Shown here piece after piece: positions 1 through 64,000 of a DNA stretch of 64,000 nucleotides. A model generated the notes under the pieces. The model saw only the letters and a program-made list of their open reading frames with translations. It was not told where the DNA came from and made no database searches. The DNA comes from Demequina sp. NBRC 110053. GTDB taxonomy: Bacteria > Actinomycetota > Actinomycetes > Actinomycetales > Demequinaceae. Position 1 is the first letter of the stretch; the number at the start of each line of letters is the position of its first letter. A program made the position numbers and the translations under genes. The stretch is taken from positions 671,265-735,264 of the forward strand of contig NZ_BBRJ01000002.1 of assembly GCF_002090095.1 (NCBI RefSeq), in the 5' to 3' direction.

Positions 1-148
1 CGGCGACGATGAGGGTGGGCTCGAGCCCCGCGCCGATGATCGCGGCCTGCTCGGGCGTGGGGGGCCTCACAGGATCGATGACCGCCGACAGCTCCGCGAC
101 CGCTCGTCCGGACCCGATGACGTGCCCGGTCCCCTCCTCGGCGCTCAC
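1..148 (-). CDS. adnB: AdnB-like UvrD-family helicase, N-terminal fragment (cut by window edge)
   Basis: This is the first 49 codons of a gene that runs off the left edge. It starts at a GTG at 148-146, which shares four bases with the stop of adnA (GTGA). The peptide begins VSAEEGTGHVIGSG and reaches PTPEQAAIIGAG followed by LEPTLIVA. That is the Q-motif and the strand leading into the Walker A loop of a UvrD/PcrA superfamily 1A helicase. In actinobacteria two such proteins, AdnA and AdnB, are encoded side by side and form a heterodimeric helicase-nuclease that resects DNA double-strand breaks. The overlap implies translational coupling. The catalytic parts lie outside the window, so identity rests on this motif and on the upstream partner. 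Confidence 0.8.
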   Translation of the reverse strand, partial: MSAEEGTGHVIGSGRAVAELSAVIDPVRPPTPEQAAIIGAGLEPTLIVA

Positions 149-3100
149 GCGTCGCTCACCTGCCTGCCCTCGGGCTGGATCGGGCACGCTCGCCTGACCG
201 GGCAGCGACCGCACATGTCGTTCTCGACCGCCGCGAAGCGCGTGCCGCGCATCACCTCGACCACGTTCGCGAGGCGCGCGCGCTCGGCGGCGACGTCGAT
301 GGGGGGCTGCTCCTTGACGCTGGGCGCCCTGGTGGTGCCGCCCACGAACACGAGCGCCGCGCCGTCGGCATGGTCGACGCCGGGGAACGCGCCGTGCTCG
401 GCCGCGAGCTGGTACATCGCCAGTTGGGCATGAGTCAGCGGGTCACCGGCGTAGGAGGGATCGCCGGTCTTGAGGTCGACGATGCGGGTGCTCGCGCCGC
501 GGGTCTCCACGCGGTCCGCGCTGCCGGTCAGCAGCGCCTGGCCGATCTCGACGTCGAAGCGGCGCTCGAGCGCGACGGCGTGGGCGGGGTTGGAGGCGAA
601 GTACTCGGCGAGACGGCGCACCATGGCCTCGGCCTTGGTCCGCAGCGCGCGGTCGGGCAGGGTCGAGTCGCCGGCGATCTCGTGCCACCGCTCGCCGAGC
701 GCGGCCACGAGCTCCTGCTCGGAGCCTGCGGGATGGTCGTGAGCCAGCTCGTGGATGAGCGTCCCGAGCTGCTGCTTGTCGCTGTCAGCACCCACCCCGC
801 CGGCGCTCTCCAGCGCCCACCTGAGCCCGCACCTCTCGACGCCGTCGACCTTGGACGGCGACACCCTGACGAGGCCGTCGCCGTCGAAGAAGCCAGCTTC
901 GGTCGAGGGCTCGGCGACGCCGCTCCACGAGCCAGGGTCAGCGCCGGGAACGCCGAGCGCCGCGAGGCGGGCGAGCGCCACGGCACAGCCCTCACGCCCT
1001 TCGCCCTCGATCGCGCCTCGAGCGCGCAGGGCCGCTACGGCGTGACGCAGGTCGGACACGCGCGGAACGGTCCCGGTGGCGACGGGCTCGACGCCGGTCG
1101 CGGCGCGGATCCAGTCCACGAACCGCGAGGGCCTGCTGTCCTCGTCCTCGACGCAGGTGATGATGGCGCGCCTGGTGGCGCGTGAGAGCGCCACGGCGAA
1201 GGAGCGTGTCTCGTCGTCCAGCACCGCGCGGCGGGAGGACGCCGCCAGCCGCGATCGCGCCTCGGGCCCGAGCGGCTCCGCCGTCGCACGAAAGGTCAGG
1301 AGCTCAGCGAGGTGCTGCGCTCCGAGCACGGAGTCGCGCAACCGGAGATTGGGCCACAGCCCCTCCTCGACGCCGGCGATCACGACGAGATCCCATTCGC
1401 GCCCTGCCGCCGACGCCGGCGTGGCGAACGCGACTGCTGCGCCCGCATGGGCTCGCGCGCCAAGGCTGTCGACCGCGAACTCCTGGGAGGCGAGGTGGTC
1501 CACGAAGCCCGCGACGCTCACGCCAGAGCGCCGCTCCTCGACGTTCTGAGCCTCGCGCATCAGCGCGATCACGGCGTCGAGGTCGGCATCGTCCCTCGCC
1601 GATCCGGCCAGGGCCGCGGAGCGCCATGACTCGGCGACGCCGAGTGCCTCCCACAGCGCCCAGATCACCCGCCGGGGAGAGCCGTGCCCGGCATCGCACA
1701 CGGCGCGCGCCGCCTGCACCGCCGCGCTCGCGCGCGACGCTGCGCGCGCTTCCGGCCCACGCAGGCTCGCCCATCGCGTCGGATCGGCGAGCGCGTCCAC
1801 GAGGAGCTCGCCCGCCTGTGCAGCACCTCCGCCGGCTCGATCCTCGCGGACCAGCTGGCGGCGCAGTCGGCGAAGTGCGACGGGGTCCATGCCGATCAGA
1901 CGCGAGCCGAGCACCTGGGTCGCCGACTCCTCGCTCCATTCGGTCTCGCTCGCCGCGATGAGCATCATCGCGAGCAGCGGCGCGATGGCGGACTGCTCGT
2001 GGAGTGCGAGACCGTCGCCGAGCGTCTCGCAGGGGATCTCTGAGGCGAGCAGGTCCGCTCGCAGCTCCCGCAGCTGGCCGTTCGAGCGGGCGACGACGCC
2101 CATGCGGTCCCAGGGGATGGCGGGCCCATCGACGCCGTGGCGTGCTCGTCGCAGGGCGGCGGCGATGGCGCGCGACTGCGCGTACCGGTGCGGCGCGACG
2201 TGGATCTCGATGTCGGCGGCGCCCCCGGCAGGCATCTCGCCGGAGGGGCGCCTGGCGGAGCCGACGGACTGCGTGCCGATGCGAGACACGACGTGGTCGA
2301 CGGCGTGGGCGAGGCCCGGGGACTGGCGCAGGTTGTCATCGAGCCGCACGAGCTCGGCGTCGAATGCACGACGGCCGGTGGACGCCGTCGCCTGGGCGAG
2401 AGCGCTCGGCACGGCCCCCCGGTAGCCCTGCACGGACTCGTCGGCATTGCCCACGAGCACCAGCCGGGCGCCCCCGGTCGCGAGCGCGTCGAGCAGCTCG
2501 ATGGTCGCGGCGGTCACGTCCTGATAGTCGTCGACGACCACGAGGTCCCACGACGGCCGTGGACCCCATCCTCGCCGCCAGCCGTCGAGCGCCACGGCCG
2601 CCTCGCGTGCGGCGCTCGCAGGGTCGTACCGCAGGCCTCGCCCCTCCGTGTCGGGCCAGCGCGCGACCTGCAGGTACTCGTCGTAGACCGCCGCGGCGCG
2701 GTCCCATTCGACGCGTCCGGTGAGCGCTGCGAGGTCGCGAAGCCCGTCGGGGGAGAGCCCGGCCTCGGTGGCGCGCATGATCAGGTCGCGAAGCTCCGCG
2801 CGGAACGCGGGCAGCGCCGTGGCCTCGGGGGGCACCACGCCCGTCCAGTCAGGGGCGGACCCCGCGCCGCGGCGGTGACCTTCGAGCAGGTCGCGCAGCA
2901 TCGCGTCCTGGTCGGCGCCTGTGATGAGTCGCGGCGGGGGCTCCTCGAGCGCCTCCGCCTGGGCGGACAGCACGGCGTGGGCGACGGACGCGGCCGTGTG
3001 GACCACGGCGACGCCGGAAGCGCGGCCGACGCTCGCGGCCACGCCGTCGCGCAGACGCGCCGCGCTCTCGCGAGTGGGCGAGAGCACGAGCATGCGCTCG

Positions 3101-3288
3101 GGCGCCACGCCGAGCTCGCTGGCCAGCGCGGCGGTCGCCGCCACGACGGTCGTCTTGCCCGAGCCCGGGGGGCCCACGATCACGACGTGGCCGTCCGCCT
3201 GGACGGCACGCTCGACCGCGGCCCGCTGCGATGCGACCAGCGCGGGCACGGCCGAGCGCTCGCGGGACGCGACGAGGGAGACGGTCAT
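145..3288 (-). CDS. adnA: AdnA-like helicase-nuclease (UvrD motor plus Fe-S PD-(D/E)XK nuclease)
   Basis: A 1047-residue DNA repair enzyme that should act at double-strand breaks with the AdnB-like partner encoded immediately downstream. A superfamily 1 motor occupies roughly residues 15-700. It has a Walker A loop GPPGSGKTT at 39-47 and a DExx-box variant VVVDDYQDV near 250, followed by VGNADESVQGYRG. A RecB-like nuclease forms the C-terminal third, with the PD-(D/E)XK core IVDLKTGDPSYAG near residue 938. One cysteine (VERCGLRWALE) and a terminal CGRCPVRRAC cluster around 1024 match the four-cysteine iron-sulfur clasp of AddB/Cas4-type nucleases. Length fits the mycobacterial AdnA subunit (about 1045). 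Assignment to AdnA rather than AdnB rests on gene order and motor sequence. Confidence 0.85.
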   Translation of the reverse strand: MTVSLVASRERSAVPALVASQRAAVERAVQADGHVVIVGPPGSGKTTVVAATAALASELGVAPERMLVLSPTRESAARLRDGVAASVGRASGVAVVHTAASVAHAVLSAQAEALEEPPPRLITGADQDAMLRDLLEGHRRGAGSAPDWTGVVPPEATALPAFRAELRDLIMRATEAGLSPDGLRDLAALTGRVEWDRAAAVYDEYLQVARWPDTEGRGLRYDPASAAREAAVALDGWRRGWGPRPSWDLVVVDDYQDVTAATIELLDALATGGARLVLVGNADESVQGYRGAVPSALAQATASTGRRAFDAELVRLDDNLRQSPGLAHAVDHVVSRIGTQSVGSARRPSGEMPAGGAADIEIHVAPHRYAQSRAIAAALRRARHGVDGPAIPWDRMGVVARSNGQLRELRADLLASEIPCETLGDGLALHEQSAIAPLLAMMLIAASETEWSEESATQVLGSRLIGMDPVALRRLRRQLVREDRAGGGAAQAGELLVDALADPTRWASLRGPEARAASRASAAVQAARAVCDAGHGSPRRVIWALWEALGVAESWRSAALAGSARDDADLDAVIALMREAQNVEERRSGVSVAGFVDHLASQEFAVDSLGARAHAGAAVAFATPASAAGREWDLVVIAGVEEGLWPNLRLRDSVLGAQHLAELLTFRATAEPLGPEARSRLAASSRRAVLDDETRSFAVALSRATRRAIITCVEDEDSRPSRFVDWIRAATGVEPVATGTVPRVSDLRHAVAALRARGAIEGEGREGCAVALARLAALGVPGADPGSWSGVAEPSTEAGFFDGDGLVRVSPSKVDGVERCGLRWALESAGGVGADSDKQQLGTLIHELAHDHPAGSEQELVAALGERWHEIAGDSTLPDRALRTKAEAMVRRLAEYFASNPAHAVALERRFDVEIGQALLTGSADRVETRGASTRIVDLKTGDPSYAGDPLTHAQLAMYQLAAEHGAFPGVDHADGAALVFVGGTTRAPSVKEQPPIDVAAERARLANVVEVMRGTRFAAVENDMCGRCPVRRACPIQPEGRQVSDA

Positions 3289-3327
3289 GAGCTCAGCGAA
3301 TCACGGAGGTCTGACACCCAGGCACGT

Positions 3328-4299
3328 TCACGCTGGTGCGCTCGCCTCGGGCTGCACCACCCGCGCCCGAGCCGCCCGCTCGAGCGCCATGAGCGCCGTC
3401 ACCGCCGCGATCCCCATGGCGAACAGGAGGATCACCGCGCCACGATGCTCCCCCGGCGGTTCGAGAGTTCCGTCCTCGCTCTGCCAGGGCCACAGCGCAC
3501 GAAGGGACCCCACCATGAGGCCCGTCATGGCCGCGAGCGTCAGGTTGCGCCGGTGAGCGAGCAGCCATTGCAGCCCCGTCACGAACAGCGCCAGTCCCAG
3601 GATCGCGCCCAGCACGAAGGTGGCGAGATAGGCGAGGTCGCGATCGTTGACGGCAGCGAGGGTCGCACCGTACATCCCGAGCACGAGCAGCATGAACGAG
3701 CCCGACACGCCTGGCAGCACGAGCGCGCACACCGCGATCGAGGCCGACAGCGCGATCATCCACGGCGCGGGGTCGTCCTGCGGGGTGCCCGTCAGCCCCG
3801 TGAGCCAGAACGCCGCCGCCGCGCCCGCCACCGCCAGCGCGACCTCGCCGGCTCTCCAGCGCGTCACCATGCGGGCCGGCACCGCGATGGACGCGACGAT
3901 GAGCCCGGCGAACAGCGCACGCGTCTCGACGGGGTGCTCCTCGATCAGCGGCGCGAGCGTCGCTGACACGACGATGATCGCCGCGAGCATGCCCAGCCCC
4001 AGGGGGATGAGCACCCCCCACCGCACGCGCGAGGAGTGCTCACGCGCGAGCGCGCGGGCGTCGTCCCGATGCCGGCGGCTCGCGAGCGAGCGAACGCCCT
4101 GCACGGCCGCGCGCACGAGCGACCCCGCCGAGTCGATGAGGGTGTCGTAGACGCCGACCACGAGCGCGAGGGTGCCGCCGGAGACGCCCGGCACGATCTC
4201 CACGGCGCCGATGACGGCGCCGCGCGCGACGTTGAGCGCCGCCGCGCTCACCGGATGACGCGGCCGCTCCGGCCCGGCTGCGGGGAGATCGGCTGGCAT
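3328..4299 (-). CDS. DUF368 membrane protein, candidate undecaprenyl-phosphate translocase (PopT family)
   Basis: A 323-residue polytopic membrane protein with about eight hydrophobic segments. It carries the DUF368 hallmark twice: EIVPGVSGGTLALV near residue 37 and LVLPGVSGSFMLLV near 200. This indicates the internal duplication typical of the family. DUF368 proteins have been shown in other bacteria to return the lipid carrier undecaprenyl phosphate across the cytoplasmic membrane, so a role in envelope precursor recycling is the best inference. I chose the ATG at 4299 because a TAGACT -10 box lies seven bases upstream and no Shine-Dalgarno sequence is present. That implies a leaderless message. 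Longer in-frame versions would run through the neighbouring DUF3152 gene. Confidence 0.8.
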   Translation of the reverse strand: MPADLPAAGPERPRHPVSAAALNVARGAVIGAVEIVPGVSGGTLALVVGVYDTLIDSAGSLVRAAVQGVRSLASRRHRDDARALAREHSSRVRWGVLIPLGLGMLAAIIVVSATLAPLIEEHPVETRALFAGLIVASIAVPARMVTRWRAGEVALAVAGAAAAFWLTGLTGTPQDDPAPWMIALSASIAVCALVLPGVSGSFMLLVLGMYGATLAAVNDRDLAYLATFVLGAILGLALFVTGLQWLLAHRRNLTLAAMTGLMVGSLRALWPWQSEDGTLEPPGEHRGAVILLFAMGIAAVTALMALERAARARVVQPEASAPA

Positions 4300-4306
4300 G
4301 CCCCGA

Positions 4307-4312
4307 AGTCTA
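4307..4312 (-). promoter_or_regulatory. -10 box TAGACT for the DUF368 gene (leaderless)
   Basis: TAGACT is followed by seven bases (TCGGGGC) and then the ATG at 4299. The first three bases of this box are also the TAG stop codon of the upstream DUF3152 gene. The two genes therefore touch while keeping separate transcription starts. Confidence 0.5.
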
Positions 4313-5239
4313 CTGAGAGTCGCCGGCGCGACCGGCGGCGGCCGATGCGCTGGCTGAGGCGCTCGGATCAGGCAAGGGCTCGTCGGGCGAGGGCCACGGG
4401 TTGGGTTCGCACTCGTCGCTGAGGTCGACCTGGTCTGCCATGACGATGGCCCTGCCAGAGGCGCACACACTGTCCTCGTCGCCCAGCACGTGACCGACGC
4501 CGTGGTTGAGCAGGTACACCCGTGCGCCTGTCGTGTCCGTGCCGTAGGAGTCGAGCCCCGCGGCCCAGTCGTACACGCTGATCGGCACGATGCCACGGGC
4601 GGCGCACGGGAGCTCGTCGGTTGCCGACGCCGACGGCTCCGGCTCCGCGTCCGCTCCGCCCTGCCCGCCAGTGGCGGCCGCAGCGTGCGGCTCCTGGCAC
4701 ACCGACGGCGTGGTCGCGGGGCTCGCGAGCACCACCCTGATGTCCGCGGCTCCAGCCGTGGGCACGAACTCGTAGCGCCCGCGCGCCCCCCACCCGCGCG
4801 GGTCCTCCAGAGCCGCGAGCACGAATGTGCTGAGCGCCGCACCGTCGATCTCGAGGCCGTCCTCGACGTCGACGCGCACCCATCGCACCGCTGCTGCGTC
4901 GCCGGTGGGCACTCCGTCGCGCGACACCGTGCGGAACGAGCCGTCGCCCTCCTCGGCGATGTCCAAGGACGTGAGGCCAGCGAGCCGGTCATCGTCGTCG
5001 AGGTCACGCGTGATCGGGTCGAGCGGCTCGATGCTGACCGCCGGCTCCGGGGTGGTCGAGGGCGATGGCGATGCGCTCGGGGACGGCTCCGGCTCGGCGA
5101 GGGTCGCGCCGAGCTCCCCCGTCCCCCATCCCACGCCGATGCCCACGGCGAAGGCCGCGAGGATCACCAGGACGATCGCCAGGACGCTCGGGCCGCCAGT
5201 TCTTCTGCTCGCGAACATCGCGCTGGCGCCTCGGATCAC
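4310..5239 (-). CDS. DUF3152 secreted or membrane-anchored protein with a degenerate zinc-protease motif
   Basis: A protein of about 309 residues with one N-terminal membrane segment (PSVLAIVLVILAAFAVGIGV, residues about 16-35). A Ser/Pro/Glu-rich linker and the DUF3152 domain follow, and a low-complexity Ser/Ala tail closes it. The family normally carries a metzincin-like HExxHxxGxxH motif. Here the corresponding stretch reads YLLNHGVGHVLGDED, so the catalytic Glu is Gly and the third ligand His is absent. The downstream CEPNPWP signature is kept. Enzymatic activity is therefore doubtful. I chose the GTG at 5239 because a TATCGT -10 box lies six bases upstream; an ATG at 5218 is the alternative. 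The insert GGQGGADAEPEPSASATDE lies inside the domain. Confidence 0.75.
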   Translation of the reverse strand: MIRGASAMFASRRTGGPSVLAIVLVILAAFAVGIGVGWGTGELGATLAEPEPSPSASPSPSTTPEPAVSIEPLDPITRDLDDDDRLAGLTSLDIAEEGDGSFRTVSRDGVPTGDAAAVRWVRVDVEDGLEIDGAALSTFVLAALEDPRGWGARGRYEFVPTAGAADIRVVLASPATTPSVCQEPHAAAATGGQGGADAEPEPSASATDELPCAARGIVPISVYDWAAGLDSYGTDTTGARVYLLNHGVGHVLGDEDSVCASGRAIVMADQVDLSDECEPNPWPSPDEPLPDPSASASASAAAGRAGDSQ

Positions 5240-5244
5240 GCCTC

Positions 5245-5251
5245 TACGATA
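5245..5251. promoter_or_regulatory. Overlapping back-to-back -10 boxes between DUF3152 and DUF3107
   Basis: The seven bases TACGATA contain TACGAT reading rightward (5245-5250, toward DUF3107). On the other strand they contain TATCGT (5251-5246, toward the DUF3152 GTG six bases further). Both fit TANNNT. The rightward message would have a leader of about 40 nt with the Shine-Dalgarno GGAGG before the ATG at 5300. Confidence 0.5.
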
Positions 5252-5299
5252 GTTGCAGACCCAGCGTCCCCTGACATCCCAGCATCCCCGGAGGCAGCC

Positions 5300-5518
5300 A
5301 TGGAGATCCGCATCGGCGTGCAGAACGTCGCACGAGAGATCGTCATCGAGACGGACATGACGGCCGACGAGGTCTCCAAGGCCGTCAACGACGCCGTCGG
5401 CGGTGCGATCCTGGACCTCTCGGACACGAAGGGCCGCCGCCTCGTGGTGCCGGCGGGAGCGCTCGGCTACGTCGAGATCGGCGAGGAGTCGAAGCGACGC
5501 GTGGGGTTCGGCGCCTGA
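5300..5518 (+). CDS. DUF3107 small cytoplasmic protein
   Basis: A 72-residue soluble protein matching DUF3107, a small family largely restricted to actinobacteria and without a proven function. The conserved pattern is MEIRIGVQNVAREI, then EVSKAVNDAV and LVVPAGALGYVEIGEE, ending RRVGFGA. This suggests a compact alpha/beta fold. The start is supported by GGAGG eight bases upstream (5290-5294). The gene stands alone, divergent from DUF3152 and converging on gntK with a ten-base gap. Confidence 0.85.
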   Translation: MEIRIGVQNVAREIVIETDMTADEVSKAVNDAVGGAILDLSDTKGRRLVVPAGALGYVEIGEESKRRVGFGA

Positions 5519-5528
5519 CGATCGGGCG

Positions 5529-6032
5529 TCAGCGCACCGTGCCGGCGATCGCACGCGCGGCGTCTGCCGCGTCGACGGGCGCGTAGCGCTCGACGTCGAC
5601 GCGCCCACCCCGCTCGTCGTCCTCGAGCGGCTCGAGAGTCGCGTACTGCGAGTCGAGCAGGCCCGCTCCGGCGAAGTGGCCGTCGCGCTCGCTGCGCAGC
5701 CGCACGCGTGCCTCGAGCACGTCCTGTCGCGCGTCGAGGTGGATGAACTGCACGTCATCGCCGGCGACGCCACGGATGCGGTCCCGGTAGGCGCGCCTCA
5801 GCGCGGAGCAGGCGACCACCGCGCGCTCGCGCTCGGCCAGCCACGACGCGACCGCATCGAGCCACGGCCACCTGTCCTCGTCGGTCAAGGCGACGCCCGA
5901 CGACATCCTCGCCACCGCATCGGCCGTGTGGAAGTCGTCGGCGTCCGCGAACTCCGCGCCGAGGTCATGGGCGAGCAGCCTCCCGACCGTTGACTTGCCA
6001 CACCCCGTGACCCCCATGACGACCGCTCGCAT
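5529..6032 (-). CDS. gntK: Gluconokinase
   Basis: A 167-residue P-loop kinase of the GntK/IdnK family, which phosphorylates D-gluconate to 6-phosphogluconate for the pentose phosphate pathway. The Walker A loop GVTGCGKSTVGR is at 7-18. The family motifs DADDFHTADAVARMSSG (about 30-46) and LTDEDRWPWLDA are intact, as are CSALRRAYRDRIR and LRSERDGHFAGAGLLDSQYATLE. Length is normal (165-175). No gluconate transporter or dehydrogenase lies nearby, so it is a single-gene unit. The ATG follows a TAGGCT -10 box by six bases, suggesting a leaderless transcript. Confidence 0.93.
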   Translation of the reverse strand: MRAVVMGVTGCGKSTVGRLLAHDLGAEFADADDFHTADAVARMSSGVALTDEDRWPWLDAVASWLAERERAVVACSALRRAYRDRIRGVAGDDVQFIHLDARQDVLEARVRLRSERDGHFAGAGLLDSQYATLEPLEDDERGGRVDVERYAPVDAADAARAIAGTVR

Positions 6033-6038
6033 GCGTCG

Positions 6039-6044
6039 AGCCTA
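6039..6044 (-). promoter_or_regulatory. -10 box TAGGCT for gntK (leaderless)
   Basis: TAGGCT, six bases (CGACGC), then the ATG at 6032. There is no Shine-Dalgarno sequence in the gap. Confidence 0.5.
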
Positions 6045-6073
6045 GGGCCTGGCCCGCAGCCGGATGCGCCCGG

Positions 6074-6110
6074 TACACTGGATGACGACCCGGGGCTGAC
6101 CGGTCGTCAT
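6074..6110 (+). promoter_or_regulatory. Promoter and 5' hairpin of the DEAD-box helicase leader
   Basis: A TACACT -10 box at 6074-6079 predicts a start near 6086. An inverted repeat sits there: ATGACGACC at 6082-6090 and GGTCGTCAT at 6102-6110, nine perfect pairs around an eleven-base loop. The remaining leader runs to 6215, about 130 nt in all, and contains the palindrome GCGGTACCGC and a weak AAGGA six to seven bases before the ATG. Long structured leaders are common on cold-induced DEAD-box helicase genes. Confidence 0.4.
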
Positions 6111-6215
6111 GAGAAGCGCGGTACCGCTGCAGACAGCGAAGGCCGCAAGGACAATGATTCGCGATCGGCTGCCCGCCGACAGCGCGCCCGAGCGCGCACC
6201 CGATCAAGGACTCTC

Positions 6216-7859
6216 ATGACTGACACACCCACGGGCGCGGTCGCGCCCGCCGACGAGATCGCACCCGAGCCGACCACCGCATCGGCTCCCGAGAAGGCCT
6301 TCGCCGACTTCCCCATCAACCCGCTCATCGCCCAGGCGCTCGCGGACAAGGGCATCCTCACGCCGTTCCCGATCCAGGCCATGACCCTGCCTGTCGCGCT
6401 GTCCGGCCACGACATCATCGGCCAGGCCAAGACGGGCACGGGCAAGACCCTCGGCTTCGGCGTGCCGCTGCTGCACCGCACCGTCTCCCCCGGCGAGGCG
6501 GGCTTCGACGAGCTCGACGAGCCCGGCAAGCCGCAGGCCCTCGTCGTGGCCCCCACCAGGGAGCTCGCCGTGCAGGTGGCCGGCGACCTCATCACGGCGT
6601 CCAAGAAGCGCTCCACGCGCATCGTCCAGATCTATGGCGGCCGTGCTTACGAGCCCCAGATCGAGGCGCTGCAGAAGGGCGCCGAGGTCGTCGTCGGCAC
6701 CCCTGGCCGCATGATCGACCTGCTGAACCAGGGCCACCTCGACCTGCGCTACGTGCGCACCGTGGTCCTCGACGAGGCCGATGAGATGCTCGACCTGGGC
6801 TTCCTGCCCGACGTCGAGCGGCTCCTCGCCGCCACCCCGGCCTCGCGCCACACCATGCTGTTCTCGGCGACCATGCCGGGCCCGGTCGTCGCCCTCGCGC
6901 GTCGCTACATGACCCAGCCCACCCACATCCGCGCGGCCGACCCCGATGACGACGGTGCCACCGTCAAGGCCATCAAGCAGCTGGTCTACCGCGCCCACGC
7001 GCTCGACAAGGTCGAGGTCCTCGCCCGCCTGCTCCAGGCGCAGGGGCGCGGCCGCACGGTGGTGTTCGCCCGCACCAAGCGCACCGCCGCCAAGGTCTCC
7101 GACGAGCTGCGCGACCGCGGGTTCGCGGCCGGCGCCATCCACGGCGACCTGGGCCAGGGCGCCCGCGAGCAGGCGCTGCGCGCCTTCCGCAATTCGAAGA
7201 TCGACGTGCTGGTCGCCACCGATGTCGCGGCCCGCGGCATCGACGTCGAGGACGTCACGCACGTCGTCAACTATCAGTGCCCCGAGGACGAGAAGACCTA
7301 CCTGCACCGCATCGGCCGCACCGGCCGCGCCGGCAAGACCGGCACCGCCGTCACGTTCGTCGACTGGGACGACATCCCGCGCTGGAGCCTCATCGACAAG
7401 GCGCTCGACCTGGGCTACCCCGAACCCGTCGAGACCTACTCGACGTCGCCGCACCTGTTCGACGACCTCGACATCCCGGCCGGGACCAAGGGTCGCCTGC
7501 CCAAGTCCGAGCAGCACCTCGCCGGCCTCGAGGCCGAGAAGGTCGAGGACCTGGGCGAGACCGGCAAGAAGCACGGCGGCGACCGCGGCGGCCGCGACGG
7601 CGGACGCGGCGGACGCGGCGGACGCGACAACGGTCGTGGTGGACGTGGCGGACAGGGCGGACAGGGCGGCCGCGGCCGCTCGCGCGGTGGCCGCGGCGAG
7701 GGCGGCTCCCGCGAGCGCGGCGCCGATGCGGGTGCGGAGCGCCGCACCGAGTCCGGCTCAGGCGAGGGCGGGCAGCGCCGCTCGCGCAATCGCCGTCGTC
7801 GCCGCAGCGGCGGTCAGTCGGGCGGCGCGCAGGGGCAGCAGTCCCAGCCGCAGGCCTGA
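6216..7859 (+). CDS. DEAD-box ATP-dependent RNA helicase with RGG-rich tail
   Basis: A 547-residue RNA helicase with all core motifs. The Q motif ends in TPFPIQ (about 49-54). Motif I is AKTGTGKT (71-78), Ia PTRELAVQ (about 112), II DEAD (about 186) and III SAT (about 216). VATDVAARGID and HRIGRTGR (about 363) complete the second RecA domain. Beyond residue 450 the tail is basic and glycine-rich, with repeated GGRGG units and a final RRSRNRRRRRSGG. It resembles RhlE/CsdA-type tails that bind structured RNA. A likely role is ribosome assembly or mRNA unwinding, especially in the cold. The gene is monocistronic between a structured leader and a strong terminator. Confidence 0.92.
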   Translation: MTDTPTGAVAPADEIAPEPTTASAPEKAFADFPINPLIAQALADKGILTPFPIQAMTLPVALSGHDIIGQAKTGTGKTLGFGVPLLHRTVSPGEAGFDELDEPGKPQALVVAPTRELAVQVAGDLITASKKRSTRIVQIYGGRAYEPQIEALQKGAEVVVGTPGRMIDLLNQGHLDLRYVRTVVLDEADEMLDLGFLPDVERLLAATPASRHTMLFSATMPGPVVALARRYMTQPTHIRAADPDDDGATVKAIKQLVYRAHALDKVEVLARLLQAQGRGRTVVFARTKRTAAKVSDELRDRGFAAGAIHGDLGQGAREQALRAFRNSKIDVLVATDVAARGIDVEDVTHVVNYQCPEDEKTYLHRIGRTGRAGKTGTAVTFVDWDDIPRWSLIDKALDLGYPEPVETYSTSPHLFDDLDIPAGTKGRLPKSEQHLAGLEAEKVEDLGETGKKHGGDRGGRDGGRGGRGGRDNGRGGRGGQGGQGGRGRSRGGRGEGGSRERGADAGAERRTESGSGEGGQRRSRNRRRRRSGGQSGGAQGQQSQPQA

Positions 7860-7872
7860 CGCACGCATCTGA

Positions 7873-7913
7873 ACGACAGACCCCGCCGACCACCGGTCGG
7901 CGGGGTCTGTCGT
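7873..7913. terminator. Bidirectional terminator between the helicase and GNAT genes
   Basis: Perfect 18-bp inverted repeat: ACGACAGACCCCGCCGAC at 7873-7890 pairs with 7896-7913 around a five-base loop whose end bases can also pair. It lies between convergent genes and can serve both. No clear U-run follows, as is usual in GC-rich actinobacteria. Confidence 0.85.
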
Positions 7914-7950
7914 CGCAGGGCACGTCCGCGCATCGGCCGTGCCGAGGCTC

Positions 7951-8541
7951 CTAGCCTGAAGCGAGCCGCGCGCGCAGGCCCTCCCGTACCGCGGGCCACT
8001 CGTCCGCGACGATCGAGAACACGACCGTGTCGCGCAGGTGGCCGTCTGGCATGATCCTGTGCCGGCGCAGGATGCCGTCCTGTCGCGCGCCGAGCTTGGC
8101 GATCGCCGCGCGCGACTGGGCGTTGCGGCGATCGGTGCGCAGCTCGACGGCGATGCAGTCGAGCGCCTCGAAGGCGCGCTCGAGCAGCAGCAGCTTCGAG
8201 GCGGGGTTCACCGCCGTGCCATGCACCGCGCGCGCGAGCCACGTCCAGCCGATCTCGACGCGGCGGTTCGGCTCGTCGATGTTCACGTAGGTGGTCATGC
8301 CGACGGCGCGACCGGACTCTGCGTCGACCACGGCCCATGGCGCCATCGTGCCCTCGTCCTGCAGGCGCAGTCGGCGGTCGATCTCCGCGCCCACCGCCGC
8401 GGGCTCGGGAATCCACGTGTACGTGAGGCTCGAGAGGTCACCGGCGGCGATCGCGGCGGCGAGGTCGTCAGCGTGAGCATGCGACAGTGCCTCGAGCCGC
8501 ACCCACGCGTTGTCGAGAGTCGGGGTGTCGGCGAAGGCCAT
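7951..8541 (-). CDS. GNAT N-acetyltransferase, RimJ/RimL-like
   Basis: A 196-residue acetyltransferase of the RimJ/RimL subfamily. It uses acetyl-CoA to acetylate an amino group on a protein terminus or small molecule. The N-terminal LDNAWVRLEALSHAHADDL strand-helix, the central WAVVDAESGRAVGMTTYVNI and the motif RVEIGWTWLARAVHGTAVN are typical. The C-terminal NAQSRAAIAKLGARQDGILRRH completes the fold. The specific substrate cannot be told. The start is supported by TAGACT six bases upstream of the ATG. Confidence 0.85.
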   Translation of the reverse strand: MAFADTPTLDNAWVRLEALSHAHADDLAAAIAAGDLSSLTYTWIPEPAAVGAEIDRRLRLQDEGTMAPWAVVDAESGRAVGMTTYVNIDEPNRRVEIGWTWLARAVHGTAVNPASKLLLLERAFEALDCIAVELRTDRRNAQSRAAIAKLGARQDGILRRHRIMPDGHLRDTVVFSIVADEWPAVREGLRARLASG

Positions 8542-8547
8542 GGCGAA

Positions 8548-8553
8548 AGTCTA
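8548..8553 (-). promoter_or_regulatory. -10 box TAGACT for the GNAT gene (leaderless)
   Basis: TAGACT, then TTCGCC, then the ATG at 8541. The spacing matches the other leaderless starts of this window. Confidence 0.5.
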
Positions 8554-8620
8554 GGGACGGCGCGGCGTGCGCAGCCGATGCGCCACGGCCTGGCCGCCCG
8601 ATCGCGTCAGTGCCGCCGCG

Positions 8621-9448
8621 TCAGGACGGCCGGGCCGCCTTGAGCCGCTCGTACGACTCGGGGCTCGTGAGGTTCTCGCCCAGACGGTTGCGCTTGCCCG
8701 TGCCGTGATAGTCGCTCGCGCCCGTCCTCACGAGGTCCAGCCGGGCGGCGACGCGCGCCAGGCGGACCACCTGGCGCTCGTCGTGGTCGCGGTGGTCCAC
8801 CTCGAGACCCACCAGGCCCGTCGCGGCCATCCCCTCGATCACTGACGTGGTCACGACCCTGCCCCGCGCATCGGCCCCGGGATGCGCGAACACCGTCACT
8901 CCTCCCGCCGCGCGCATGGTCCTGATGGCGTCCTTGACCTCCGGGGCGTAGTGCGGGACGTAGTAGCGCGAGCCTGGGACGAGGATGGAGTGGAAGGCCG
9001 CGTCGCGGGTGGGCACCACCCCCTGCGCGACGAGCACGTCCGCGATGTGCGGACGGCCCACGGTGGCGGCTGGCCCGGCGTGCTCGCTCACTGCCTCCCA
9101 CGTCACGGGGTAGTCCTCGCCGATGCGCCGGACGATCTCCCGCGCGCGATGCACGCGCGCGTCGCGGGTGCGGGCGAGCATCAGCTCGACGCCAGCGTCG
9201 TCGGGACGGTGCCAGTAGCTGAGCAGGTGGATCGAGATCCCGCGGTGGCGGCAGGACACCTCGATGCCTGGCACGAACTCGAGGCCCTCCCGGGCAGCCG
9301 CATCCGCCGCCTCGTCCCATCCGTCCACGCTGTCGTGGTCGGTCAGCGCGACCACGTCGAGGCCGGCCTCCGCGGCCTCGCGCATCACCTGTGCGGGCGT
9401 CCCCGTGCCGTCGGAGACCCGCGAATGCGTGTGGAGGTCGATGCGCAT
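8621..9448 (-). CDS. PHP-domain phosphoesterase (nucleotide phosphatase type)
   Basis: A 275-residue metal-dependent phosphoesterase of the polymerase-and-histidinol-phosphatase family. The metal-binding motifs are present: DLHTHSRVSDG (His6, His8), ALTDHDSVDGWDEA (about 34-47), FVPGIEVSC (Glu), FAHPGAD and TGASDYHGTGKRN. Its layout is that of RnaAM/YciV proteins, which hydrolyse 3',5'-nucleoside bisphosphates and short RNA ends. That is the preferred but unproven function. The ATG follows a TAGCCT box by six bases. The gene is divergent from pepP with only 40 bp between starts. Confidence 0.85.
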   Translation of the reverse strand: MRIDLHTHSRVSDGTGTPAQVMREAAEAGLDVVALTDHDSVDGWDEAADAAAREGLEFVPGIEVSCRHRGISIHLLSYWHRPDDAGVELMLARTRDARVHRAREIVRRIGEDYPVTWEAVSEHAGPAATVGRPHIADVLVAQGVVPTRDAAFHSILVPGSRYYVPHYAPEVKDAIRTMRAAGGVTVFAHPGADARGRVVTTSVIEGMAATGLVGLEVDHRDHDERQVVRLARVAARLDLVRTGASDYHGTGKRNRLGENLTSPESYERLKAARPS

Positions 9449-9454
9449 CAGGTC

Positions 9455-9482
9455 AGGCTATTGCACGGTGGCGTGCGACCAT
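9455..9482. promoter_or_regulatory. Divergent leaderless promoters for the PHP gene and pepP
   Basis: TAGCCT on the minus strand (9460-9455) lies six bases from the PHP ATG. GACCAT on the plus strand (9477-9482) lies six bases from the pepP GTG. The two starts are only 40 bp apart, so the two promoters must share their upstream DNA. Confidence 0.4.
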
Positions 9483-9488
9483 GGTGCG

Positions 9489-10862
9489 GTGAACGACGAG
9501 CAGTCCGACAAGTCCAACAAGGCCCGCGCGCTGCGCCCCGACAACGACGAGTTCAAGGCGTGGATCGGCTCTCGGTGGGCCGAGCCGGACGACCTCGAGA
9601 CCACGGCCATGGCCTCCGCGTCCTTCGCCGCCGAGCGACGGGCGCGCCTGTCCGAGCGCTTCCCCGGCAAGCGCATCGTCGTGCCAGCCGGCGACCTCAA
9701 GGTCCGCTCGAACGACACCGACTACCGCTTCTCCCCCGACCGCGACTTCGCCTACCTGACCGGCCTGGGAACCGACCGCGAGCCTGGCGCGGTGCTGGTG
9801 CTCGAGCCCGCAGCATCCGGCCACGAGGCCACGCTGTACCTGCAGCCGCCCGCAGGCAAGGACGACGACGGCTTCTACTCCGATCCGCGCTCGGGCGAGT
9901 TCTGGATCGGGAGGCGGCCGGGCCTCGAGGAGTTCGGGGCCATGACGGGCATCGCGACGAAGCCCCTGAGCGAGCTGCCCGGCGACATCCGCCTCGCCGC
10001 CCACCCTCATAAGCCCATCCGGCGCGCGCTGTCCGAGATGCGGCTCGTCAAGGACGAGTGGGAGGTGCAGCAGCTGCGCGACGCGGTGGACGCGACCATC
10101 GCCGGCTTCGAGCGCGTGGTGGGCGAGCTGCCCCGCGCGATCGCCCACAAGCGTGGCGAGCGCGTGGTCGAGGCGACCTTCGACGGCCACGCGCGCGAGG
10201 AGGGCAACGCGGTGGGCTACGAGACCATCGCCGCCTCCGGCGCTCACGCGACCACGCTGCACTGGATCACCAATCACGGCCAGGTGCGCGCCGGCGATCT
10301 GCTGCTGCTCGACGCCGGCGTCGAGGTGGAGAGCCTCTACACCGCGGACCTCACCCGCACGATGCCGGTCGACGGCACCTTCACCGACGTGCAGCGCCGG
10401 GTCTACGAGGTGGTGCTCGAGGCTGCCGATGCGGCCTTCGCGGTCGCGCGACCCGGGATGACGTTCCGCGACGTGCACGAGGCCGCGATGGAGGTCATCG
10501 AGACGAGGCTGCGCGAGTGGGGCATCGTGCCCGAAGCGAAGTCAGAGGAGTCGAAGCTCTTCCGCCGCTGGATGGTGCACTCGACCTCGCACCACCTCGG
10601 CCTCGACGTGCACGACTGCGCGCAGGCCAAGCGCGAGCTCTACATGGACGGCCCGCTGCAGCCAGGGATGGTCTTCACCATCGAGCCTGGCCTGTACTTC
10701 AAGGCGGACGACCTCGCGGTGCCCGAGGACCTCCGCGGCATCGGCATCCGCATCGAGGACGACGTGCTCGTCACCGAGGATGGCGTCGAGAATCTGTCGG
10801 CGGCGCTGCCGCGCGAGCCCGGTGCCGTCGAGGCCTGGATGGCGCGCCACCGCAAGGGCTGA
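9489..10862 (+). CDS. pepP: Xaa-Pro aminopeptidase (aminopeptidase P)
   Basis: A 457-residue M24 metallopeptidase that removes N-terminal residues preceding proline. An N-terminal aminopeptidase P domain (about 60-190, with YRFSPDRDFAYLTGL) precedes a pita-bread catalytic domain. The five metal ligands are visible: Asp in LLLDAGVEV (about 275), Asp in YTADLTRTMP (about 286), His in STSHHLGLDVHD (about 366), Glu in FTIEPGLY (about 399) and Glu in GIRIEDDVLV (about 423). The chosen GTG (9489) follows GACCAT by six bases. No Shine-Dalgarno sequence precedes it. The first 20 residues are charged and probably disordered. Confidence 0.93.
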   Translation: MNDEQSDKSNKARALRPDNDEFKAWIGSRWAEPDDLETTAMASASFAAERRARLSERFPGKRIVVPAGDLKVRSNDTDYRFSPDRDFAYLTGLGTDREPGAVLVLEPAASGHEATLYLQPPAGKDDDGFYSDPRSGEFWIGRRPGLEEFGAMTGIATKPLSELPGDIRLAAHPHKPIRRALSEMRLVKDEWEVQQLRDAVDATIAGFERVVGELPRAIAHKRGERVVEATFDGHAREEGNAVGYETIAASGAHATTLHWITNHGQVRAGDLLLLDAGVEVESLYTADLTRTMPVDGTFTDVQRRVYEVVLEAADAAFAVARPGMTFRDVHEAAMEVIETRLREWGIVPEAKSEESKLFRRWMVHSTSHHLGLDVHDCAQAKRELYMDGPLQPGMVFTIEPGLYFKADDLAVPEDLRGIGIRIEDDVLVTEDGVENLSAALPREPGAVEAWMARHRKG

Positions 10863-10893
10863 CGCCGTCGCGTCCAGGCACTCGCGCTCGCCG

Positions 10894-10970
10894 TGACTGC
10901 CTCATGATGCGCCCTGGCAGTCATCTCGTGCCGCCTGAAGACGCAGATGCGGCACTCAGCGACTGCCAGG
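10894..10970 (+). promoter_or_regulatory. Leader with mutually exclusive hairpins before the LLM gene
   Basis: GGCAGTCA at 10916-10923 is complementary to TGACTGCC upstream (10894-10901). As part of CCTGGCAGTC (10913-10922) it is also complementary to GACTGCCAGG downstream (10961-10970). Inside the second pairing, GTGCCGC (10928-10934) and GCGGCAC (10949-10955) form an inner stem, separated from the outer one by symmetric five-base internal loops. Only one of the two outer pairings can form at a time. This could be an attenuator, an operator pair or a terminator of pepP. Confidence 0.45.
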
Positions 10971-11043
10971 ACGCAGGGAACCCCGGGCATAGCCGCGAGC
11001 GCACGGGTGTTGCCTGGCCAGACCCCATGCACCCAGGAGATTC

Positions 11044-12033
11044 ATGAGCACGACCCTGTCCGTCCTCGACCTCGCGCCCGTCGCTCCCGGCGAGCGACCC
11101 GCGACCGCCTACGCCCACAGCGTCGACCTCGCACGCGCCGCCGAGCAGGCCGGCTACGAGCGCGTCTGGTACGCCGAGCACCACAACATCGACCGCATCG
11201 CCTCGGCAGCGCCCGCGGTGCTCATCGCCCATGTCGCGGCGCATACCCAGTCCATTCGCCTGGGCGCGGGCGGGGTCATGCTGCCCAATCACTCGCCCCT
11301 GAGCATCGCCGAGCAGTTCGGCACCCTCGCGGAGCTCCATCCCGGTCGCATCGACCTGGGGCTCGGCCGCGCGCCCGGCGGCGACCGCGCCGTGTTCGCC
11401 GCGCTGCGCCGCGAGCCGCAGGATGCCGACCGCTTCCCGCAGGACGTGCTCGAGCTCCAGGGCTACCTCGGCGAGACCAGCCGGGTGCATGGCGTCGAGG
11501 CGACACCAGGCAAGGGCACCGAGGTGCCGCTGTACATCCTGGGCAGCTCGCTGTTCGGGGCGCAGCTCGCCGCTCAGCTGGGCCTGCCCTACGCGTTCGC
11601 CTCCCACTTCGCGCCCGCAGCGCTGCACGAGGCGACTCAGGTCTACCGCGACACCTTCCAGCCGTCGGACCAGCTCTCCGAGCCGTACCTCATGGTCGCG
11701 GCGAACGTCTTCGCCGCCGCAGACTCCGCCACCGCACGGGACCAGTTCGAGCGCTCGCGCCGGTGGCGCGTGCGGGGCATGCTCAAGCGCGGTCCGGCGA
11801 TCCCTGAGTACTCGGACGAGGACATCGACGCGTTCCTCGCCTCTCCCCAGGGCGCACCGATGGCGGACATGATGCGGTGCACCGCAGTCGGCTCCGGCGC
11901 CGATGCGCGCGCCTGGCTCGAGGATTTCGCGGGCTCGGTCGGGGCTCAGGAGGTCATCACGGCACACGGTGCGCTCGACGCCGACGCGCGCGTGGAGTCG
12001 GTGCGGCTCACAGCGGCCGGGCAGTCTCGCTGA
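11044..12033 (+). CDS. LLM-class flavin-dependent oxidoreductase
   Basis: A 329-residue luciferase-like monooxygenase family TIM barrel (MsnO8/YhbW-type group). It should bind reduced flavin and oxidise a small organic substrate that cannot be predicted. Typical family segments are [17 protein letters not shown] at the N-terminus, [43 protein letters not shown] and [14 protein letters not shown] (about 102-115). [14 protein letters not shown] and [12 protein letters not shown] follow. Length is normal. The start is fixed by AGGAG four bases before the ATG. The 180-bp upstream gap carries a structured leader. Confidence 0.88.
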
Positions 12034-12066
12034 CGTGCCGGCGACAGCCCGCGCGCACCGGGCGAC

Positions 12067-12912
12067 CTAGAGCTCCGGAAAGCTGCTGCCCGGGTCGGGG
12101 ATGATCGTCAGGCCGGCGCCGCGTGGGCTGCTGCCTGTGCGCCAGTCGGCCGCGAGGCACGGGCGCAGCGCCTCCCAGAGGAAGTGGCGCGCGCCCGGCA
12201 CTCCTGAGTCCGCGAACCATGCCCGCGTGGTGAACGCCGCAAGATCGGCGAGCTGGATGATCTCGCGATCCCAGGTGCTCAGCTCGGAGTCGATCCACAG
12301 CGGCTTGTCGAGGATGAAGTCGAAGTTCGGGCGGTACTTGCCCTGCGACGCTCGAGCGCGCATCACCGTCCGCATCGCGCCCGTCTCGAAGAACTTCTCG
12401 TGCTCCGTCTGCTGGTCGGCGACGAACGCCGCACTCGCGCCGCCGTACACGTGCTCCATGGTCAGCGCCACGCTCTGGTACAGGGAGGCGTAGGCCACTC
12501 CGAGCGGGTCGGCGCCTGCGGTGCTCGCAAGCATGCTCTTGTCGACGATGACCGAGAACACGACGGGCCTGAACTTCGCGAACAGCCTCTCCACGCTGTG
12601 GAGCAGGAGATTGAAGCTCTGCCTCGAGTCGATCACGTCGTAGGCCGACGGGAGGTCGCCGGCAGGCCCGCCCTCGAGCCGTCGGTTCAGCTGCCAGAGG
12701 TAGCGGCCCTTGATCTCCGTCTCACCCCAGGGAGCGGTCGTCGCGAGCTCGCCGAACGCACGCCGCTTGATGGCGGCGAAGTCGGCGGCGACCGAGCTGC
12801 GTGCATCATCGGGGATCGCGGCGGCGGCCAGCGTGAAGGAGCTGGCCAGGCGCGAGCTCCCGGGCCTTGGCGCTGACGTGCCACCGCTCTCATCGACGTA
12901 GAACAGCAGCAA
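12067..12912 (-). CDS. DUF3800 protein
   Basis: A 281-residue protein of the DUF3800 family, recognised by the opening LLLFYVDESGG (acidic FYVDESG motif). Conserved Asp residues follow in SVIVDKSML, FILDKPLWIDSE and IIQLADLAAF. The family has an RNase H-like layout and is often found near mobile or defence genes, but its role is unknown. The initiator is TTG at 12912, preceded by a near-perfect GGAGGTGG six bases away. An ATG start would remove the conserved motif. The gene stands alone here, without transposon or restriction genes. It converges on the LLM gene. Confidence 0.8.
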   Translation of the reverse strand: MLLFYVDESGGTSAPRPGSSRLASSFTLAAAAIPDDARSSVAADFAAIKRRAFGELATTAPWGETEIKGRYLWQLNRRLEGGPAGDLPSAYDVIDSRQSFNLLLHSVERLFAKFRPVVFSVIVDKSMLASTAGADPLGVAYASLYQSVALTMEHVYGGASAAFVADQQTEHEKFFETGAMRTVMRARASQGKYRPNFDFILDKPLWIDSELSTWDREIIQLADLAAFTTRAWFADSGVPGARHFLWEALRPCLAADWRTGSSPRGAGLTIIPDPGSSFPEL

Positions 12913-12985
12913 TGGTCCACCTCCTCTCGACTCCGCTCACCCTAGCGGGGCCGGTGCGGATCCCGATCGTCAGACCCGGTGAGGA

Positions 12986-14386
12986 TCAGGCCGCGCGCTC
13001 GGCGAGCACCTTGACGCCCAGCCGCATCTCCTCCGGCGAGAGGTAGAACGGCAGCCGGAAGTACTCGGCTCCCGCGCCTGGAACCACCTCGAACGCGGTG
13101 CCGGGGGCGACGGGCACGCCGGCGTCGGAGGCGCGGGCGGCGAACCGCTCGGCATTGCCGCCAGGGATGCGCACCCACAGGCACGGCCCGCCGTCAGGGG
13201 TGCGGAACTCCCAGTCCAACCCGTGCTCGACGATGGCGTCGACGGTCGCGGCGAGCGACTCACGCATCGCATCGAGGCGCCACGCCAGGGTCGCGTCGTA
13301 GTGCTCGGTGAGGAGGACGGTCGCCATCTGCTGGAAGAAGGCGGGGCTGCCCAGGTCCATGGCGGCCTTGCGATTGCGCAGCTGGGTGGCGAGCGTCGAG
13401 TTGGCGTGCAGCCAGCCGATGCGCATGCCGCCCCAGAACACCTTCGACAGCCCGCCGATGGTCACCACGGTGGCATCGCTGCCGAGGGCCGCCAGCGGCG
13501 TGGGCGGCGTCCCGGTGAGGGCGAGCTCGCCCGTGATCCTGTCGTCGATCACGGTGGTGCCGGCGGCCGCCGCGGCGGCGAGGAACTGCTCTGCCTCGTC
13601 CGTCCCGAGCACGGTCCCCGTGGGGTTCTGGAAGCTCGTGAGGTAGGCGACGTCCGGTCGCGCGGCCCGGATGAGCTTGATGGCCGCGGGCACGTCGAGC
13701 CCGTCGGGCGCCATGGGCAGCGCGAGGGGGCGCGAGCCTGCTGACGTGATCGCGTCGAACACCCCGGGATAGGCCACCGCCTCCATGGCGACGGGACAGG
13801 ACGGCCCAGCGAGCGCGGTGACGGCGAGCCACAGCGCCTGCTGACCGCCAGCGGTGATGACGATCTCGTCGGGACGGGCAGCGATGCCGCGAGCGCGCAG
13901 GTGCTCGACGACGGCCCGCACCAGCTCGGGGTCGCCCAGGGCCGCGTAGCCGGTGGAGCCGGCGAGCGCGCCATCGAGGATCGCCCCTGGGCTGTGCAGC
14001 GCTTGCGTCACGATGGGGGCGGCGGGCGGACAGGCCGAGCTCAGTCCGACCAGGGGCGCGCGCGTGCCGGGCAGGATCTTCGCGAAGCGGTCCTGATAGG
14101 ACATGCCCTCGAGTCCGCGAGCGCGGGCGCCGAGCGTGGGGGCGGCGCCCGGTCGCACCTCGAGCCACTCGTCGTCGCGCAGGCGCTGGTACGCGGCGGT
14201 GACGGTGTTGCGCGACAGGTGCAGGGCCTCGGCGAGCGCCCGCTCGGAAGGCAGCTTGGTGCCGTGGTCGAGCGAGCCGGCCTCCGCCAGCGAGACGATG
14301 GCGTCGGCGAGCTGCGAGTACAGCGGGCCGGTGCCCGACTGCCAGTGGTCGAGGACGTCGCGGAGCTGATCGGCGGTGGTGCGCAT
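12986..14386 (-). CDS. MocR/PdxR-type regulator (GntR wHTH fused to PLP aminotransferase fold)
   Basis: A 466-residue transcription factor. Residues about 5-75 form a GntR winged helix (LPSERALAEALHLSRNTVTAAYQRL). Residues about 100-460 are a fold-type I aminotransferase domain with ITAGGQQALWLAV, TSFQNPTGTVLG and the PLP-lysine segment IGGLSKVFWGGMRIGWLH (Lys near 312). MocR proteins usually sense PLP or an amino compound and regulate an adjacent gene. Here the divergent neighbour is a PLP-dependent decarboxylase, so that gene and self-regulation are the likely targets. The ATG at 14386 is preferred over an upstream in-frame ATG at 14437 because the wHTH begins directly after it. Confidence 0.88.
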   Translation of the reverse strand: MRTTADQLRDVLDHWQSGTGPLYSQLADAIVSLAEAGSLDHGTKLPSERALAEALHLSRNTVTAAYQRLRDDEWLEVRPGAAPTLGARARGLEGMSYQDRFAKILPGTRAPLVGLSSACPPAAPIVTQALHSPGAILDGALAGSTGYAALGDPELVRAVVEHLRARGIAARPDEIVITAGGQQALWLAVTALAGPSCPVAMEAVAYPGVFDAITSAGSRPLALPMAPDGLDVPAAIKLIRAARPDVAYLTSFQNPTGTVLGTDEAEQFLAAAAAAGTTVIDDRITGELALTGTPPTPLAALGSDATVVTIGGLSKVFWGGMRIGWLHANSTLATQLRNRKAAMDLGSPAFFQQMATVLLTEHYDATLAWRLDAMRESLAATVDAIVEHGLDWEFRTPDGGPCLWVRIPGGNAERFAARASDAGVPVAPGTAFEVVPGAGAEYFRLPFYLSPEEMRLGVKVLAERAA

Positions 14387-14404
14387 GGAGCCATCCCACT
14401 CCAA

Positions 14405-14466
14405 ACTGGCACTCCCGAGCAAGAGCCAGTGGCGCATCGGCTGGCCCTATCTTCCTGAGGCCAGTC
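14405..14466. promoter_or_regulatory. Divergent control region with candidate MocR operator repeats
   Basis: CTGGCACT at 14406-14413 and CTGGCCCT at 14441-14448 form a direct repeat 35 bp apart. GCCAGT occurs at 14425-14430 and 14460-14465, inverse to ACTGGC at 14405-14410. MocR-family operators are typically CTGG-containing repeats in such intergenic spaces. A TATCTT -10 at 14448-14453 could drive the decarboxylase with a leader carrying GGGAG. Confidence 0.5.
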
Positions 14467-14483
14467 GGGAGCATGCTCGCCTC

Positions 14484-15893
14484 ATGACCACCACACCCCT
14501 CGAGCGAGTCCACACCAACCCGGTGACGCGCGCACGCACCCGCGAGCGCATCGGCCTCATCACCGAGGCGGCCCGCAGGGCCGGCTCGTATGCGGCCAAC
14601 TCCGCTCACCGGCCCGTGCACCCGAGCCCCGACGCCATCGCCGCGCTCGACGCCTTCCGCACTCCCCTGCCCGAGCGTGGCCGGGACGCTCGCGAGGTAC
14701 TCGCGGAGCTCGACGCCTTCGGCTCGCCTGCGACCACCGTCGTCAACGACGGTCGCTACTTCGGCTACGTGGTCGGCGGAACCGAGCCAGCGTCACAGGC
14801 GGCCGGGATCCTCGCCGGGGCGTGGGACCAGAACGTCGGCGGTGGCTCACCCGTCGGCCAGGCCATCGACGCCGTCGCATGCGCCTGGGTGATCGAGGCG
14901 CTCGGGCTGCCCTCCACGGCCGTCGCCGCGTTCAACGGGGGAGCCACCGTCGCGAACCTCACCGGCATCATCGCCGGCCGCGACGCCCTCCTGGCGCGCG
15001 CCGGCTGGTCGGTCGCCGAGCGCGGCCTGCAGGGAGCTCCTCCCCTGCGGGTGGTCGTGGGCGAGGAGGTTCACGCCTCCGCGCTCAAGGCGCTGCGCCT
15101 CGCGGGGTTCGGCGCGAGCCAGATCGAGCGCGTGCCCACCGATGCCGAGGGAGCGATCAGGGCCGATGCGTTCCCTCGCGCCACCGACCACCTCACCCTG
15201 GTGCTGCTGCAGGCCGGCAACGTCAACACCGGGGCGTCGGACCCGTTCGAGGCCATCATCCCTGGCGTGCGCGAACGCGGCGGCTGGGTGCACGTCGACG
15301 GCGCCTTCGGGCTGTGGGCGGCCGCCTCGCCTGCGCTGGCTCACCAGGTGGCTGGCGTCGAGCTCGCGGACTCGTGGGCGACGGACGCCCACAAGTGGCT
15401 GTCGGTCCCCTACGACTCCGGAGTGGTGATCGTGCGCGACCCGCAGGACCTTCACCGCGCCATGTCGGGAGATGCGCCGTACATCACGTTCGCAGCAGAC
15501 GCACCGATGAACAAGGGCATCCAGATCTCGCAGCGTGCCCGCGCGATCGAGACCTGGGCGATGCTGTCGGCCCACGGCCGCGAGGGGCTCGCCTCCCTGA
15601 TCGAGCGCACGTGCGCGCACGCGAGCCGGTTCGCCGCAGCGCTCGCCGAGGCGGGCGCCGAGGTGCTCGCCCCGGTGCGGCTGAACCAGGTGCTGGTCGC
15701 CTTCGGCGACGAGGACACCACCCTCGCGACCATCGCGGCGCTCGAGGCTGACGGCACCTGCTGGGCCGGCACCACCGTGTGGAAGGGCAGGCGCGCCATG
15801 AGGATCTCCGTGTCCGATGCGGCGACCACCGCCGACGACGTGGACGCCTCGGTGGCGGCGATGCTGCGGTGCTGGGCCGGCGTGCGACGCTAG
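14484..15893 (+). CDS. Pyridoxal-dependent amino acid decarboxylase (group II)
   Basis: A 469-residue fold-type I PLP enzyme of the aromatic/glutamate decarboxylase group. The Schiff-base lysine is in WATDAHKWLSVPYDSG (Lys near 303). Other family marks are GYVVGGTEPASQAAGILAG, the His of VVVGEEVHASALKAL that stacks on PLP, LVLLQAGNVNTGASDPF and WVHVDGAFGLW. The substrate is not predictable: the closest types act on aromatic amino acids, 2,4-diaminobutyrate or glutamate. The divergent MocR gene suggests control by its substrate, product or PLP. GGGAG lies twelve bases before the chosen ATG, so the start is only fairly sure. Confidence 0.85.
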   Translation: MTTTPLERVHTNPVTRARTRERIGLITEAARRAGSYAANSAHRPVHPSPDAIAALDAFRTPLPERGRDAREVLAELDAFGSPATTVVNDGRYFGYVVGGTEPASQAAGILAGAWDQNVGGGSPVGQAIDAVACAWVIEALGLPSTAVAAFNGGATVANLTGIIAGRDALLARAGWSVAERGLQGAPPLRVVVGEEVHASALKALRLAGFGASQIERVPTDAEGAIRADAFPRATDHLTLVLLQAGNVNTGASDPFEAIIPGVRERGGWVHVDGAFGLWAAASPALAHQVAGVELADSWATDAHKWLSVPYDSGVVIVRDPQDLHRAMSGDAPYITFAADAPMNKGIQISQRARAIETWAMLSAHGREGLASLIERTCAHASRFAAALAEAGAEVLAPVRLNQVLVAFGDEDTTLATIAALEADGTCWAGTTVWKGRRAMRISVSDAATTADDVDASVAAMLRCWAGVRR

Positions 15894-15971
15894 CGCGACG
15901 CCGTCTCGCCTCGCCTCCGTCGAGGTCTCGGGCGCGGGCGCGGCCTTCGCCGTCCACGACGGTGCCGCCAG

Positions 15972-15977
15972 TAGGCT
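15972..15977 (+). promoter_or_regulatory. -10 box TAGGCT for the MgtE-N/CBS gene (leaderless)
   Basis: TAGGCT, then six bases (GAGCGC), then the ATG at 15984. Confidence 0.45.
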
Positions 15978-15983
15978 GAGCGC

Positions 15984-17273
15984 ATGAGCCAGCCAGTCGA
16001 GCGGGTGTACGTCGCGCGCCTCGCGGGCACCACCGTCTTCGACCCCATCGGCGACGCCGTGGGCCGCGTGCGCGATGTCGTGATCCTCATGCGCCGCGGA
16101 AGCGCGCCCGTCGCCGTCGGCCTCGTCGTCGAGGTCCCTGGACGCCGCCGCGTGTTCCTGCCGCTCACGCGGGTCACGTCGATCGCGCCCGGCCAGGTGA
16201 TCTGCACGGGCGTGCTGAACCTGCGCCGATTCAAGGCGCGCGCCTCGGAGACGCTCGCCATCGCGGAGCTCCTCGAGCGCTCGGTCACCATCAAGGCGGG
16301 TCGCGAGCAGGCGTTCATCGAGGACCTCGCGATCGAGCCGATGCGCGGAGGCACCTGGGCCGTGTCGAAGCTGTACGTCCGCAAGGCCGAGCGCCGCAAG
16401 GGCGTGCTGGGCTTCTCCCGCCGCGGGGAGGCCGTGGTGGTCGGCCTCGACGACGTCACCGGCGTCATGAAGCGCGACGAGGTGCAGGGCGCGCAGCTCG
16501 TGATCCAACGCTTCGCGGACCACAAGCCCGCCGACCTCGCGGCCGCGCTGATGGAGATGTCCCCCGCGCGCTCCGCGGAGATCGCGGCGGCTCTCGATGA
16601 CGAGCGCCTCGCGGACGTGCTCGAGGAGCTGCCCGAGGAGGATCAGCTGCGCCTGCTCGGCACGCTGCAGTCGGATCGCGCGGCCGACGTGCTCGAGGCG
16701 ATGGACCCCGACGACGCCGCCGACCTGCTGGGCGACCTTCCCGATGCCCAGGCGGAGGCGCTGCTGCGGCTCATGGAGCCCGAGGACGCCGAGCAGGTGC
16801 GCCAGCTGCTGGGCTACGAGGATGACACGGCCGGCGGCCTGATGACCACCGAGCCCGTGATCGTGGGTCCGGAGGCGACCGTGGCCAGCTGCCTCGCGCT
16901 CGTGCGCAAGCAGGAGCTCCCTCCCGCCCTCGCGTCGATGGTCTTCGTGGTGCGGCCCCCGCTCGAGACGCCCACCGGTCGCTACATCGGACTGGTTCAC
17001 ATCCAGCGACTGCTGCGGGAGGCGCCGCACGAGTCCATCGGCAGCTACTGCGACTCCGCCATCGAGGCGCTCGCGCCCCACGACTCGCTCGCCGAGGTCT
17101 CGCGGCGCATGGCCGCGTACGACATCCTCGCCCTGCCCGTGATCGACGACGACCACCGCCTCCTGGGCGCGATCTCGATCGACGACGTGCTCGATCATCT
17201 GCTGCCCAGCGACTGGCGTGAGCACATGGACGATGAGGCGAGCGACGGAGCCGCGCCCGGGGTGGCCTCATGA
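15984..17273 (+). CDS. MgtE N-domain/CBS-domain protein lacking the transport domain
   Basis: A 429-residue cytoplasmic protein. An N-terminal PRC-barrel-like region (GDAVGRVRDVVILMRRG) is followed by the MgtE intracellular superhelical domain, with repeated acidic helices LADVLEELPEEDQLRLL, AADVLEAMDPDDAADLL and AEALLRLMEPEDAEQV (about 205-275). A CBS pair with VYDILALPVIDDDHRLLGAI-like strands closes it (about 290-415). Full MgtE magnesium channels add five membrane helices, which are absent here. The protein may therefore be a magnesium-sensing regulator or partner. It overlaps the DUF1003 membrane protein by four bases (ATGA), which suggests the two act together. Confidence 0.85.
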   Translation: MSQPVERVYVARLAGTTVFDPIGDAVGRVRDVVILMRRGSAPVAVGLVVEVPGRRRVFLPLTRVTSIAPGQVICTGVLNLRRFKARASETLAIAELLERSVTIKAGREQAFIEDLAIEPMRGGTWAVSKLYVRKAERRKGVLGFSRRGEAVVVGLDDVTGVMKRDEVQGAQLVIQRFADHKPADLAAALMEMSPARSAEIAAALDDERLADVLEELPEEDQLRLLGTLQSDRAADVLEAMDPDDAADLLGDLPDAQAEALLRLMEPEDAEQVRQLLGYEDDTAGGLMTTEPVIVGPEATVASCLALVRKQELPPALASMVFVVRPPLETPTGRYIGLVHIQRLLREAPHESIGSYCDSAIEALAPHDSLAEVSRRMAAYDILALPVIDDDHRLLGAISIDDVLDHLLPSDWREHMDDEASDGAAPGVAS

Positions 17274-17773
17274 GCGACCGCCTCGACCGCCCCAAGGCCG
17301 AGCAGCGCAGGCCGTGGCACCGCCGCCGCAAGGGATCCGACCGGTTCGGCGCGGTCTCGGAGGGGATCGCCCGGTTCCTCGGCACTCCCCGGTTCCTCGT
17401 CTACCTCACGGTGTTCGTCATCGTGTGGCTCATCTGGAACACCTGGGCGCCGGAGTCGCTGCGATTCGACTCCGCGTCGAATGGCTACACGGCGCTCACG
17501 CTCATGCTGTCGCTCCAGGCGTCCTACGCGGCGCCGCTGATCCTGCTCGCGCAGAACCGTCAGGACGACCGCGACAGGGTCTCCGCCGAGCAGGATCGTC
17601 AGCGCGCCGAGCGCTCGCTCGCGGACACGGAGTACCTGGCGCGCGAGGTCGCCGCGCTGCGTCAGGCCGTCGGAGAGACCGCCACGCGCGACTTCGTGCG
17701 CTCGGAGCTCAGGGCGCTCCTGGAGGAGCTGCAGCAGCTCGACGCCGAGGACGCCGCGCGCGACGCGCGGTGA
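17270..17773 (+). CDS. DUF1003 membrane protein
   Basis: A 167-residue protein of the DUF1003 family. It has a basic N-terminus, two membrane segments (FLVYLTVFVIVWLIWNTW and LTLMLSLQASYAAPLILLA, with the conserved QASYAAPLILLAQNRQDDRDR) and a coiled-coil tail rich in Arg/Glu. The function is unknown. Translational coupling to the MgtE-N/CBS gene (ATGA overlap) is seen and suggests a joint membrane function, possibly the membrane anchor of that sensor. No separate promoter is visible. Confidence 0.88.
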   Translation: MSDRLDRPKAEQRRPWHRRRKGSDRFGAVSEGIARFLGTPRFLVYLTVFVIVWLIWNTWAPESLRFDSASNGYTALTLMLSLQASYAAPLILLAQNRQDDRDRVSAEQDRQRAERSLADTEYLAREVAALRQAVGETATRDFVRSELRALLEELQQLDAEDAARDAR

Positions 17774-17782
17774 GCCGCCCCC

Positions 17783-18361
17783 TCACACCCGCGCGCGCGA
17801 GCGCCGCTGGCGACTGAAGAGCGCGGTCGACACCACCGCGCCAGCCATGATGAGGCCCACTGCGATGACCGCGACCAGCGAGTCCAGCGACGGCGTCGCC
17901 AGCAGGTCCGCCGTCTGGACAAGCTCGTTTCTCATGAGACCGGCGACGTCCGAGGAGGGGTCGATCGCCATCAGCAGCGCCGCGCCGGCCGCGGAGGCGA
18001 CGCCCCACACCAGCGTCCCCACCGCGCTCGCGGCGAAGGCCACCGACCACCGATCCCGACCCCCGCCGAGCCGCATGCCCGCCCCCGTCAGCACCCCGAT
18101 GATGAGAGACGCGGCCAGCACCTCGTGTCCCGTCAGGATGAACAGAGCGACGTACAGGACGCCGCCGAGGAAGGCGAACAGCACCCCGACCACCATCGAG
18201 CGCACCTTCGGCCGACCGGACGAGGGAGTCGACGCGTCCGTCGACTCCTGCAGGGGGACGTGGATGCGGGGCGCATCGGCGTCGCCCGCGCGGAGCCACC
18301 CCTGCGGCCCGAGAATCCCGTTCGGGTCGTCGGACTCCGGGTAGAAGGTCCGGGATCGCAT
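17783..18361 (-). CDS. Hypothetical four-helix membrane protein
   Basis: I do not recognise a named family. The 192-residue protein has a polar N-terminus of about 60 residues (FYPESDDPNGILGPQGW) and four hydrophobic segments: VVGVLFAFLGGVLYVALFIL, VLAASLIIGVLTGAGMRL, VAFAASAVGTLVWGVASAAG and SLVAVIAVGLIMAGAVVSTA. It ends in a basic RQRRSRARV. The topology suggests both ends in the cytoplasm. The ATG at 18361 follows GAGGGGG by four bases. It converges on DUF1003 with nine bases between stops and is divergent from mrp. Confidence 0.6.
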   Translation of the reverse strand: MRSRTFYPESDDPNGILGPQGWLRAGDADAPRIHVPLQESTDASTPSSGRPKVRSMVVGVLFAFLGGVLYVALFILTGHEVLAASLIIGVLTGAGMRLGGGRDRWSVAFAASAVGTLVWGVASAAGAALLMAIDPSSDVAGLMRNELVQTADLLATPSLDSLVAVIAVGLIMAGAVVSTALFSRQRRSRARV

Positions 18362-18513
18362 CGGGCCCCCTCGCGCTCGCCAGCCTGATGATGGGGTGCA
18401 TCGTCCCATGCGCCCCTGCCCCGCACAAGGTTGCGACACGGTGGCTGTGACCGAGTTCACATCGCGCCGAACGGCGATCGACGAGCGGGTGAGGGGGACC
18501 GAGTCCCAGCGCC

Positions 18514-18519
18514 TACCAT
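18514..18519 (+). promoter_or_regulatory. -10 box TACCAT for mrp (leaderless)
   Basis: TACCAT, then GGGTGGC (seven bases), then the ATG at 18527. The box overlaps the alternative ATG at 18518, which argues for the downstream start. Confidence 0.5.
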
Positions 18520-18526
18520 GGGTGGC

Positions 18527-19651
18527 ATGCCTACCGTCGAGCAGCTCCGCGACGCCCTCAGCACCGTCATCGACCCCGAGATCCGCCGCCCGATCACCGA
18601 GATCGGCATGGTGCGATCCGTGGACGTCGACGGGTCCACGGCGACCATCGGCATCGACCTGACCACGGCCGGCTGCCCCATGAAGGAGCGCATCACGGAC
18701 GACGTCAAGGGCGCGGCCGCCCGCGTCGCGGGGGTCGAGCAGGTGTCGATCGAGCTCGGCGTCATGGACGAGGAGCAACGGCTCGCGCTGCGCTCCAAGC
18801 TGCGCGGCGGAAAGCCGGAGCCCGTCATCCAGTTCACGCAGCCTGGCAATCTCACCAAGATCTACGCGATCGCGTCCGGCAAGGGCGGCGTCGGCAAGTC
18901 GACCGTGACCGCCAACCTCGCGGCGGCGATGGCCGCCGACGGGCTGAAGGTGGGCGTGCTCGACGCCGACATCTTCGGCTTCTCCATTCCCGGCATGCTC
19001 GGCGTGACGGGGCAGCCCACGCGCCTGGATGACATGCTGCTGCCGCCCATCGCCCACGAGGTCAAGGCCGTGTCGATCGGCATGTTCGTGCCCGAGGGCC
19101 AGCCCGTCGTGTGGCGCGGGCCCATGCTCCACCGCGCCATCGAGCAGTTCCTCGCTGACGTCTATTGGGGCGACCTCGACGTGCTGCTGCTGGACCTGCC
19201 GCCCGGCACCGGCGACATCGCCATCTCCGTGGCTCAGCTCCTTCCGCACGCCGAGCTCGTCGTCGTGACGACGCCTCAGGTCGCGGCGGCCGGGGTCGCC
19301 GAGCGCGCGGGCTCGATTGCAACGCAGACCTCGCAGAACGTCGTGGGCGTGATCGAGAACATGGCGTGGCTCGACCAGGCCGACGGCTCGCGCCTGCACC
19401 TGTTCGGCGAGGGCGGCGGACAGGTGGTCGCGGATCGCCTGTCGAAGACCCTCGGCACGAGCGTGCCGGTCCTGGGCCAGGTGCCCCTCGACATCACCGC
19501 CCGCGAGGCGGGCGACGCCGGCACCCCGGTCGTCATCAGCGACCCCGGCTCGGTCGCCGCCGAGTCGATGCGTGACATCGCCCGATCGCTGACGGCGCGC
19601 CAGCGCGGACTCGCGGGACGCTCCCTGGGCGTCACCCCCGTCAAGCGCTGA
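18527..19651 (+). CDS. mrp: Mrp/ApbC-type iron-sulfur cluster carrier P-loop ATPase
   Basis: A 374-residue Mrp protein that assembles or transfers [4Fe-4S] clusters to target enzymes. Residues 1-95 are a MIP18/DUF59 domain (VIDPEIRRPITEIGMV). A deviant Walker A motif GKGGVGKST is near 119-126. DADIFGFSIPGMLGV, LLLDLPPGTGDIAI and GVIENMAWL follow. The usual CxxC near the C-terminus that bridges the cluster is not seen in this copy; the region after VIENMAWL reads DQADGSRLHLFGEGGG. Bacillus-type carriers keep those cysteines, so this may be a divergent actinobacterial form. The gene is monocistronic and leaderless by spacing. Confidence 0.9.
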   Translation: MPTVEQLRDALSTVIDPEIRRPITEIGMVRSVDVDGSTATIGIDLTTAGCPMKERITDDVKGAAARVAGVEQVSIELGVMDEEQRLALRSKLRGGKPEPVIQFTQPGNLTKIYAIASGKGGVGKSTVTANLAAAMAADGLKVGVLDADIFGFSIPGMLGVTGQPTRLDDMLLPPIAHEVKAVSIGMFVPEGQPVVWRGPMLHRAIEQFLADVYWGDLDVLLLDLPPGTGDIAISVAQLLPHAELVVVTTPQVAAAGVAERAGSIATQTSQNVVGVIENMAWLDQADGSRLHLFGEGGGQVVADRLSKTLGTSVPVLGQVPLDITAREAGDAGTPVVISDPGSVAAESMRDIARSLTARQRGLAGRSLGVTPVKR

Positions 19652-19717
19652 CGCGCTGGCGCGTGGAGCGGGGTGTCACCGGCTCGACGCGGCGGGCTCG
19701 GCGCATGGTTTCGACCA

Positions 19718-19759
19718 ATCAGTGCTGAGCGCGCAGTGCTGAACGATCAGTGCTCAGCG
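19718..19759. repeat. Three tandem 14-bp repeats across a gene end
   Basis: ATCAGTGCTGAGCG (19718-19731), CGCAGTGCTGAACG (19732-19745) and ATCAGTGCTCAGCG (19746-19759) are consecutive, with CAGTGCT fixed. The last copy includes the stop codon of the minus-strand gene. GCGCGCAGTG (19729-19738) also pairs with CACTGCGCGC (19762-19771), extended by AACG/CGTT, so the array can fold as a terminator-like hairpin between mrp and that gene. Confidence 0.7.
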
Positions 19760-20539
19760 TTCACTGCGCGCGCCCCAGCCGACGATGATCGCGGCCGAGA
19801 GTCCCGCGAGCAGGCCTCCCGTCGACACCGGCGGCGTCGCGAGCGCCGCCAGCAGGGCGTCGTTGAATGACGGGCCTTCAGCGCCGATGAGCTCGAGCGC
19901 GGGGAGGTCCCCCGACACCAGCCCGGTGATGGACATGACATGCACGCCGATGACAGCGGCGATGAACGCCTCGGCCTGGCGGCGCAGTCCGCCCGCATCG
20001 CTCAGGTAGCGCATCGAGAAGCCCACCGCGGCTGCGAGCAACGCTCCCAGGATGATCATCGCGAGAACGCTGGGCTTGCCTGGAACCAACACCGACAGCA
20101 GGAGCGCCACGAGGATGGCGACCACCAGTCCGGCCGTCAGCGGTCCCACGGCATTGGCCCGGACGGAGTCGAGGAAGGACCGGTCCGTCCGCCGCGGAGC
20201 CGGTGCGCCGGCAGCATCGGCCGAGACCGCGCCCGGCGATGCGGCAGGGGCGGCATGAGCATGCTGGCCAGGGCTCGCATCGGAAGCCTCGGGTGCGGCC
20301 TCGGGTGCGGCCGCAGGTGCGGGCTCGGGGTCAGCGATGGGCGCCGTGGCGGCGGAGCCGTCGCCGGCGGCCTGGCTAGCCTTCGCCTGGCTCGCCTTCG
20401 GCTTGCGCGGCGCGGACGTGCGCGCTCCCGCCGCACCACGTGAGGCCTTGGCAGCGCTGGACGTGCGCGGCGCTCGCTTCTTGGCCGGCTTGGCCTCGTC
20501 GCTGCCGGAGCCGGCAGGCTCGGACGTGCCTTCTGACAT
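19754..20539 (-). CDS. Membrane protein with lysine/alanine-rich histone H1-like N-terminus
   Basis: An unassigned protein of 261 residues. The first half (about 15-120) is low-complexity, rich in Ala, Lys, Pro and Ser (KPAKKRAPRTSSAAKASRG, APRKPKASQAKASQ), and resembles the tails of bacterial H1-like DNA-binding proteins. An Ala/Pro/Glu stretch follows. The second half has four membrane helices: LTAGLVVAILVALLLSVLV, VLAMIILGALLAAAVGFSM, AEAFIAAVIGVHVMSI and GGLLAGLSAAIIVGWG. The basic region would face the cytoplasm and could bind nucleic acid or acidic lipids. GAGGAGG seven bases before the ATG fixes the start. Confidence 0.6.
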   Translation of the reverse strand: MSEGTSEPAGSGSDEAKPAKKRAPRTSSAAKASRGAAGARTSAPRKPKASQAKASQAAGDGSAATAPIADPEPAPAAAPEAAPEASDASPGQHAHAAPAASPGAVSADAAGAPAPRRTDRSFLDSVRANAVGPLTAGLVVAILVALLLSVLVPGKPSVLAMIILGALLAAAVGFSMRYLSDAGGLRRQAEAFIAAVIGVHVMSITGLVSGDLPALELIGAEGPSFNDALLAALATPPVSTGGLLAGLSAAIIVGWGARSER

Positions 20540-20620
20540 GGGCAGACCTCCTCGTAGCGGTGCGTTCGGCCATGGTACGCCCGCCGGTCAGCCGACCGTG
20601 ACGCACGGTCTCGTTCCTGG

Positions 20621-20626
20621 CACAAT
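20621..20626 (+). promoter_or_regulatory. -10 box CACAAT for galK (leaderless)
   Basis: CACAAT, seven bases (GACCGTT), then the ATG at 20634. The alternative ATG at 20625 overlaps the box itself. Confidence 0.4.
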
Positions 20627-20633
20627 GACCGTT

Positions 20634-21863
20634 ATGCGGAGTGACGAGCCCCTGGGCGAGCCACGATGGATCGACCCGTGGACTCGAGGGCAGGGCGAGA
20701 CTCGCGTCCGCGCGCTTTTCGCGCGGACGTGGGGGGCTGAGCCCGCAGGGGTCTGGTCCGCACCTGGCCGCATCACGATCATCGGCGAGCACACCGACTA
20801 CTCTGGTGGCCTGTCGCTGCCGACCGTGACGGCCCACAGGACCTATGTCGCCGCCCGCCGGCGCGACGATGACACGGTGCGCGTGCTGTCGGAGGGCGCC
20901 GACGCCTTCGACGGCCCGGGAGAGCGCTGGACGGGCACGCTCACGGACATCGGTCCAGACCAGGTGAGCGGCTGGCCCGCGTACGTCGCGGGCGTGCTGT
21001 GGGCCCTTCGCGAGCGCGGCTATGACGGCCCTGGCATGGATGTGGTGATCGCGTCCTGCCTTCCGACGGCGTCAGGACTGGCATCCTCCGGAGCCGTCGA
21101 GTGCGCGACGGCGCTCGCGGCGAACGCGCTGTGGGGCCTCGCGCTGGACTCCGACGACGGCCACGCCGAGCTCGCCGAGGCCTGCATCGACGGCGAGGAG
21201 GCCATCGCCCGTGCGCCCACCGGCGGTCTCGACCAGCACACGCAGCTGCGCTGCCGCGAGGGCGAGGCACTCGAGCTCGACTTCTCGGAGCGGCCGCCGC
21301 GTGCCACGCACAGGCCGCTGTACTTCCCCGACTACGGGCTCGGACTTCTCGTCACCGACGTGCGCACGCGTGATCGGGACCGCACTCCCGGCTACCGGCG
21401 CCGCCGCGACGAATGCGCTGCGGCGGCGTCGGCCTTGGGGGTCGAGCGGCTGCGCGATCTCGCGGGAGACCACAGGGCCCGGGCGCGGATCGAGGCGCTG
21501 GCGGACCCGGTGCTGCGGGCTCGCGCGCGCCACGTGGTCGCCGAGATCGAACGGGTCGAGGACGTGAGTGCCCAGCTGGCGGGGACGGGGCCGGCGCACG
21601 AGAGGTTCGTCGACATCGGCAAGCAGCTGTTCCGCTCGCATGCCTCTCTCGAGGTGGACTATCACGCCTCCACGCCCGAGCTCAACCTCGCCGTCGACAC
21701 GGCGTTCCGCAACGGCGTCCTGGGCGCCCGCATGGTGGGGGCGGGCTTCGGCGGCTCGACCATCGCCCTGGTGCGCAGGGCCGATGCGGATGGCGTCGCT
21801 CGCTCGATCGATCACGCGTTCGTCGAGGAGGGCCTGGAGCGACCGCGCTTCCTGATGGTCTGA
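20634..21863 (+). CDS. galK: Galactokinase
   Basis: A 409-residue GHMP-superfamily sugar kinase that phosphorylates alpha-D-galactose at C1 in the Leloir pathway. The galactokinase signature is APGRITIIGEHTDYSGG (about 42-58). The ATP-binding loop is LPTASGLASSGAVECA (about 143), and VGAGFGGSTIALV (about 368) is GHMP motif 3. Loop 2 is less glycine-rich than the usual PxGAGLSSSA, so substrate range could be shifted. No galT, galE or transporter is adjacent. Its stop codon abuts the stop of xth with no base between them. Confidence 0.88.
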   Translation: MRSDEPLGEPRWIDPWTRGQGETRVRALFARTWGAEPAGVWSAPGRITIIGEHTDYSGGLSLPTVTAHRTYVAARRRDDDTVRVLSEGADAFDGPGERWTGTLTDIGPDQVSGWPAYVAGVLWALRERGYDGPGMDVVIASCLPTASGLASSGAVECATALAANALWGLALDSDDGHAELAEACIDGEEAIARAPTGGLDQHTQLRCREGEALELDFSERPPRATHRPLYFPDYGLGLLVTDVRTRDRDRTPGYRRRRDECAAAASALGVERLRDLAGDHRARARIEALADPVLRARARHVVAEIERVEDVSAQLAGTGPAHERFVDIGKQLFRSHASLEVDYHASTPELNLAVDTAFRNGVLGARMVGAGFGGSTIALVRRADADGVARSIDHAFVEEGLERPRFLMV

Positions 21864-22667
21864 CTAGAGCTGGTAGTCCACCACCAGCGGAGCGTGATCG
21901 GACCAGCGCGTGTCGTACGACGGCGCGCGATCCACGCGAACGTCGGTGACGGCGGCCGCGAGGGCGGGCGAGGTGAGCTGGTAGTCGATGCGCCAGCCGG
22001 CGTCGTTGTCGAAGGCCTTGCCGCGCTGCGACCACCACGTGTACGGGCCGGGCTGATCGCCGGCGTGGACGCGGTGCACGTCCACCCAGCCCGCCTCGAT
22101 CCAGCGGTCGATGTAGGCGCGCTCCTCGGGCAGGAAGCCTGCGGACTTGAGGTTGCCCTTCCAGTTCTTGATGTCGTTGGTGGTGTGAGCGATGTTGATG
22201 TCGCCCATCACCACCACGCGCTCGTGCGCGTCCGCGAGGGCGCCCAGCCGGGCGGTCATCAGCTCGAGGAAGGCATACTTGTCGGCCATCGACTCAGGCT
22301 TCTCGACGCTGCCGGAGTGGACATAGACGGACACGACGCGCACGTCGCCGGCAGGTGACGGCACGGTGCCCTCGACCCAGCGGCCGGTGTGCGTCGCCGC
22401 CGTCGCCGCGTCTCCAAGCGCCTCGGCGCCGGCGTGCACGTCGGACAGCTCCGAGCGCGCCAGGATCGCGACGCCGTTGCGACCCTTCTGCTCGCTGATG
22501 TGGTCCGCGACATGCCAGGTCTGGCCCAGCTGGGCCACCAGCAGTTCCTCCGGCGCGCGCACCTCCTGGAGGCACACCACGTCAGCGCCCACCTCATCGA
22601 GCCAGGGCAGCATGCCCTTGCGCAGCGCAGCGCGCACCCCGTTGACGTTGACCGACACGACTCGCAT
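21864..22667 (-). CDS. xth: Exodeoxyribonuclease III family AP endonuclease
   Basis: A 267-residue endonuclease/exonuclease/phosphatase fold enzyme that cleaves abasic sites and trims 3' ends in base-excision repair. Catalytic motifs are present: VNVNGVRAA (Asn), VCLQEVRAP (Glu), SVYVHSG, MGDINIAHT (Asp-Asn), WRIDYQLTSP and RWSDHAPLVVDY (Asp-His). It is the last gene of the glyA-folD-xth operon. The folD stop and its own start share one base (TGATG). A repair gene riding behind one-carbon genes is an odd pairing, possibly only positional. Confidence 0.92.
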   Translation of the reverse strand: MRVVSVNVNGVRAALRKGMLPWLDEVGADVVCLQEVRAPEELLVAQLGQTWHVADHISEQKGRNGVAILARSELSDVHAGAEALGDAATAATHTGRWVEGTVPSPAGDVRVVSVYVHSGSVEKPESMADKYAFLELMTARLGALADAHERVVVMGDINIAHTTNDIKNWKGNLKSAGFLPEERAYIDRWIEAGWVDVHRVHAGDQPGPYTWWSQRGKAFDNDAGWRIDYQLTSPALAAAVTDVRVDRAPSYDTRWSDHAPLVVDYQL

Positions 22668-23554
22668 CAGCGAATCCCCGCCTTCCTCTCGCTTGCCTCG
22701 ACCACGTTCGCCAGCAGCATCGCCCTCGTCATCGGCCCGACTCCCCCAGGATTGGGCGAGAACCAGGAGGACCGTGCCACCGCATCGGCGCTGATGTCTC
22801 CGGCGACCTTCGACTTGCCCGTCTCCGGGTCCGTGACGCGTGACACGCCCACGTCGACGAGCACTGCGCCCTCCTTGACCATGTCCCCGGCGATGATGCC
22901 CGGCACGCCCGCGGCGGCGACGATGACGTCCGCCTCCCGCGTGTGGGAGGCCAGGTCAGCGGTGCCCGTGTGACACAACGAGACCGTCGCGTTGACATCC
23001 TTGCGGGTCAGCAGCAGACCGATGGACCGTCCCACCGTCGTGCCGCGGCCCACGACCACCACGTGCTTGCCCCGCAGCGAGACGCCGTGGCGTTCGATGA
23101 GCTCGATGATCCCCTTGGGCGTGCACGGCAGGCTCGAGGTCACCGGCTCCGAGGTGCGCAGCACGAGGCGACCGAGGTTGGTCGGGTGCAGGCCGTCGGC
23201 ATCCTTGTCCGGGTCGATCAGCTCGAGCACCCGGTTGGTGTCGATGCCGGCTGGCAGCGGCAGCTGGACGATGAAGCCCGTGCATGCAGGGTCCTCGTTG
23301 AGGCGCACGACCGCGGCCTCGATCTCCTCCTGCGTCGCTGTCTCGGGCAGGTCCTCGCGGATCGACGCGATGCCCACCTCGGCGCAGTCCGCATGCTTGC
23401 CGTTGACGTACCAGGTCGAACCCGGGTCGGACCCGACCAGGAGCGTGCCGAGGCCGGGCACCACGCCTTGAGCCTCGAGCGCCGCCGCGCGCTCGGTGAG
23501 CTCCGCCTTGATGGTCGCCGCGGTGGCCTTGCCGTCCAGTCGCTGCGCGGTCAT
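22667..23554 (-). CDS. folD: Bifunctional methylenetetrahydrofolate dehydrogenase/cyclohydrolase
   Basis: A 295-residue FolD enzyme converting 5,10-methylene-THF to 10-formyl-THF with NADP. The catalytic Tyr/Lys segment [15 protein letters not shown] (about 49-63) is present, as are [43 protein letters not shown] (dinucleotide loop) and [18 protein letters not shown]. Length is typical (about 285-300). It lies ten bases downstream of glyA and overlaps xth by one base, so the three form one operon under the ZTP riboswitch. The ATG at 23554 directly precedes the conserved start of the domain. Confidence 0.96.
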
Positions 23555-23564
23555 CGGCCGCCCC

Positions 23565-24863
23565 CTACTGCTGGAGTCCGTCGTACAGCGGGAAGTCGTC
23601 CGCAAGCCTCGCGACGCGCGCTCGCAGGCCGTCGACGTCCGCGTCCTTGCCGCCGATCAGCGCCTGTGCGATGACATCGGCGACCTCGGTGAACTCCTCG
23701 GCGCCGAAGCCCCGGCTCGCCAGTGCGGGCGTGCCGATGCGCAGACCGGACGTGACCATCGGCGGACGCGGGTCGAACGGCACCGCATTGCGGTTCACGG
23801 TGATGCCCACCTCGTGCAGCAGGTCCTCGGCATCCTGGCCCGTCAGCGGCGAGTGCCGCAGGTCGGCCAGCACCAGGTGGACATCAGTGCCGCCCGTGAC
23901 GACGCTGACGCCCGCCTCGACCGCATCGGCCGCGGTGAGTCGCTCCGCGATGATGCGCGCGCCCTCGAGCACGCGCTCCTGGCGCTCCTTGAACTCGGGG
24001 GCCGCGGCGGCCTTGAGCGCGACCGCCTTCGCGGCGATCACGTGCATGAGCGGGCCGCCCTGCTGGCCCGGGAAGACCGCGGAGTTGAGCTTCTTCGCGT
24101 ACTCGGTGTCGCGCGACAGGATCATGCCCGAGCGAGGGCCGCCGATGGTCTTGTGGATGGTGGTCGACACCACGTCCGAGTGCGGGACGGGGCTCGGGTG
24201 CAGGCCGGCGGCGACCAGGCCAGCGAAGTGCGCCATGTCGGTCCACAGCTTGGCCCCCACCTCATCCGCGATCGAGCGGAAGGCCTCGAAGTCGAGGTGG
24301 CGGGGGTAGGCGGACCAGCCCGCGATGATGACGTCGGGGCGCTCGGCGAGAGCCTGCTCGCGCACCTGATCCATCTCGATGCGGTGGGTGACCTCGTCGA
24401 GGCCATACGCGGCGACCTCGTAGAGCTTGCCCGAGAAGTTGAGCTTCATGCCGTGAGTGAGGTGGCCGCCGTGGGCGAGCGACAGTCCCATGATCTTGTC
24501 GCCGGCGTTGATGAGCGCGTGGAGCACCGCCGCGTTCGCGGTCGCGCCCGAGTGCGGCTGGACGTTGGCGTACTCGGCGCCGAAGAGGCTCTTGGCGCGC
24601 TCGATCGCGATGGTCTCCGCGACGTCGACCTCCTCGCAGCCGCCGTAGTAGCGGCGGCCGGGGTAGCCCTCGGCGTACTTGTTGGTGAGCACGGAGCCCT
24701 GGGCCTGCAGGACGGCGCGCGGGACGAAGTTCTCGGACGCGATCATCTCGAGGTAGGTGCGCTGGCGGCCCAGCTCGCGGTCGAGGACCTGGGCGATCTC
24801 GGGATCGAAGTCCTGCAGCGTCGCGTTCATGACGTCTGCGGTGGCGCTGGAGTCGGTGGTCAT
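23565..24863 (-). CDS. glyA: Serine hydroxymethyltransferase
   Basis: A 432-residue PLP enzyme that converts serine plus THF to glycine plus 5,10-methylene-THF, feeding FolD. Family motifs are intact: [54 protein letters not shown] and the PLP-lysine segment [18 protein letters not shown] (the usual HKTLRGPRGG is slightly varied). [13 protein letters not shown] ends the set. The ATG at 24863 follows AAGGA by five bases; a GTG one codon upstream is possible. It heads the glyA-folD-xth operon, controlled by a ZTP riboswitch in its leader. Confidence 0.96.
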
Positions 24864-24911
24864 CACTGTCCTTGTCTGTCCTGGGCGGCGGGGCCGCCGG
24901 GTGTCCGGTGA

Positions 24912-24992
24912 CCTTGGCCCAGGCGTACGACCAACAGTCTCTTCAGAGGTGCCGCTCCCTCGTGGTGTCCCACTGCGCCAGTCGCGACGCGC
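24912..24992 (-). ncRNA. ZTP riboswitch (pfl motif) in the glyA leader
   Basis: Reading the minus strand, the leader holds GCGACTGGCG (CTGGCG part at 24981-24976). A hairpin GTGG-GACA-CCAC (24973-24962) follows, then CGAGGGAGCGGC (24962-24951), a linker, and GCCTGGGC (24924-24917). These are the two conserved halves of the pfl RNA, which binds ZTP/ZMP. Known examples precede folD, purH, glyA or fhs genes, and here glyA and folD follow. The CCTGGGC strand can instead pair with GCCCAGG at 24886-24880, just upstream of the Shine-Dalgarno AAGGA, offering a plausible switch. The call is from remembered consensus, not a covariance search. Confidence 0.85.
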
Positions 24993-24995
24993 GTC

Positions 24996-25001
24996 AGTCT
25001 A
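24996..25001 (-). promoter_or_regulatory. -10 box TAGACT of the glyA-folD-xth operon
   Basis: TAGACT at 25001-24996 predicts a transcription start near 24990. That is exactly where the riboswitch fold begins. No strong -35 is seen. Confidence 0.55.
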
Positions 25002-25020
25002 GCAATGCGCGCGGCTCGCG

Positions 25021-26061
25021 TCAGGCCCGCTGCCCCAAGCGCTCGCGCCACCACCGCAGGTCCATCAGCGGACGCGTCGCGGCGACCACGCGCGGCCGCG
25101 ACGCGAGCCACGCGAACGTGATCGACCCGACGATCAGCGCGGGCAGCAGCACGGCTTCTGACCAGCCCTCCGGGAACCCGCGCTCGTGGCTCGGCATCAG
25201 CACCAAGGGGTGCAGGAGGTACACGGACAGGGTCGCCGCGCCCACGCTTGCGAGGCGGCCAGAGACCGGTCCGCTGAAGGCCATCAACGCCACTGTCAGC
25301 AGCCCGCCCACGGCGAGCACGCCTGCACGTTGGGCGATGCCTGCGGCGTCGATCACGCCGAGGTCACCGTAGCTGGAGCTCAGGAACAGCGCCGAGCGGT
25401 CCACATCGGCGTGAGAGCTCCACGACCATGCGAAGGCCACGACGAAGGACAGAGCAGCCGCTGCCCGCATGCCTGGCGTCCTCACCCGATCCCACCACTC
25501 GTCCTGCCACAGCAGTCCGGCGGCGAAGAACGGCAGGAACCCGATGATGCGCGACAGGCTCAGCTCCTCCCCGATCACGTCGACCGTGCCTGCCAGCAGC
25601 GCGGCGCACGCCGCAAGGGTGACGGCGGCAGGGATCCGCGAGATCCAGGGCGCGCCGAGGCGCCAGACGAACAACGCGACCAGGTACCACAGCGTCCATG
25701 CCGGGGTGAGCGGGCTGATGCCGGTCGGGTCAGGCGAGACGATGCTCGCGAGCGCGAAGTGCAGCAGCTCGAAGACGACGAAGGGGAACAGCAGGCGCTC
25801 GGCGAGAGCCCGCGCACTGGTCGTCGAGGCCCACCTGGTCAGGTAGCCGGACAGGAACACGAAGGCGGGCATGTGGAACAGGAAGATCCACTGCAGCAGC
25901 GCCTCAGACATGCGTCCCTCGAGCGGTTCGATGGCGTGGCCGATGACCACGAGGATGATGAGCACCCCCGCCATCGTGTCCAACGACAGGTCGCGCGCGC
26001 CGGGCTTGACCGCCTCTGCATCGGCCGTCGTCACCTCTTCGGTGGACTCCTCGGCATCCAT
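25021..26061 (-). CDS. Acyltransferase-3 family membrane protein
   Basis: A 346-residue integral membrane protein of the acyltransferase 3 family, which transfers acyl groups to cell-surface sugars. It opens LSLDTMAGVLIILVVIGHAI with the conserved His. FHMPAFVFLSGYLTRW, TPAWTLWYLVALFVWRL and SVYLLHPLVLMP follow, and about ten hydrophobic segments are visible. This fucose-4-O-acetyltransferase-like group often modifies exopolysaccharide; the substrate is unknown. The start is uncertain. The frame is open to 26184 through a low-complexity stretch, and no Shine-Dalgarno sequence marks either choice. Its stop lies inside the region upstream of the glyA promoter. Confidence 0.75.
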   Translation of the reverse strand: MDAEESTEEVTTADAEAVKPGARDLSLDTMAGVLIILVVIGHAIEPLEGRMSEALLQWIFLFHMPAFVFLSGYLTRWASTTSARALAERLLFPFVVFELLHFALASIVSPDPTGISPLTPAWTLWYLVALFVWRLGAPWISRIPAAVTLAACAALLAGTVDVIGEELSLSRIIGFLPFFAAGLLWQDEWWDRVRTPGMRAAAALSFVVAFAWSWSSHADVDRSALFLSSSYGDLGVIDAAGIAQRAGVLAVGGLLTVALMAFSGPVSGRLASVGAATLSVYLLHPLVLMPSHERGFPEGWSEAVLLPALIVGSITFAWLASRPRVVAATRPLMDLRWWRERLGQRA

Positions 26062-26272
26062 GACTGCGCCGCGACGGTCGTCGTCCGGTCGCGCCACGCC
26101 CACCTCCGGCTCAGCGCCGGGACGAGCGCTGCGAGACGAGGCATGGCGGACCGAGGCATGGCGAGGCGAGGCTGACGTGACCACGACAGGGACAACGCCC
26201 GCGTTTCTGAGAGCTGCTCAGAAATCGAGGGCTGCTGCGGGTCGTCGGGATGTCCCGCTCAGGCAGTGCGGG

Positions 26273-26800
26273 TCAGTTGTCCCCGCGCACGGCATTGTCG
26301 GCCTCGTCGTCGACGATGGCGCCTGACTCGAGGACCTTGCGCAGGTAGGCGTATGTCAGATCGCCGGCAGCCTGGTCGAACTGATGCTCGTAACCGGCCT
26401 TGTTGTACAGCGCGATGTTGTGCTTCGAGTCCTGGCCCGTGAACACCCAGACCTCACGCGTGGTCTCCGGGAGGTGTCCGAGAACCGCGAAGAGCAGCTG
26501 CGTGCCGATCCCCCTGCCCTGCTTGTCGGGCGTCACGGCCAGTCGGCCGATGGTCGCCTTGTCGCCCTCCAGACCCACGCGGATCGAGCCGATGAGGCGG
26601 TGGCCCTCCCACGCGCCCAGCGTCACGACGTCATCGGACTCGAGGTCGACCTCGAGCTCCTCGAGCGTCTGCGTGAGCGCGGGGATGTTGGGGTCGTTGT
26701 ACAGCTGAGCCTCCACGACGAACGCGGCGCGCCGCACCGTCAACAGCTCGCCGGCATCCGCCGTGCTCACGACATCGATGCGCACCTGGCCCTCGTCCAT
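26273..26800 (-). CDS. GNAT N-acetyltransferase
   Basis: A 175-residue acetyltransferase. The acetyl-CoA binding motif A is IGRLAVTPDKQGRGIGTQLL (about 91-110). LLTVRRAAFVVEAQLYNDPN lies in the N-terminal half, and IALYNKAGYEHQFDQ is the C-terminal Tyr-containing segment. The N-terminal part (a VVEAQLY segment with an acidic stretch) resembles uncharacterised actinobacterial GNATs. No substrate can be named. The ATG at 26800 lies seven bases after a CAAGAT box; another in-frame ATG is at 26809. The gene is divergent from purU with 74 bp between starts. Confidence 0.82.
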   Translation of the reverse strand: MDEGQVRIDVVSTADAGELLTVRRAAFVVEAQLYNDPNIPALTQTLEELEVDLESDDVVTLGAWEGHRLIGSIRVGLEGDKATIGRLAVTPDKQGRGIGTQLLFAVLGHLPETTREVWVFTGQDSKHNIALYNKAGYEHQFDQAAGDLTYAYLRKVLESGAIVDDEADNAVRGDN

Positions 26801-26807
26801 GGTGACC

Positions 26808-26867
26808 ATCTTGCCACCGTCCGGACCCCTCGCCGCGCGACGTGCCGTGGCGAGCCGCGGCTAGGAT
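26808..26867. promoter_or_regulatory. Divergent leaderless promoters for the GNAT gene and purU
   Basis: CAAGAT on the minus strand (26813-26808) is seven bases from the ATG at 26800. TAGGAT on the plus strand (26862-26867) is seven bases from the purU ATG at 26875. Neither gap contains a Shine-Dalgarno sequence. Confidence 0.45.
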
Positions 26868-26874
26868 GCGGGGC

Positions 26875-27732
26875 ATGCCCAGCGTCGCCGAACCCGCCTG
26901 GATTCTCAGCCTGTCCTGCCCCGACCGACCTGGGATCGTGCACGCCGTCTCCGGCATGCTCGCCCAGCACGAGGGCAACATCACGGAGAGCCAGCAGTTC
27001 GGCGACCCCGACACCGGGCTGTTCTTCATGCGCGTCGAGTTCGCGAGCAGCGCGACTCGCGACGAGTTGGCCGCCGCCGTCGACGAGCTCGCGGGTGGCT
27101 TCGACATGACATGGAAGCTCGACGTCGCGGGTCGCCGCATGCGCACCATCGTGATGGTGTCGAAGGCCGCTCACTGCGTGAACGACCTGCTGTTCCGCGA
27201 GCGTGCGGGAACGCTGCCCATCGACATCGCCGCGGTCGTGGGCAACCACCCCACTCTCGCCAAGCTCGCGGAGTTCTACGGCAAGCCGTTCCATCACGTC
27301 CCGGTGACCGCGGACACGAAGCCCGAGGCTGAGGCGCGCCTGCTGACGCTCGTCGACGAGCTCGATGTCGAGCTCGTCGTGCTCGCCCGGTACATGCAGA
27401 TCCTCTCCCCCGAGCTGTCGCGCTCGCTCCACGGCAAGGCGATCAACATCCACCACTCGTTCCTGCCCAGCTTCAAGGGCGCGCGACCGTACTTCCAGGC
27501 GCACGATCGCGGCGTGAAGCTCATCGGGGCCACCGCGCACTACGTGACGGCCGACCTCGACGAGGGGCCCATCATCGAGCAGGACGTGGACCGCGTCGAC
27601 CACACGGCCACTCCCGAGACCCTGACGGCGCTGGGCGCGGATGTGGAGCGGCGCGCACTCGCCCGCGCGGTGCGGTGGCACGCGGAGCACCGAGTGCTGC
27701 TCGACGGGCACCGCACCATCGTGTTCAGCTAG
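26875..27732 (+). CDS. purU: Formyltetrahydrofolate deformylase
   Basis: A 285-residue enzyme that hydrolyses 10-formyl-THF to formate and THF, balancing the one-carbon pool. An N-terminal ACT domain (about 8-85, with LSCPDRPGIVHAVSGML) precedes a formyltransferase-fold catalytic domain. That domain contains INIHHSFLPSFKGARPY (Asn-His pair) and HYVTADLDEGPIIEQD (catalytic Asp). Length is typical (about 280-290). It opposes FolD and GlyA, encoded 3 kb away on the other strand. TAGGAT seven bases upstream implies a leaderless transcript starting at this ATG rather than at the in-frame ATG at 26866. Confidence 0.95.
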   Translation: MPSVAEPAWILSLSCPDRPGIVHAVSGMLAQHEGNITESQQFGDPDTGLFFMRVEFASSATRDELAAAVDELAGGFDMTWKLDVAGRRMRTIVMVSKAAHCVNDLLFRERAGTLPIDIAAVVGNHPTLAKLAEFYGKPFHHVPVTADTKPEAEARLLTLVDELDVELVVLARYMQILSPELSRSLHGKAINIHHSFLPSFKGARPYFQAHDRGVKLIGATAHYVTADLDEGPIIEQDVDRVDHTATPETLTALGADVERRALARAVRWHAEHRVLLDGHRTIVFS

Positions 27733-27737
27733 ACGGC

Positions 27738-27755
27738 GCTCCCTCATCCGGGAGC
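27738..27755. terminator. Weak hairpin between purU and the DUF222 gene
   Basis: GCTCCC (27738-27743) pairs with GGGAGC (27750-27755) around a six-base loop. It lies directly after the purU stop and before the convergent DUF222-HNH stop. Confidence 0.45.
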
Positions 27756-27778
27756 AGCGGGATCGACAGCGCATGCGC

Positions 27779-29386
27779 TCAGAGAAGCGTGAAGTGGCCG
27801 TCGGGTGGCGGCTGGTCGAGCCATGCGGGGGTTGCGGCGGGCTGAGGGCGCTTGCGACGTCGAGGCGACTGCTTGCGCTGTGACCGGTGCTCGGGTCGTG
27901 GCACGGCATTCGCAAGGGGCGCGTTGCGGTGCCCGGCCTCGCCGGGCGGTCTGGCTGCGAGTTCGAGCTCTCGTTGTTCTCGTGCGGTGATGCCGAACTT
28001 CGCTGTGCCGCCCAGTTGCCACGGCCGTTTCGGGTCCACCGACCCTGGCGGTCGGAAGTACACGTCGGTGGCGGTGGCGTCGATGTCCCAGCCGCCGGCA
28101 TGAACCGTGTGGTGGCAGGCGACGCACAGCAGGACACCGTTGTCGAGATCGGTGCGGCCGCCATGGGACCACCAGTCGATGTGGTGGGCTTCGCAGTGGC
28201 TCACGGGTGCGCCGCACATCGCGCAGCCCCCATCACGGTGCACGAGGGCGGCCCGCTGAGCCGGGGTGAACAGCCGCTGCTCACGTCCGACGTCCAGCGG
28301 CTGAGAGTCGCCGCCGAGGACGACGGGCAGGAAGCCGGCGTCAACGGCAAGGCGTCGCAGCTGCGAGATCGGCATGGCGGCACCGTCGATGTCGGCCACG
28401 CCCGCGCCGGCACGCAAAGCGTCCAGGTCGATGCGGATCTCCACTCGGGTGGTGGCATGCGCGAGGGGTGCCTGGTCGCAGCCGAGCATGTGGGTCGCGA
28501 ACGACGCCAGCGCGTCGGCGCGGATCTGGCCGGTGGTGCGCTTGTCCTCAGCGAGCGCATCACCGTCGCGGCGCCGGCGCAGCGCATCCTTGACCGCACC
28601 TTCCAATGCGGCACGGATGGGCGCGGCCGACACGGGATCGAGCACGCCCTTGACCTCGATGGCGCCGTCCTTGCGGTCGGACAGGATCAGATACCGGCTG
28701 TCATGCAGGTGTTCCTGGCGCCGCTCAGCGGCAGCGGCTTGGAGCTGATGCTGGAAGCGCCGCACGATCGGCGCAAGCTGCTCGAGGGACAGTCCCGGGG
28801 TCTTGGCGACGATGCGCTCCTCAGCAATGCGAACCTGTTCGGGCGAGGCATCATCACCCACCGCGTCGAGCATCGTCGTGATCATCGACGCCGCCGCGGC
28901 CGACAGGTCGCCCGCGCTGACCGCGCCAGCCACCACCGGATACACGGGTGTGTCTGGCTCCGGCACCGGCAGCCCCGCCTGCTCAGCCTCCGCAGCCCGG
29001 CGTTCATGCTCGGCGGCCTCACCCAGCGTCGCACCGGTGCGGATGAGATCGTGCGCCTCGCGGCGCGACCCGCCCGTGATCCCTGCCAGGAACCGCTCGG
29101 GGGTGGTGTGCCCGTTCTTGCGCGCCAGCCCCTTGGCGCCGAACTCTGGCGCGGAACGCCGGCCGATCTCCGCGGCAGCGGTGGCGACCATCAGGTCCCA
29201 CTCCTTGCGTGCAGCGGCGGTCGCGTGCTGGACTTCGAGCAGCGCCCCCTCGGACAGGTCCCGGACCGTGGCCGCACAGATCAACTCCTTGGCCTTCGCG
29301 CGCGCCACCCGGTCAGCCTCAAGCGCTTGCGCAAGCTCGGCGGGGACCTCCGTGAAGGAGGACTCAGCAGGGGCCGTGGACGTCAT
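27779..29386 (-). CDS. DUF222 (13E12 family) HNH endonuclease-like protein
   Basis: A 535-residue protein. The DUF222 domain fills roughly residues 30-380, mainly helical with ARKEWDLMVATAAAEIGRRS. The C-terminal zinc HNH domain reads CAMCGAPVSHCEAHHIDWWS (within about 415-435) followed by DLDNGVLLCVACHHTVH. All HNH His/Asn and CxxC residues are present, so it could be an active nuclease. The tail is basic and proline-rich. The family was named for the mycobacterial REP13E12 repeats and occurs in many copies in actinobacterial genomes. Its role is unsettled. The ATG at 29386 has no clear Shine-Dalgarno sequence. Base use looks slightly less GC-rich than neighbours. Confidence 0.85.
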   Translation of the reverse strand: MTSTAPAESSFTEVPAELAQALEADRVARAKAKELICAATVRDLSEGALLEVQHATAAARKEWDLMVATAAAEIGRRSAPEFGAKGLARKNGHTTPERFLAGITGGSRREAHDLIRTGATLGEAAEHERRAAEAEQAGLPVPEPDTPVYPVVAGAVSAGDLSAAAASMITTMLDAVGDDASPEQVRIAEERIVAKTPGLSLEQLAPIVRRFQHQLQAAAAERRQEHLHDSRYLILSDRKDGAIEVKGVLDPVSAAPIRAALEGAVKDALRRRRDGDALAEDKRTTGQIRADALASFATHMLGCDQAPLAHATTRVEIRIDLDALRAGAGVADIDGAAMPISQLRRLAVDAGFLPVVLGGDSQPLDVGREQRLFTPAQRAALVHRDGGCAMCGAPVSHCEAHHIDWWSHGGRTDLDNGVLLCVACHHTVHAGGWDIDATATDVYFRPPGSVDPKRPWQLGGTAKFGITAREQRELELAARPPGEAGHRNAPLANAVPRPEHRSQRKQSPRRRKRPQPAATPAWLDQPPPDGHFTLL

Positions 29387-29502
29387 GAACCCAGTCAAAC
29401 ACCACCCCCTGACACGACAAACAAGCCAGGTACCAGGCTGGGGAGAACACCAACCCGACACGACCCTGGGGATGCCAGCACGCGCATCGGCGCACGGCAC
29501 GA

Positions 29503-29521
29503 GCGATGCCCTTTGCATCGC
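29503..29521 (-). terminator. Possible terminator after the SpoIID-SLH gene
   Basis: GCGATGC (29503-29509) pairs with GCATCGC (29515-29521) around a five-base loop, about 45 bases beyond the SpoIID-SLH stop. No U-run is seen. The rest of 29387-29567 shows nothing else I can assign. Confidence 0.35.
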
Positions 29522-29567
29522 GCTCGGCGAGCGAGAGCCCGACCCCGGCAGAGCGGCGGACGCGAGC

Positions 29568-31481
29568 TCAGTAGTTGGGCCTGAATGACCACAGCCACGG
29601 CGACTTGCCGTGCGCCAGGGCGCTCCTGATCCGCTCGGCGCCCGTGATTGAGGCGGTCGCGCCTGCCGACGACGTGGCCGTCACCTTGGTCGCGGCCGCA
29701 TCGGAGCCTCCGGCGGTGCGCGCCGTCACCGTGATCGATACCACGTCAGGCAGCCCGAACGCGGAAGCCGCCTCCGCCTGGGTGAGGGTCATGGTCCAGG
29801 ACCGGTTCGGGTTGATCGAAGACTCGGACCACGGGTCGTCCACCGACCTCAGGTACGGGAGTGCTGAGCTCCAGATGTCCTCGCTGTTCTCCGTCTGGCC
29901 GCCGGAGGAGGAGAAGTAGTACGTGGCGGCGATCGAGCTGCCGTGCTTGAGCACCTTGCCGTCCGCGCCGCCGGACGAGTTGGTCGCGTCCACGGCGGCC
30001 ACCCAGCGCTTGCCGTAGTAGGCGTCGGTGCCCTCGTTCTCCTTGGTCCACCCGGTGAAGTTCTGGTCTCGGGTGTCGTCGTAGACATGGCAGGTGCAGT
30101 TCGCGCTGTAGTTGCCCATCTGCCGGAGAGCGTAGCCACGCGCGACGATGCTCTGCGCTTGGAGCGCGTCGTGGTCCCACGACGACGGCATCTCCGCGAT
30201 GCCGTACAGGTACTCCGTGTTGAGCGCCAGCTCATTGGCGATGATGATCCGGCTCTGCGGGACCGAGATCAGCAGCCTGCCGTGGCGGTACGTGCCGTGA
30301 GTGGCACGCCTCTCGGAGGCGCCATCGCCCTGGTAGATGTCCACGTAGGCGTCTTCGTTCGACCCAGGCTGGTAGTAGCTCGTCGCCTCCCACTGCAGCG
30401 ATATGTCCTTGGTCGCGGTCGCATTCGTGCCGCCGTCGCGCTCGACGGTCACGGAGGTGCCGGAGCGCGTGACGTGGAGCTTCTCGTTGTTCGTGCCGGT
30501 CCAGGTGGTGTGCGGCGAGGTCGTGCCCTTGTCGAAGAACCGCATGACCCACCGGCCGTCGTCCGTGCTGTCCGGCCCGAGCGATCGCACCACCACGGTG
30601 ACGGAGTCCTTCCCGTCGCTCCCGGAGCCGAACACCTCGACCTTGATGTCGCGCTGAGCGCTGACGGTGCTGACGGAGGTGCCGGCGTAGTACGTCTGCA
30701 GGATCGCGCCGGCGCCATGGCCGTCGAGCGCCATGGCCTGGGCTCCGTACTGCGACATGCCCACGCCGTGTCCATAACCGGCGCCGGAGATCGTGAACGA
30801 CGTCGGTACGCCCACACCTGGCACGTCGGGACGTCCGGCCATCCGGTGGAGGAATGCCGCCGTGGCTTCGCGCGTGACGTCGGATGCGGGACGGAAGGTG
30901 CCGTCGGGCCAGCCCGTCGAGATCCCCGACCCGCTGAGCCACGTCACCTCCCGGTAGAAGGGGGAGGTCGGGGTCACGTCCGTGAACGGCGACGTCGACG
31001 GCGGCGTGAATGACGGGCTGTCGTGGAACCGGTAGAGGAAGGCCGCCATGGCGTCGCGGTCGATGGCCTCCCCTGGGCGGAACGTTCCGTCCGCCCACCC
31101 CGTCGCGATGTCCTGCTGCTCGAGCCAGACGATCGGCTTGTAGAACTGAGCGCTCGTGGGGAGGTCCGTGAACGGCGACGTCGTTGGCGAGGACACGGTC
31201 GGCGACCCGGCGTACCGGTACAGGAACGCCGCGAAGGCCCCCCGTGTCACGGCCGACGTTGGCCGGAACGTCCCATCGGGATACCCGGAGGCGATGCCCA
31301 TGTTCGCGGCCCAGGTGATCTCCTTGACGAACGGATGCGACGCGGGGACGTCGGAGAAGTGGGTGGCGGCCGATGCGGTCGCGGCGAACAGTGGCATCGC
31401 GACAGCGGTCGCTGCCAGGGCGCTGATGGCTCGGCGGAGCACGGAGCTGAGGGTGACGTGCACGGGGAGCCTGCCTTGCAT
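29568..31481 (-). CDS. Secreted SpoIID/LytB-domain protein with three S-layer-homology repeats
   Basis: A 637-residue exported protein. A signal peptide (hydrophobic core AISALAATAVAMPLFAATAS, cleavage after ASA at about 38) is followed by three SLH repeats, each ending in the motif xxDGTFRP: GYPDGTFRP, GWADGTFRP and GWPDGTFRP. They cover about residues 40-220. A SpoIID/LytB domain occupies the rest, with GAGYGHGVGMSQYGAQAMA, VPQSRIIIANELALNTEYLYGIAEMP-like strands and AQSIVARGYALRQ. SpoIID enzymes are lytic transglycosylases in sporulating Firmicutes; here the domain probably remodels peptidoglycan at the surface. The start at 31481 gives a normal signal peptide. Confidence 0.88.
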   Translation of the reverse strand: MQGRLPVHVTLSSVLRRAISALAATAVAMPLFAATASAATHFSDVPASHPFVKEITWAANMGIASGYPDGTFRPTSAVTRGAFAAFLYRYAGSPTVSSPTTSPFTDLPTSAQFYKPIVWLEQQDIATGWADGTFRPGEAIDRDAMAAFLYRFHDSPSFTPPSTSPFTDVTPTSPFYREVTWLSGSGISTGWPDGTFRPASDVTREATAAFLHRMAGRPDVPGVGVPTSFTISGAGYGHGVGMSQYGAQAMALDGHGAGAILQTYYAGTSVSTVSAQRDIKVEVFGSGSDGKDSVTVVVRSLGPDSTDDGRWVMRFFDKGTTSPHTTWTGTNNEKLHVTRSGTSVTVERDGGTNATATKDISLQWEATSYYQPGSNEDAYVDIYQGDGASERRATHGTYRHGRLLISVPQSRIIIANELALNTEYLYGIAEMPSSWDHDALQAQSIVARGYALRQMGNYSANCTCHVYDDTRDQNFTGWTKENEGTDAYYGKRWVAAVDATNSSGGADGKVLKHGSSIAATYYFSSSGGQTENSEDIWSSALPYLRSVDDPWSESSINPNRSWTMTLTQAEAASAFGLPDVVSITVTARTAGGSDAAATKVTATSSAGATASITGAERIRSALAHGKSPWLWSFRPNY

Positions 31482-31760
31482 CGAGCGAGCGCCACGCGCG
31501 GCGGCCGTGGCAGCGCGTGACAGATGTGGCCAGTGTGACACATGGGGAGGACGGCGCAACCCCGGCATGTGCGTCGACACGCGCATGCAGACGCGCGCCC
31601 TCGGGCCCCGCCACGGATCGTCAGGACGCGCGCCCGGCTGAGGCGTTTGTCACATTTCGTTGATTCGGGGCATCGCGATTTCCCAGACTCCCTTGCGTAC
31701 GGCAAGCGTGCACGCTCGCGTGCGCGTCGAAGGACCTGACGTGGAGAGGTGGCGATCACG
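31482..31760. promoter_or_regulatory. Divergent promoter region of the two SLH genes
   Basis: About 280 bp between two divergent secreted-protein genes, with locally lower GC near 31641-31700. TGTCACA occurs at 31649-31655. The related GTGTGACACA lies at about 31535-31544 with TGACAGATGTGG nearby. These look like half-sites of a shared regulator, but I could not define a full operator or confident -10/-35 pairs. Confidence 0.35.
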
Positions 31761-32795
31761 GTGGCACACATGGGTGGCATGAGGATGGCTCGTCGCGCCA
31801 TCGCGGCGATGGCGCTGGGCGCCCTCGCCGCCGTCGCGATCGCGCCTGCTGGCGGCGCCGGCGCCAGCGCCACCCAGACGGGCGCCGCAGTGATCCTCGC
31901 GAAGACCAACGCCTACCGCGACGGCGCGGGTGCATCGGACCTCATGCGAGCGGGACTGATCGACGATGTCGCCCAGGCGTGGGCACAGCGTCTGCTCTCG
32001 ACCAGGACCCTCGCGCACAACCCTCGCTACAGTTCGCAGATGCCGAGCACCGGGCTGTCGGCAGCCGCCGAGAACGTGGCCTTCGCCTGCGGCTACGGCG
32101 GCGCCAAGGCCAACGCCGAGCGCATCATGGGCAACTGGTACAAGTCCGATGGCCACCGCAGGAACATGCTGAACAAGAGCTACACCCACATCGGCATCGG
32201 CTACGCATACGACTCCACGTCGGATTGCGCGTACGCGGTGCAGAACTTCGGCGCCTACGCGCAGGAGTTCTTCGATGTCCCCCGTCGCCATCAGTTCTAC
32301 GACGAGATCGACTGGCTGTCGGGCGAGGGCATCACCACCGGGTACGCGGACGGCACCTTCCGACCCCGGGAGGACGTGAGCCGCGGCGCCTTCGCCGCCT
32401 TCCTGTACCGCCTCGCCGGCACGCCGCGGGTCTCGCTGCCGGCGAGATCGCCATTCACGGACGTGCCCACGAGTGCGCAGTTCTACAAGCCGATCGTGTG
32501 GCTGTCCCAGGAGGAGCTCTCCACCGGCTGGTCGGACGGCACCTTCAGGCCCCAGGACGAGATCTCGCGCGAGGCGATGGCGGCGATGCTCTACCGCTAC
32601 TACGACGAGCCGCCGGCGTCGCACACCTCCGCGACCGCGTTCGACGACATCTCGCGTGAGTCGCCGTTCCTGCGGGAGATCAGCTGGCTCGCCTCCTCGG
32701 GCATCACCACCGGCTATGCGGACGGCACCTTCCGGCCGAGAGCACCGGTCACTCGCGACGCCACGGCGGCCTTCCTGGAGCGCGCCGAGAGCTGA
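31761..32795 (+). CDS. Secreted CAP-domain protein with three S-layer-homology repeats
   Basis: A protein of about 344 residues. A signal peptide (RRAIAAMALGALAAVAIAPA) precedes a CAP/SCP domain (about 45-165) with ILAKTNAYRDGAG, TRTLAHNPRYSSQMP, AAENVAFACGYGG and NWYKSDGHRRNMLNKSYTHI. Both family His residues are kept. Three C-terminal SLH repeats (GYADGTFRP, GWSDGTFRP, GYADGTFRP) should bind a cell-wall polymer. SLH order is inverted relative to the divergent SpoIID protein, where they are N-terminal. GTG at 31761 has GAGAGG eleven bases upstream. ATGs at 31770 and 31779 are alternatives, so the first few residues are uncertain. Confidence 0.87.
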   Translation: MAHMGGMRMARRAIAAMALGALAAVAIAPAGGAGASATQTGAAVILAKTNAYRDGAGASDLMRAGLIDDVAQAWAQRLLSTRTLAHNPRYSSQMPSTGLSAAAENVAFACGYGGAKANAERIMGNWYKSDGHRRNMLNKSYTHIGIGYAYDSTSDCAYAVQNFGAYAQEFFDVPRRHQFYDEIDWLSGEGITTGYADGTFRPREDVSRGAFAAFLYRLAGTPRVSLPARSPFTDVPTSAQFYKPIVWLSQEELSTGWSDGTFRPQDEISREAMAAMLYRYYDEPPASHTSATAFDDISRESPFLREISWLASSGITTGYADGTFRPRAPVTRDATAAFLERAES

Positions 32796-32838
32796 CACAG
32801 CGCGCTCGGCTCACGCCGCCGATCCTGCGAGCTGCCGC

Positions 32839-33714
32839 TCACTCCAGGCCCAGCGCGCGGCGAGGCGCCGTGGTGGCGGCCGCCAGCGCCGCATCGCGGC
32901 TCACGCCCGCTTCCACGCATACCTCGATCGCGCGCTGCAGGGTCAGCGTCGAGCCTGCGAGCGTGTCCGTTCCCGCGATGAGCGCGCGACCGCCCCTGAC
33001 CTCGACGTCCAGCGACCCCAGCCGGTAGTCGCCATCGTGCGCCGCCGCGGCTGCCATCGCATCGGTGACCAGCACCACGCGCCCGTGGGCCGCGCGAAAG
33101 ATGGTGGCGATCAGCTGAGGATCCACATGGATGCCGTCGGCGATCACCTCGATGAACACGCGTTCGTCGGCGAGCGCGGCGCCCGCCGGACCGATCTCGC
33201 GGGCGGTCACGCCCCGCATCGCGTTGAACGCGTGCGTCACGAGGGTCGCGCCGCGGTCGAAGGCCTCGCGTGCGAGCGCCGCGTCGGCCTCAGTGTGGCC
33301 CACCGCCACGGCGACGCCCGCACCCACGAACCGCTCGATCGCCTCGAGGGCGCCCGGGAGCTCGGGCGCGATGGTCACCTGCCGGATGATCCCGTCGCCC
33401 GCGGCCACGAGCTCGTCGACCACTGCCGCCCCGGGAGCGATCAGCGCGGCCGGGTCGTGCGCGCCCTTGCGCGCGGGCGCGAGGAACGGCCCCTCGAGGT
33501 GCGCGCCCAGCAGCGCGGGCTGCTCGGCCATCGCCTCGCGCACCACGGCGAGCTGCTCCCGCAGGACCGGCAGGGGCAGCGCCACGAGCGACGCGACCAT
33601 GGCGTGGGTGCCCGCGCGCCGGTGGGCGTCGATCGCCCCGAGCGTGGCCTCGACCGTCGACCCGAAGGCGTGCCCGCCGCCGCCGTGGCAGTGGATGTCC
33701 GTCAGCCCCCGCAT
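32839..33714 (-). CDS. nagA: Barrel-only N-acetylglucosamine-6-phosphate deacetylase
   Basis: A 291-residue amidohydrolase that should remove acetate from GlcNAc-6-P to give GlcN-6-P for NagB. Catalytic features are present: GAHLEGPFLAPARKGAH (metal Glu), AVGHTEAD and THAFNAMRGVTAREIG (His ligands), DGIHVDPQL, and VTDAMAAAA (catalytic Asp). Usual NagA proteins are about 380 residues. This one begins directly at the barrel (GLTDIHCHGGGG) and ends at ATTAPRRALGLE, so it lacks both the N- and C-terminal strands of the beta-sandwich. The start is certain: AGGAGG sits four bases before the ATG and the nagB stop is eight bases away. Confidence 0.85.
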   Translation of the reverse strand: MRGLTDIHCHGGGGHAFGSTVEATLGAIDAHRRAGTHAMVASLVALPLPVLREQLAVVREAMAEQPALLGAHLEGPFLAPARKGAHDPAALIAPGAAVVDELVAAGDGIIRQVTIAPELPGALEAIERFVGAGVAVAVGHTEADAALAREAFDRGATLVTHAFNAMRGVTAREIGPAGAALADERVFIEVIADGIHVDPQLIATIFRAAHGRVVLVTDAMAAAAAHDGDYRLGSLDVEVRGGRALIAGTDTLAGSTLTLQRAIEVCVEAGVSRDAALAAATTAPRRALGLE

Positions 33715-33722
33715 CGGTCCTC

Positions 33723-34505
33723 CTAGATGCCCTGCCAGTCAGGCTTGTTGTCCTGCGCCCAACGGTAGTAGTCACCGTGCTGGAGCGCCGACGCCGCGGC
33801 CGGGTCGAGCACGACCGTCACGTGTGGATGGAGCTGGATGGCGGAGCCCGGCATCGACGACGACACGGGACCCTCGACGGCTGCCGCGACCGCGTCGGCC
33901 TTGCCCTCGCCGAACGCGAGCAGCACCAGGTGCCGCGCGCGCAGGATCGTGCCGAGCCCTTGCGTCACACAATGCATGGGCACCTCGTCGAGCGAGGAGA
34001 AGAACCGGGCGTTGTCGCGGCGCGTCTGCTCGGTGAGCGTCTTGACGCGCGTGAGCGACGCGAAGCTCGAACCGGGCTCGTTGAAGCCCAGGTGGCCCGT
34101 CGAGCCGATGCCGAGCAGCTGCACGTCGACGCCACCGTGCGCGATGAGCGCCCGCTCGTAGCGGTCCCCCGCGGTCTCGATGCCGATGGCGGAGCCGTCC
34201 GGGACGTGCACGTGCTCGGGGTCCATCCCGAGCCGCTGCGTGACCTCACGATCGATCACCGCGCGGTACGACTCGGGATGCCCGTCCGGCAGGCCCACGT
34301 ACTCGTCGAGCGCGAAGGCCGATGCGCGTGAGAAGTCCAGGCCGCCGCTCGCGTGCTCGCCCAAGGCGGAGTAGACCGGCAAGGGCGTCGATCCGGTCGC
34401 GACGCCGAGCGTGGTCGACGGATGCTCGCGCACCAGCGCGGCGATGTGCCCGGCGACGAGCGCGGCGCCGTCCTCCTTGCTGTCGAGGACCAGGACCTCA
34501 GGCAT
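33723..34505 (-). CDS. nagB: Glucosamine-6-phosphate deaminase
   Basis: A 260-residue NagB enzyme that converts GlcN-6-P to fructose-6-P and ammonia. Motifs are intact: LGVATGSTPLPVYSALGEH, AFALDEYVGLPDGHPESYR (catalytic Asp) and LLGIGSTGHLGFNEPGSSF (active-site His and Glu), followed by TEQTRRDNARFF, VTQGLGTILRARH and AVEGPVSSSMPGSAIQLH. The allosteric variant cannot be judged. It overlaps the ROK kinase gene by eight bases and precedes nagA by eight bases, so translation is coupled along the operon. Confidence 0.95.
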   Translation of the reverse strand: MPEVLVLDSKEDGAALVAGHIAALVREHPSTTLGVATGSTPLPVYSALGEHASGGLDFSRASAFALDEYVGLPDGHPESYRAVIDREVTQRLGMDPEHVHVPDGSAIGIETAGDRYERALIAHGGVDVQLLGIGSTGHLGFNEPGSSFASLTRVKTLTEQTRRDNARFFSSLDEVPMHCVTQGLGTILRARHLVLLAFGEGKADAVAAAVEGPVSSSMPGSAIQLHPHVTVVLDPAAASALQHGDYYRWAQDNKPDWQGI

Positions 34506-35403
34506 CGCTCACCTCCAGCATCGCGGCGCCGATGGCCGCCACGGGCTCGTCCGCCGGGGCGATGCTCATGCGCTCGCCCATGCGCAGCGACGCGAGGAAC
34601 GGAGACGAAGCCTCCCAGTCCTCGATGACGGCACGCGCGCCGTCGGTGAGCTCGGGGCCGAGACCCGTCAGCCCGCCGCCCACGATCACGTGATCGAGGT
34701 CGAGCGTCAGCACCAGCACGCGCACGGCGCTCGCCAGACCGAACATCAGCCGATCGCGGATGGCGACGGCCTCGGCGTCGCCGGTGCGCGCATGCGTCAG
34801 GACGTCCTCGCTGGTCTGGCCGTCGCGCCCCCATTGGAGCGCGATCCCCGAACCGGACGCGTAGGTCTCGATGCCGCCGCGCAGCCCGTCAGCCCCCACG
34901 GGGCCCGCGGGGTCGACGGAGATGTGGCCGATCTCGCCCGCAGCGCCGTGCGCGCCCCGCCACAGGCGTCCATCGAGGATGATGCCCGCGGCGAGTCCCG
35001 TGCCGAGGTTGAGATAGGCGACCGACTTCCTGCCGTCACCGAGCAGGTGCCAGGCGCCCACCGCCGCCGCGTTGACGTCGTTCTCGACGAGGACGGCCCT
35101 GCCCCAGTGCGCCTCGAGCGCGCGACCGAGATCGAGCTCGGTGACCCCCAGGTTGAGGGCATGGCGCACCACCCCGCCGCTGATCGCGCCAGGGATGCCG
35201 ACGCCCACGCTCGCGGCCTGAGCGACCGAGATCCCGGCGATGTCGCACGCCGCCCCCACGGCCTCCACGGCCGTGGCGATCACGCCGTCATCGCCCCTGC
35301 GCACGGGCACCCGGTGCCGGGCAGCGACAGCTCCGTCCGCGGCGAGGACCACCGCGTCCACCTTGGTCCCGCCGATGTCGACGCCGATGCGCTGGCCGGT
35401 CAC
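34498..35403 (-). CDS. ROK-family sugar kinase (probable GlcNAc kinase) without the zinc-finger cysteines
   Basis: A 301-residue ROK protein with no DNA-binding domain, hence a kinase. The phosphate loop GVDIGGTKVDAVVLA is at about 6-20, GVGIPGAISGG at about 75, and the catalytic Asp is in VENDVNAAAVGA. LNLGTGLAAGIILDG and HGAAGEIGHISVDP (His-containing motif) are present. After this His, ROK proteins normally carry CxCGxxGC binding zinc. Here it reads AGPVGADGLRGGIETYASG with no cysteine. In operon context the substrate is most likely GlcNAc or MurNAc-derived sugar. The GTG start overlaps the GH3 stop (GTGA), and its end overlaps nagB. Confidence 0.85.
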   Translation of the reverse strand: MTGQRIGVDIGGTKVDAVVLAADGAVAARHRVPVRRGDDGVIATAVEAVGAACDIAGISVAQAASVGVGIPGAISGGVVRHALNLGVTELDLGRALEAHWGRAVLVENDVNAAAVGAWHLLGDGRKSVAYLNLGTGLAAGIILDGRLWRGAHGAAGEIGHISVDPAGPVGADGLRGGIETYASGSGIALQWGRDGQTSEDVLTHARTGDAEAVAIRDRLMFGLASAVRVLVLTLDLDHVIVGGGLTGLGPELTDGARAVIEDWEASSPFLASLRMGERMSIAPADEPVAAIGAAMLEVSDA

Positions 35404-36830
35404 GAGACCATCTCCAGCAGCGCAGCGCCCGCGAGCCTCGAGGCCCCATACGTCGCGATGTCGGCGTAGGGCGAGGAGGAATCTGGCCACCCCATGTCCA
35501 CCGTGATCACGTCGCGCGCACGCAGCGCATCGATCGCCTCACGGATCCATGGGTGGCGGTGGTTGTCCTTGCCCACGGCGAGGATCAGCGCGTCGCTCGG
35601 CAGGGCCTGGACGTCGAGAGCATCGGACGGACCGACCACCGTGGCCGCCTCGGCGCCCGCAGCGAACGGTCCCCAGGGACTCGCCCCCACCGCCATGTTG
35701 GGGGCGGGCTCGAATCGAAGCCAATGAACAGGGGTGCTCGGCGCGCGAGCATCGAGGGCCGCGCGCGCGGCGTCAGAGACCGAGAACGAGTCGCGCACCG
35801 CGGCGAGGTCGAGCCCCTCGACGACGCCCGGCTCCGCGCCGCCCCACTCGCTCGCGGCGCCCCGCACCCGGGAGGCGAGGGAGCGCACCCGAGCCGCCGC
35901 ATCGGCCACCCGCGATGACTCGAGCGCGGCAGAGGCGACAGCGGCGTCGATGGCGTCGACGATCTGTCCCATCTGCTCGTCGGTGTTGGCCGTGCCGATG
36001 CACAGCAGGTCGCAGCCCGCCGCGAGCGCTCGCGCGGCGGCGGCAGGGATGCCGATCTCGCCGGAGGCGCCCGCCATGTCCAGCGCGTCCGAGACGATGA
36101 GCCCCTTGAACCTCATCTCCTCGCGCAGGAGTCCCGTGAGGATCGCGTGCGAGAACGTGGCCGGATTGTCCGGATCGAGCGCCGGCACCATGATGTGCGA
36201 GCTCATGATGGTGAGCGCGCCTGCGTCGATGACCGCCTGGAACGGCGCGAGCTCGCGGGCGCGGAGCGTGTCGAGGTCGGCGTCGACGACGGGCAGGTCG
36301 TGGTGCGAGTCCTGCGCGGTGTCGCCATGGCCAGGGAAGTGCTTGGCGTTGGCGGCGACGCCCTGCGACTGCACGCCCTGCGTCCAGGCGACCCCATGAC
36401 GGCCCACGAGCGCGGGGTCCGTCCCGAACGAGCGCACGCCGATCACGGGGTTGAGCAGGTTCGAGTTGATGTCGACGTCGGGGGCGAGCGTGAGGTTCAC
36501 GCCCACGGCCGCGAGCTCGCGTCCGACCTGCGCACCCACCTCTCGGGTGAGCGCGAGGTCGTCGAGCCGCCCCAGGATCGCATTGCCGGGGAACGGCGAG
36601 CCGGTGCGCTGGTACAGCCGCGACACATCGCCGCCCTCCTCGTCGATCGACACGATCGCGTGGGGGTTGGCGGCGTGGATCGCATCGGTCAGCGACCTCA
36701 GCTGGGCCGGTGACTCGACGTTGGAGCCGAACAGGCAGACGCCGCCCATCCCCTCGCGCAGGCGCCGCTCGACCCAGGCGGGCAGCTCCGTGCCCTCGAA
36801 GCCCGGCATGAGCGTGGCGAGTGCCGTCAT
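35400..36830 (-). CDS. Glycoside hydrolase family 3, beta-N-acetylhexosaminidase type
   Basis: A 476-residue GH3 enzyme of the NagZ-like group, which releases GlcNAc from chitin or peptidoglycan fragments. IVSIDEEGGDVSRLYQRTG (about 60-78), the loop dyad AKHFPGHGDTAQDSHHDLP (about 160-178) and the nucleophile segment GLIVSDALDMAG (Asp near 240) are all present. No signal peptide is visible, so it acts in the cytoplasm on imported oligosaccharides. The last 150 residues form a second domain with lower conservation. It overlaps both neighbours by four bases (ATGA upstream, GTGA downstream). Some actinobacterial homologues act as phosphorylases, which cannot be excluded. Confidence 0.9.
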   Translation of the reverse strand: MTALATLMPGFEGTELPAWVERRLREGMGGVCLFGSNVESPAQLRSLTDAIHAANPHAIVSIDEEGGDVSRLYQRTGSPFPGNAILGRLDDLALTREVGAQVGRELAAVGVNLTLAPDVDINSNLLNPVIGVRSFGTDPALVGRHGVAWTQGVQSQGVAANAKHFPGHGDTAQDSHHDLPVVDADLDTLRARELAPFQAVIDAGALTIMSSHIMVPALDPDNPATFSHAILTGLLREEMRFKGLIVSDALDMAGASGEIGIPAAAARALAAGCDLLCIGTANTDEQMGQIVDAIDAAVASAALESSRVADAAARVRSLASRVRGAASEWGGAEPGVVEGLDLAAVRDSFSVSDAARAALDARAPSTPVHWLRFEPAPNMAVGASPWGPFAAGAEAATVVGPSDALDVQALPSDALILAVGKDNHRHPWIREAIDALRARDVITVDMGWPDSSSPYADIATYGASRLAGAALLEMVS

Positions 36831-37675
36831 CCCTTCACCGCCCCGCCCACGAGCCCCTGGGTCATGCGGCCCTGGACGAACATGAAGAACACGATGACCG
36901 GCACCGCGACCAGGGTGGAGGCCGCCATGACCTCGCCCCAGTTGGTGGTGTTGACGGCGCTGTCCTGCAGGAAGCCGCGCAGCCACAGGGGCAGCGTGGC
37001 CTTCGAGCCGTCGGGCAGCAGGATCAGCGCGACGGCGAACTCGTTCCACGCCTGCAGGAACGCGTAGACGCCGGAGGCGACCAGGCCGGGAGCGAGCAGC
37101 GGGAACGTGATGCGCATGAAGGCCTGGTTGCGGCTGAGGCCGTCGACCATCGCGGCCTCCTCGAGCTCCGCCGGGATGCCGGCGACGAACCCGCGCAGCA
37201 TCCAGATCGTGAACGGGATGACCGTGGCCGTGTAGATCAGCGAGACGCCCACGACGGTGTTGAGCAGTCCGAACCCGGCGATCATCTTGTACTGGGCGAT
37301 GAACAGCGCCTCTGCCGGGATCATCTGGATCACGAGGACCGCGAGCACGAACTGCTTGCGGCCGCGGAAGCGGAACCGCGAGATGGCCAGCGCCGCGAGG
37401 AACGCGAAGGCGATGCAGACGATCAGCGTCAGGAACGTGATCGCCGCTGACATGCCGAGCGCGCGCAGGAAGGTGCCGTCCGACAGCGCCGCCTCGAAGT
37501 TGGACAGGCTTCCGCCGAAGGGAAGGAAGGTCGGGGTGAGCTGCTCGAGCGTCGAGCCAGGCAGGAACGAGGAGTTGACCATCCAGTAGACCGGGAACGC
37601 CCAGGCGAGGGTCGCGATCACCGCGATGGTCGCCCACCCGGCGCGGGCGGCGGGGCTCTTCTTGGCGAGGTTCAT
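36827..37675 (-). CDS. Sugar ABC transporter permease (MalG type)
   Basis: A 282-residue inner membrane protein with six predicted helices. The EAA loop is ELEEAAMVDGLSRNQAFMRI (about 180-199) with the downstream FPLLAPGLV, which contacts the ATPase. NSSFLPGSTLEQL near the N-terminus is typical of the second permease in carbohydrate uptake (CUT1) systems. Together with the adjacent MalF-type permease and lipoprotein it should import an amino-sugar oligosaccharide. Its start overlaps the upstream permease stop (ATGA) and its stop overlaps the GH3 start. No ATPase gene is in the operon. Confidence 0.93.
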   Translation of the reverse strand: MNLAKKSPAARAGWATIAVIATLAWAFPVYWMVNSSFLPGSTLEQLTPTFLPFGGSLSNFEAALSDGTFLRALGMSAAITFLTLIVCIAFAFLAALAISRFRFRGRKQFVLAVLVIQMIPAEALFIAQYKMIAGFGLLNTVVGVSLIYTATVIPFTIWMLRGFVAGIPAELEEAAMVDGLSRNQAFMRITFPLLAPGLVASGVYAFLQAWNEFAVALILLPDGSKATLPLWLRGFLQDSAVNTTNWGEVMAASTLVAVPVIVFFMFVQGRMTQGLVGGAVKG

Positions 37676-38640
37676 GACTGCTCGTCCTCCTTCATGAGCT
37701 GACGGACGTAGACCCATGACAGGCCCAGCGTGAGCACCATCACGACGATGGACGCGGTGGCGGCGAGCCCGAAGTCCTGCGAGCCGGTGCCGAGCTTGTA
37801 GATGTAGGTGCCCAGCAGGTCGTACTGCGAGCCGAAGGACCCCGCGTCCTGCAGCAGCTGGATCTGAGCGAACACGCGCAGATCCCAGATGAGCTGGAGC
37901 AGGAACACGATCGACAGGACGGGCTTGACGATCGGGAGGATGATGCGGCGAGTCATCTGGAAGCCGGTGGCGCCGTCGAGCTGGGCGGCCTCGACCACCT
38001 CGTCGCTCACCTGCGTGAAGCCCGCGTACGCGGAGAACGCGATGAACGGCACCGAGTACCAGATGATGATGATGGAGGCGACGGCGAAGAAGCTCCACGG
38101 GTTGATGAGCCAGTCGTGGCCGATCATGTCGACGCCTGGGATCAGGCTCAGCAGATAGTTGATGACGCCGTTGCGGTCGTCGAACAGCCATGTCCACACC
38201 GTCATGTACGCGACGATGGGCATCGCCCACGCGAGCAGCATCGCGATCTGCAGCGTGAGCCGGAGGGCCTTGCCCACGTTCTTCATCACGAGGGCGAGCG
38301 CGATGCCGAGCACCATCGACACGCCTGCGGTCACCAGGCAGAACACCACCGACTTGAGGACGATGGCCCAGAAGCCCGTGTCCGTGAGCATCTCGCTGTA
38401 GTTCTGCAGGCCCACGAACGGCGCGGGCTGGCCGAACTGCTGCGCGAGCCCGTACTCGCGGAAGGACGTCACGAACTGCCAGATCAGCGGGTAGCCCGTG
38501 CCGACCACGACGACGACGATCGCGGGGATGATGAGCCAGTACGGAAGCTTGGTCCTCCGGCGGCGGGCGCGTGGCGCGGGAGGGTCCTCCAGCCGCGGGG
38601 GCTGGGCCTGCGCCGGCGGGGCGACGGCTGGTGCGGACAT
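37672..38640 (-). CDS. Sugar ABC transporter permease (MalF type)
   Basis: A 322-residue membrane protein with a proline-rich cytoplasmic N-terminus of about 45 residues and six membrane helices starting at YWLIIPAIVVVVVGTGYPLI. The EAA loop is EVVEAAQLDGATGFQMTRRI with LPIVKPVL. It forms the heterodimeric channel with the MalG-type subunit. The ATG at 38640 follows AAAGG by eight bases; an in-frame ATG at 38676 is less well supported. It lies about 240 bases after the lipoprotein gene, behind a strong hairpin. Confidence 0.92.
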   Translation of the reverse strand: MSAPAVAPPAQAQPPRLEDPPAPRARRRRTKLPYWLIIPAIVVVVVGTGYPLIWQFVTSFREYGLAQQFGQPAPFVGLQNYSEMLTDTGFWAIVLKSVVFCLVTAGVSMVLGIALALVMKNVGKALRLTLQIAMLLAWAMPIVAYMTVWTWLFDDRNGVINYLLSLIPGVDMIGHDWLINPWSFFAVASIIIIWYSVPFIAFSAYAGFTQVSDEVVEAAQLDGATGFQMTRRIILPIVKPVLSIVFLLQLIWDLRVFAQIQLLQDAGSFGSQYDLLGTYIYKLGTGSQDFGLAATASIVVMVLTLGLSWVYVRQLMKEDEQS

Positions 38641-38838
38641 GGCGGAGCCTTTCGAGCAGGGGGGATGTCGCGACACGAGACCTGCGCCTTCAGTGTCGCG
38701 CAGTGCGTGCGGAGGGGGGAGGGCCGATGCGCTGGCGCGTCGGGGCGCGAGACGCGTGGGTCCTCAGGGACGCGTCGGGCGGTTCGGGGTTCCGTGGGGC
38801 CGGGCGACCCCGGCGATGCTCCTGTGGGAGCCGGTGTC

Positions 38839-38871
38839 CCCGGCCCGGACGCGGGGGGCGTCCGGGCCGGG
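38839..38871 (-). terminator. Intercistronic hairpin between lipoprotein and permease genes
   Basis: CCCGGCCCGGACGC (38839-38852) pairs perfectly with 38858-38871 around a loop of five G on the plus strand. It lies eight bases beyond the lipoprotein stop. In sugar ABC operons such a hairpin commonly stabilises the binding-protein message and reduces permease expression. The rest of 38641-38838 holds no gene I can support. Confidence 0.75.
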
Positions 38872-38878
38872 AAGCGTG

Positions 38879-40219
38879 TCAGCCGTTCAGCTGGGGCGTG
38901 ATCTGTGCGTCGTACTCCGCAGCGAGGGCGGCGACGTCACCACCCTCGGCGACCGCCTGGAAGAACTCCTCCAGGAGGCCGGAGCCCTCGACGGCGGCCC
39001 AGCCGGGCGCGGCCGGGGTGAGCTTCGAGACCTGAGCGGTGTCCCAGGCGATCTGGCGGAAGTCGTCGGTCACGAAGGAGTCCTTCGCGTTGACGTTGGC
39101 GGGACCCAGACCGTTCTCGCCCAGCAGCTGCTGGTACTCGTCGGAGAAGATGATCCGCAGCAGGTCCCGCGAACCCTCCTGGTTGGCCGAGGTCGCCGAG
39201 ATGCCGATGTTCGAGCCTCCGGCGAACACGGGGGCCAGGCCACCGTCGACTCCGGGCAGGCCGTAGGCGGTGTTCTTGGCGTCGTCCCACGCGAGGACGG
39301 GGTCGCCCTCCTCGGTGGTCTCGCCGGTGTCGAAGCCGATGCAGCAGGAGGCCCACGACGGAGCCATCGAGGCGGCGGCGGGGATCCCCGACAGCGAGCC
39401 GTCGTTGATGATGAAGTAGTTGTCAGCGTCCGTGTCGTTCGCCGCGGCGACCGACGCCGTCTGGAACATCTCCTGCCACTGCTCGATGCCGGCGACGCTC
39501 TCGGGGCTCGACAGGGTCGAGACCCACTGGTCGCCATCCTTGGCGGCGAGGTCACCGCCGTTGGCGAAGATCCAGGAGATGGCGTTGCGCCAGTCCTGGC
39601 CACCGAGGTAGAGACCGCCGATGCCCTGCTCCTTGAGCGAGGCGTGGACCTCGGTCACCTCGGCGAGCGTGGTGGGCGCCTCGACGCCGCCCTGCTCGTA
39701 GAGGTCGGCGCGCGCCCACATGTTGCGCGAGCCGAAGTAGTACGGGAGCGCGTAGGGCGTGCCGTCGACCGAGCCGACCTCCGTGAACGAGGGCAGCAGG
39801 TCATCCCCGCCGAGCTCCTCGTACACGTCGGAGAGGTCCGAGAAGGCGCCGACCGAGGTGAACGTGGGCGCCCAGGTGTTGCCGATCTCGACCACGTCGG
39901 GCGTGTTCGCGGCGTCCGGGAGCGCCGTCGTGAGGCGCGGCAGCGCGTCGCCCCAGGCGACGGCCTCGACGGTGAGAGTGCCTCCGTTGACCTCCGCGTA
40001 CTGCTCCTCGAGGTAGGTCACCAGCGCCTCGGGAGTGTCAGGCGCGCCCATGAGCCACAGGCTGATGTCCTGCGCGACGGTCTCCTCTGCGGGAGCCTCC
40101 GAACCGTTGCCCTCGGGCTCGGTGGTGGGGTCCTCGTCGGTTCCGGACGACGAGCATCCTGCGAGGACGATGGCGGAGGCGGCCGCGAAGGCCACCGCAC
40201 CGCTGGTCATCTTCTTCAT
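38879..40219 (-). CDS. Sugar ABC transporter substrate-binding lipoprotein
   Basis: A 446-residue extracellular lipoprotein. The signal peptide ends in the lipobox IVLAGCSSSG (Cys about 21), followed by an acidic linker. The mature part is a family 1 solute-binding protein: ISLWLMGAPDTPEAL, VEIGNTWAPTFTSVGAF, PYYFGSRNMWARADLYEQGG, WIFANGGDLAAKDGDQWV and FAGGSNIGISATSANQEGS. It should capture chitin- or peptidoglycan-derived sugars, judging from the operon. SCCIGF holds an adjacent cysteine pair that may form a disulfide. AAGGAAG lies seven bases before the chosen ATG. Confidence 0.93.
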   Translation of the reverse strand: MKKMTSGAVAFAAASAIVLAGCSSSGTDEDPTTEPEGNGSEAPAEETVAQDISLWLMGAPDTPEALVTYLEEQYAEVNGGTLTVEAVAWGDALPRLTTALPDAANTPDVVEIGNTWAPTFTSVGAFSDLSDVYEELGGDDLLPSFTEVGSVDGTPYALPYYFGSRNMWARADLYEQGGVEAPTTLAEVTEVHASLKEQGIGGLYLGGQDWRNAISWIFANGGDLAAKDGDQWVSTLSSPESVAGIEQWQEMFQTASVAAANDTDADNYFIINDGSLSGIPAAASMAPSWASCCIGFDTGETTEEGDPVLAWDDAKNTAYGLPGVDGGLAPVFAGGSNIGISATSANQEGSRDLLRIIFSDEYQQLLGENGLGPANVNAKDSFVTDDFRQIAWDTAQVSKLTPAAPGWAAVEGSGLLEEFFQAVAEGGDVAALAAEYDAQITPQLNG

Positions 40220-40287
40220 TGATCTGCTTCCTTCTGTTGTGTGTGTGCCGTCCGTGACCCGAGGGCCACGTCGTTGTGGTGCGAGAG

Positions 40288-41493
40288 TCAGGAGACCCCC
40301 AGCTGTCCGGTGAGGACCATGACCACGGCGCCGAGCACGACGATGTCGCGCCCGAGCGTGGTCATCCGCAGCGTGAGATCGCCGTGGAGTTCGGCCATCG
40401 TTCGACTGCGGAGCGTCTCGGAGGTTCCCTCGAGGAGGTGACCGCCGAGCACGTTGAGCGGACCGGCGAGGACGACCTCGCCGATGTTGAGCGCGCCCAC
40501 GACGGGGCCGAGCGAGATTCCCAGTCGCTCCCCTGCCTCGCGCAGGATGGCCTCGCGCTCGGGCGCTCCCGGCGCAGCCGCGAGGCGGGCCTCGAGGCGC
40601 GGGGTCGCGAGCCAGGTCTCGAGGCAGCCGCGCTTGCCGCAAGCGCACTCGTCGCCGCCATCCGTGCCCACCACCACGTGCCCGATCTCGCCGGCGGCGA
40701 AGCCGGAGCCATAGACCAGCTGGCCGCCCACCACGATGCCGGAGCCGACGCCTCGGCCCACGCGGATGAGCATCATGTCGGCCCCGGCCCCGCCGAACGA
40801 GCGCTCGCCGACGGCGGCCATGTTCGCGTCGTTCGCCACCTGCACGGGCAGGTCGTAGCGCTCGGCGATGGTGCGCTGCAGCGGCAGGTCGTGCCAGTCG
40901 AGGTTGGGCGCGCTCACCACGGTGCCGTCGAGGTCGACGAGGCCCGGGCTGCCGATGCCGATGCCGATCACGGGAGCCTGCGCGCGGGCGAGCAGGTCGT
41001 CGAGCAGGTCGCACACGGCGTCGAGCGCAGCCTGCCCGGTCACCGCGTGGACGGCCGCCTCCGCACGCTCGAGCACGGAGCCGTCGAGGTTGGTCACCAC
41101 GCCGCGGAACACGGCGTTGTGCGAGAGGTCGAGGCCGATGATCGAGAAGCCGTCACGGTTGATGTCGAGCATCGTCGCTGGCTTGCCGGGGCGCGAGTCG
41201 GGGCGGATCCCAAGCTCGACGACGAGGTGCTCCTCGATGAGATCGGCGACCAGGTCGGAGATGGTGACGCGCGTCAGCCCCACCTCACGGGCGATGTCCG
41301 CGCGGCTCATGCCGCCGCCGCGGTAGAGCGCCTGCAGGACCAGGGCGCGATTGTGACGACGGGCGTGCTCAGGGCGAACCCGAGCGCCAGGGCGGACCGT
41401 GGCAGCGTGCGCCCGCGCCCGGCCCTGCCGGGCCCGATCGGGCTGCTCCGCCCGGTTCGTGGCGGTCGTTCGACGCGCCTCATCAGTCGTCAT
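40288..41493 (-). CDS. ROK-family transcriptional repressor (NagC/XylR type)
   Basis: A 401-residue regulator heading the amino-sugar operon. After a basic N-terminus of about 45 residues comes a MarR-like winged helix (MSRADIAREVGLTRVTISDL, about 61-80). The ROK domain then has IGLDLSHNAVFRGVV, GIGSPGLVDLDG, VANDANMAAVGE, GEIGHVVVG and an intact zinc motif CACGKRGCLE. Such proteins release DNA on binding an amino sugar or its phosphate. A perfect palindrome touches its start codon, so it very probably represses itself and the downstream transport and catabolic genes. The start is at the last ATG before the operator. Confidence 0.92.
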   Translation of the reverse strand: MTTDEARRTTATNRAEQPDRARQGRARAHAATVRPGARVRPEHARRHNRALVLQALYRGGGMSRADIAREVGLTRVTISDLVADLIEEHLVVELGIRPDSRPGKPATMLDINRDGFSIIGLDLSHNAVFRGVVTNLDGSVLERAEAAVHAVTGQAALDAVCDLLDDLLARAQAPVIGIGIGSPGLVDLDGTVVSAPNLDWHDLPLQRTIAERYDLPVQVANDANMAAVGERSFGGAGADMMLIRVGRGVGSGIVVGGQLVYGSGFAAGEIGHVVVGTDGGDECACGKRGCLETWLATPRLEARLAAAPGAPEREAILREAGERLGISLGPVVGALNIGEVVLAGPLNVLGGHLLEGTSETLRSRTMAELHGDLTLRMTTLGRDIVVLGAVVMVLTGQLGVS

Positions 41494-41518
41494 GGTTAGT
41501 TAGTAAAGGTTACTAACC
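41494..41518 (-). promoter_or_regulatory. ROK operator palindrome at the repressor start
   Basis: TTAGTAA (41500-41506) and TTACTAA (41510-41516) form a perfect palindrome with a three-base centre. It is enclosed by GGTTAGT (41494-41500) and ACTAACC (41512-41518). It is strikingly AT-rich for this genome and begins directly next to the ATG at 41493, so bound repressor would block the promoter and start site. Confidence 0.75.
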
Positions 41519-41666
41519 AATGTCGTGCAAGAGGTCGGCGACGTTTCGGCCCAGAAAGTTACCGATCCGTGACCATCGCGGCGCTCCGCGCCGGAGACAT
41601 GCCGCGTGATGGCCGCGCATATGCCGCGAACTGGCGGACTCTGGGACAGATCTCAGACTGCGCAGG

Positions 41667-41714
41667 TACGGTGTGCAGAGACACGTTCACTGCAGCCGGG
41701 CGGCGTCAGCCCGG
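41667..41714 (+). promoter_or_regulatory. Promoter and leader hairpin of the CHAP gene
   Basis: TACGGT at 41667-41672 is a plausible -10, giving a leader of about 68 nt. In it CCGGGC (41696-41701) pairs with GCCCGG (41709-41714). GGAGG at 41734-41738 is the ribosome binding site. The remaining 41519-41666 shows nothing assignable. Confidence 0.4.
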
Positions 41715-41746
41715 TCATACCCGCCTAGCCGACGGAGGCAACGACA

Positions 41747-43651
41747 GTGCATCTGCTCTCTCCTGGGACCAGCCGACGGGCGACAGCGCTCACGCTGGCC
41801 GTCCTGGTTCTCACCCTCACGCCCACGTCCGCGACCGCCGCCGAGCCCATCGAACCCGGCGTCGAGCCCTCCGCTCCCGCGATCGAGCCCACCGCTCCCA
41901 GCGCCGAACCCGCCGCGCCCAGCGCCACGCCCAGCGCCGAGCCCAGCGCCAAGCCCAGCGCCCCCGCGGCCGCACCCGACGATGCGCCCGCCAGGTCCGC
42001 CGCCGTCGCGGCCCAGCCCATCGACGTCACGGCGCCCCGAGACCTCACCTATGGAGAGTCGGCCCGCGTCCGGTTCGAGGGCGCGGTGCCCGACGGCACG
42101 CAGGTCTGGGTCGAGTACCAGCGCGACGGCGCGTGGGTGCGCAGCTCGATCGGGGCGCGAGCCTCGGGCGGCGCCGGCTCGGTGTCGTGGACGCCGGGGG
42201 CGTCGCGCACCTATCGCCTGATCGCGGACGGCGCCGCCTCGTCCTCGTTCTCCATCGCCGTGCGCGCTCGCGTCACCTACTCCGCACCGTCGTCCGTCAC
42301 GAAGGGCAGCCCCGTCAAGGCCCGCGTGACGGTCACGCCAGCGCGCTCGGGCACGATGGCTCTCTACTACTGGAGCGACGGCGTCCTCCGGAAGTCCAGC
42401 TTCGCCGCGAAGCTCACGAACGGCACGGGCACGGTGACGTGGACGCCGGGCGCGACGCGCAGCTACCGCCTCTATGCTCCTTGGGCCGAGCTCAAGAACT
42501 TCACGGTCGCGGTCACACCGAAGAGGACCCTGTGGGTCGAGACGTCGACGCCCTCCGCGAAGTTCCGCAGCCGTGAGCAGATCCGCATCGACGCCACGAT
42601 CATGAAGCACGGCCGGGGCGCAGGCGACACTCCGTACGCGATCCAGCGTGCGGGCCTGTCCTCGGGATCGTGGAGCACCATCGCGCGAGGCACGAGCTCG
42701 TCGAGCGGCAGGGTCACGTGGAAGACGAACCCCAGCCAGAGCTACCGCTACCGCGTGGTTCCCGCGATTCCGGGTGGTCTCGCCGCAGCCAGCAAGGCCA
42801 TCACCTTCCAGCGCACGACAGGCTCACGGACTCTCGAAGCTCGAGCCTCCGAGCTGTCGCGCAGCATGGGCGACCCGGTCGGCGGGATCTACTCGATCTC
42901 GGCAAGCATCCTGAACCGTCACGGCAACCCCTACGGCGCCACGTCGGCTCGCTACCGCGTGTACGAGAACGGCACGCTGATCGAGTATCGCGTCGGGAGC
43001 AAGCGCATCACCGTCAAGACCGACGGCCGCATCGGTGCCAACTATCTCGACACGCGGTACTGGCACAGCTCGCTGGGCCTGCCCCACTACGACGTGCGCT
43101 GCGGGCTCACGGAGGGAGGGTGCGTCCAGCGCTTCAGCAACGGAGCGCTGTACGCGAACGGGTCGTCCATGAGCCGCGGGGTGTACCGCGCCTACGGCGA
43201 CACGGACGCGACGGAGATCCTCGCGGCTGCGCTCTCTCAGGCCGGTTACGAGGAGCCGAGCTGGCGCCGGAACAAGTACAACACGTGGGTGGGCGCATCG
43301 AACGCGTGGTGCGCAGTGTTCGTCGCGTGGGCGGCCTACGCCTCTGGCCACTCGGGAGAGATCCCCAAGACCACGAGCTTCTCCCGGTACGTCTCCACTC
43401 TCGAGTCCCGTGGCGTCCTGCGTGACCCGAACCGTCAGACGCCTGGGGTGGGCGCGGTGCTCATCTTCGACTGGGGCACCGGCACTCCGTACCACACCGG
43501 CATGGTGCTGTCGCGATCGGGCTCGACCGTCCGCACCATCGAGGGCAACACCGTCGCTCAGGGCTCGTCGGATCCGACCCGTGGCGTCTACGTGCGCTAC
43601 CGGCCCATGAGCGGCGTCTGGAAGTGGTACTACCCGTCAGACCTTCGCTAG
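41747..43651 (+). CDS. Secreted CHAP-domain cell-wall hydrolase with Ig-like and LGFP-like repeats
   Basis: A 634-residue exported protein. A signal peptide (ATALTLAVLVLTLTPTSATA) is followed by a Glu/Pro/Ala/Ser linker (about 33-90). Three repeats of about 90 residues then follow, each ending in a variant of SWTPGASRTYRLIA, TWTPGATRSYRLYA or TWKTNPSQSYRYRV (Ig-like or YgxT-type stalk). An LGFP-like segment LGLPHYDVRCGLTEGGCVQR and a C-terminal CHAP domain come next, with the catalytic Cys in NAWCAVFVAWA (522) and His in PYHTGMVLS (583). It likely cleaves peptidoglycan peptides. The GTG start is set by GGAGG eight bases upstream. Confidence 0.88.
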   Translation: MHLLSPGTSRRATALTLAVLVLTLTPTSATAAEPIEPGVEPSAPAIEPTAPSAEPAAPSATPSAEPSAKPSAPAAAPDDAPARSAAVAAQPIDVTAPRDLTYGESARVRFEGAVPDGTQVWVEYQRDGAWVRSSIGARASGGAGSVSWTPGASRTYRLIADGAASSSFSIAVRARVTYSAPSSVTKGSPVKARVTVTPARSGTMALYYWSDGVLRKSSFAAKLTNGTGTVTWTPGATRSYRLYAPWAELKNFTVAVTPKRTLWVETSTPSAKFRSREQIRIDATIMKHGRGAGDTPYAIQRAGLSSGSWSTIARGTSSSSGRVTWKTNPSQSYRYRVVPAIPGGLAAASKAITFQRTTGSRTLEARASELSRSMGDPVGGIYSISASILNRHGNPYGATSARYRVYENGTLIEYRVGSKRITVKTDGRIGANYLDTRYWHSSLGLPHYDVRCGLTEGGCVQRFSNGALYANGSSMSRGVYRAYGDTDATEILAAALSQAGYEEPSWRRNKYNTWVGASNAWCAVFVAWAAYASGHSGEIPKTTSFSRYVSTLESRGVLRDPNRQTPGVGAVLIFDWGTGTPYHTGMVLSRSGSTVRTIEGNTVAQGSSDPTRGVYVRYRPMSGVWKWYYPSDLR

Positions 43652-43657
43652 GCGCTC

Positions 43658-43714
43658 GCGCCGCCGCCCCGACCTGGCCCCTCAGTCGCGCGGGCTCGGT
43701 CGGGGCGGCGGCGC
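43658..43714. terminator. Convergent terminator embedded in the glycosyltransferase tail
   Basis: A 17-bp stem: 43658-43674 pairs with 43698-43714 (GGTCGGGGCGGCGGCG arm) around a 23-base loop. The loop contains the stop codon of the minus-strand gene at 43682. The right arm encodes the proline-rich end of that protein. Confidence 0.75.
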
Positions 43715-46330
43715 CTGCGGGATGGCGGAGGCGCTGCGCGCCGTCACCGGACGGTCGAGCGCGGCGACGGCGTCGATCACGCGCTGGCACGCGCCGTCAT
43801 CCCTGAAGGGGAACGCCGCGTCCATCCGCCGCTGGTACTCGACCGGCACCTCGAAGGAGCCGTCCGCCAGCTCCTGGACGGCCGCGACTGCCTCGTCAGC
43901 GGACTTGACCACGCGACCGAACCCGTCATCGTCGTACGAGTAATAGCCCTGCCGCGTGGTGTGGGAGCCCCGGAACACGTCGCTGCGGTCGAACTGGAAG
44001 TACACGACAGGGCGCGCGATGAACGCCGCGTCGAACGCGATCGAGGAGTAGTCCGTCACGAGCACCGCCGCGTCCGCGAGCACCCTCTGGATGTCATGCG
44101 TCTCGTACGACAGCACGTTCACGTCGTCGGGAAGGCCGAACTGGTCGAGGTAGGGCTTGATGTTCGGGTGCGGCATGAAGTCGATGCGTTTGCCCGAGGC
44201 CCGCGCGACGTCGCGCAGCTCGCTCGAGGTGAGGAACGCGCGCCACTGGGATGCGTACTCCGTCTCCGCGAAGTCGTCGCGTTCGTCGCGCAGCCCCCGC
44301 GCGTCTGCCCCGCTCGAGAAGAGGGACTCCCTCCAGGTGGGCGCCACCACGATCGCAGACCGGTCGGAGACGTCCGCCGCCAGACGCATGAGCCGGTCGA
44401 AGCGGGGCATGCCCGTCAACGCGACCTCGCGCGGGGTGAAGCGATACGGCGAGCCATCTCCCACGATCGCCGCGTACTCGTCGGAGGTCGAGGTGAGGAA
44501 GAGGTCGAATGATCGTCTGTTGAGCCACCGGTGCAGACCTGTGTGCACCACACCGTGCTGCAGGAACACGAAGCGCCACCGCAGTCGCTGGATGCTCCTC
44601 AGCGACTGCGGACTGTCGACGTACGGCCCCGCCTGCGAGGACACCACGTGAGTGGCGTTGAGGCACACGAGCATCCATCGCAGCGACCCGTAGGCGAGCA
44701 GGTGCCCCACGCCCTCGCGCTTGAGTCGCCGATAGTCGCGCGACGTGCGATCCAGCGCGAACCACACGCGGCGGTCGGGATCGGCCGCTCGCATGTGCTT
44801 GAAGAGATGCTCGGCGTTGTCGTGCGCGGAGTCCACGCGGTCCATGAGCACCCAGGACCCGGCGTACCGCGCTCGCACCGGTCCCGCCTTCGCCAAGGAG
44901 CGGATGACCCACGACCGGACTCGTGTGAGATTCAGGTATCGCGACGCCACCTCTGTCACCGTCGACGCCGACGACGTCGACGCGGGCGGGCCCGACAGCA
45001 CCGCCTTGAGCTCGTGCGGCGACCAACGGGTGTGCTCGCGCTGGGGGCGCGTCCGGCCGAGCGCGACCGGCACCCCGTCGAGGCTGAGCTCGAGCCTGGG
45101 CCCGGCGCTCACCCACAGGATCCGCTCGCGGGCCAAGGTGCGACCCGCGTAGATCACGTCGCGCGACTTCGCATAGACCGGCTCCGATGCGCGGCCGTCG
45201 AGCAGCACGGTCTCCCGCGGCAGCTGCCCCACATAGTGGTAGCTAAGACACACCAGTCGACGCCGGGAGTCGAGCTCGGTGAGCAGGACCGGCGACCCAT
45301 GCCAGTCCACTGCCGAGTAGCCGTATCGCCACGCCACGTAGCGATCGATCGGCAGGCGCCGAGGCGACAGTCCCTCGAGCACGTGGAGATCGACGCGCGC
45401 GAGGATCGCGGCGACCAACGCGTGAAAGCGCGCATCGACACCGTGCATCTCCGCGTTCATCTGACTGCTGGGCGCCTCGTCGCCCCTGAAGTACCATCCG
45501 AGGTCGAACAGGACCGCGTGCTGGACGAACTCCGCGACGCCCTGCCCGTCGTCGGCCGCGTCGAGCAGTCCGAGGTGCCCGACCTCGAGCACCGTGGTGA
45601 ACTTGGGCTCGTGGGCGAAGTAGGAACGCCCTGCGGTCGACACGTCGTCGCGCTCGGTGAACAGGTACTCGACGTCCGCGAACACCGCGGTGGGCGAGGG
45701 CGCCGCCAGCAGCGCGCGGCACAGCAGGTCCAGGTCGCCGAAGCCGTGCTCGAGCTCCGGATCGAACCGCAGGCCCGCGTCGCTGATCACGTCGAGCGCG
45801 ATGAACGCGGTCCTCATCACGATGGGGAACATCTCGGGCGACCGCGCGAGGTCCACCTTCACGGCGCCGCCATCCTCGAACGGTCCGTCCAGCTGGACGT
45901 GCCTGCGCGCCCGCCCCGTCTCGGGCCGGTACTGGTGCTGGCGCGCCGACGCGACGCAGAACTCCGGAGACAGGACCTGCGCCATCCGCGCGAGGTAGTC
46001 CGATGCGAAGGTGTCGGGCCCCTCAGGGAAGGTGACCCACCACCCGCGATGCTCGTCGGTCGTCACCGCGTCCAGGATCGCGTTGCGCGCGCCCATCACG
46101 GACGTGGGTGCCTGGACCACGACCGCGTCGACGGCAGTCGCACGGACCCACGCCTGCACCGTCGCGGACACGTGGGCGTCGGCGCCCGAGTCCGCGATCA
46201 CGACGCGGAGGCGAGGAGCGTTCTCCTGGGCCGCCAGCGCTCGCAGCAGCGAGTCGACCTCAGGCGAGGCGACCACTCCCACGGCTATCGCGGTCGCCTG
46301 ATCGCGCGAACCGGTGAGGCGTGGAGACAT
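43682..46330 (-). CDS. Two-domain polymer transferase: GT-A-like domain plus CDP-glycerol glycerophosphotransferase domain
   Basis: An 882-residue enzyme. The N-terminal 300 residues resemble a degenerate family 2 glycosyltransferase (AIAVGVVASPEVDSLLRALA, FGDLDLLCRALL). The C-terminal 400 residues are a TagF/TarF-type glycerophosphotransferase: VWFALDRTSRDYRRLKREGV, FVFLQHGVVHTGL, IVVAPTWRESLF, FMPHPNIKPYL and DAAVLVTDYSSIAFDAAF. Such fusions build teichoic-acid-like wall polymers from CDP-activated polyols. No membrane segment is visible. TAGACT seven bases before the ATG implies a leaderless message. With the two acyltransferase genes that follow it looks like a polymer assembly-and-decoration set. 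Confidence 0.85.
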   Translation of the reverse strand: MSPRLTGSRDQATAIAVGVVASPEVDSLLRALAAQENAPRLRVVIADSGADAHVSATVQAWVRATAVDAVVVQAPTSVMGARNAILDAVTTDEHRGWWVTFPEGPDTFASDYLARMAQVLSPEFCVASARQHQYRPETGRARRHVQLDGPFEDGGAVKVDLARSPEMFPIVMRTAFIALDVISDAGLRFDPELEHGFGDLDLLCRALLAAPSPTAVFADVEYLFTERDDVSTAGRSYFAHEPKFTTVLEVGHLGLLDAADDGQGVAEFVQHAVLFDLGWYFRGDEAPSSQMNAEMHGVDARFHALVAAILARVDLHVLEGLSPRRLPIDRYVAWRYGYSAVDWHGSPVLLTELDSRRRLVCLSYHYVGQLPRETVLLDGRASEPVYAKSRDVIYAGRTLARERILWVSAGPRLELSLDGVPVALGRTRPQREHTRWSPHELKAVLSGPPASTSSASTVTEVASRYLNLTRVRSWVIRSLAKAGPVRARYAGSWVLMDRVDSAHDNAEHLFKHMRAADPDRRVWFALDRTSRDYRRLKREGVGHLLAYGSLRWMLVCLNATHVVSSQAGPYVDSPQSLRSIQRLRWRFVFLQHGVVHTGLHRWLNRRSFDLFLTSTSDEYAAIVGDGSPYRFTPREVALTGMPRFDRLMRLAADVSDRSAIVVAPTWRESLFSSGADARGLRDERDDFAETEYASQWRAFLTSSELRDVARASGKRIDFMPHPNIKPYLDQFGLPDDVNVLSYETHDIQRVLADAAVLVTDYSSIAFDAAFIARPVVYFQFDRSDVFRGSHTTRQGYYSYDDDGFGRVVKSADEAVAAVQELADGSFEVPVEYQRRMDAAFPFRDDGACQRVIDAVAALDRPVTARSASAIPQAPPPRPSPRD

Positions 46331-46337
46331 GCCGGAG

Positions 46338-46343
46338 AGTCTA
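46338..46343 (-). promoter_or_regulatory. -10 box TAGACT for the polymer transferase (leaderless)
   Basis: TAGACT, then CTCCGGC (seven bases), then the ATG at 46330. The arrangement is the same as before the DUF368 gene. Confidence 0.5.
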
Positions 46344-46433
46344 TCGGCGTGGGCTCGCGCCGCCGCGCCGCCGTACGCTCGACTCCCGGGGGCATACCCT
46401 CGTCAGCAACGTGACGCAGCTATCGGAGGCACC

Positions 46434-47204
46434 ATGGGGACAACGCTCACCTCGCTCGCGGCGTACTCGGACGACGACGGCAACTCCGTCGAGTACGCGG
46501 GCGCCAAGGCGCACGGCGCCATCTCGATCCTCTTCGCAGGCGGCAACAACAGCCTGATCGTCCATCCCGAGGCGAGGCTGCAGAAGCTGTCCGTGCGCTT
46601 CGACTGCAACAACGCGGTGCTGACCATCGGCGCGAACACGAACGGCCGCGACCTGATGCTGGGGCTGCGGCTCGGCGAGGACGCGAGCATCACGATCGGC
46701 GACAACGTGACCACCACCAACACGGTCATCATGTCGGCCGTGGAAGGCGCTTCGATCACGATCGGCCGCGACACGATGATCGCCAGCGGCTGCCAGGTGC
46801 GCACCGACGACGGCCATCCGATCTTCGACGTCCACTCCGGTCGGCGCGTCAATGTCGCGCGCGACATCACGGTGGGCGAGCACGTGTGGCTGGGGGGCGA
46901 GTCGGTCCTCCTCGGGGGCGCGAGCATCGGATCAGGAAGCGTCATCGGCTACCGCGCGATCGTGACGAGGTCGATCCCCAACAACGTGGTCGCCGCAGGA
47001 ATACCCGCCAAGGTGATCAGGAAGCACATCGCGTGGGAGCGTCCGCACCTCTCGCTCGCCAAGCCGTACTACAAGCCCGATGCCAGCACGGTGAAGAAGA
47101 GCAAGCGGTACTGGGCCCCGACGCGCGAGGAGCATGGGCGGCCGAGCCTGAGACAGCGCCTCTCCCGGCGCCTCAGGCGCGCGCGTGGAGGCGCGCCGAC
47201 GTGA
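46434..47204 (+). CDS. Left-handed beta-helix (hexapeptide) acyltransferase
   Basis: A 256-residue protein whose middle (about 35-190) is a left-handed parallel beta-helix of [LIV]-G-x-x hexapeptides: LTIGANTNGRD, ASITIGDNVTTTN, ASITIGRDTMIASGCQV and HVWLGGESVLLGGASIGSGSVIG. It closes with VVAAGIPAKVIRKHI as in maltose and serine O-acetyltransferases. It should transfer an acetyl group to a sugar or polyol of a surface polymer. The C-terminal 50 residues are basic (RQRLSRRLRRARGG) and may bind anionic polymer or membrane. GGAGG four bases upstream fixes the ATG. It is divergent from the transferase gene. Confidence 0.85.
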   Translation: MGTTLTSLAAYSDDDGNSVEYAGAKAHGAISILFAGGNNSLIVHPEARLQKLSVRFDCNNAVLTIGANTNGRDLMLGLRLGEDASITIGDNVTTTNTVIMSAVEGASITIGRDTMIASGCQVRTDDGHPIFDVHSGRRVNVARDITVGEHVWLGGESVLLGGASIGSGSVIGYRAIVTRSIPNNVVAAGIPAKVIRKHIAWERPHLSLAKPYYKPDASTVKKSKRYWAPTREEHGRPSLRQRLSRRLRRARGGAPT

Positions 47205-47212
47205 GCGCTCCT

Positions 47213-47252
47213 GGCCGGCGGGCCTGGCCGGAGGGCCAACCGGTCGCCGGCC
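47213..47252. terminator. Branched hairpin between convergent acyltransferase genes
   Basis: GGCCGGCG (47213-47220) pairs with CGCCGGCC (47245-47252), enclosing an inner stem TGGCC (47225-47229) and GGCCA (47234-47238). It fills most of the 49-bp gap between convergent stops. Confidence 0.6.
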
Positions 47253-47253
47253 G

Positions 47254-49269
47254 CTAGCCGCGCCGCGCCTCCACCAGCGCCGCGCTCACCTCGGGCAGCA
47301 GGGTCTGCGCATAGGTCTTGGTCATGTGGCCATGGTCGAAGTACGTGATCAGCCCGCCGACGACCGGCTCGCACAGCTCCGCCGCGCACAGCAGGTCCGT
47401 GACCTCGAGCACGGTGACCTCGGCGGAGTCGAACGCACCCGCGGCCACGGCGAGCGGGTCGGGCTCGAGCGCGGCATCGCGCGGCGTCGCGCAGCGCTCC
47501 TGATAGTCGTCCCCCTCCGCGACGCAGGTGGGGACGTTGACGGCCGCAGCGGGCGTGTCCCTGAGGACCAGCACGTGCACGCCGGCATCGACGAACTCCT
47601 GGATCACCCGCGAGTACGACTCCTCCGCGACGCGCTGCTTGTCATCCTCGTCGACGCCGTCGAGCGGCGCGTAGGTGCGGTTCGACATCACGACTACGTC
47701 GTAGTCGCCGCCGGTGATCTGGGCGCGGGCCCACTCCCCGTAGGCCAGGCAGTTCTCCTGCTGCTCGTCGTCCGGGAAGACGATGGGAACGTCGACCGCA
47801 TAGCAGACGGAGATCAGGTAGGTGTCGAGCGCGCCGCCTTCTGCCTCGACGGCCTGCTCCACAGGCGGATGCCAGTGGCCTGCGTGGGAGTTGCCGTAGA
47901 GCGCAACCCTGAACGACCCGTCCTGCTCTCCGTAGTGGCAGATCACGCGGTCGGTGAACGGGCGATTGGTCCAGCACTCGTCGGCGTACACATCCGGCTT
48001 GTCGTCCGCCGCCACCAGCGGCGACACCATGAGCTCCGTGGGTTCGCACGCCGGATCGCGCAGCGCATCGGCTCCCGCGCATGGCTGCGTCGCGGCCTCG
48101 ATCGCCGCCTCGCGTTCGCGCTCGAGATGCGACTCGGTCGACGTCCACAGCCACAGCGCAGCGCCGACCGTCACCGCGACCATGGCCCCCAGCATGGCGA
48201 AGGTCGCCGCCTTGGATCGCACCAGCGCCGGCATCCGTCGCACGGGCTCCTCGACGAGCGCCCGCGAGGCCCACGCCACGAGCGCGATCACGCCGATCGC
48301 CGCAATCTTCACCGGCCAGAACACGGTTGCGCCCAGCGCGACGGGCAGGATGATCACCACGGACCAATGCCACAGGTAGATGCTGTACGACGTGTCGCCC
48401 ATCCACTGGACCGCGGGCCACGAGAACAGCCGCCGAGGGCTGCCAGGGGCTCCGTCAGCGTCGGCCAGGATGACCAGCGCCGCGCCCACCGTCGGCAGCA
48501 GCGCCGCATACCCCGGGAACGGTGTGGCACCGGTGAGGATGACGGCGGACGCCACGATCATCGCGATCCCGAGCCACGACAGCCCCGCGCGCACCGCGCT
48601 CGCGAGCACGAGCGAGCTGCGAGCCACGAACCATGCCAGCAGCCCGCCCAGGGCGAGCTCCCACATGCGCGCGAAGGTCGAGAAGTACACCTGTCCACCA
48701 CTGGTCGCGGTGTCGTGGATCGACCACGCCAGCGACACGGCGACGACCCCGATCGCGACCGCCCCCGTCGCGCCCAGGGAGGACCTGCGCAGGCGCGCGG
48801 CTGCGACCACCGCCAGCCCCAGCAGGATGGGCCACACGATGTAGAACTGCTCCTCGATCGACAGCGACCAGTAGTGCTGCGTGGGCGACGCGTCCGCGCC
48901 CTCCGCGAGGTAGTCGGTGGCCTGCCCGTAGAGGAACCAGTTCTCGACGTACAGCGACGCGGCGATGATCTCCTTCGAGACCTGGATGCGCACCGTCTCG
49001 GGCATCCACAGCACGGTCGCGATCAGCGTCGCGACGAGCACCAGTGCCGATGCGGGGATGAGGCGCCGCACTCGCCTCGCCCAGAACTCCGTGAGCGCGC
49101 CCCAGGACGACACGGGACGAGAGATCAGATGACTGGTGATCAGGAAGCCCGAGATGACGAAGAACACGTCGACGCCGACGTAGCCCCCCGGCAGCCGGTG
49201 CGGCCAGAAGTGGTACACGACCACCAGCAGCACCGCGAGCGCGCGCAGGGCCTGGATGTCCTTGCGCAT
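47254..49269 (-). CDS. OatA-like O-acyltransferase (acyltransferase-3 plus SGNH domain)
   Basis: A 671-residue membrane enzyme that acetylates peptidoglycan or wall polysaccharide. Residues 1-370 are an acyltransferase 3 domain (IQALRALAVLLVVVYHFWP, GYVGVDVFFVISGFLITSHL, YWSLSIEEQFYIVWPILLG, YLWHWSVVIILP) with about eleven helices. After a helix near 380 the extracellular SGNH hydrolase-like domain begins. Its block I is VALYGNSHAGHWHPP (Ser of GNSH, usually GDSH) and its block V is YFDHGHMTKTYAQT (Asp and His). Several cysteines (QPCAGADALRDPAC) suggest disulfides. The start at 49269 gives the canonical acyltransferase N-terminus. Confidence 0.9.
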   Translation of the reverse strand: MRKDIQALRALAVLLVVVYHFWPHRLPGGYVGVDVFFVISGFLITSHLISRPVSSWGALTEFWARRVRRLIPASALVLVATLIATVLWMPETVRIQVSKEIIAASLYVENWFLYGQATDYLAEGADASPTQHYWSLSIEEQFYIVWPILLGLAVVAAARLRRSSLGATGAVAIGVVAVSLAWSIHDTATSGGQVYFSTFARMWELALGGLLAWFVARSSLVLASAVRAGLSWLGIAMIVASAVILTGATPFPGYAALLPTVGAALVILADADGAPGSPRRLFSWPAVQWMGDTSYSIYLWHWSVVIILPVALGATVFWPVKIAAIGVIALVAWASRALVEEPVRRMPALVRSKAATFAMLGAMVAVTVGAALWLWTSTESHLEREREAAIEAATQPCAGADALRDPACEPTELMVSPLVAADDKPDVYADECWTNRPFTDRVICHYGEQDGSFRVALYGNSHAGHWHPPVEQAVEAEGGALDTYLISVCYAVDVPIVFPDDEQQENCLAYGEWARAQITGGDYDVVVMSNRTYAPLDGVDEDDKQRVAEESYSRVIQEFVDAGVHVLVLRDTPAAAVNVPTCVAEGDDYQERCATPRDAALEPDPLAVAAGAFDSAEVTVLEVTDLLCAAELCEPVVGGLITYFDHGHMTKTYAQTLLPEVSAALVEARRG

Positions 49270-49349
49270 GCCGCGCGCGCCTGCGGGAGCCCCCGCAGGC
49301 TTCGCCGCCGATGCCTCCGTGAGCTCGGGTGCGCCTGCTCCAGCAGCGG

Positions 49350-51598
<2,249 letters not shown>

Positions 51599-51640
51599 GG
51601 GTGGTCCTCACGTTCGTGTTGGGGTCCGGGTTCGGGGACG

Positions 51641-51646
51641 AGCCTA
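51641..51646 (-). promoter_or_regulatory. -10 box TAGGCT for icd(-mdh)
   Basis: TAGGCT at 51646-51641 predicts a leader of about 37-40 nt ending in GAGGACCACCC before the ATG at 51598. The rest of 51599-51836 shows an AAGGAGA for the divergent channel gene but no recognised operator. Confidence 0.45.
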
Positions 51647-51836
51647 GTCCACTCGCGCCATGACCCTCATGCCGCGCTCGGCTGCCCGGGCCCGCACGAG
51701 CGATGCGATCCTGCGCCTCGCGATCGCCCGACTCGCCGGCGCCTGCAGGCGCGCCACCGCGCATCGGCCGCACGTACCTGCCAAGATCGAACAGGACGCG
51801 CGCACGCGCGCCCGCGGACGTGTAAGGAGAACCGAC

Positions 51837-52700
51837 ATGAGCGTGCCCGAGAACAACCCGACCGACGAGGAGCTCGTCGCTGACGACATGGCCTTCGAGG
51901 AGGAGCTCGAGGAGGACGTCTGGGTCGAGGAGGCCTCAGGGCCGTCGGTCGTCGCCCGCATGCTCGCCGAGGCAGGCGGCACGTTCATCCTCGTGTTCAT
52001 GGGCGTGGGCGCGGCCCTGTTCTCCGGCGTGATGCAGTGGGGGCTGCTCGCGGTGGCGTTCGGATTCGCGCTGGGCGTCATGATCGCGGCGGTCATCTTC
52101 GGCGGCATCTCAGGCGCTCACCTCAACCCCGCCGTCACCGTCGGCGTGTGGCTCGGAGGCCGCTTCCCTGGCCGCGACGTCGCGCCGTACATCATCGGCC
52201 AGGTCGTGGGCGCGGCCGCCGCGGCCGGACTGTTCTCGCTGCTGGTCTCGACCAACGAGCTCTACGACCAGCTGGGCAGCACGCGCGAGTTCATCGGCAC
52301 CGCCTCCAACGGCTACGGCGAGCACTCCCCCACGCAGTTCGCGTGGCTGCCGGCAGGCATCGTCGAGATCGTCATCGCCGCGCTGCTCGTCGGCGTCGTG
52401 CTCGCGGTCACCTCGGTTGCGAACAAGGCGGGCGCCGCGGCAGCACCGTTCGCGATCGGACTCACGGTGGGCTTCCTGGTCCTCGTGGCGATCCCGTTCA
52501 CCAACGGCGCGCTCAACCCTGCGCGCGCCACCGGCACGGCGCTGTTCTCCGAGACGTGGGCGCTGCAGCAGCTGTGGCTGTTCTGGGTGGCGCCCATCAT
52601 CGGCGCCGCCATCGCGGGCCTGCTGTTCCGCGCCTTCGGCCCCGAGGAGGACCTCATCATCGTCGAGCGGGTCGAGACCGTCGAGGTCATCAAGGACTGA
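51837..52700 (+). CDS. MIP-family aquaporin/glycerol channel
   Basis: A 287-residue channel protein with six membrane helices and two half-helices carrying the family NPA boxes: SGAHLNPAVTVGVWLGG (about 100) and TNGALNPARATGTALF (about 225). An unusual acidic N-terminus of about 40 residues (TDEELVADDMAFEEELEEDV) precedes helix 1. The C-terminus is also acidic (EEDLIIVERVETVEV). The residue after the second NPA is Arg, as required for the selectivity filter. Water versus glycerol specificity cannot be assigned safely. AAGGAGA six bases before the ATG fixes the start. Confidence 0.92.
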   Translation: MSVPENNPTDEELVADDMAFEEELEEDVWVEEASGPSVVARMLAEAGGTFILVFMGVGAALFSGVMQWGLLAVAFGFALGVMIAAVIFGGISGAHLNPAVTVGVWLGGRFPGRDVAPYIIGQVVGAAAAAGLFSLLVSTNELYDQLGSTREFIGTASNGYGEHSPTQFAWLPAGIVEIVIAALLVGVVLAVTSVANKAGAAAAPFAIGLTVGFLVLVAIPFTNGALNPARATGTALFSETWALQQLWLFWVAPIIGAAIAGLLFRAFGPEEDLIIVERVETVEVIKD

Positions 52701-52718
52701 CCCTCTCGCGCCCTGTGG

Positions 52719-52748
52719 CGGCCCGGCCTGCGCACGCAGGCCGGGCCG
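52719..52748. terminator. Bidirectional terminator between the channel gene and the purine operon
   Basis: CGGCCCGGCCTGCG (52719-52732) pairs perfectly with CGCAGGCCGGGCCG (52735-52748). It lies 18 bases after the channel gene stop and is placed to end the purN-purH-DUF3017 transcript as well. 52749-52820 holds nothing else visible. Confidence 0.85.
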
Positions 52749-52820
52749 TTCGCGCTCACGCCCTGTCGGCGGCGCTGCTGCGCGACGGGGTGAGCGAGGC
52801 CGGCGCGCAAGGCCGCCGTG

Positions 52821-53084
52821 CTACCCGAGCGGCGTCGTGAGCCCCAGGTACGCGAGCGCCGCGGCGAGGACGAGCATCATCGACACGTCCACCGCGCGCC
52901 GTCGCACCGAGAACACCCGCGTCGCCGGCAGAGCGAGCCGGGCGGCGGCTCCGAGGAACGCGATGCCCGCCATCACGAGCACCGCAGCTCGCACGCTCAC
53001 CATGGCGCCGAACACCACGGCGCCGGCGACGACGAGCAGCGCGACGAGGGCGACGACCACGGTGGTCTGGGGAGTCTGAGGCAT
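52821..53084 (-). CDS. DUF3017 small membrane protein
   Basis: An 87-residue protein with three hydrophobic stretches (VVVALVALLVVAGAVVFGAM, VLVMAGIAFLGAAARLALPA, VSMMLVLAAALAYLGL) separated by a basic loop VFSVRRRAVDV. It fits DUF3017, an actinobacterial family commonly placed near purH or mdh. Its function is unknown. It starts 18 bases after the purH stop and is the last gene of the purN-purH operon. Conservation of this linkage suggests a membrane role connected with nucleotide metabolism, but no motif supports a specific activity. Confidence 0.8.
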   Translation of the reverse strand: MPQTPQTTVVVALVALLVVAGAVVFGAMVSVRAAVLVMAGIAFLGAAARLALPATRVFSVRRRAVDVSMMLVLAAALAYLGLTTPLG

Positions 53085-53102
53085 CAGGTCGGGGGCGCGC
53101 GC

Positions 53103-54656
53103 TCAGTGGAAGAAGTGCCGCGTGCCGGTGTGGTAGAGCGCGACGCCGGCGGCGTCGGCGGCGGCGATGACCTCCGCGTCCCGCACCGACCCACCGGGAG
53201 ACGCGATGGCCTTCACACCCGCGTCGGCGAGGACCTGCAGTCCGTCGGGGAACGGGAAGAACGCGTCGGACGCGGCCACCGATCCGGCCGCACGCTCGGC
53301 GCCCGCGCGCTCGACCGCGAGGCGGCACGAGTCGACTCGGTTGACCTGACCCATGCCGATGCCGACCGCGGCCCCGTCCTTGGCGAGCAGGATCGCATTG
53401 GACTTCACGGCGCGGCACGAGCGCCACGCGAACTCGAGGTCGGCGAAGGTCTGCTCGTCAGCAGGCTCGCCCGCGACCAGGCTCCACGAGTCCACGGGGT
53501 CGCCAGGGGCGTCCACCGCATCGGCTCGCTGCACGAGCAGACCGCCCGTAATGCGTCGCCACTCGACCGCGAAGGGCCGAGCGTCGACCTCGAGCAGCCG
53601 GATGCTCTTCTTCGCCTGCAGGATCTCGAGCGCCTCCGGCTCGAACCCCGGCGCGACCACGACCTCGGTGAACACCTCGGCGATCTGGCGTGCCGCATCG
53701 GCCGTCACGGACCGGTTGGCGGCGATCACGCCGCCGAAGGCGGACACGGGGTCGGTCGCGTGGGCCCGCGCGTGGGCCTGCGCGATGGTCTCTCCCACGG
53801 CGATGCCGCACGGGTTGGCGTGCTTGATGACGGCGACGGCCGGTCCCGCGTGGTCGTAGGCGGCGCGCAGGGCGGCGTCGGCGTCCACGAAGTTGTTGAA
53901 GGACATCTCCTTGCCGTGCAGCTGGCGGGCGCCCGCGAGGCCGCCTCCGTCGGCGTGCGTGTACACGGCGGCATCCTGGTGCGGGTTCTCGCCATAGCGC
54001 AGCGTGCTCAAGCGTGCGAACGACGCGCCGATCCAGGCAGGCAGGGTCGCGCCCTGCTCTGGCGCCACCACGCTGGTCATCCACGACGCCACCGCGATGT
54101 CATAGTCGGCGGTGTGGCGGAAGGCCGCGGCAGCGAGTGCCTGGCGCTGCGCGAGCGTGAAGCCGCCGCCGCGCACGGCGTCGAGCGCGTCCGCGTACCC
54201 GGCGGGGTCCACCAGCACCGCCACCGACGGGTGGTTCTTCGCCGCGGCGCGCACCATGGAGGGCCCGCCGATGTCGATCTGCTCGACCACCTCGTCCTGT
54301 CCGGCGCCCGACGCCACCGTCGCGGCGAAGGGGTACAGGTTCACCGCCACGAGGTCGAACGGTGCGATGTCGAGCTCGTCGAGCTGGTCCCGGTGGGACG
54401 CGAGGCGGCGATCGGCGAGGATGCCAGCGTGCACACGCGGGTGAAGCGTCTTGACGCGGCCGTCGAGGCACTCCGGGAAACCTGTGATCTCCTCGACCGG
54501 CGTCACGGTGACGCCAGCCGAGGCGATGCGCGCCGCCGTCGAGCCCGTGGAGACGATCTCGACCCCCGCATCGGCCAGGCCCCTCGCGAAGTCCTCGATC
54601 CCCGTCTTGTCGTACACCGAGATCAGTGCCCGTCGCACCGCCTGCCGCTCGCTCAC
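53103..54656 (-). CDS. purH: Bifunctional AICAR transformylase/IMP cyclohydrolase
   Basis: A 517-residue enzyme for the last two steps of IMP synthesis. It formylates AICAR (ZMP) with 10-formyl-THF and closes the ring. The N-terminal MGS-like cyclohydrolase domain has [31 protein letters not shown] and [18 protein letters not shown]. The transformylase domain has [42 protein letters not shown] and [11 protein letters not shown]. It consumes 10-formyl-THF made by FolD, and its substrate ZMP is the ligand class sensed upstream of glyA. The GTG start overlaps the purN stop by four bases (GTGA). Confidence 0.96.
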
Positions 54657-55291
54657 GCGCGCTCCTTCTGCTCGCCTATCGTCACTCGCCGTCCGTCGAC
54701 GGTCCATCCTTCGCGCGCCATCCGTCCCACCGTGGTGGCGACGAGCTCGCGCTCGATCACCTTGATCCGCTCGTGGAGCGTCGTCTCGTCATCAGTGTCC
54801 CAGACCTCCACGGCCGCCTGCGCGAGGATGGGCCCCGTATCGATGCCCTCGTCGACCAGCATGACGGTGCACCCGGTCACCTTGGCTCCTCCCGCCAGAG
54901 CGTCGCGGACCCCGTGCGCGCCCGGGTAGGAGGGCAGCAGCGCCGGGTGCGTGTTGACGATCCGCCCGCCCCAGCGCGACAGCGAGGGTGCGCCGAGGAT
55001 CTTCATGAAGCCCGCGCAGATCACCAGGTCAGGGGTGTGGGCTGCGATCGCGTCCGCGATCGCCTGATCCCAGTCGGCGCGCGCGTCGAAGTCCGCCAGC
55101 GCGACCACGTCCGTCGGGATGCCCGCCTTCCGCGCGATGGCGAGTCCCTGCGCGTCCGGGCGGTCCGCGATCACGGCGACGATCAGGGCGCCATAGCCGT
55201 CGTCTGCGGTCGCCTCGAGCAGCGCCTTCATGGTCGACCCCGCTCCGGAGATCAGGACGACCAGGCGGCGTGGAGGGGTCCGGTTTGTCAC
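54653..55291 (-). CDS. purN: Phosphoribosylglycinamide formyltransferase
   Basis: A 212-residue GAR transformylase, the third step of purine synthesis, using 10-formyl-THF. The N-terminal phosphate loop [18 protein letters not shown] is near 10-27. The catalytic trio is visible as the Asn/His of [18 protein letters not shown] and the Asp of [15 protein letters not shown]. The GTG at 55291 lies seven bases after a TAGGCT box, implying a leaderless operon start. The gene overlaps purH. Longer in-frame starts would run into the divergent membrane protein gene. Confidence 0.94.
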
Positions 55292-55298
55292 GGCCCCG

Positions 55299-55304
55299 AG
55301 CCTA
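55299..55304 (-). promoter_or_regulatory. -10 box TAGGCT for purN-purH-DUF3017 (leaderless)
   Basis: TAGGCT, then CGGGGCC (seven bases), then the GTG at 55291. It shares the 50-bp divergent gap with the adjacent membrane protein gene. No ZTP riboswitch is found in front of this operon. Confidence 0.5.
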
Positions 55305-55341
55305 TAGGCATGCTTGAGGCCACACCTACGTGAGGACAGAC

Positions 55342-55827
55342 GTGACCGACCCCGACGCGCCCCAGGCGGGCGCGAGCGATTCGCCATCGAGCGCCGGCCC
55401 CTCGCACGACGACGGTCCCGGCACGGGCATCCCTCCCGAGGCGCGGCGCGACCTCAGGATCTTCGTCGTCCTGATGGGCCTGACGGTGCTCCTCTACGCT
55501 CTCGCGGCGCCCTGGGCATACGCGATGATCGTGACGGGACCCGTGGCGGCGGCGTTCGGCGCCCTGGCTCTGTGGCGCTCCCGCCGCGCGAAGGGCCTGG
55601 TGGGCTTCCGCGTCTCGGTCGCGGTCGGAATCGGCCTGAGCCTGTTCTCCGCGCTGGTCGCGGTGTCCTTCATGATGTTCGCGGCCGTTCTCGCCGACTA
55701 CAGCGGCTGCATGGAACGCGCCGTCAGCCAGGAGGCGCAGAACGCCTGCCAGGCTGATTATGAGCAGGGCATCAACGACCGGCTCGAGTCCCTGCTCGAG
55801 CGGTTCGAGGTCAGCGAGACGTCGTAG
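55342..55827 (+). CDS. Hypothetical membrane protein beside purN
   Basis: An unassigned 161-residue protein. A disordered N-terminus of about 40 residues rich in Asp/Pro/Ser/Gly is followed by three hydrophobic segments: IFVVLMGLTVLLYALAAPWA, MIVTGPVAAAFGALALW and VAVGIGLSLFSALVAVSFMM. A conserved-looking extracytoplasmic tail has two cysteines (YSGCMERAVS, NACQADYEQGI) and ends in a helix. GAGGA four to five bases before the GTG at 55342 supports this start over the GTG at 55330. It runs into the last 17 bases of the convergent DUF6350 gene. Confidence 0.6.
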   Translation: MTDPDAPQAGASDSPSSAGPSHDDGPGTGIPPEARRDLRIFVVLMGLTVLLYALAAPWAYAMIVTGPVAAAFGALALWRSRRAKGLVGFRVSVAVGIGLSLFSALVAVSFMMFAAVLADYSGCMERAVSQEAQNACQADYEQGINDRLESLLERFEVSETS

Positions 55828-57160
55828 CGCGAGCGCCCGAGCGCGGCTCTCGCACGCTGGGGCTCGCGTTCGCCGAGGGGGTCGACTGCGCCGATGCGCT
55901 CGCCGGCTTCGCGCCGCTCCTCACCTCGGGTGAGGCGGAGGGTCTCGCGTGGTCGCCTTGCTGCGCGCGGGCGGGCCGGAGGAGGCCGCGCACGGCGACG
56001 TACGCCCGCGCGATCAGCGTTCCCACGACGAGTCCAGCGGCGGTCAGCGCCAGGAAGGCCGTGACGACCGGCAACGGATCGGGCCCGACGACGGCGAGCC
56101 GGCCGGGTCCGGCCGCGCCGTTCGCCGCGACCATCAGCGCGGCCACCATCGCGCCCGCCGTGGCCAACGCGACCAGGTCGGCCAGCGCGTCGCGCCGCCA
56201 CCCGAGCGGGCTCGTCGAGAGCGCGACCCTCACCGCGGCGGCCGCGGCGACCAGCGCCACCGGCGCCCACACCCACGGGCCGCCCGCATCCGACGGCAGA
56301 GCGCCCAGGATGGGGAGGCCGGGAAGCACGTCGGCCGTGAGCGCGTCGGGCGCGTAGGCAGTGCCGGCGCCCACCGCGAAGCCCTGTCCGGTCAGCCATG
56401 CGAGCGCCCAGACCACCATCGTGAGGGCGTACACCGTCTCCCCCACCGCCAGCACCGCAGCGCCGACGACGTCGAGGTCGAGCGCCGTCGCCGCGTCGGC
56501 GATCCGCGCGCGGCCCTGAACCGCCCACAGCGTCTGCAGGGCGGCGGCGGCACCCACGCTGACCGCACCTATCGCCGCGGCGCGCCGCAGTCCCGCCCGG
56601 ACGACCGCGGGAACGCGCAGCAGCCACCCGAGCTCGACGCCATGCGCGCGCCAGATCCCGATCGCCGTGGCGAGCGCCGCGAGCGCGACCGCGGCGACCG
56701 TCACGAGCGGCGCGGCGTCCTGCTCCTCCGGCAGCAGCACCAGGCTGGATCCCAGCGTGACGACGGTGGCGTACGTGGCGACGGCGAGACCCCAGCTCCC
56801 CCACGTGCGCGCGGCGAAACGGCGCGCGATCGCGGCGATGATCGCACCGAAGGCGACCGTCAGGCCCAGCGGGATGAGAGAGACCGTCGCGCCGCCGATC
56901 TCGACGGGCAGCCCGTGCCCGAGCAGCCACACGCGTGCGGCGACCACCGCCGGGACCCCCCAGTCGATGCCGGACGTCGCACCAGCATCGGGTGCAGCGG
57001 CGACCACCGCCATCGTGGGCGCGAGCACGAGCAGGTAGGACAGCACAGCGCCCTGCAGCCCCGTGAGGATGCCGCCCAGCCACGCGGGGGCCGCCATGAC
57101 GGCCGCGACGCCTCGCCTGCCGAGCGCGCGAATGTCAGAGGCGAGGGATCGGGTGGACAT
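55811..57160 (-). CDS. DUF6350 polytopic membrane protein
   Basis: A 449-residue membrane protein with about ten to twelve hydrophobic helices and little outside the membrane except a basic Ser/Ala/Pro-rich cytoplasmic tail (about 405-449, SASPEVRSGAKPASASAQS). It matches the actinobacterial DUF6350 family, usually found beside purN/purH and sucCD as here. The function is unknown. The repeated Ala/Gly/Val helices and WGVPAVVAARVWLLGHGLP segment give no transporter motif. The ATG at 57160 follows GACCAT by six bases; a longer frame exists but starts with non-hydrophobic, poorly coding sequence. It overlaps the convergent gene by 17 bases. Confidence 0.8.
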   Translation of the reverse strand: MSTRSLASDIRALGRRGVAAVMAAPAWLGGILTGLQGAVLSYLLVLAPTMAVVAAAPDAGATSGIDWGVPAVVAARVWLLGHGLPVEIGGATVSLIPLGLTVAFGAIIAAIARRFAARTWGSWGLAVATYATVVTLGSSLVLLPEEQDAAPLVTVAAVALAALATAIGIWRAHGVELGWLLRVPAVVRAGLRRAAAIGAVSVGAAAALQTLWAVQGRARIADAATALDLDVVGAAVLAVGETVYALTMVVWALAWLTGQGFAVGAGTAYAPDALTADVLPGLPILGALPSDAGGPWVWAPVALVAAAAAVRVALSTSPLGWRRDALADLVALATAGAMVAALMVAANGAAGPGRLAVVGPDPLPVVTAFLALTAAGLVVGTLIARAYVAVRGLLRPARAQQGDHARPSASPEVRSGAKPASASAQSTPSANASPSVREPRSGARATTSR

Positions 57161-57166
57161 GGCTCC

Positions 57167-57172
57167 ATGGTC
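57167..57172 (-). promoter_or_regulatory. -10 box GACCAT for the DUF6350 gene (leaderless)
   Basis: GACCAT, then GGAGCC (six bases), then the ATG at 57160. The same hexamer and spacing occur before pepP. GGAG in the gap is too close to the ATG to be a normal ribosome binding site. Confidence 0.35.
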
Positions 57173-57274
57173 GCCCAGAGCCGAGCCGATTCTCTGCACC
57201 GCCTCGCCCGCCGCGGACAGTCCGAACCACGACGCGGTGCGGCGAGACTGGACCCAGCCCGCGCATCGGCCCTC

Positions 57275-57380
57275 CGTACCGCTCAACACACGGCTGGTGC
57301 GTAGGTGACCCATGTGACGCACGGTGGCGCACACCCGCATCACCGGCCCCTCACGTCCCTCGTGTGTGTTGAGCGGTACG
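57275..57380. repeat. 106-bp element with 17-bp perfect terminal inverted repeats
   Basis: CGTACCGCTCAACACAC at 57275-57291 is repeated in perfect inverse at 57364-57380. The 72-bp interior contains a nested stem, GTGCGT (57298-57303) with ACGCAC (57318-57323). It lies between the sucD terminator and the DUF6350 promoter. It could be a non-autonomous mobile element, a long-armed operator or an RNA fold. No direct target duplication is evident to me. Confidence 0.65.
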
Positions 57381-57402
57381 CGACCGAGGCGACGACAGCA
57401 CA

Positions 57403-57436
57403 AAGGCCCGGCCCCGGGGATCCGGGACCGGGCCTT
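57403..57436 (-). terminator. Terminator of the sucC-sucD operon
   Basis: AAGGCCCGGCCCCGG (57403-57417) pairs with 57422-57436 with a single mismatch around a four-base loop. On the minus strand it is followed by a short run of T. It lies 16 bases beyond the sucD stop. Confidence 0.85.
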
Positions 57437-57451
57437 CGTGCGGCGCAGCGG

Positions 57452-58327
57452 CTAGCTGAGGAGCTGGCGCATGAGCTCCGCGGTCTCGGTGGGGGTCTTG
57501 CCCACCTTGACGCCTGCGGCCTCGAGCGCCTCCTTCTTGGCCTGTGCCGTGCCGGCCGAGCCGGACACGATCGCGCCAGCGTGGCCCATGGTCTTCCCCT
57601 CGGGCGCCTCGAAGCCAGCCACGTAGCCCACGACGGGCTTGGTGACGTGCTGCTTGATGTAGGCGGCCGCGCGCTCCTCGGCGTCGCCGCCGATCTCGCC
57701 GATCATGACGATCGCGGCCGTCTCAGGGTCGTTCTCGAACGCCTCGAGGCAGTCGATGTGCGTGGTGCCGATGACGGGGTCGCCGCCGATGCCGACCGCG
57801 GTTGAGAAGCCGATGTCGCGCAGCTCGAACATCATCTGGTAGGTCAGGGTGCCCGACTTGGAGACCAGTCCGATCCTGCCGGGTCCGGTGATGTTCGCCG
57901 GGGTGATGCCCACGTTCGACTGCCCGGGCGTGATGAGCCCAGGGCAGTTGGGGCCGATGAGGCGCACGCCCTTGGACTGGGCGTAGGCGTAGAACTCGGC
58001 GGTGTCGGCGACCGGCACGCCCTCGGTGATGATGACCGCCAGGCCGATGCCGGCGTCGACGGCCTCGATGACCGCGGCCTTGGTGAAGGCCGGGGGGACG
58101 AACAGCACGGTGACGTCCGCGCCAGTCTCAGCCATCGCATCGGCGACCGAGCCGTAGACCGGGATGGTGGCGCCCTCGATCTCGACGGACGTGCCCGCCT
58201 TGCGCGGGTTGACGCCGCCCACGATCTGCGTGCCGGAGGCGAGCATGCGCGTGGTGTGCTTCATGCCCTCCGAGCCGGTCATGCCCTGGACGATGACCTT
58301 GGAGTCCTTGTTGATGAAGATCGACAT
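57452..58327 (-). CDS. sucD: Succinyl-CoA synthetase alpha subunit
   Basis: A 291-residue subunit that binds CoA and carries the phosphohistidine of succinyl-CoA synthetase in the TCA cycle. It opens [20 protein letters not shown] (CoA-binding Rossmann domain). [25 protein letters not shown] and the active His in [15 protein letters not shown] (about 245) follow. Length is typical (about 290). AAGGAG seven bases upstream fixes the ATG. It lies 11 bases downstream of sucC and forms the enzyme with it. Confidence 0.96.
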
Positions 58328-58338
58328 GTGCAGGCTCC

Positions 58339-59505
58339 TTAGGCGTTGGCCAGCTCGGCGGCCTTGGCCGCGGCGCCGTCCATGGTCTCGACGATGGTCA
58401 CGAGGGGGTGGTTCGCGGCGGCGAGGATCTCGCGGCCCTCGTCCACCGAGTTGCCGTCGAGGCGCACGACGAGCGGCTTGGTGGCCTCGTCGCCCAGCTG
58501 CTCGAGCGCGCCCACGATGCCGTTGGCGACCTCGATGCAGCTGGTGATGCCTCCGAACACGTTGACGAACACGGACTTCACCTGCGGGTCGTTCAGGATC
58601 ACGTCGAGGCCGTTGGCCATGACGGATGCCGAGGCGCCGCCGCCGATGTCGAGGAAGTTCGCGGGCTTCACGCCGCCGTGCGCCTCGCCGGCGTACGCGA
58701 CCACGTCGAGGGTCGACATGACGAGGCCGGCTCCATTGCCGATGATGCCCACCGAGCCGTCGAGCTTCACGTAGTTGAGGTCCAGCGCCTTGGCCTTCGC
58801 CTCGAGCGGATCCGCCGCGGCCTTGTCCTCGAGCGCCTCGTGGTCCTCGTGGCGGAAGCCGGCGTTCTCGTCGAGGGTGACCTTGCCGTCGAGGGCGATG
58901 ATCTGACCGTCCTCGGTCCTGACCAGCGGATTGACCTCGACGAGCGTCGCGTCCTCGTTCGCGTACACGCCCCACAGCTTGACGATGACGTCCGCGACAG
59001 GCCCCTTGAGGTCCTCAGGGAAGTTGGCCGCGTCGACGATCTCCTTGGCCTTGGCGGCGTCGATGCCCGTCAGCGGGTCCACGGCGACTCGGGCGAGCGC
59101 CTCCGGGCGCTCGACGGCGAGCTGCTCGATCTCCACGCCGCCCTCGACGGAGCACATCGCGAGGTAGCGACGCTCGGCGCGGTCCAGCAGCACGGAGAAG
59201 TAGTACTCCTCGGCGATCTTCGCGCCCGCGGCGATCATCACACGGTGCACCGTGTGGCCCTTGATGTCCATGCCGAGGATCGCCTGCGCGGCGGCCTCCG
59301 CCTCCTCGGGCGAGTGGGCGAGCTTCACGCCGCCGGCCTTGCCGCGCCCGCCGGTCTTCACCTGCGCCTTGACGACGACGGTGCCGCCTCCCAGGGTCTC
59401 GGCGGCGGCCTTCGCCTCCGCGGGGGTCTCGGCCACGATGCCGGGCAGCACGGGTACACCGTGCTTCTCGAACATGTCGCGCGCCTGGTATTCGTACAGG
59501 TCCAT
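58339..59505 (-). CDS. sucC: Succinyl-CoA synthetase beta subunit
   Basis: A 388-residue ATP-grasp subunit that binds nucleotide and succinate. It opens [80 protein letters not shown] and [19 protein letters not shown] are all conserved. The conserved glycine-rich loop reads [24 protein letters not shown] lies five bases upstream of the ATG, with a TAGGCT -10 about 60 bases before it. It is cotranscribed with sucD. Confidence 0.96.
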
Positions 59506-59563
59506 GTGCGTCCTTTGTCGCGTGGGCGCGCGGGTGTGCGCGCCGCTGTGGTTCGGTGCGACA

Positions 59564-59569
59564 AGCCTA
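59564..59569 (-). promoter_or_regulatory. -10 box TAGGCT for sucC-sucD
   Basis: TAGGCT at 59569-59564 gives a leader of about 55 nt ending in AAAGGA. The divergent interval 59570-59728 shows no further recognised element. Confidence 0.45.
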
Positions 59570-59704
59570 GTCGCCGCGCGTGACAGGGCGAGGACGGGGA
59601 GACGATGCGCGGGCGAGGAGGACACGTGCTCGTGCGTGGGACTCGCCGGGACGAGGGGTGCGCGTCGCGCGGCCGCACGGTCGGTGACATGCGCCACACC
59701 GCTG

Positions 59705-59761
59705 TTGGGGGCGTTCGAGCGATGCTGCTAGGTTCTCCCCCGTACCAGCGATAACGCTGGT
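59705..59761 (+). promoter_or_regulatory. Promoter and 5' hairpin of the beta-helix gene
   Basis: TTGGGG (59705-59710) and TAGGTT (59729-59734) are 18 bp apart and predict a start near 59741. Directly after it ACCAGCG (59744-59750) pairs with CGCTGGT (59755-59761) around ATAA. Such a 5'-terminal hairpin could protect the message. GAGGGG precedes the GTG by five bases. Confidence 0.5.
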
Positions 59762-59786
59762 GTCGAACACTCGCTGAGGGGCAAAC

Positions 59787-61757
59787 GTGACGTTTCGCAT
59801 GACAGTCGCGCGCTGGCGCGCGCTCGGATCGGCGGCCGGTGTGGCCGCGCTGACCACCGCACTCGCGGTGCCCGCGGGCGCGGAGCCTGGCTGCGATGGA
59901 CTCGCAGCCGACTCCGCCGACTACGAGGCCGAGCTGTGGTGCGCGTCCGAGTCGACCGACGGGGAGCAGGTCATCACGCTCACGGACAGCTTCACGGTAT
60001 CTCCGGAGGCGGAGAACGTGTACAACGGGTCGCAGCCGCTCACCATCACCGCCGAGCCCGGCGTGGTGGTCAGCGGGTCGGCCGAGGCTGCCACGGATGA
60101 CATCTTCACCGGCTCCTTCCTGCTCGTGCCGCCGGCGTACGAGCCCCTCTCCACCGTCGAGCCCCTCTCGATCGAGGGTGGCGACGAGCCGATCGACCTC
60201 GACTCCCTCGACGCACCTGCCCAGGCCCAGGCGCTCATCGAGGAGGTCGCGCCGCTCGCGGAGCCTTCGGCGCTGCCGGCGTCGATCACCATCCAGGACG
60301 TCACCCTTCGCGACTTCGCGGACTTCGGCGTGATCGCCGTCCTGCGCGACGCTCCGCTGCACATCAGCGGCTCCACCTTCGCGGACAACGGCCCCGAGCT
60401 CGACCTGTCGAGCGAGCCGATCTTCGAGGCCGCCTTCCTGTCGACCGTCTCCGCCGCCGGCGACGTCGTCATCGAGGACTCTCTGTTCACCGGAAACTCC
60501 GGGTTCTACGGCGCGGGCGTGTCGAACATCGTCAGCGAGCTCATGACCGGCGGCGAGCGCGGGTCGTACCCCGGCATCACGGTGTCCGACTCGACGTTCG
60601 AGGGCAACACCGGCCTGCTCGGCTCCGCGGTGCTGTCGATCGGCGCCGTGGACGCACGCCGCTCCACCTTCGCCGACAACGCGGGCCTGCTGGGAAGCGC
60701 CATCATCGCCGGCAACGACCTGCTGATCGAGGACTCGACCATCGCCGGCAATGATGCGCGGCCGCAGTCCGAGGAGGAGCAGGAGATCTCCGGTGACGGC
60801 GGGGCCGTCGCGGTGCTCGGCGCCTTCGAGTCAGGCGCCGATGCCACGGTGTCCGTCGTCAACTCGACCTTCGCTGACAACGTCTCGCCGTTGGGCACGC
60901 TCATCGCTCCGTCCGTCGGGGCTCTGACCATCGACAGCTCGACGTTCGCCGGGAACACCGTCGAGAGCGAGCAGGGCGCCGACCTCGTGCTGGGCACCGC
61001 GGAGCACGCCACCATCGCAGCGACAGTCTTCGCCTCGGACGCTGCTGCCTGCGCCACGGACGGCGACTCGGCGATCGCGACCTCGTACGTCTTCGACGAT
61101 GGCTCCTGCACCGACGGCTGGGCCGGCGAGGGCGACCTGGGCGACGGGCTCGATGCCCAGCTGGGCGCGCTCGCCGACAACGGCGGACCCACGGCGACCC
61201 TCCTGCCCGCTGCCGCGAGCCCGCTGGTCGATGCGGTGCCCGCTGACGCACTGGTCGCCGCACTCGACCAGCGTGGTGTGACTCGTCCCCAGGGCGACGC
61301 GGCCGACATCGGCGCCGTCGAGCTCGAGCCGTCCGAGGCCGAGGAGCCTGCAGTCGGCGAGACGATCGACTTCCAGGTCGTGACGCCGGGCGGGACGCTC
61401 TCCGGAACGGCCTCTCCCGCGATCGCCGTGACGGACGTGGCATGGGTCGACATCGCCGACCTGCCGATGCCGCCTGCCGGCGTCGCCACCCCGTTCGGCG
61501 CCGCGACGTTCGCGGTCGAGGTCCCCGCCGCGGGCGACACCGTCACCGTGACGCTGACCGCGCCGCGTCCGTTCACCGGCGCGTTCAAGGTGTCGGGAGC
61601 GGGCTGGGAGGCCATCGAGGCCGCGACGCTGTCCGCGGACGGCATGACGATCACCTATGCGCTCACCGACGGTGGGCCGCTCGACGAGGACGGCGAGGCC
61701 AACGGCATCATCGTCGACCCGGTCGCGCTCGCGGTGCAGGCGACCTTCACGGGCTGA
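59787..61757 (+). CDS. Secreted right-handed beta-helix protein with choice-of-anchor U-like C-terminal domain
   Basis: A 656-residue exported protein. A signal peptide (ALGSAAGVAALTTALAVPAG) is followed by a right-handed parallel beta-helix (about 60-500) with repeated turns such as STFADNGPELDLSS, SLFTGNSGFYGAGVSNI, STFEGNTGLLGSAVLS and STFADNAGLLGSAI. Then DNGGPTATLLPAAASPLVDA and DIGAVELEPSE follow, typical of polymorphic-outer-membrane-like secreted proteins. The last 120 residues (AFKVSGAGWEAIEA, LTDGGPLDEDGEANGIIVDP) resemble the choice-of-anchor U domain. No LPXTG, SLH or terminal helix is present, so how it stays on the cell is unclear. Composition is very acidic. Confidence 0.82.
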   Translation: MTFRMTVARWRALGSAAGVAALTTALAVPAGAEPGCDGLAADSADYEAELWCASESTDGEQVITLTDSFTVSPEAENVYNGSQPLTITAEPGVVVSGSAEAATDDIFTGSFLLVPPAYEPLSTVEPLSIEGGDEPIDLDSLDAPAQAQALIEEVAPLAEPSALPASITIQDVTLRDFADFGVIAVLRDAPLHISGSTFADNGPELDLSSEPIFEAAFLSTVSAAGDVVIEDSLFTGNSGFYGAGVSNIVSELMTGGERGSYPGITVSDSTFEGNTGLLGSAVLSIGAVDARRSTFADNAGLLGSAIIAGNDLLIEDSTIAGNDARPQSEEEQEISGDGGAVAVLGAFESGADATVSVVNSTFADNVSPLGTLIAPSVGALTIDSSTFAGNTVESEQGADLVLGTAEHATIAATVFASDAAACATDGDSAIATSYVFDDGSCTDGWAGEGDLGDGLDAQLGALADNGGPTATLLPAAASPLVDAVPADALVAALDQRGVTRPQGDAADIGAVELEPSEAEEPAVGETIDFQVVTPGGTLSGTASPAIAVTDVAWVDIADLPMPPAGVATPFGAATFAVEVPAAGDTVTVTLTAPRPFTGAFKVSGAGWEAIEAATLSADGMTITYALTDGGPLDEDGEANGIIVDPVALAVQATFTG

Positions 61758-61772
61758 TCGCTGCCCCCGGCT

Positions 61773-61812
61773 GATGCGCGGGCGCGTCTCGTACGAGACG
61801 CGTCCGCGCATC
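61773..61812. terminator. Bidirectional terminator after the beta-helix gene
   Basis: A nearly loop-free palindrome. GATGCGCGG (61773-61781) pairs with CCGCGCATC (61804-61812), and inside it the 20-bp palindrome CGCGTCTCGTACGAGACGCG spans 61783-61802, with one G-T pair between. It separates the beta-helix gene from the convergent response regulator. Confidence 0.85.
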
Positions 61813-61884
61813 GTCGTTCTAGCGGTCGATTCTCGCTCACCGACGGCCTGAGGTGAGCGAGTGGGGCGCCGTTCGCGCGTTCGG

Positions 61885-62532
61885 TCAGAGCTCGGCGGCG
61901 TCCCCTGGCCGCACGAACCCTGATTCGTAGGCCACGATCACGGCCTGCGTCCGGTCCCGCACACCCAGCTTGGTCAGGATCGACGCGACGTGCGACTTCA
62001 CCGTCTCGACCGAGACGTACAGGTGGCCCGCGATCTCCTGGTTGGAGTGGCCGCGCGCGAGCTCGCGCAGGACGTCCTGCTCGCGCTCGGTGAGGTCGGG
62101 CAGCTCGTAGCCGCCCGCCTCGGAGAACCGTTCGATCACCGCCCTCGTCGATGCGGGGAACAGCAGCGACTCTCCCGTCGCGACCACGCGCACCGCCTCG
62201 ATGAGCTCGGGGGGCGGCACGCGCTTGAGGACGAACCCTGCGGCCCCGGACCGCATCGCCTCGAACACGTACTCGTCCACCTCGAACGTCGTGAGCACCA
62301 GGACCTTCGCGGGCGAGCCCGAGTCCACGATGAGGCGGGTGGCCTCGAGGCCGTCCATGCCGGGCATGCGCACGTCCATGAGCACCACGTCGGGCGAGGC
62401 GCGCCGCACCTCGGCGACAGCGGCCGAGCCGTCGCCGGCCTCGGCCACCACCGTCCACCCCTCCTCGGACTGGAGGATCGCCTTCAGGCCCATGCGCACC
62501 AAGGGGTCGTCGTCGACGATCACGATCCTCAT
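61885..62532 (-). CDS. NarL/LuxR-type response regulator
   Basis: A 215-residue DNA-binding regulator. The receiver domain has acidic residues at IVIVDDDPLVR (Asp7-9), the phosphoacceptor Asp53 in VVLMDVRMPGMDG, a Thr-containing LVLTTFEVDEY and the Lys of AGFVLKR. A LuxR helix-turn-helix occupies about 145-205: LTEREQDVLRELARGHSNQE, and LYVSVETVKSHVASILTKLG. Its start overlaps the kinase stop (ATGA), so the two genes form a two-component operon. Target genes cannot be predicted. Confidence 0.95.
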   Translation of the reverse strand: MRIVIVDDDPLVRMGLKAILQSEEGWTVVAEAGDGSAAVAEVRRASPDVVLMDVRMPGMDGLEATRLIVDSGSPAKVLVLTTFEVDEYVFEAMRSGAAGFVLKRVPPPELIEAVRVVATGESLLFPASTRAVIERFSEAGGYELPDLTEREQDVLRELARGHSNQEIAGHLYVSVETVKSHVASILTKLGVRDRTQAVIVAYESGFVRPGDAAEL

Positions 62533-63935
62533 GCGCTCACCTTGGCACGGACCCTGTCCCAAGGACAGTCGCTCAGCGTCGGGTCCGAGCCCGCTGGCGA
62601 CAGCTGCAGCTCAAGCGGGATCAGCACCAGCACCTCGTAGCCCCCGTCGTCGGTCGGGCCGATGACGCTCGCGCCGCCCAGCAGGGCGGCGCGGTCGCGG
62701 ATCCCGGCGATGCCGTGGCGAATGCCGGGCCGCGCGTGGCGAAGCGCGGCGATGGGCTCGGCGCCGGCGGAGGCAGGGCCGTTCACGACCGACAGCCCGA
62801 GCGCGTCCTCGAGCGTGGCGGTGTGGACAGCGATGGTCGAGCCCGGGGCGTGCTTCGCGGCGTTCGTCAACCCCTCTCGGATTATCGCGTAGCCGGCCCT
62901 GGACAGCGCCACGGGCGGTGGCTCGGCCGCCAGCCGCTCGTCGATGGTGAGACCGGCCGCCCGCGCCTGCGAGAGCAGCAGGGGAAGGTCATCGAGCGTC
63001 GGCAGGGGTGCGCGGGGCTCCGCGTCGTCGCCGCGGATGGTGGCGATGATGCGGTCGAGCTCGCCCATCGCGACTCGACCGCGCTCCTCGATGTTGCGCA
63101 GCGCCTGGCGCGCGAACTCGGGGTCGGAGTCGAACACGTGCGCGCCGGCGCCCGCCTGGACGATGTTCATGGTGATCATGTGGCCGATGGAGTCGTGCAG
63201 CTCCTGGTCGATCCGCACCTGGGTCTCGGCGAGCTCAGCGCGCTCCGTCGCGTGCGCCACGCGATCCTCGTCGCAGGGACCGAGGGCCCAGCGCGCGAAC
63301 GCCGTCTGCAGCGACGTGTAATGGTGCGACACCCACGCGAACATCGGGATCGCCGCGAGGATGACCGGGGCACCCACGAGCACCCAGAAGCTCACGAGGT
63401 CGACGATCTTCTGGGCGGTCGGCTCGTCCGCCCCTGGTCCGTGCAGGATGCCGGTGACGTGGCCGAGCGCCGTCAGCCACGCGCCGATGAGGCTGATCGG
63501 GACGACGACGGCCAGCAGCGCGAGCACGAAACCCACGGGGCCGAGCACGATGCGCCCCATCAGCCAGGCGAGGATGCGCCAGCTCTGGCCGTCGTGAAGG
63601 AGCGCGTGGCCCCAGCGGCCCCACTCGGCGACAGTGGGCGTCTGGCCCTTCTCGTGGATCCGATAGCTTCGCCCCGGCGGCGCCTCGATGCCCGCATCGA
63701 GGAAGCGGTTGGCCGTCGCCCGCTCGAGCTCGCCCACAGGCCGCAGTGACCACTGTGCGAATGCCAGGACGACCACGCCCACCCAGATGATGAGCAGGCT
63801 GATCCCGACGGCGTACATGGTCACCACGTAGGTGAACCACACGATCGAGACTGGCAGGCCGAGCAGGAGGTAGCCGATCTCGCGCCAGGTGCGCGACGAC
63901 CAGGTCACGGCGAAGTAGCGGCGTGCGGCTTCCAT
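62529..63935 (-). CDS. Sensor histidine kinase (HisKA_3 type) with N-terminal membrane sensor domain
   Basis: A 468-residue kinase. The first 230 residues are a membrane sensor domain with four helices (REIGYLLLGLPVSIVWFTYV, ISLLIIWVGVVVLAFAQW, FVLALLAVVVPISLIGAWL and VLVGAPVILAAIPMFAWV). The dimerisation/phosphoacceptor segment IDQELHDSIGHMITMNIVQA places the active His at 247. The ATPase domain has YAIIREGLTNAAKHAPGSTI (N box) and GIRHGIAGIRDRAALLGG (G box). This sensor type is common in actinobacteria and its signal is usually unknown. The ATG at 63935 lies six bases after CAGGAT; an upstream frame to 63980 exists. The 65 bases to the window end hold nothing I can assign. Confidence 0.93.
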   Translation of the reverse strand: MEAARRYFAVTWSSRTWREIGYLLLGLPVSIVWFTYVVTMYAVGISLLIIWVGVVVLAFAQWSLRPVGELERATANRFLDAGIEAPPGRSYRIHEKGQTPTVAEWGRWGHALLHDGQSWRILAWLMGRIVLGPVGFVLALLAVVVPISLIGAWLTALGHVTGILHGPGADEPTAQKIVDLVSFWVLVGAPVILAAIPMFAWVSHHYTSLQTAFARWALGPCDEDRVAHATERAELAETQVRIDQELHDSIGHMITMNIVQAGAGAHVFDSDPEFARQALRNIEERGRVAMGELDRIIATIRGDDAEPRAPLPTLDDLPLLLSQARAAGLTIDERLAAEPPPVALSRAGYAIIREGLTNAAKHAPGSTIAVHTATLEDALGLSVVNGPASAGAEPIAALRHARPGIRHGIAGIRDRAALLGGASVIGPTDDGGYEVLVLIPLELQLSPAGSDPTLSDCPWDRVRAKVSA

Positions 63936-64000
63936 TGCTCCATCCTGCCTGGCATCGCGGCCGAGCCCCCACACTCGCACGGCCAGTCGTGCCTCCCCCG

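Follow-up and report, generated by a model that had tools for sequence, protein, structure and literature searches.

The window analysed here, the whole stretch of 64,000 nucleotides from Demequina sp. NBRC 110053, contains at 32839-33714 a gene whose product resembles GlcNAc-6-P deacetylase (NagA), and which a preliminary description, made from the letters of the sequence, had presented as a NagA reduced to its catalytic barrel. The locus raises the question whether a NagA without its beta-sandwich is a genuine product of evolution and, if it is, whether such a protein can still be a working enzyme.

Gene layout and start site

The open reading frame is on the minus strand (the preliminary description gave no strand), and nagA is the last gene of a same-strand run that encodes a probable ROK-family regulator, an ABC solute-binding protein, two permeases, a GH3 enzyme, a ROK-family kinase, NagB and NagA. 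The features of the run are as follows.

32839..33714, minus strand: barrel-only NagA (putative GlcNAc-6-P deacetylase), 291 aa; open reading frame, TIGR00221 and AlphaFold2 (AF2) model
33719..33724, minus strand: AGGAGG, likely ribosome-binding site, overlapping the nagB stop; sequence
33723..34505, minus strand: nagB, glucosamine-6-phosphate deaminase, 260 aa; NF001684, 372.2 bits (cutoff 326)
34498..35490, minus strand: ROK-family sugar kinase, putative GlcNAc kinase; PF00480, E 1.1e-46
35400..37637, minus strand: open frame whose 3' part is a GH3 glycosidase (residues 295-586), probably NagZ-like; PF00933, E 1.3e-72
36827..38676, minus strand: two ABC permeases (36827-38230 and 37672-38676); PF00528 in both
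38879..41014, minus strand: open frame whose 3' part is an ABC solute-binding protein; PF13416 and PF01547
40288..41493, minus strand: ROK-family protein, probably a transcriptional regulator; PF00480, E 1.2e-41, and weak winged-helix matches

Every NCBIfam match of the kinase at 34498..35490 was under its own cutoff, and the true start of the GH3 gene lies further inside the 35400..37637 frame. The start of nagA had been called certain, and the surrounding sequence bears this out: the ATG is the sole ATG, GTG or TTG after the upstream in-frame stop, AGGAGG is located 4 bases and the nagB stop (33723-33725) 8 bases upstream of it, with the spacing that had been described. Since none of the 8 codons between the in-frame stop and the ATG is a start codon, there is no space there for an N-terminal sandwich half.

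At its other end, the nagA stop is 43 bases from a convergent gene ending at 32795. This gene (31749-32795, plus strand) and the adjacent, divergent 29568-31586 (minus strand) encode proteins with three S-layer homology domains each, one of which also has a SpoIID domain and the other a CAP domain. A DUF222-HNH endonuclease protein is encoded at 27779-29518 (minus strand).

The encoded protein corresponds to the barrel domain

The TIGR00221 profile aligned to the window NagA over positions 57-348 of 380, so that 56 N-terminal and 32 C-terminal positions are absent. The match to the best solved relatives, 6fv3 and 6fv4 of Mycobacterium smegmatis, spans chain residues 67-360 of 401, the tag counted. 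In M. smegmatis NagA, domain I comprises residues 52-344 and domain II residues 1-51 and 344-382 (PMC6016474). The AlphaFold2 model of the window NagA, built on a 79-sequence alignment, had a mean pLDDT of 95.7 and a pTM of 0.93, and its residues 1-291 superimposed on residues 49-345 of 6fv4 with Z 44.9 and an rmsd of 1.4 over 290 residues at 44% identity. Because the model matches residues 49-345, and taking the domain borders from PMC6016474, the window protein is, as modelled, domain I and within a few residues nothing more, that is, a (beta/alpha)8 barrel alone.

As a positive control, the full-length NagA of Ilumatobacter (L068) was modelled by AF2 on 43 sequences. This model showed five strands ahead of the barrel's first one and two more at the C terminus, and aligned to M. 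smegmatis NagA (6fv4) from -2 to 372 with the sandwich present; it also aligned end to end with the solved NagAs of E. coli, V. cholerae, Klebsiella, Pasteurella, B. subtilis, T. maritima, M. smegmatis and human. The profile extent and the AF2 model of the window protein thus agree with the original observation that the chain starts at the first barrel strand and ends after the last helix, both sandwich parts being absent, and the model contains no rearranged sandwich. The two-domain architecture of NagA, with its N- plus C-terminal beta-sandwich, is not found in this protein, which we therefore classify as a barrel-only variant derived from NagA and distinct from the canonical enzyme. Its TIGR00221 score of 221.2 bits is just below the cutoff of 225.65, which counts against the reading as a working NagA; some equally short Demequina copies exceed this cutoff, for example that of G005 with 241 bits.

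Search for hidden or separate sandwich halves

When the DNA flanking the short forms up- and downstream was translated in three frames and compared with profiles of the two sandwich halves, no match was obtained. These profiles had been trained on 51 long loci, and scores on those 51 are circular. For a control outside the training set we used an N-half profile built on a comparable 20-locus alignment: G032, G016 and G012 all matched, and the N half of the full-length NagA of G032 was found with E 7.5e-15. The G012 match fell elsewhere than its barrel match; since G012 was matched only away from the barrel, the N-half profile misses some divergent N halves. A search of the window organism's own genome with the sandwich-half profiles yielded just short pieces, 16-20 residues long, that lie within frames of 455-614 aa; the best N-half piece had E 0.09 (in a frame encoding another amidohydrolase) and the best C-half piece E 0.009. 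TIGR00221 gave a single match in this genome and no second NagA.

The 168 barrels found in the loci (not counting L156, the broken copy of G011) represent 143 distinct ones, of which 50 are without both halves, 82 have both, one is cut by a contig edge and 10 were called N-minus/C-plus. Inspection by eye showed that six of these 10 (L009, L120, L171, L172, L173 and L175) have an N part that the profile had missed and that L077 is cut at a contig edge, whereas L164-L166 have no N half and keep a C tail. The proposal that the two halves were lost together therefore holds for the 50 barrels without both, but not for L164-L166, where the N half is missing and a 34-residue C tail is present. L164, L165 and L166 (family code f13) form one clade of NagA-like proteins with 33-35% identity to the window barrel and the 34-residue C-terminal tail; they start near the barrel, about 11-12 codons past a NagB-like gene (32-35% identity). 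It is possible that they represent a half-sandwich state.

Spread in Demequina and integrity of the gene

The genus sample consisted of 44 Demequina genomes, 41 of which had a NagA match at E <=1e-20; G023 and G036 had no NagA match in this survey. An intact short nagA with nearly identical ends was present in 38 of the 44, in 37 of them as the sole NagA match and in G016 together with an additional full-length NagA. One full-length NagA each was found in G012 and G032. G040, possibly a mixed bin, had three NagA matches, of which two were read as full length and one is truncated at the end of a contig; its L010, filed in Demequina, and L086, from a MAG titled Actinomycetes bacterium, have identical NagA barrels. 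In G011, whose assembly is 50% complete, the short gene is in three pieces. An rpoB tree (quick method) placed the full-length genome G032 deep, at a position left unresolved, and grouped G012, whose sole NagA is full length and distant, with the short-form genomes.

For the 38 distinct Demequina short genes the median dN/dS was 0.28 and the maximum 0.58 (644 of 703 pairs with dS <1.5), and judging by these sequences the short nagA is under purifying selection. Together with the 38 intact genes and the intact catalytic set (see below), this speaks for the view taken originally, namely that a whole domain was removed by evolution and not by a frameshift.

At all 38 distinct Demequina short loci nagB adjoins nagA, and the distance between the nagB stop and the first barrel residue is -7 to +60 bases. 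The order ROK-nagB-nagA was found in 37 of them; the remaining one shows nagB-nagA, with only 1,000 bases upstream. At the full-length loci with the same ROK-nagB-nagA order (L010, L012, L068, L074 and L084) the barrel starts 158-188 bases past the nagB stop.

Rarity of the short form outside the genus

In a survey of the order, 129 of 149 genomes had a match (E <=1e-20), and the open frames indicated a short form in 5 of 118 genomes outside the genus (G173, G134, G160, G108 and G077); here the ends were read for 26 new loci, 18 fetched places and four partial matches, and profile extent alone was used for the remainder. Among the partial matches, both halves were seen by eye in G079, and in G098, G067 and G151 the C half was evident and the N side, which is part of a long frame, was inspected only briefly. 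In a survey of the phylum with 198 genomes, 78 of which matched (E <=1e-30), there was no second short form; apart from the window's own match, profile extent left only the early-ending matches G190, G355 and G377 as candidates, and these had both halves by eye, whereas for the others profile extent was the sole criterion. With the window protein as query, the best 80 of 508 relatives included short forms from Microbacterium (four), Nesterenkonia (two) and one uncultured actinobacterium. Outside Demequina most homologues are thus full length, which disposes of the possibility that all members of the family have the length of the window protein.

Number of origins and direction of the change

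The window protein takes a position among the NagAs in the trees. In the barrel-only tree with 143 rows the short state requires five changes, and in that with 72 rows (13 Demequina short forms, out of 38 distinct ones, plus 47 long forms) four; none of 200 bootstrap trees can be explained by one change, and the starred branches alone force two. The 13 Demequina short forms and the full-length L012, L010, L068 and L074 are on one side of a branch with a support of 99/93 in this unrooted tree, and L084 falls outside this group. In AU tests, for which the groups follow the trait and were chosen after the first tree had been seen, a single clade of all short forms was rejected (p 0.0064), as was a clade of Demequina with L160-L163 (p 0.026); Demequina with Microbacterium/Nesterenkonia (p 0.27) and Microbacterium/Nesterenkonia with L160-L163 (p 0.34) were not rejected. 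With one common origin rejected, at least two losses of the sandwich are likely, and four or five origins are possible. As the trees are unrooted, the direction of the change, taken to be loss, is based on the presence of the sandwich in the solved NagAs (PMC6016474 and the alignments of L068) and, as far as its members were read, in the remainder of the phylum sample.

Active site, lid and dimer interface

By alignment, the metal ligands H8, H10, E74, H140, H161 and D218 of the window NagA correspond to H56, H58, E122, H188, H209 and D267 of M. smegmatis NagA, for which the roles of the residues were taken from PMC6016474. The metal ligands, H196 and the partner-subunit arginine R172 are kept in all 50 distinct short forms and H86 in 49, L126 having Gln; the claim that the catalytic residues are retained is accurate with this one exception. 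The model has three lid strands (E228-232, E235-240 and E243-246).

Demequina has G or A at position 171 (A in the window protein), whereas 77 of 82 long forms have His and M. smegmatis has Arg. The positions aligned to the Glu-230/Arg-251 salt bridge of M. smegmatis are A182 and A203 in the window; Glu is found there in 17 and Arg in 32 of the 82 long forms. These interface differences from M. smegmatis NagA count against the reading as a working enzyme. The changes are shared by full-length sisters, since L012, L068 and L074 carry S or G at 171 and A at both 182 and 203, and we therefore consider these changes lineage traits that are independent of the loss of the sandwich. G, A or S at position 171, beside the phosphate-binding partner arginine, also occurs in L084, L171, L173 and L175. 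The dimer interface and the loops capping the active site had been expected to differ in consequence of the loss, and this expectation was not borne out: in M. smegmatis NagA both are within domain I (PMC6016474), the lid strands and the partner arginine are kept, and the residues that do differ also differ in the full-length sisters.

Convergent surface repair in the short clades was considered and rejected. In three short clades, polar residues replace hydrophobic ones at positions 273, 277 and 15, but 10% of 220 control triples of long clades have as many such columns; when all dropping columns were counted, 5 were seen, and 20% of the 220 control triples gave as many. That no sign of surface adaptation beyond chance was found counts against the explanation proposed below.

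Proposed explanation and its alternatives

Taken together, the window NagA is very probably a working GlcNAc-6-P deacetylase that has lost the whole sandwich in evolution and consists of the catalytic barrel only, the enzymatic activity being suggested by the neighbouring genes and the conserved residues. In this pathway the ROK-family kinase would phosphorylate GlcNAc imported by the putative ABC transporter or released by the putative GH3 enzyme. The short NagA would then take off the acetyl group with the help of two metal ions presumably held by H8, H10, E74, H140, H161 and D218, most likely as a barrel-to-barrel homodimer in which R172 of the partner subunit would bind the phosphate, and NagB would convert GlcN-6-P to fructose-6-P. 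Any stability once given by the sandwich would now come from the barrel itself. A further reading, which we rate as less likely than not, is that several actinobacterial lineages each shed the sandwich on their own because its stabilising role had passed to something else, such as a changed barrel surface, a different oligomer or a complex of NagA with NagB; in NagA, and perhaps also in related amidohydrolases, the sandwich would then be a removable folding aid and not a part of the catalytic machinery.

The residue at position 171, next to the invariant partner-subunit Arg and different from the His of most long forms (see above), could be read as a sign that GlcNAc-6-P is no longer the substrate of the barrel-only protein and that a different N-acetyl amino-sugar phosphate has taken its place. 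We consider such a shift unlikely: the gene is the sole TIGR00221 match in its genome and adjoins nagB and the ROK kinase, the other listed active-site positions are kept, and the change at 171 is also present in the full-length L010, L012, L068 and L074. That the change counts on an unrooted tree are blind to gain versus loss would allow the barrel-only form to be ancestral and the full-length NagAs to have gained the sandwich. This is very improbable in view of the end-to-end alignment of L068, sandwich included, with solved NagAs from E. coli to human, of the statement in PMC6016474 that all NagA structures known at the time were two-domain, of the phylum sample without a second short form and of the nesting of short clades among long ones.

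The constant proximity of nagB to the short gene in Demequina would fit the idea that a separate gene, or another protein such as NagB, provides in trans either the sandwich or the stability that it gives. We consider this very improbable, because the sandwich matches in the own genome are short fragments in much longer frames and, for 10 of the 50 distinct short forms, the retrieved locus contains no nagB. The gene in three pieces in the half-complete assembly of G011 is what a pseudogene, a frameshift or an assembly error would look like; we give almost no credence to these for the window gene, given the 38 genomes with intact copies and near-equal ends, the low dN/dS and the complete barrel modelled with high confidence. 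Loss of the sandwich from an enzyme that still works is therefore the reading that we retain.

Comparison with known systems

M. smegmatis NagA (6fv3/6fv4) shares the barrel, the metal ligands, the partner-subunit Arg and the lid strands with the window NagA, and differs from it in having domain II and an Arg at the position of 171. The role of this domain II was called unclear, and an engineered truncation of it gave no soluble protein (both according to PMC6016474); the latter observation counts against the explanation preferred here. Closer relatives of full length, L068 of Ilumatobacter nonamiensis and L012 of G032, share the ROK-nagB-nagA order, the supported clade and a non-His residue at 171. 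In contrast to the window locus, they have 161 and 188 nt, respectively, between the nagB stop and the barrel, which leaves space for the N-terminal sandwich half, and C-terminal parts of 28 and 35 aa.

TATDN3 (2y1h) has an amidohydrolase-like barrel and, with 262 aa, a similar length, but its Z score is just 16.3 at 14% identity, as compared to 38.5-44.9 for NagAs. TatD-type enzymes are not known to carry a sandwich. Human AMDHD2 (7nuu) has the same deacetylase barrel (Z 39.5) and, unlike the window NagA, a sandwich, in which the mutation I38T reduced expression yield and solubility (PMC8970586). The natural barrel-only NagAs agree with a role of the sandwich in stability over catalysis.

The barrel-only NagA is a known enzyme with a new domain architecture. 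No mention of a sandwich-less NagA was found in searches of open-licence PMC papers, which does not mean that there is none. In most of the sampled Demequina, nature seems to have made the deletion that yielded no soluble protein when it was engineered in a related enzyme. As barrel-only NagAs and full-length relatives share a gene order and can both be found within one genus, the role of the sandwich can be tested by comparison and by domain grafting, and the barrel-only NagAs offer ready-made test proteins for sandwich function.
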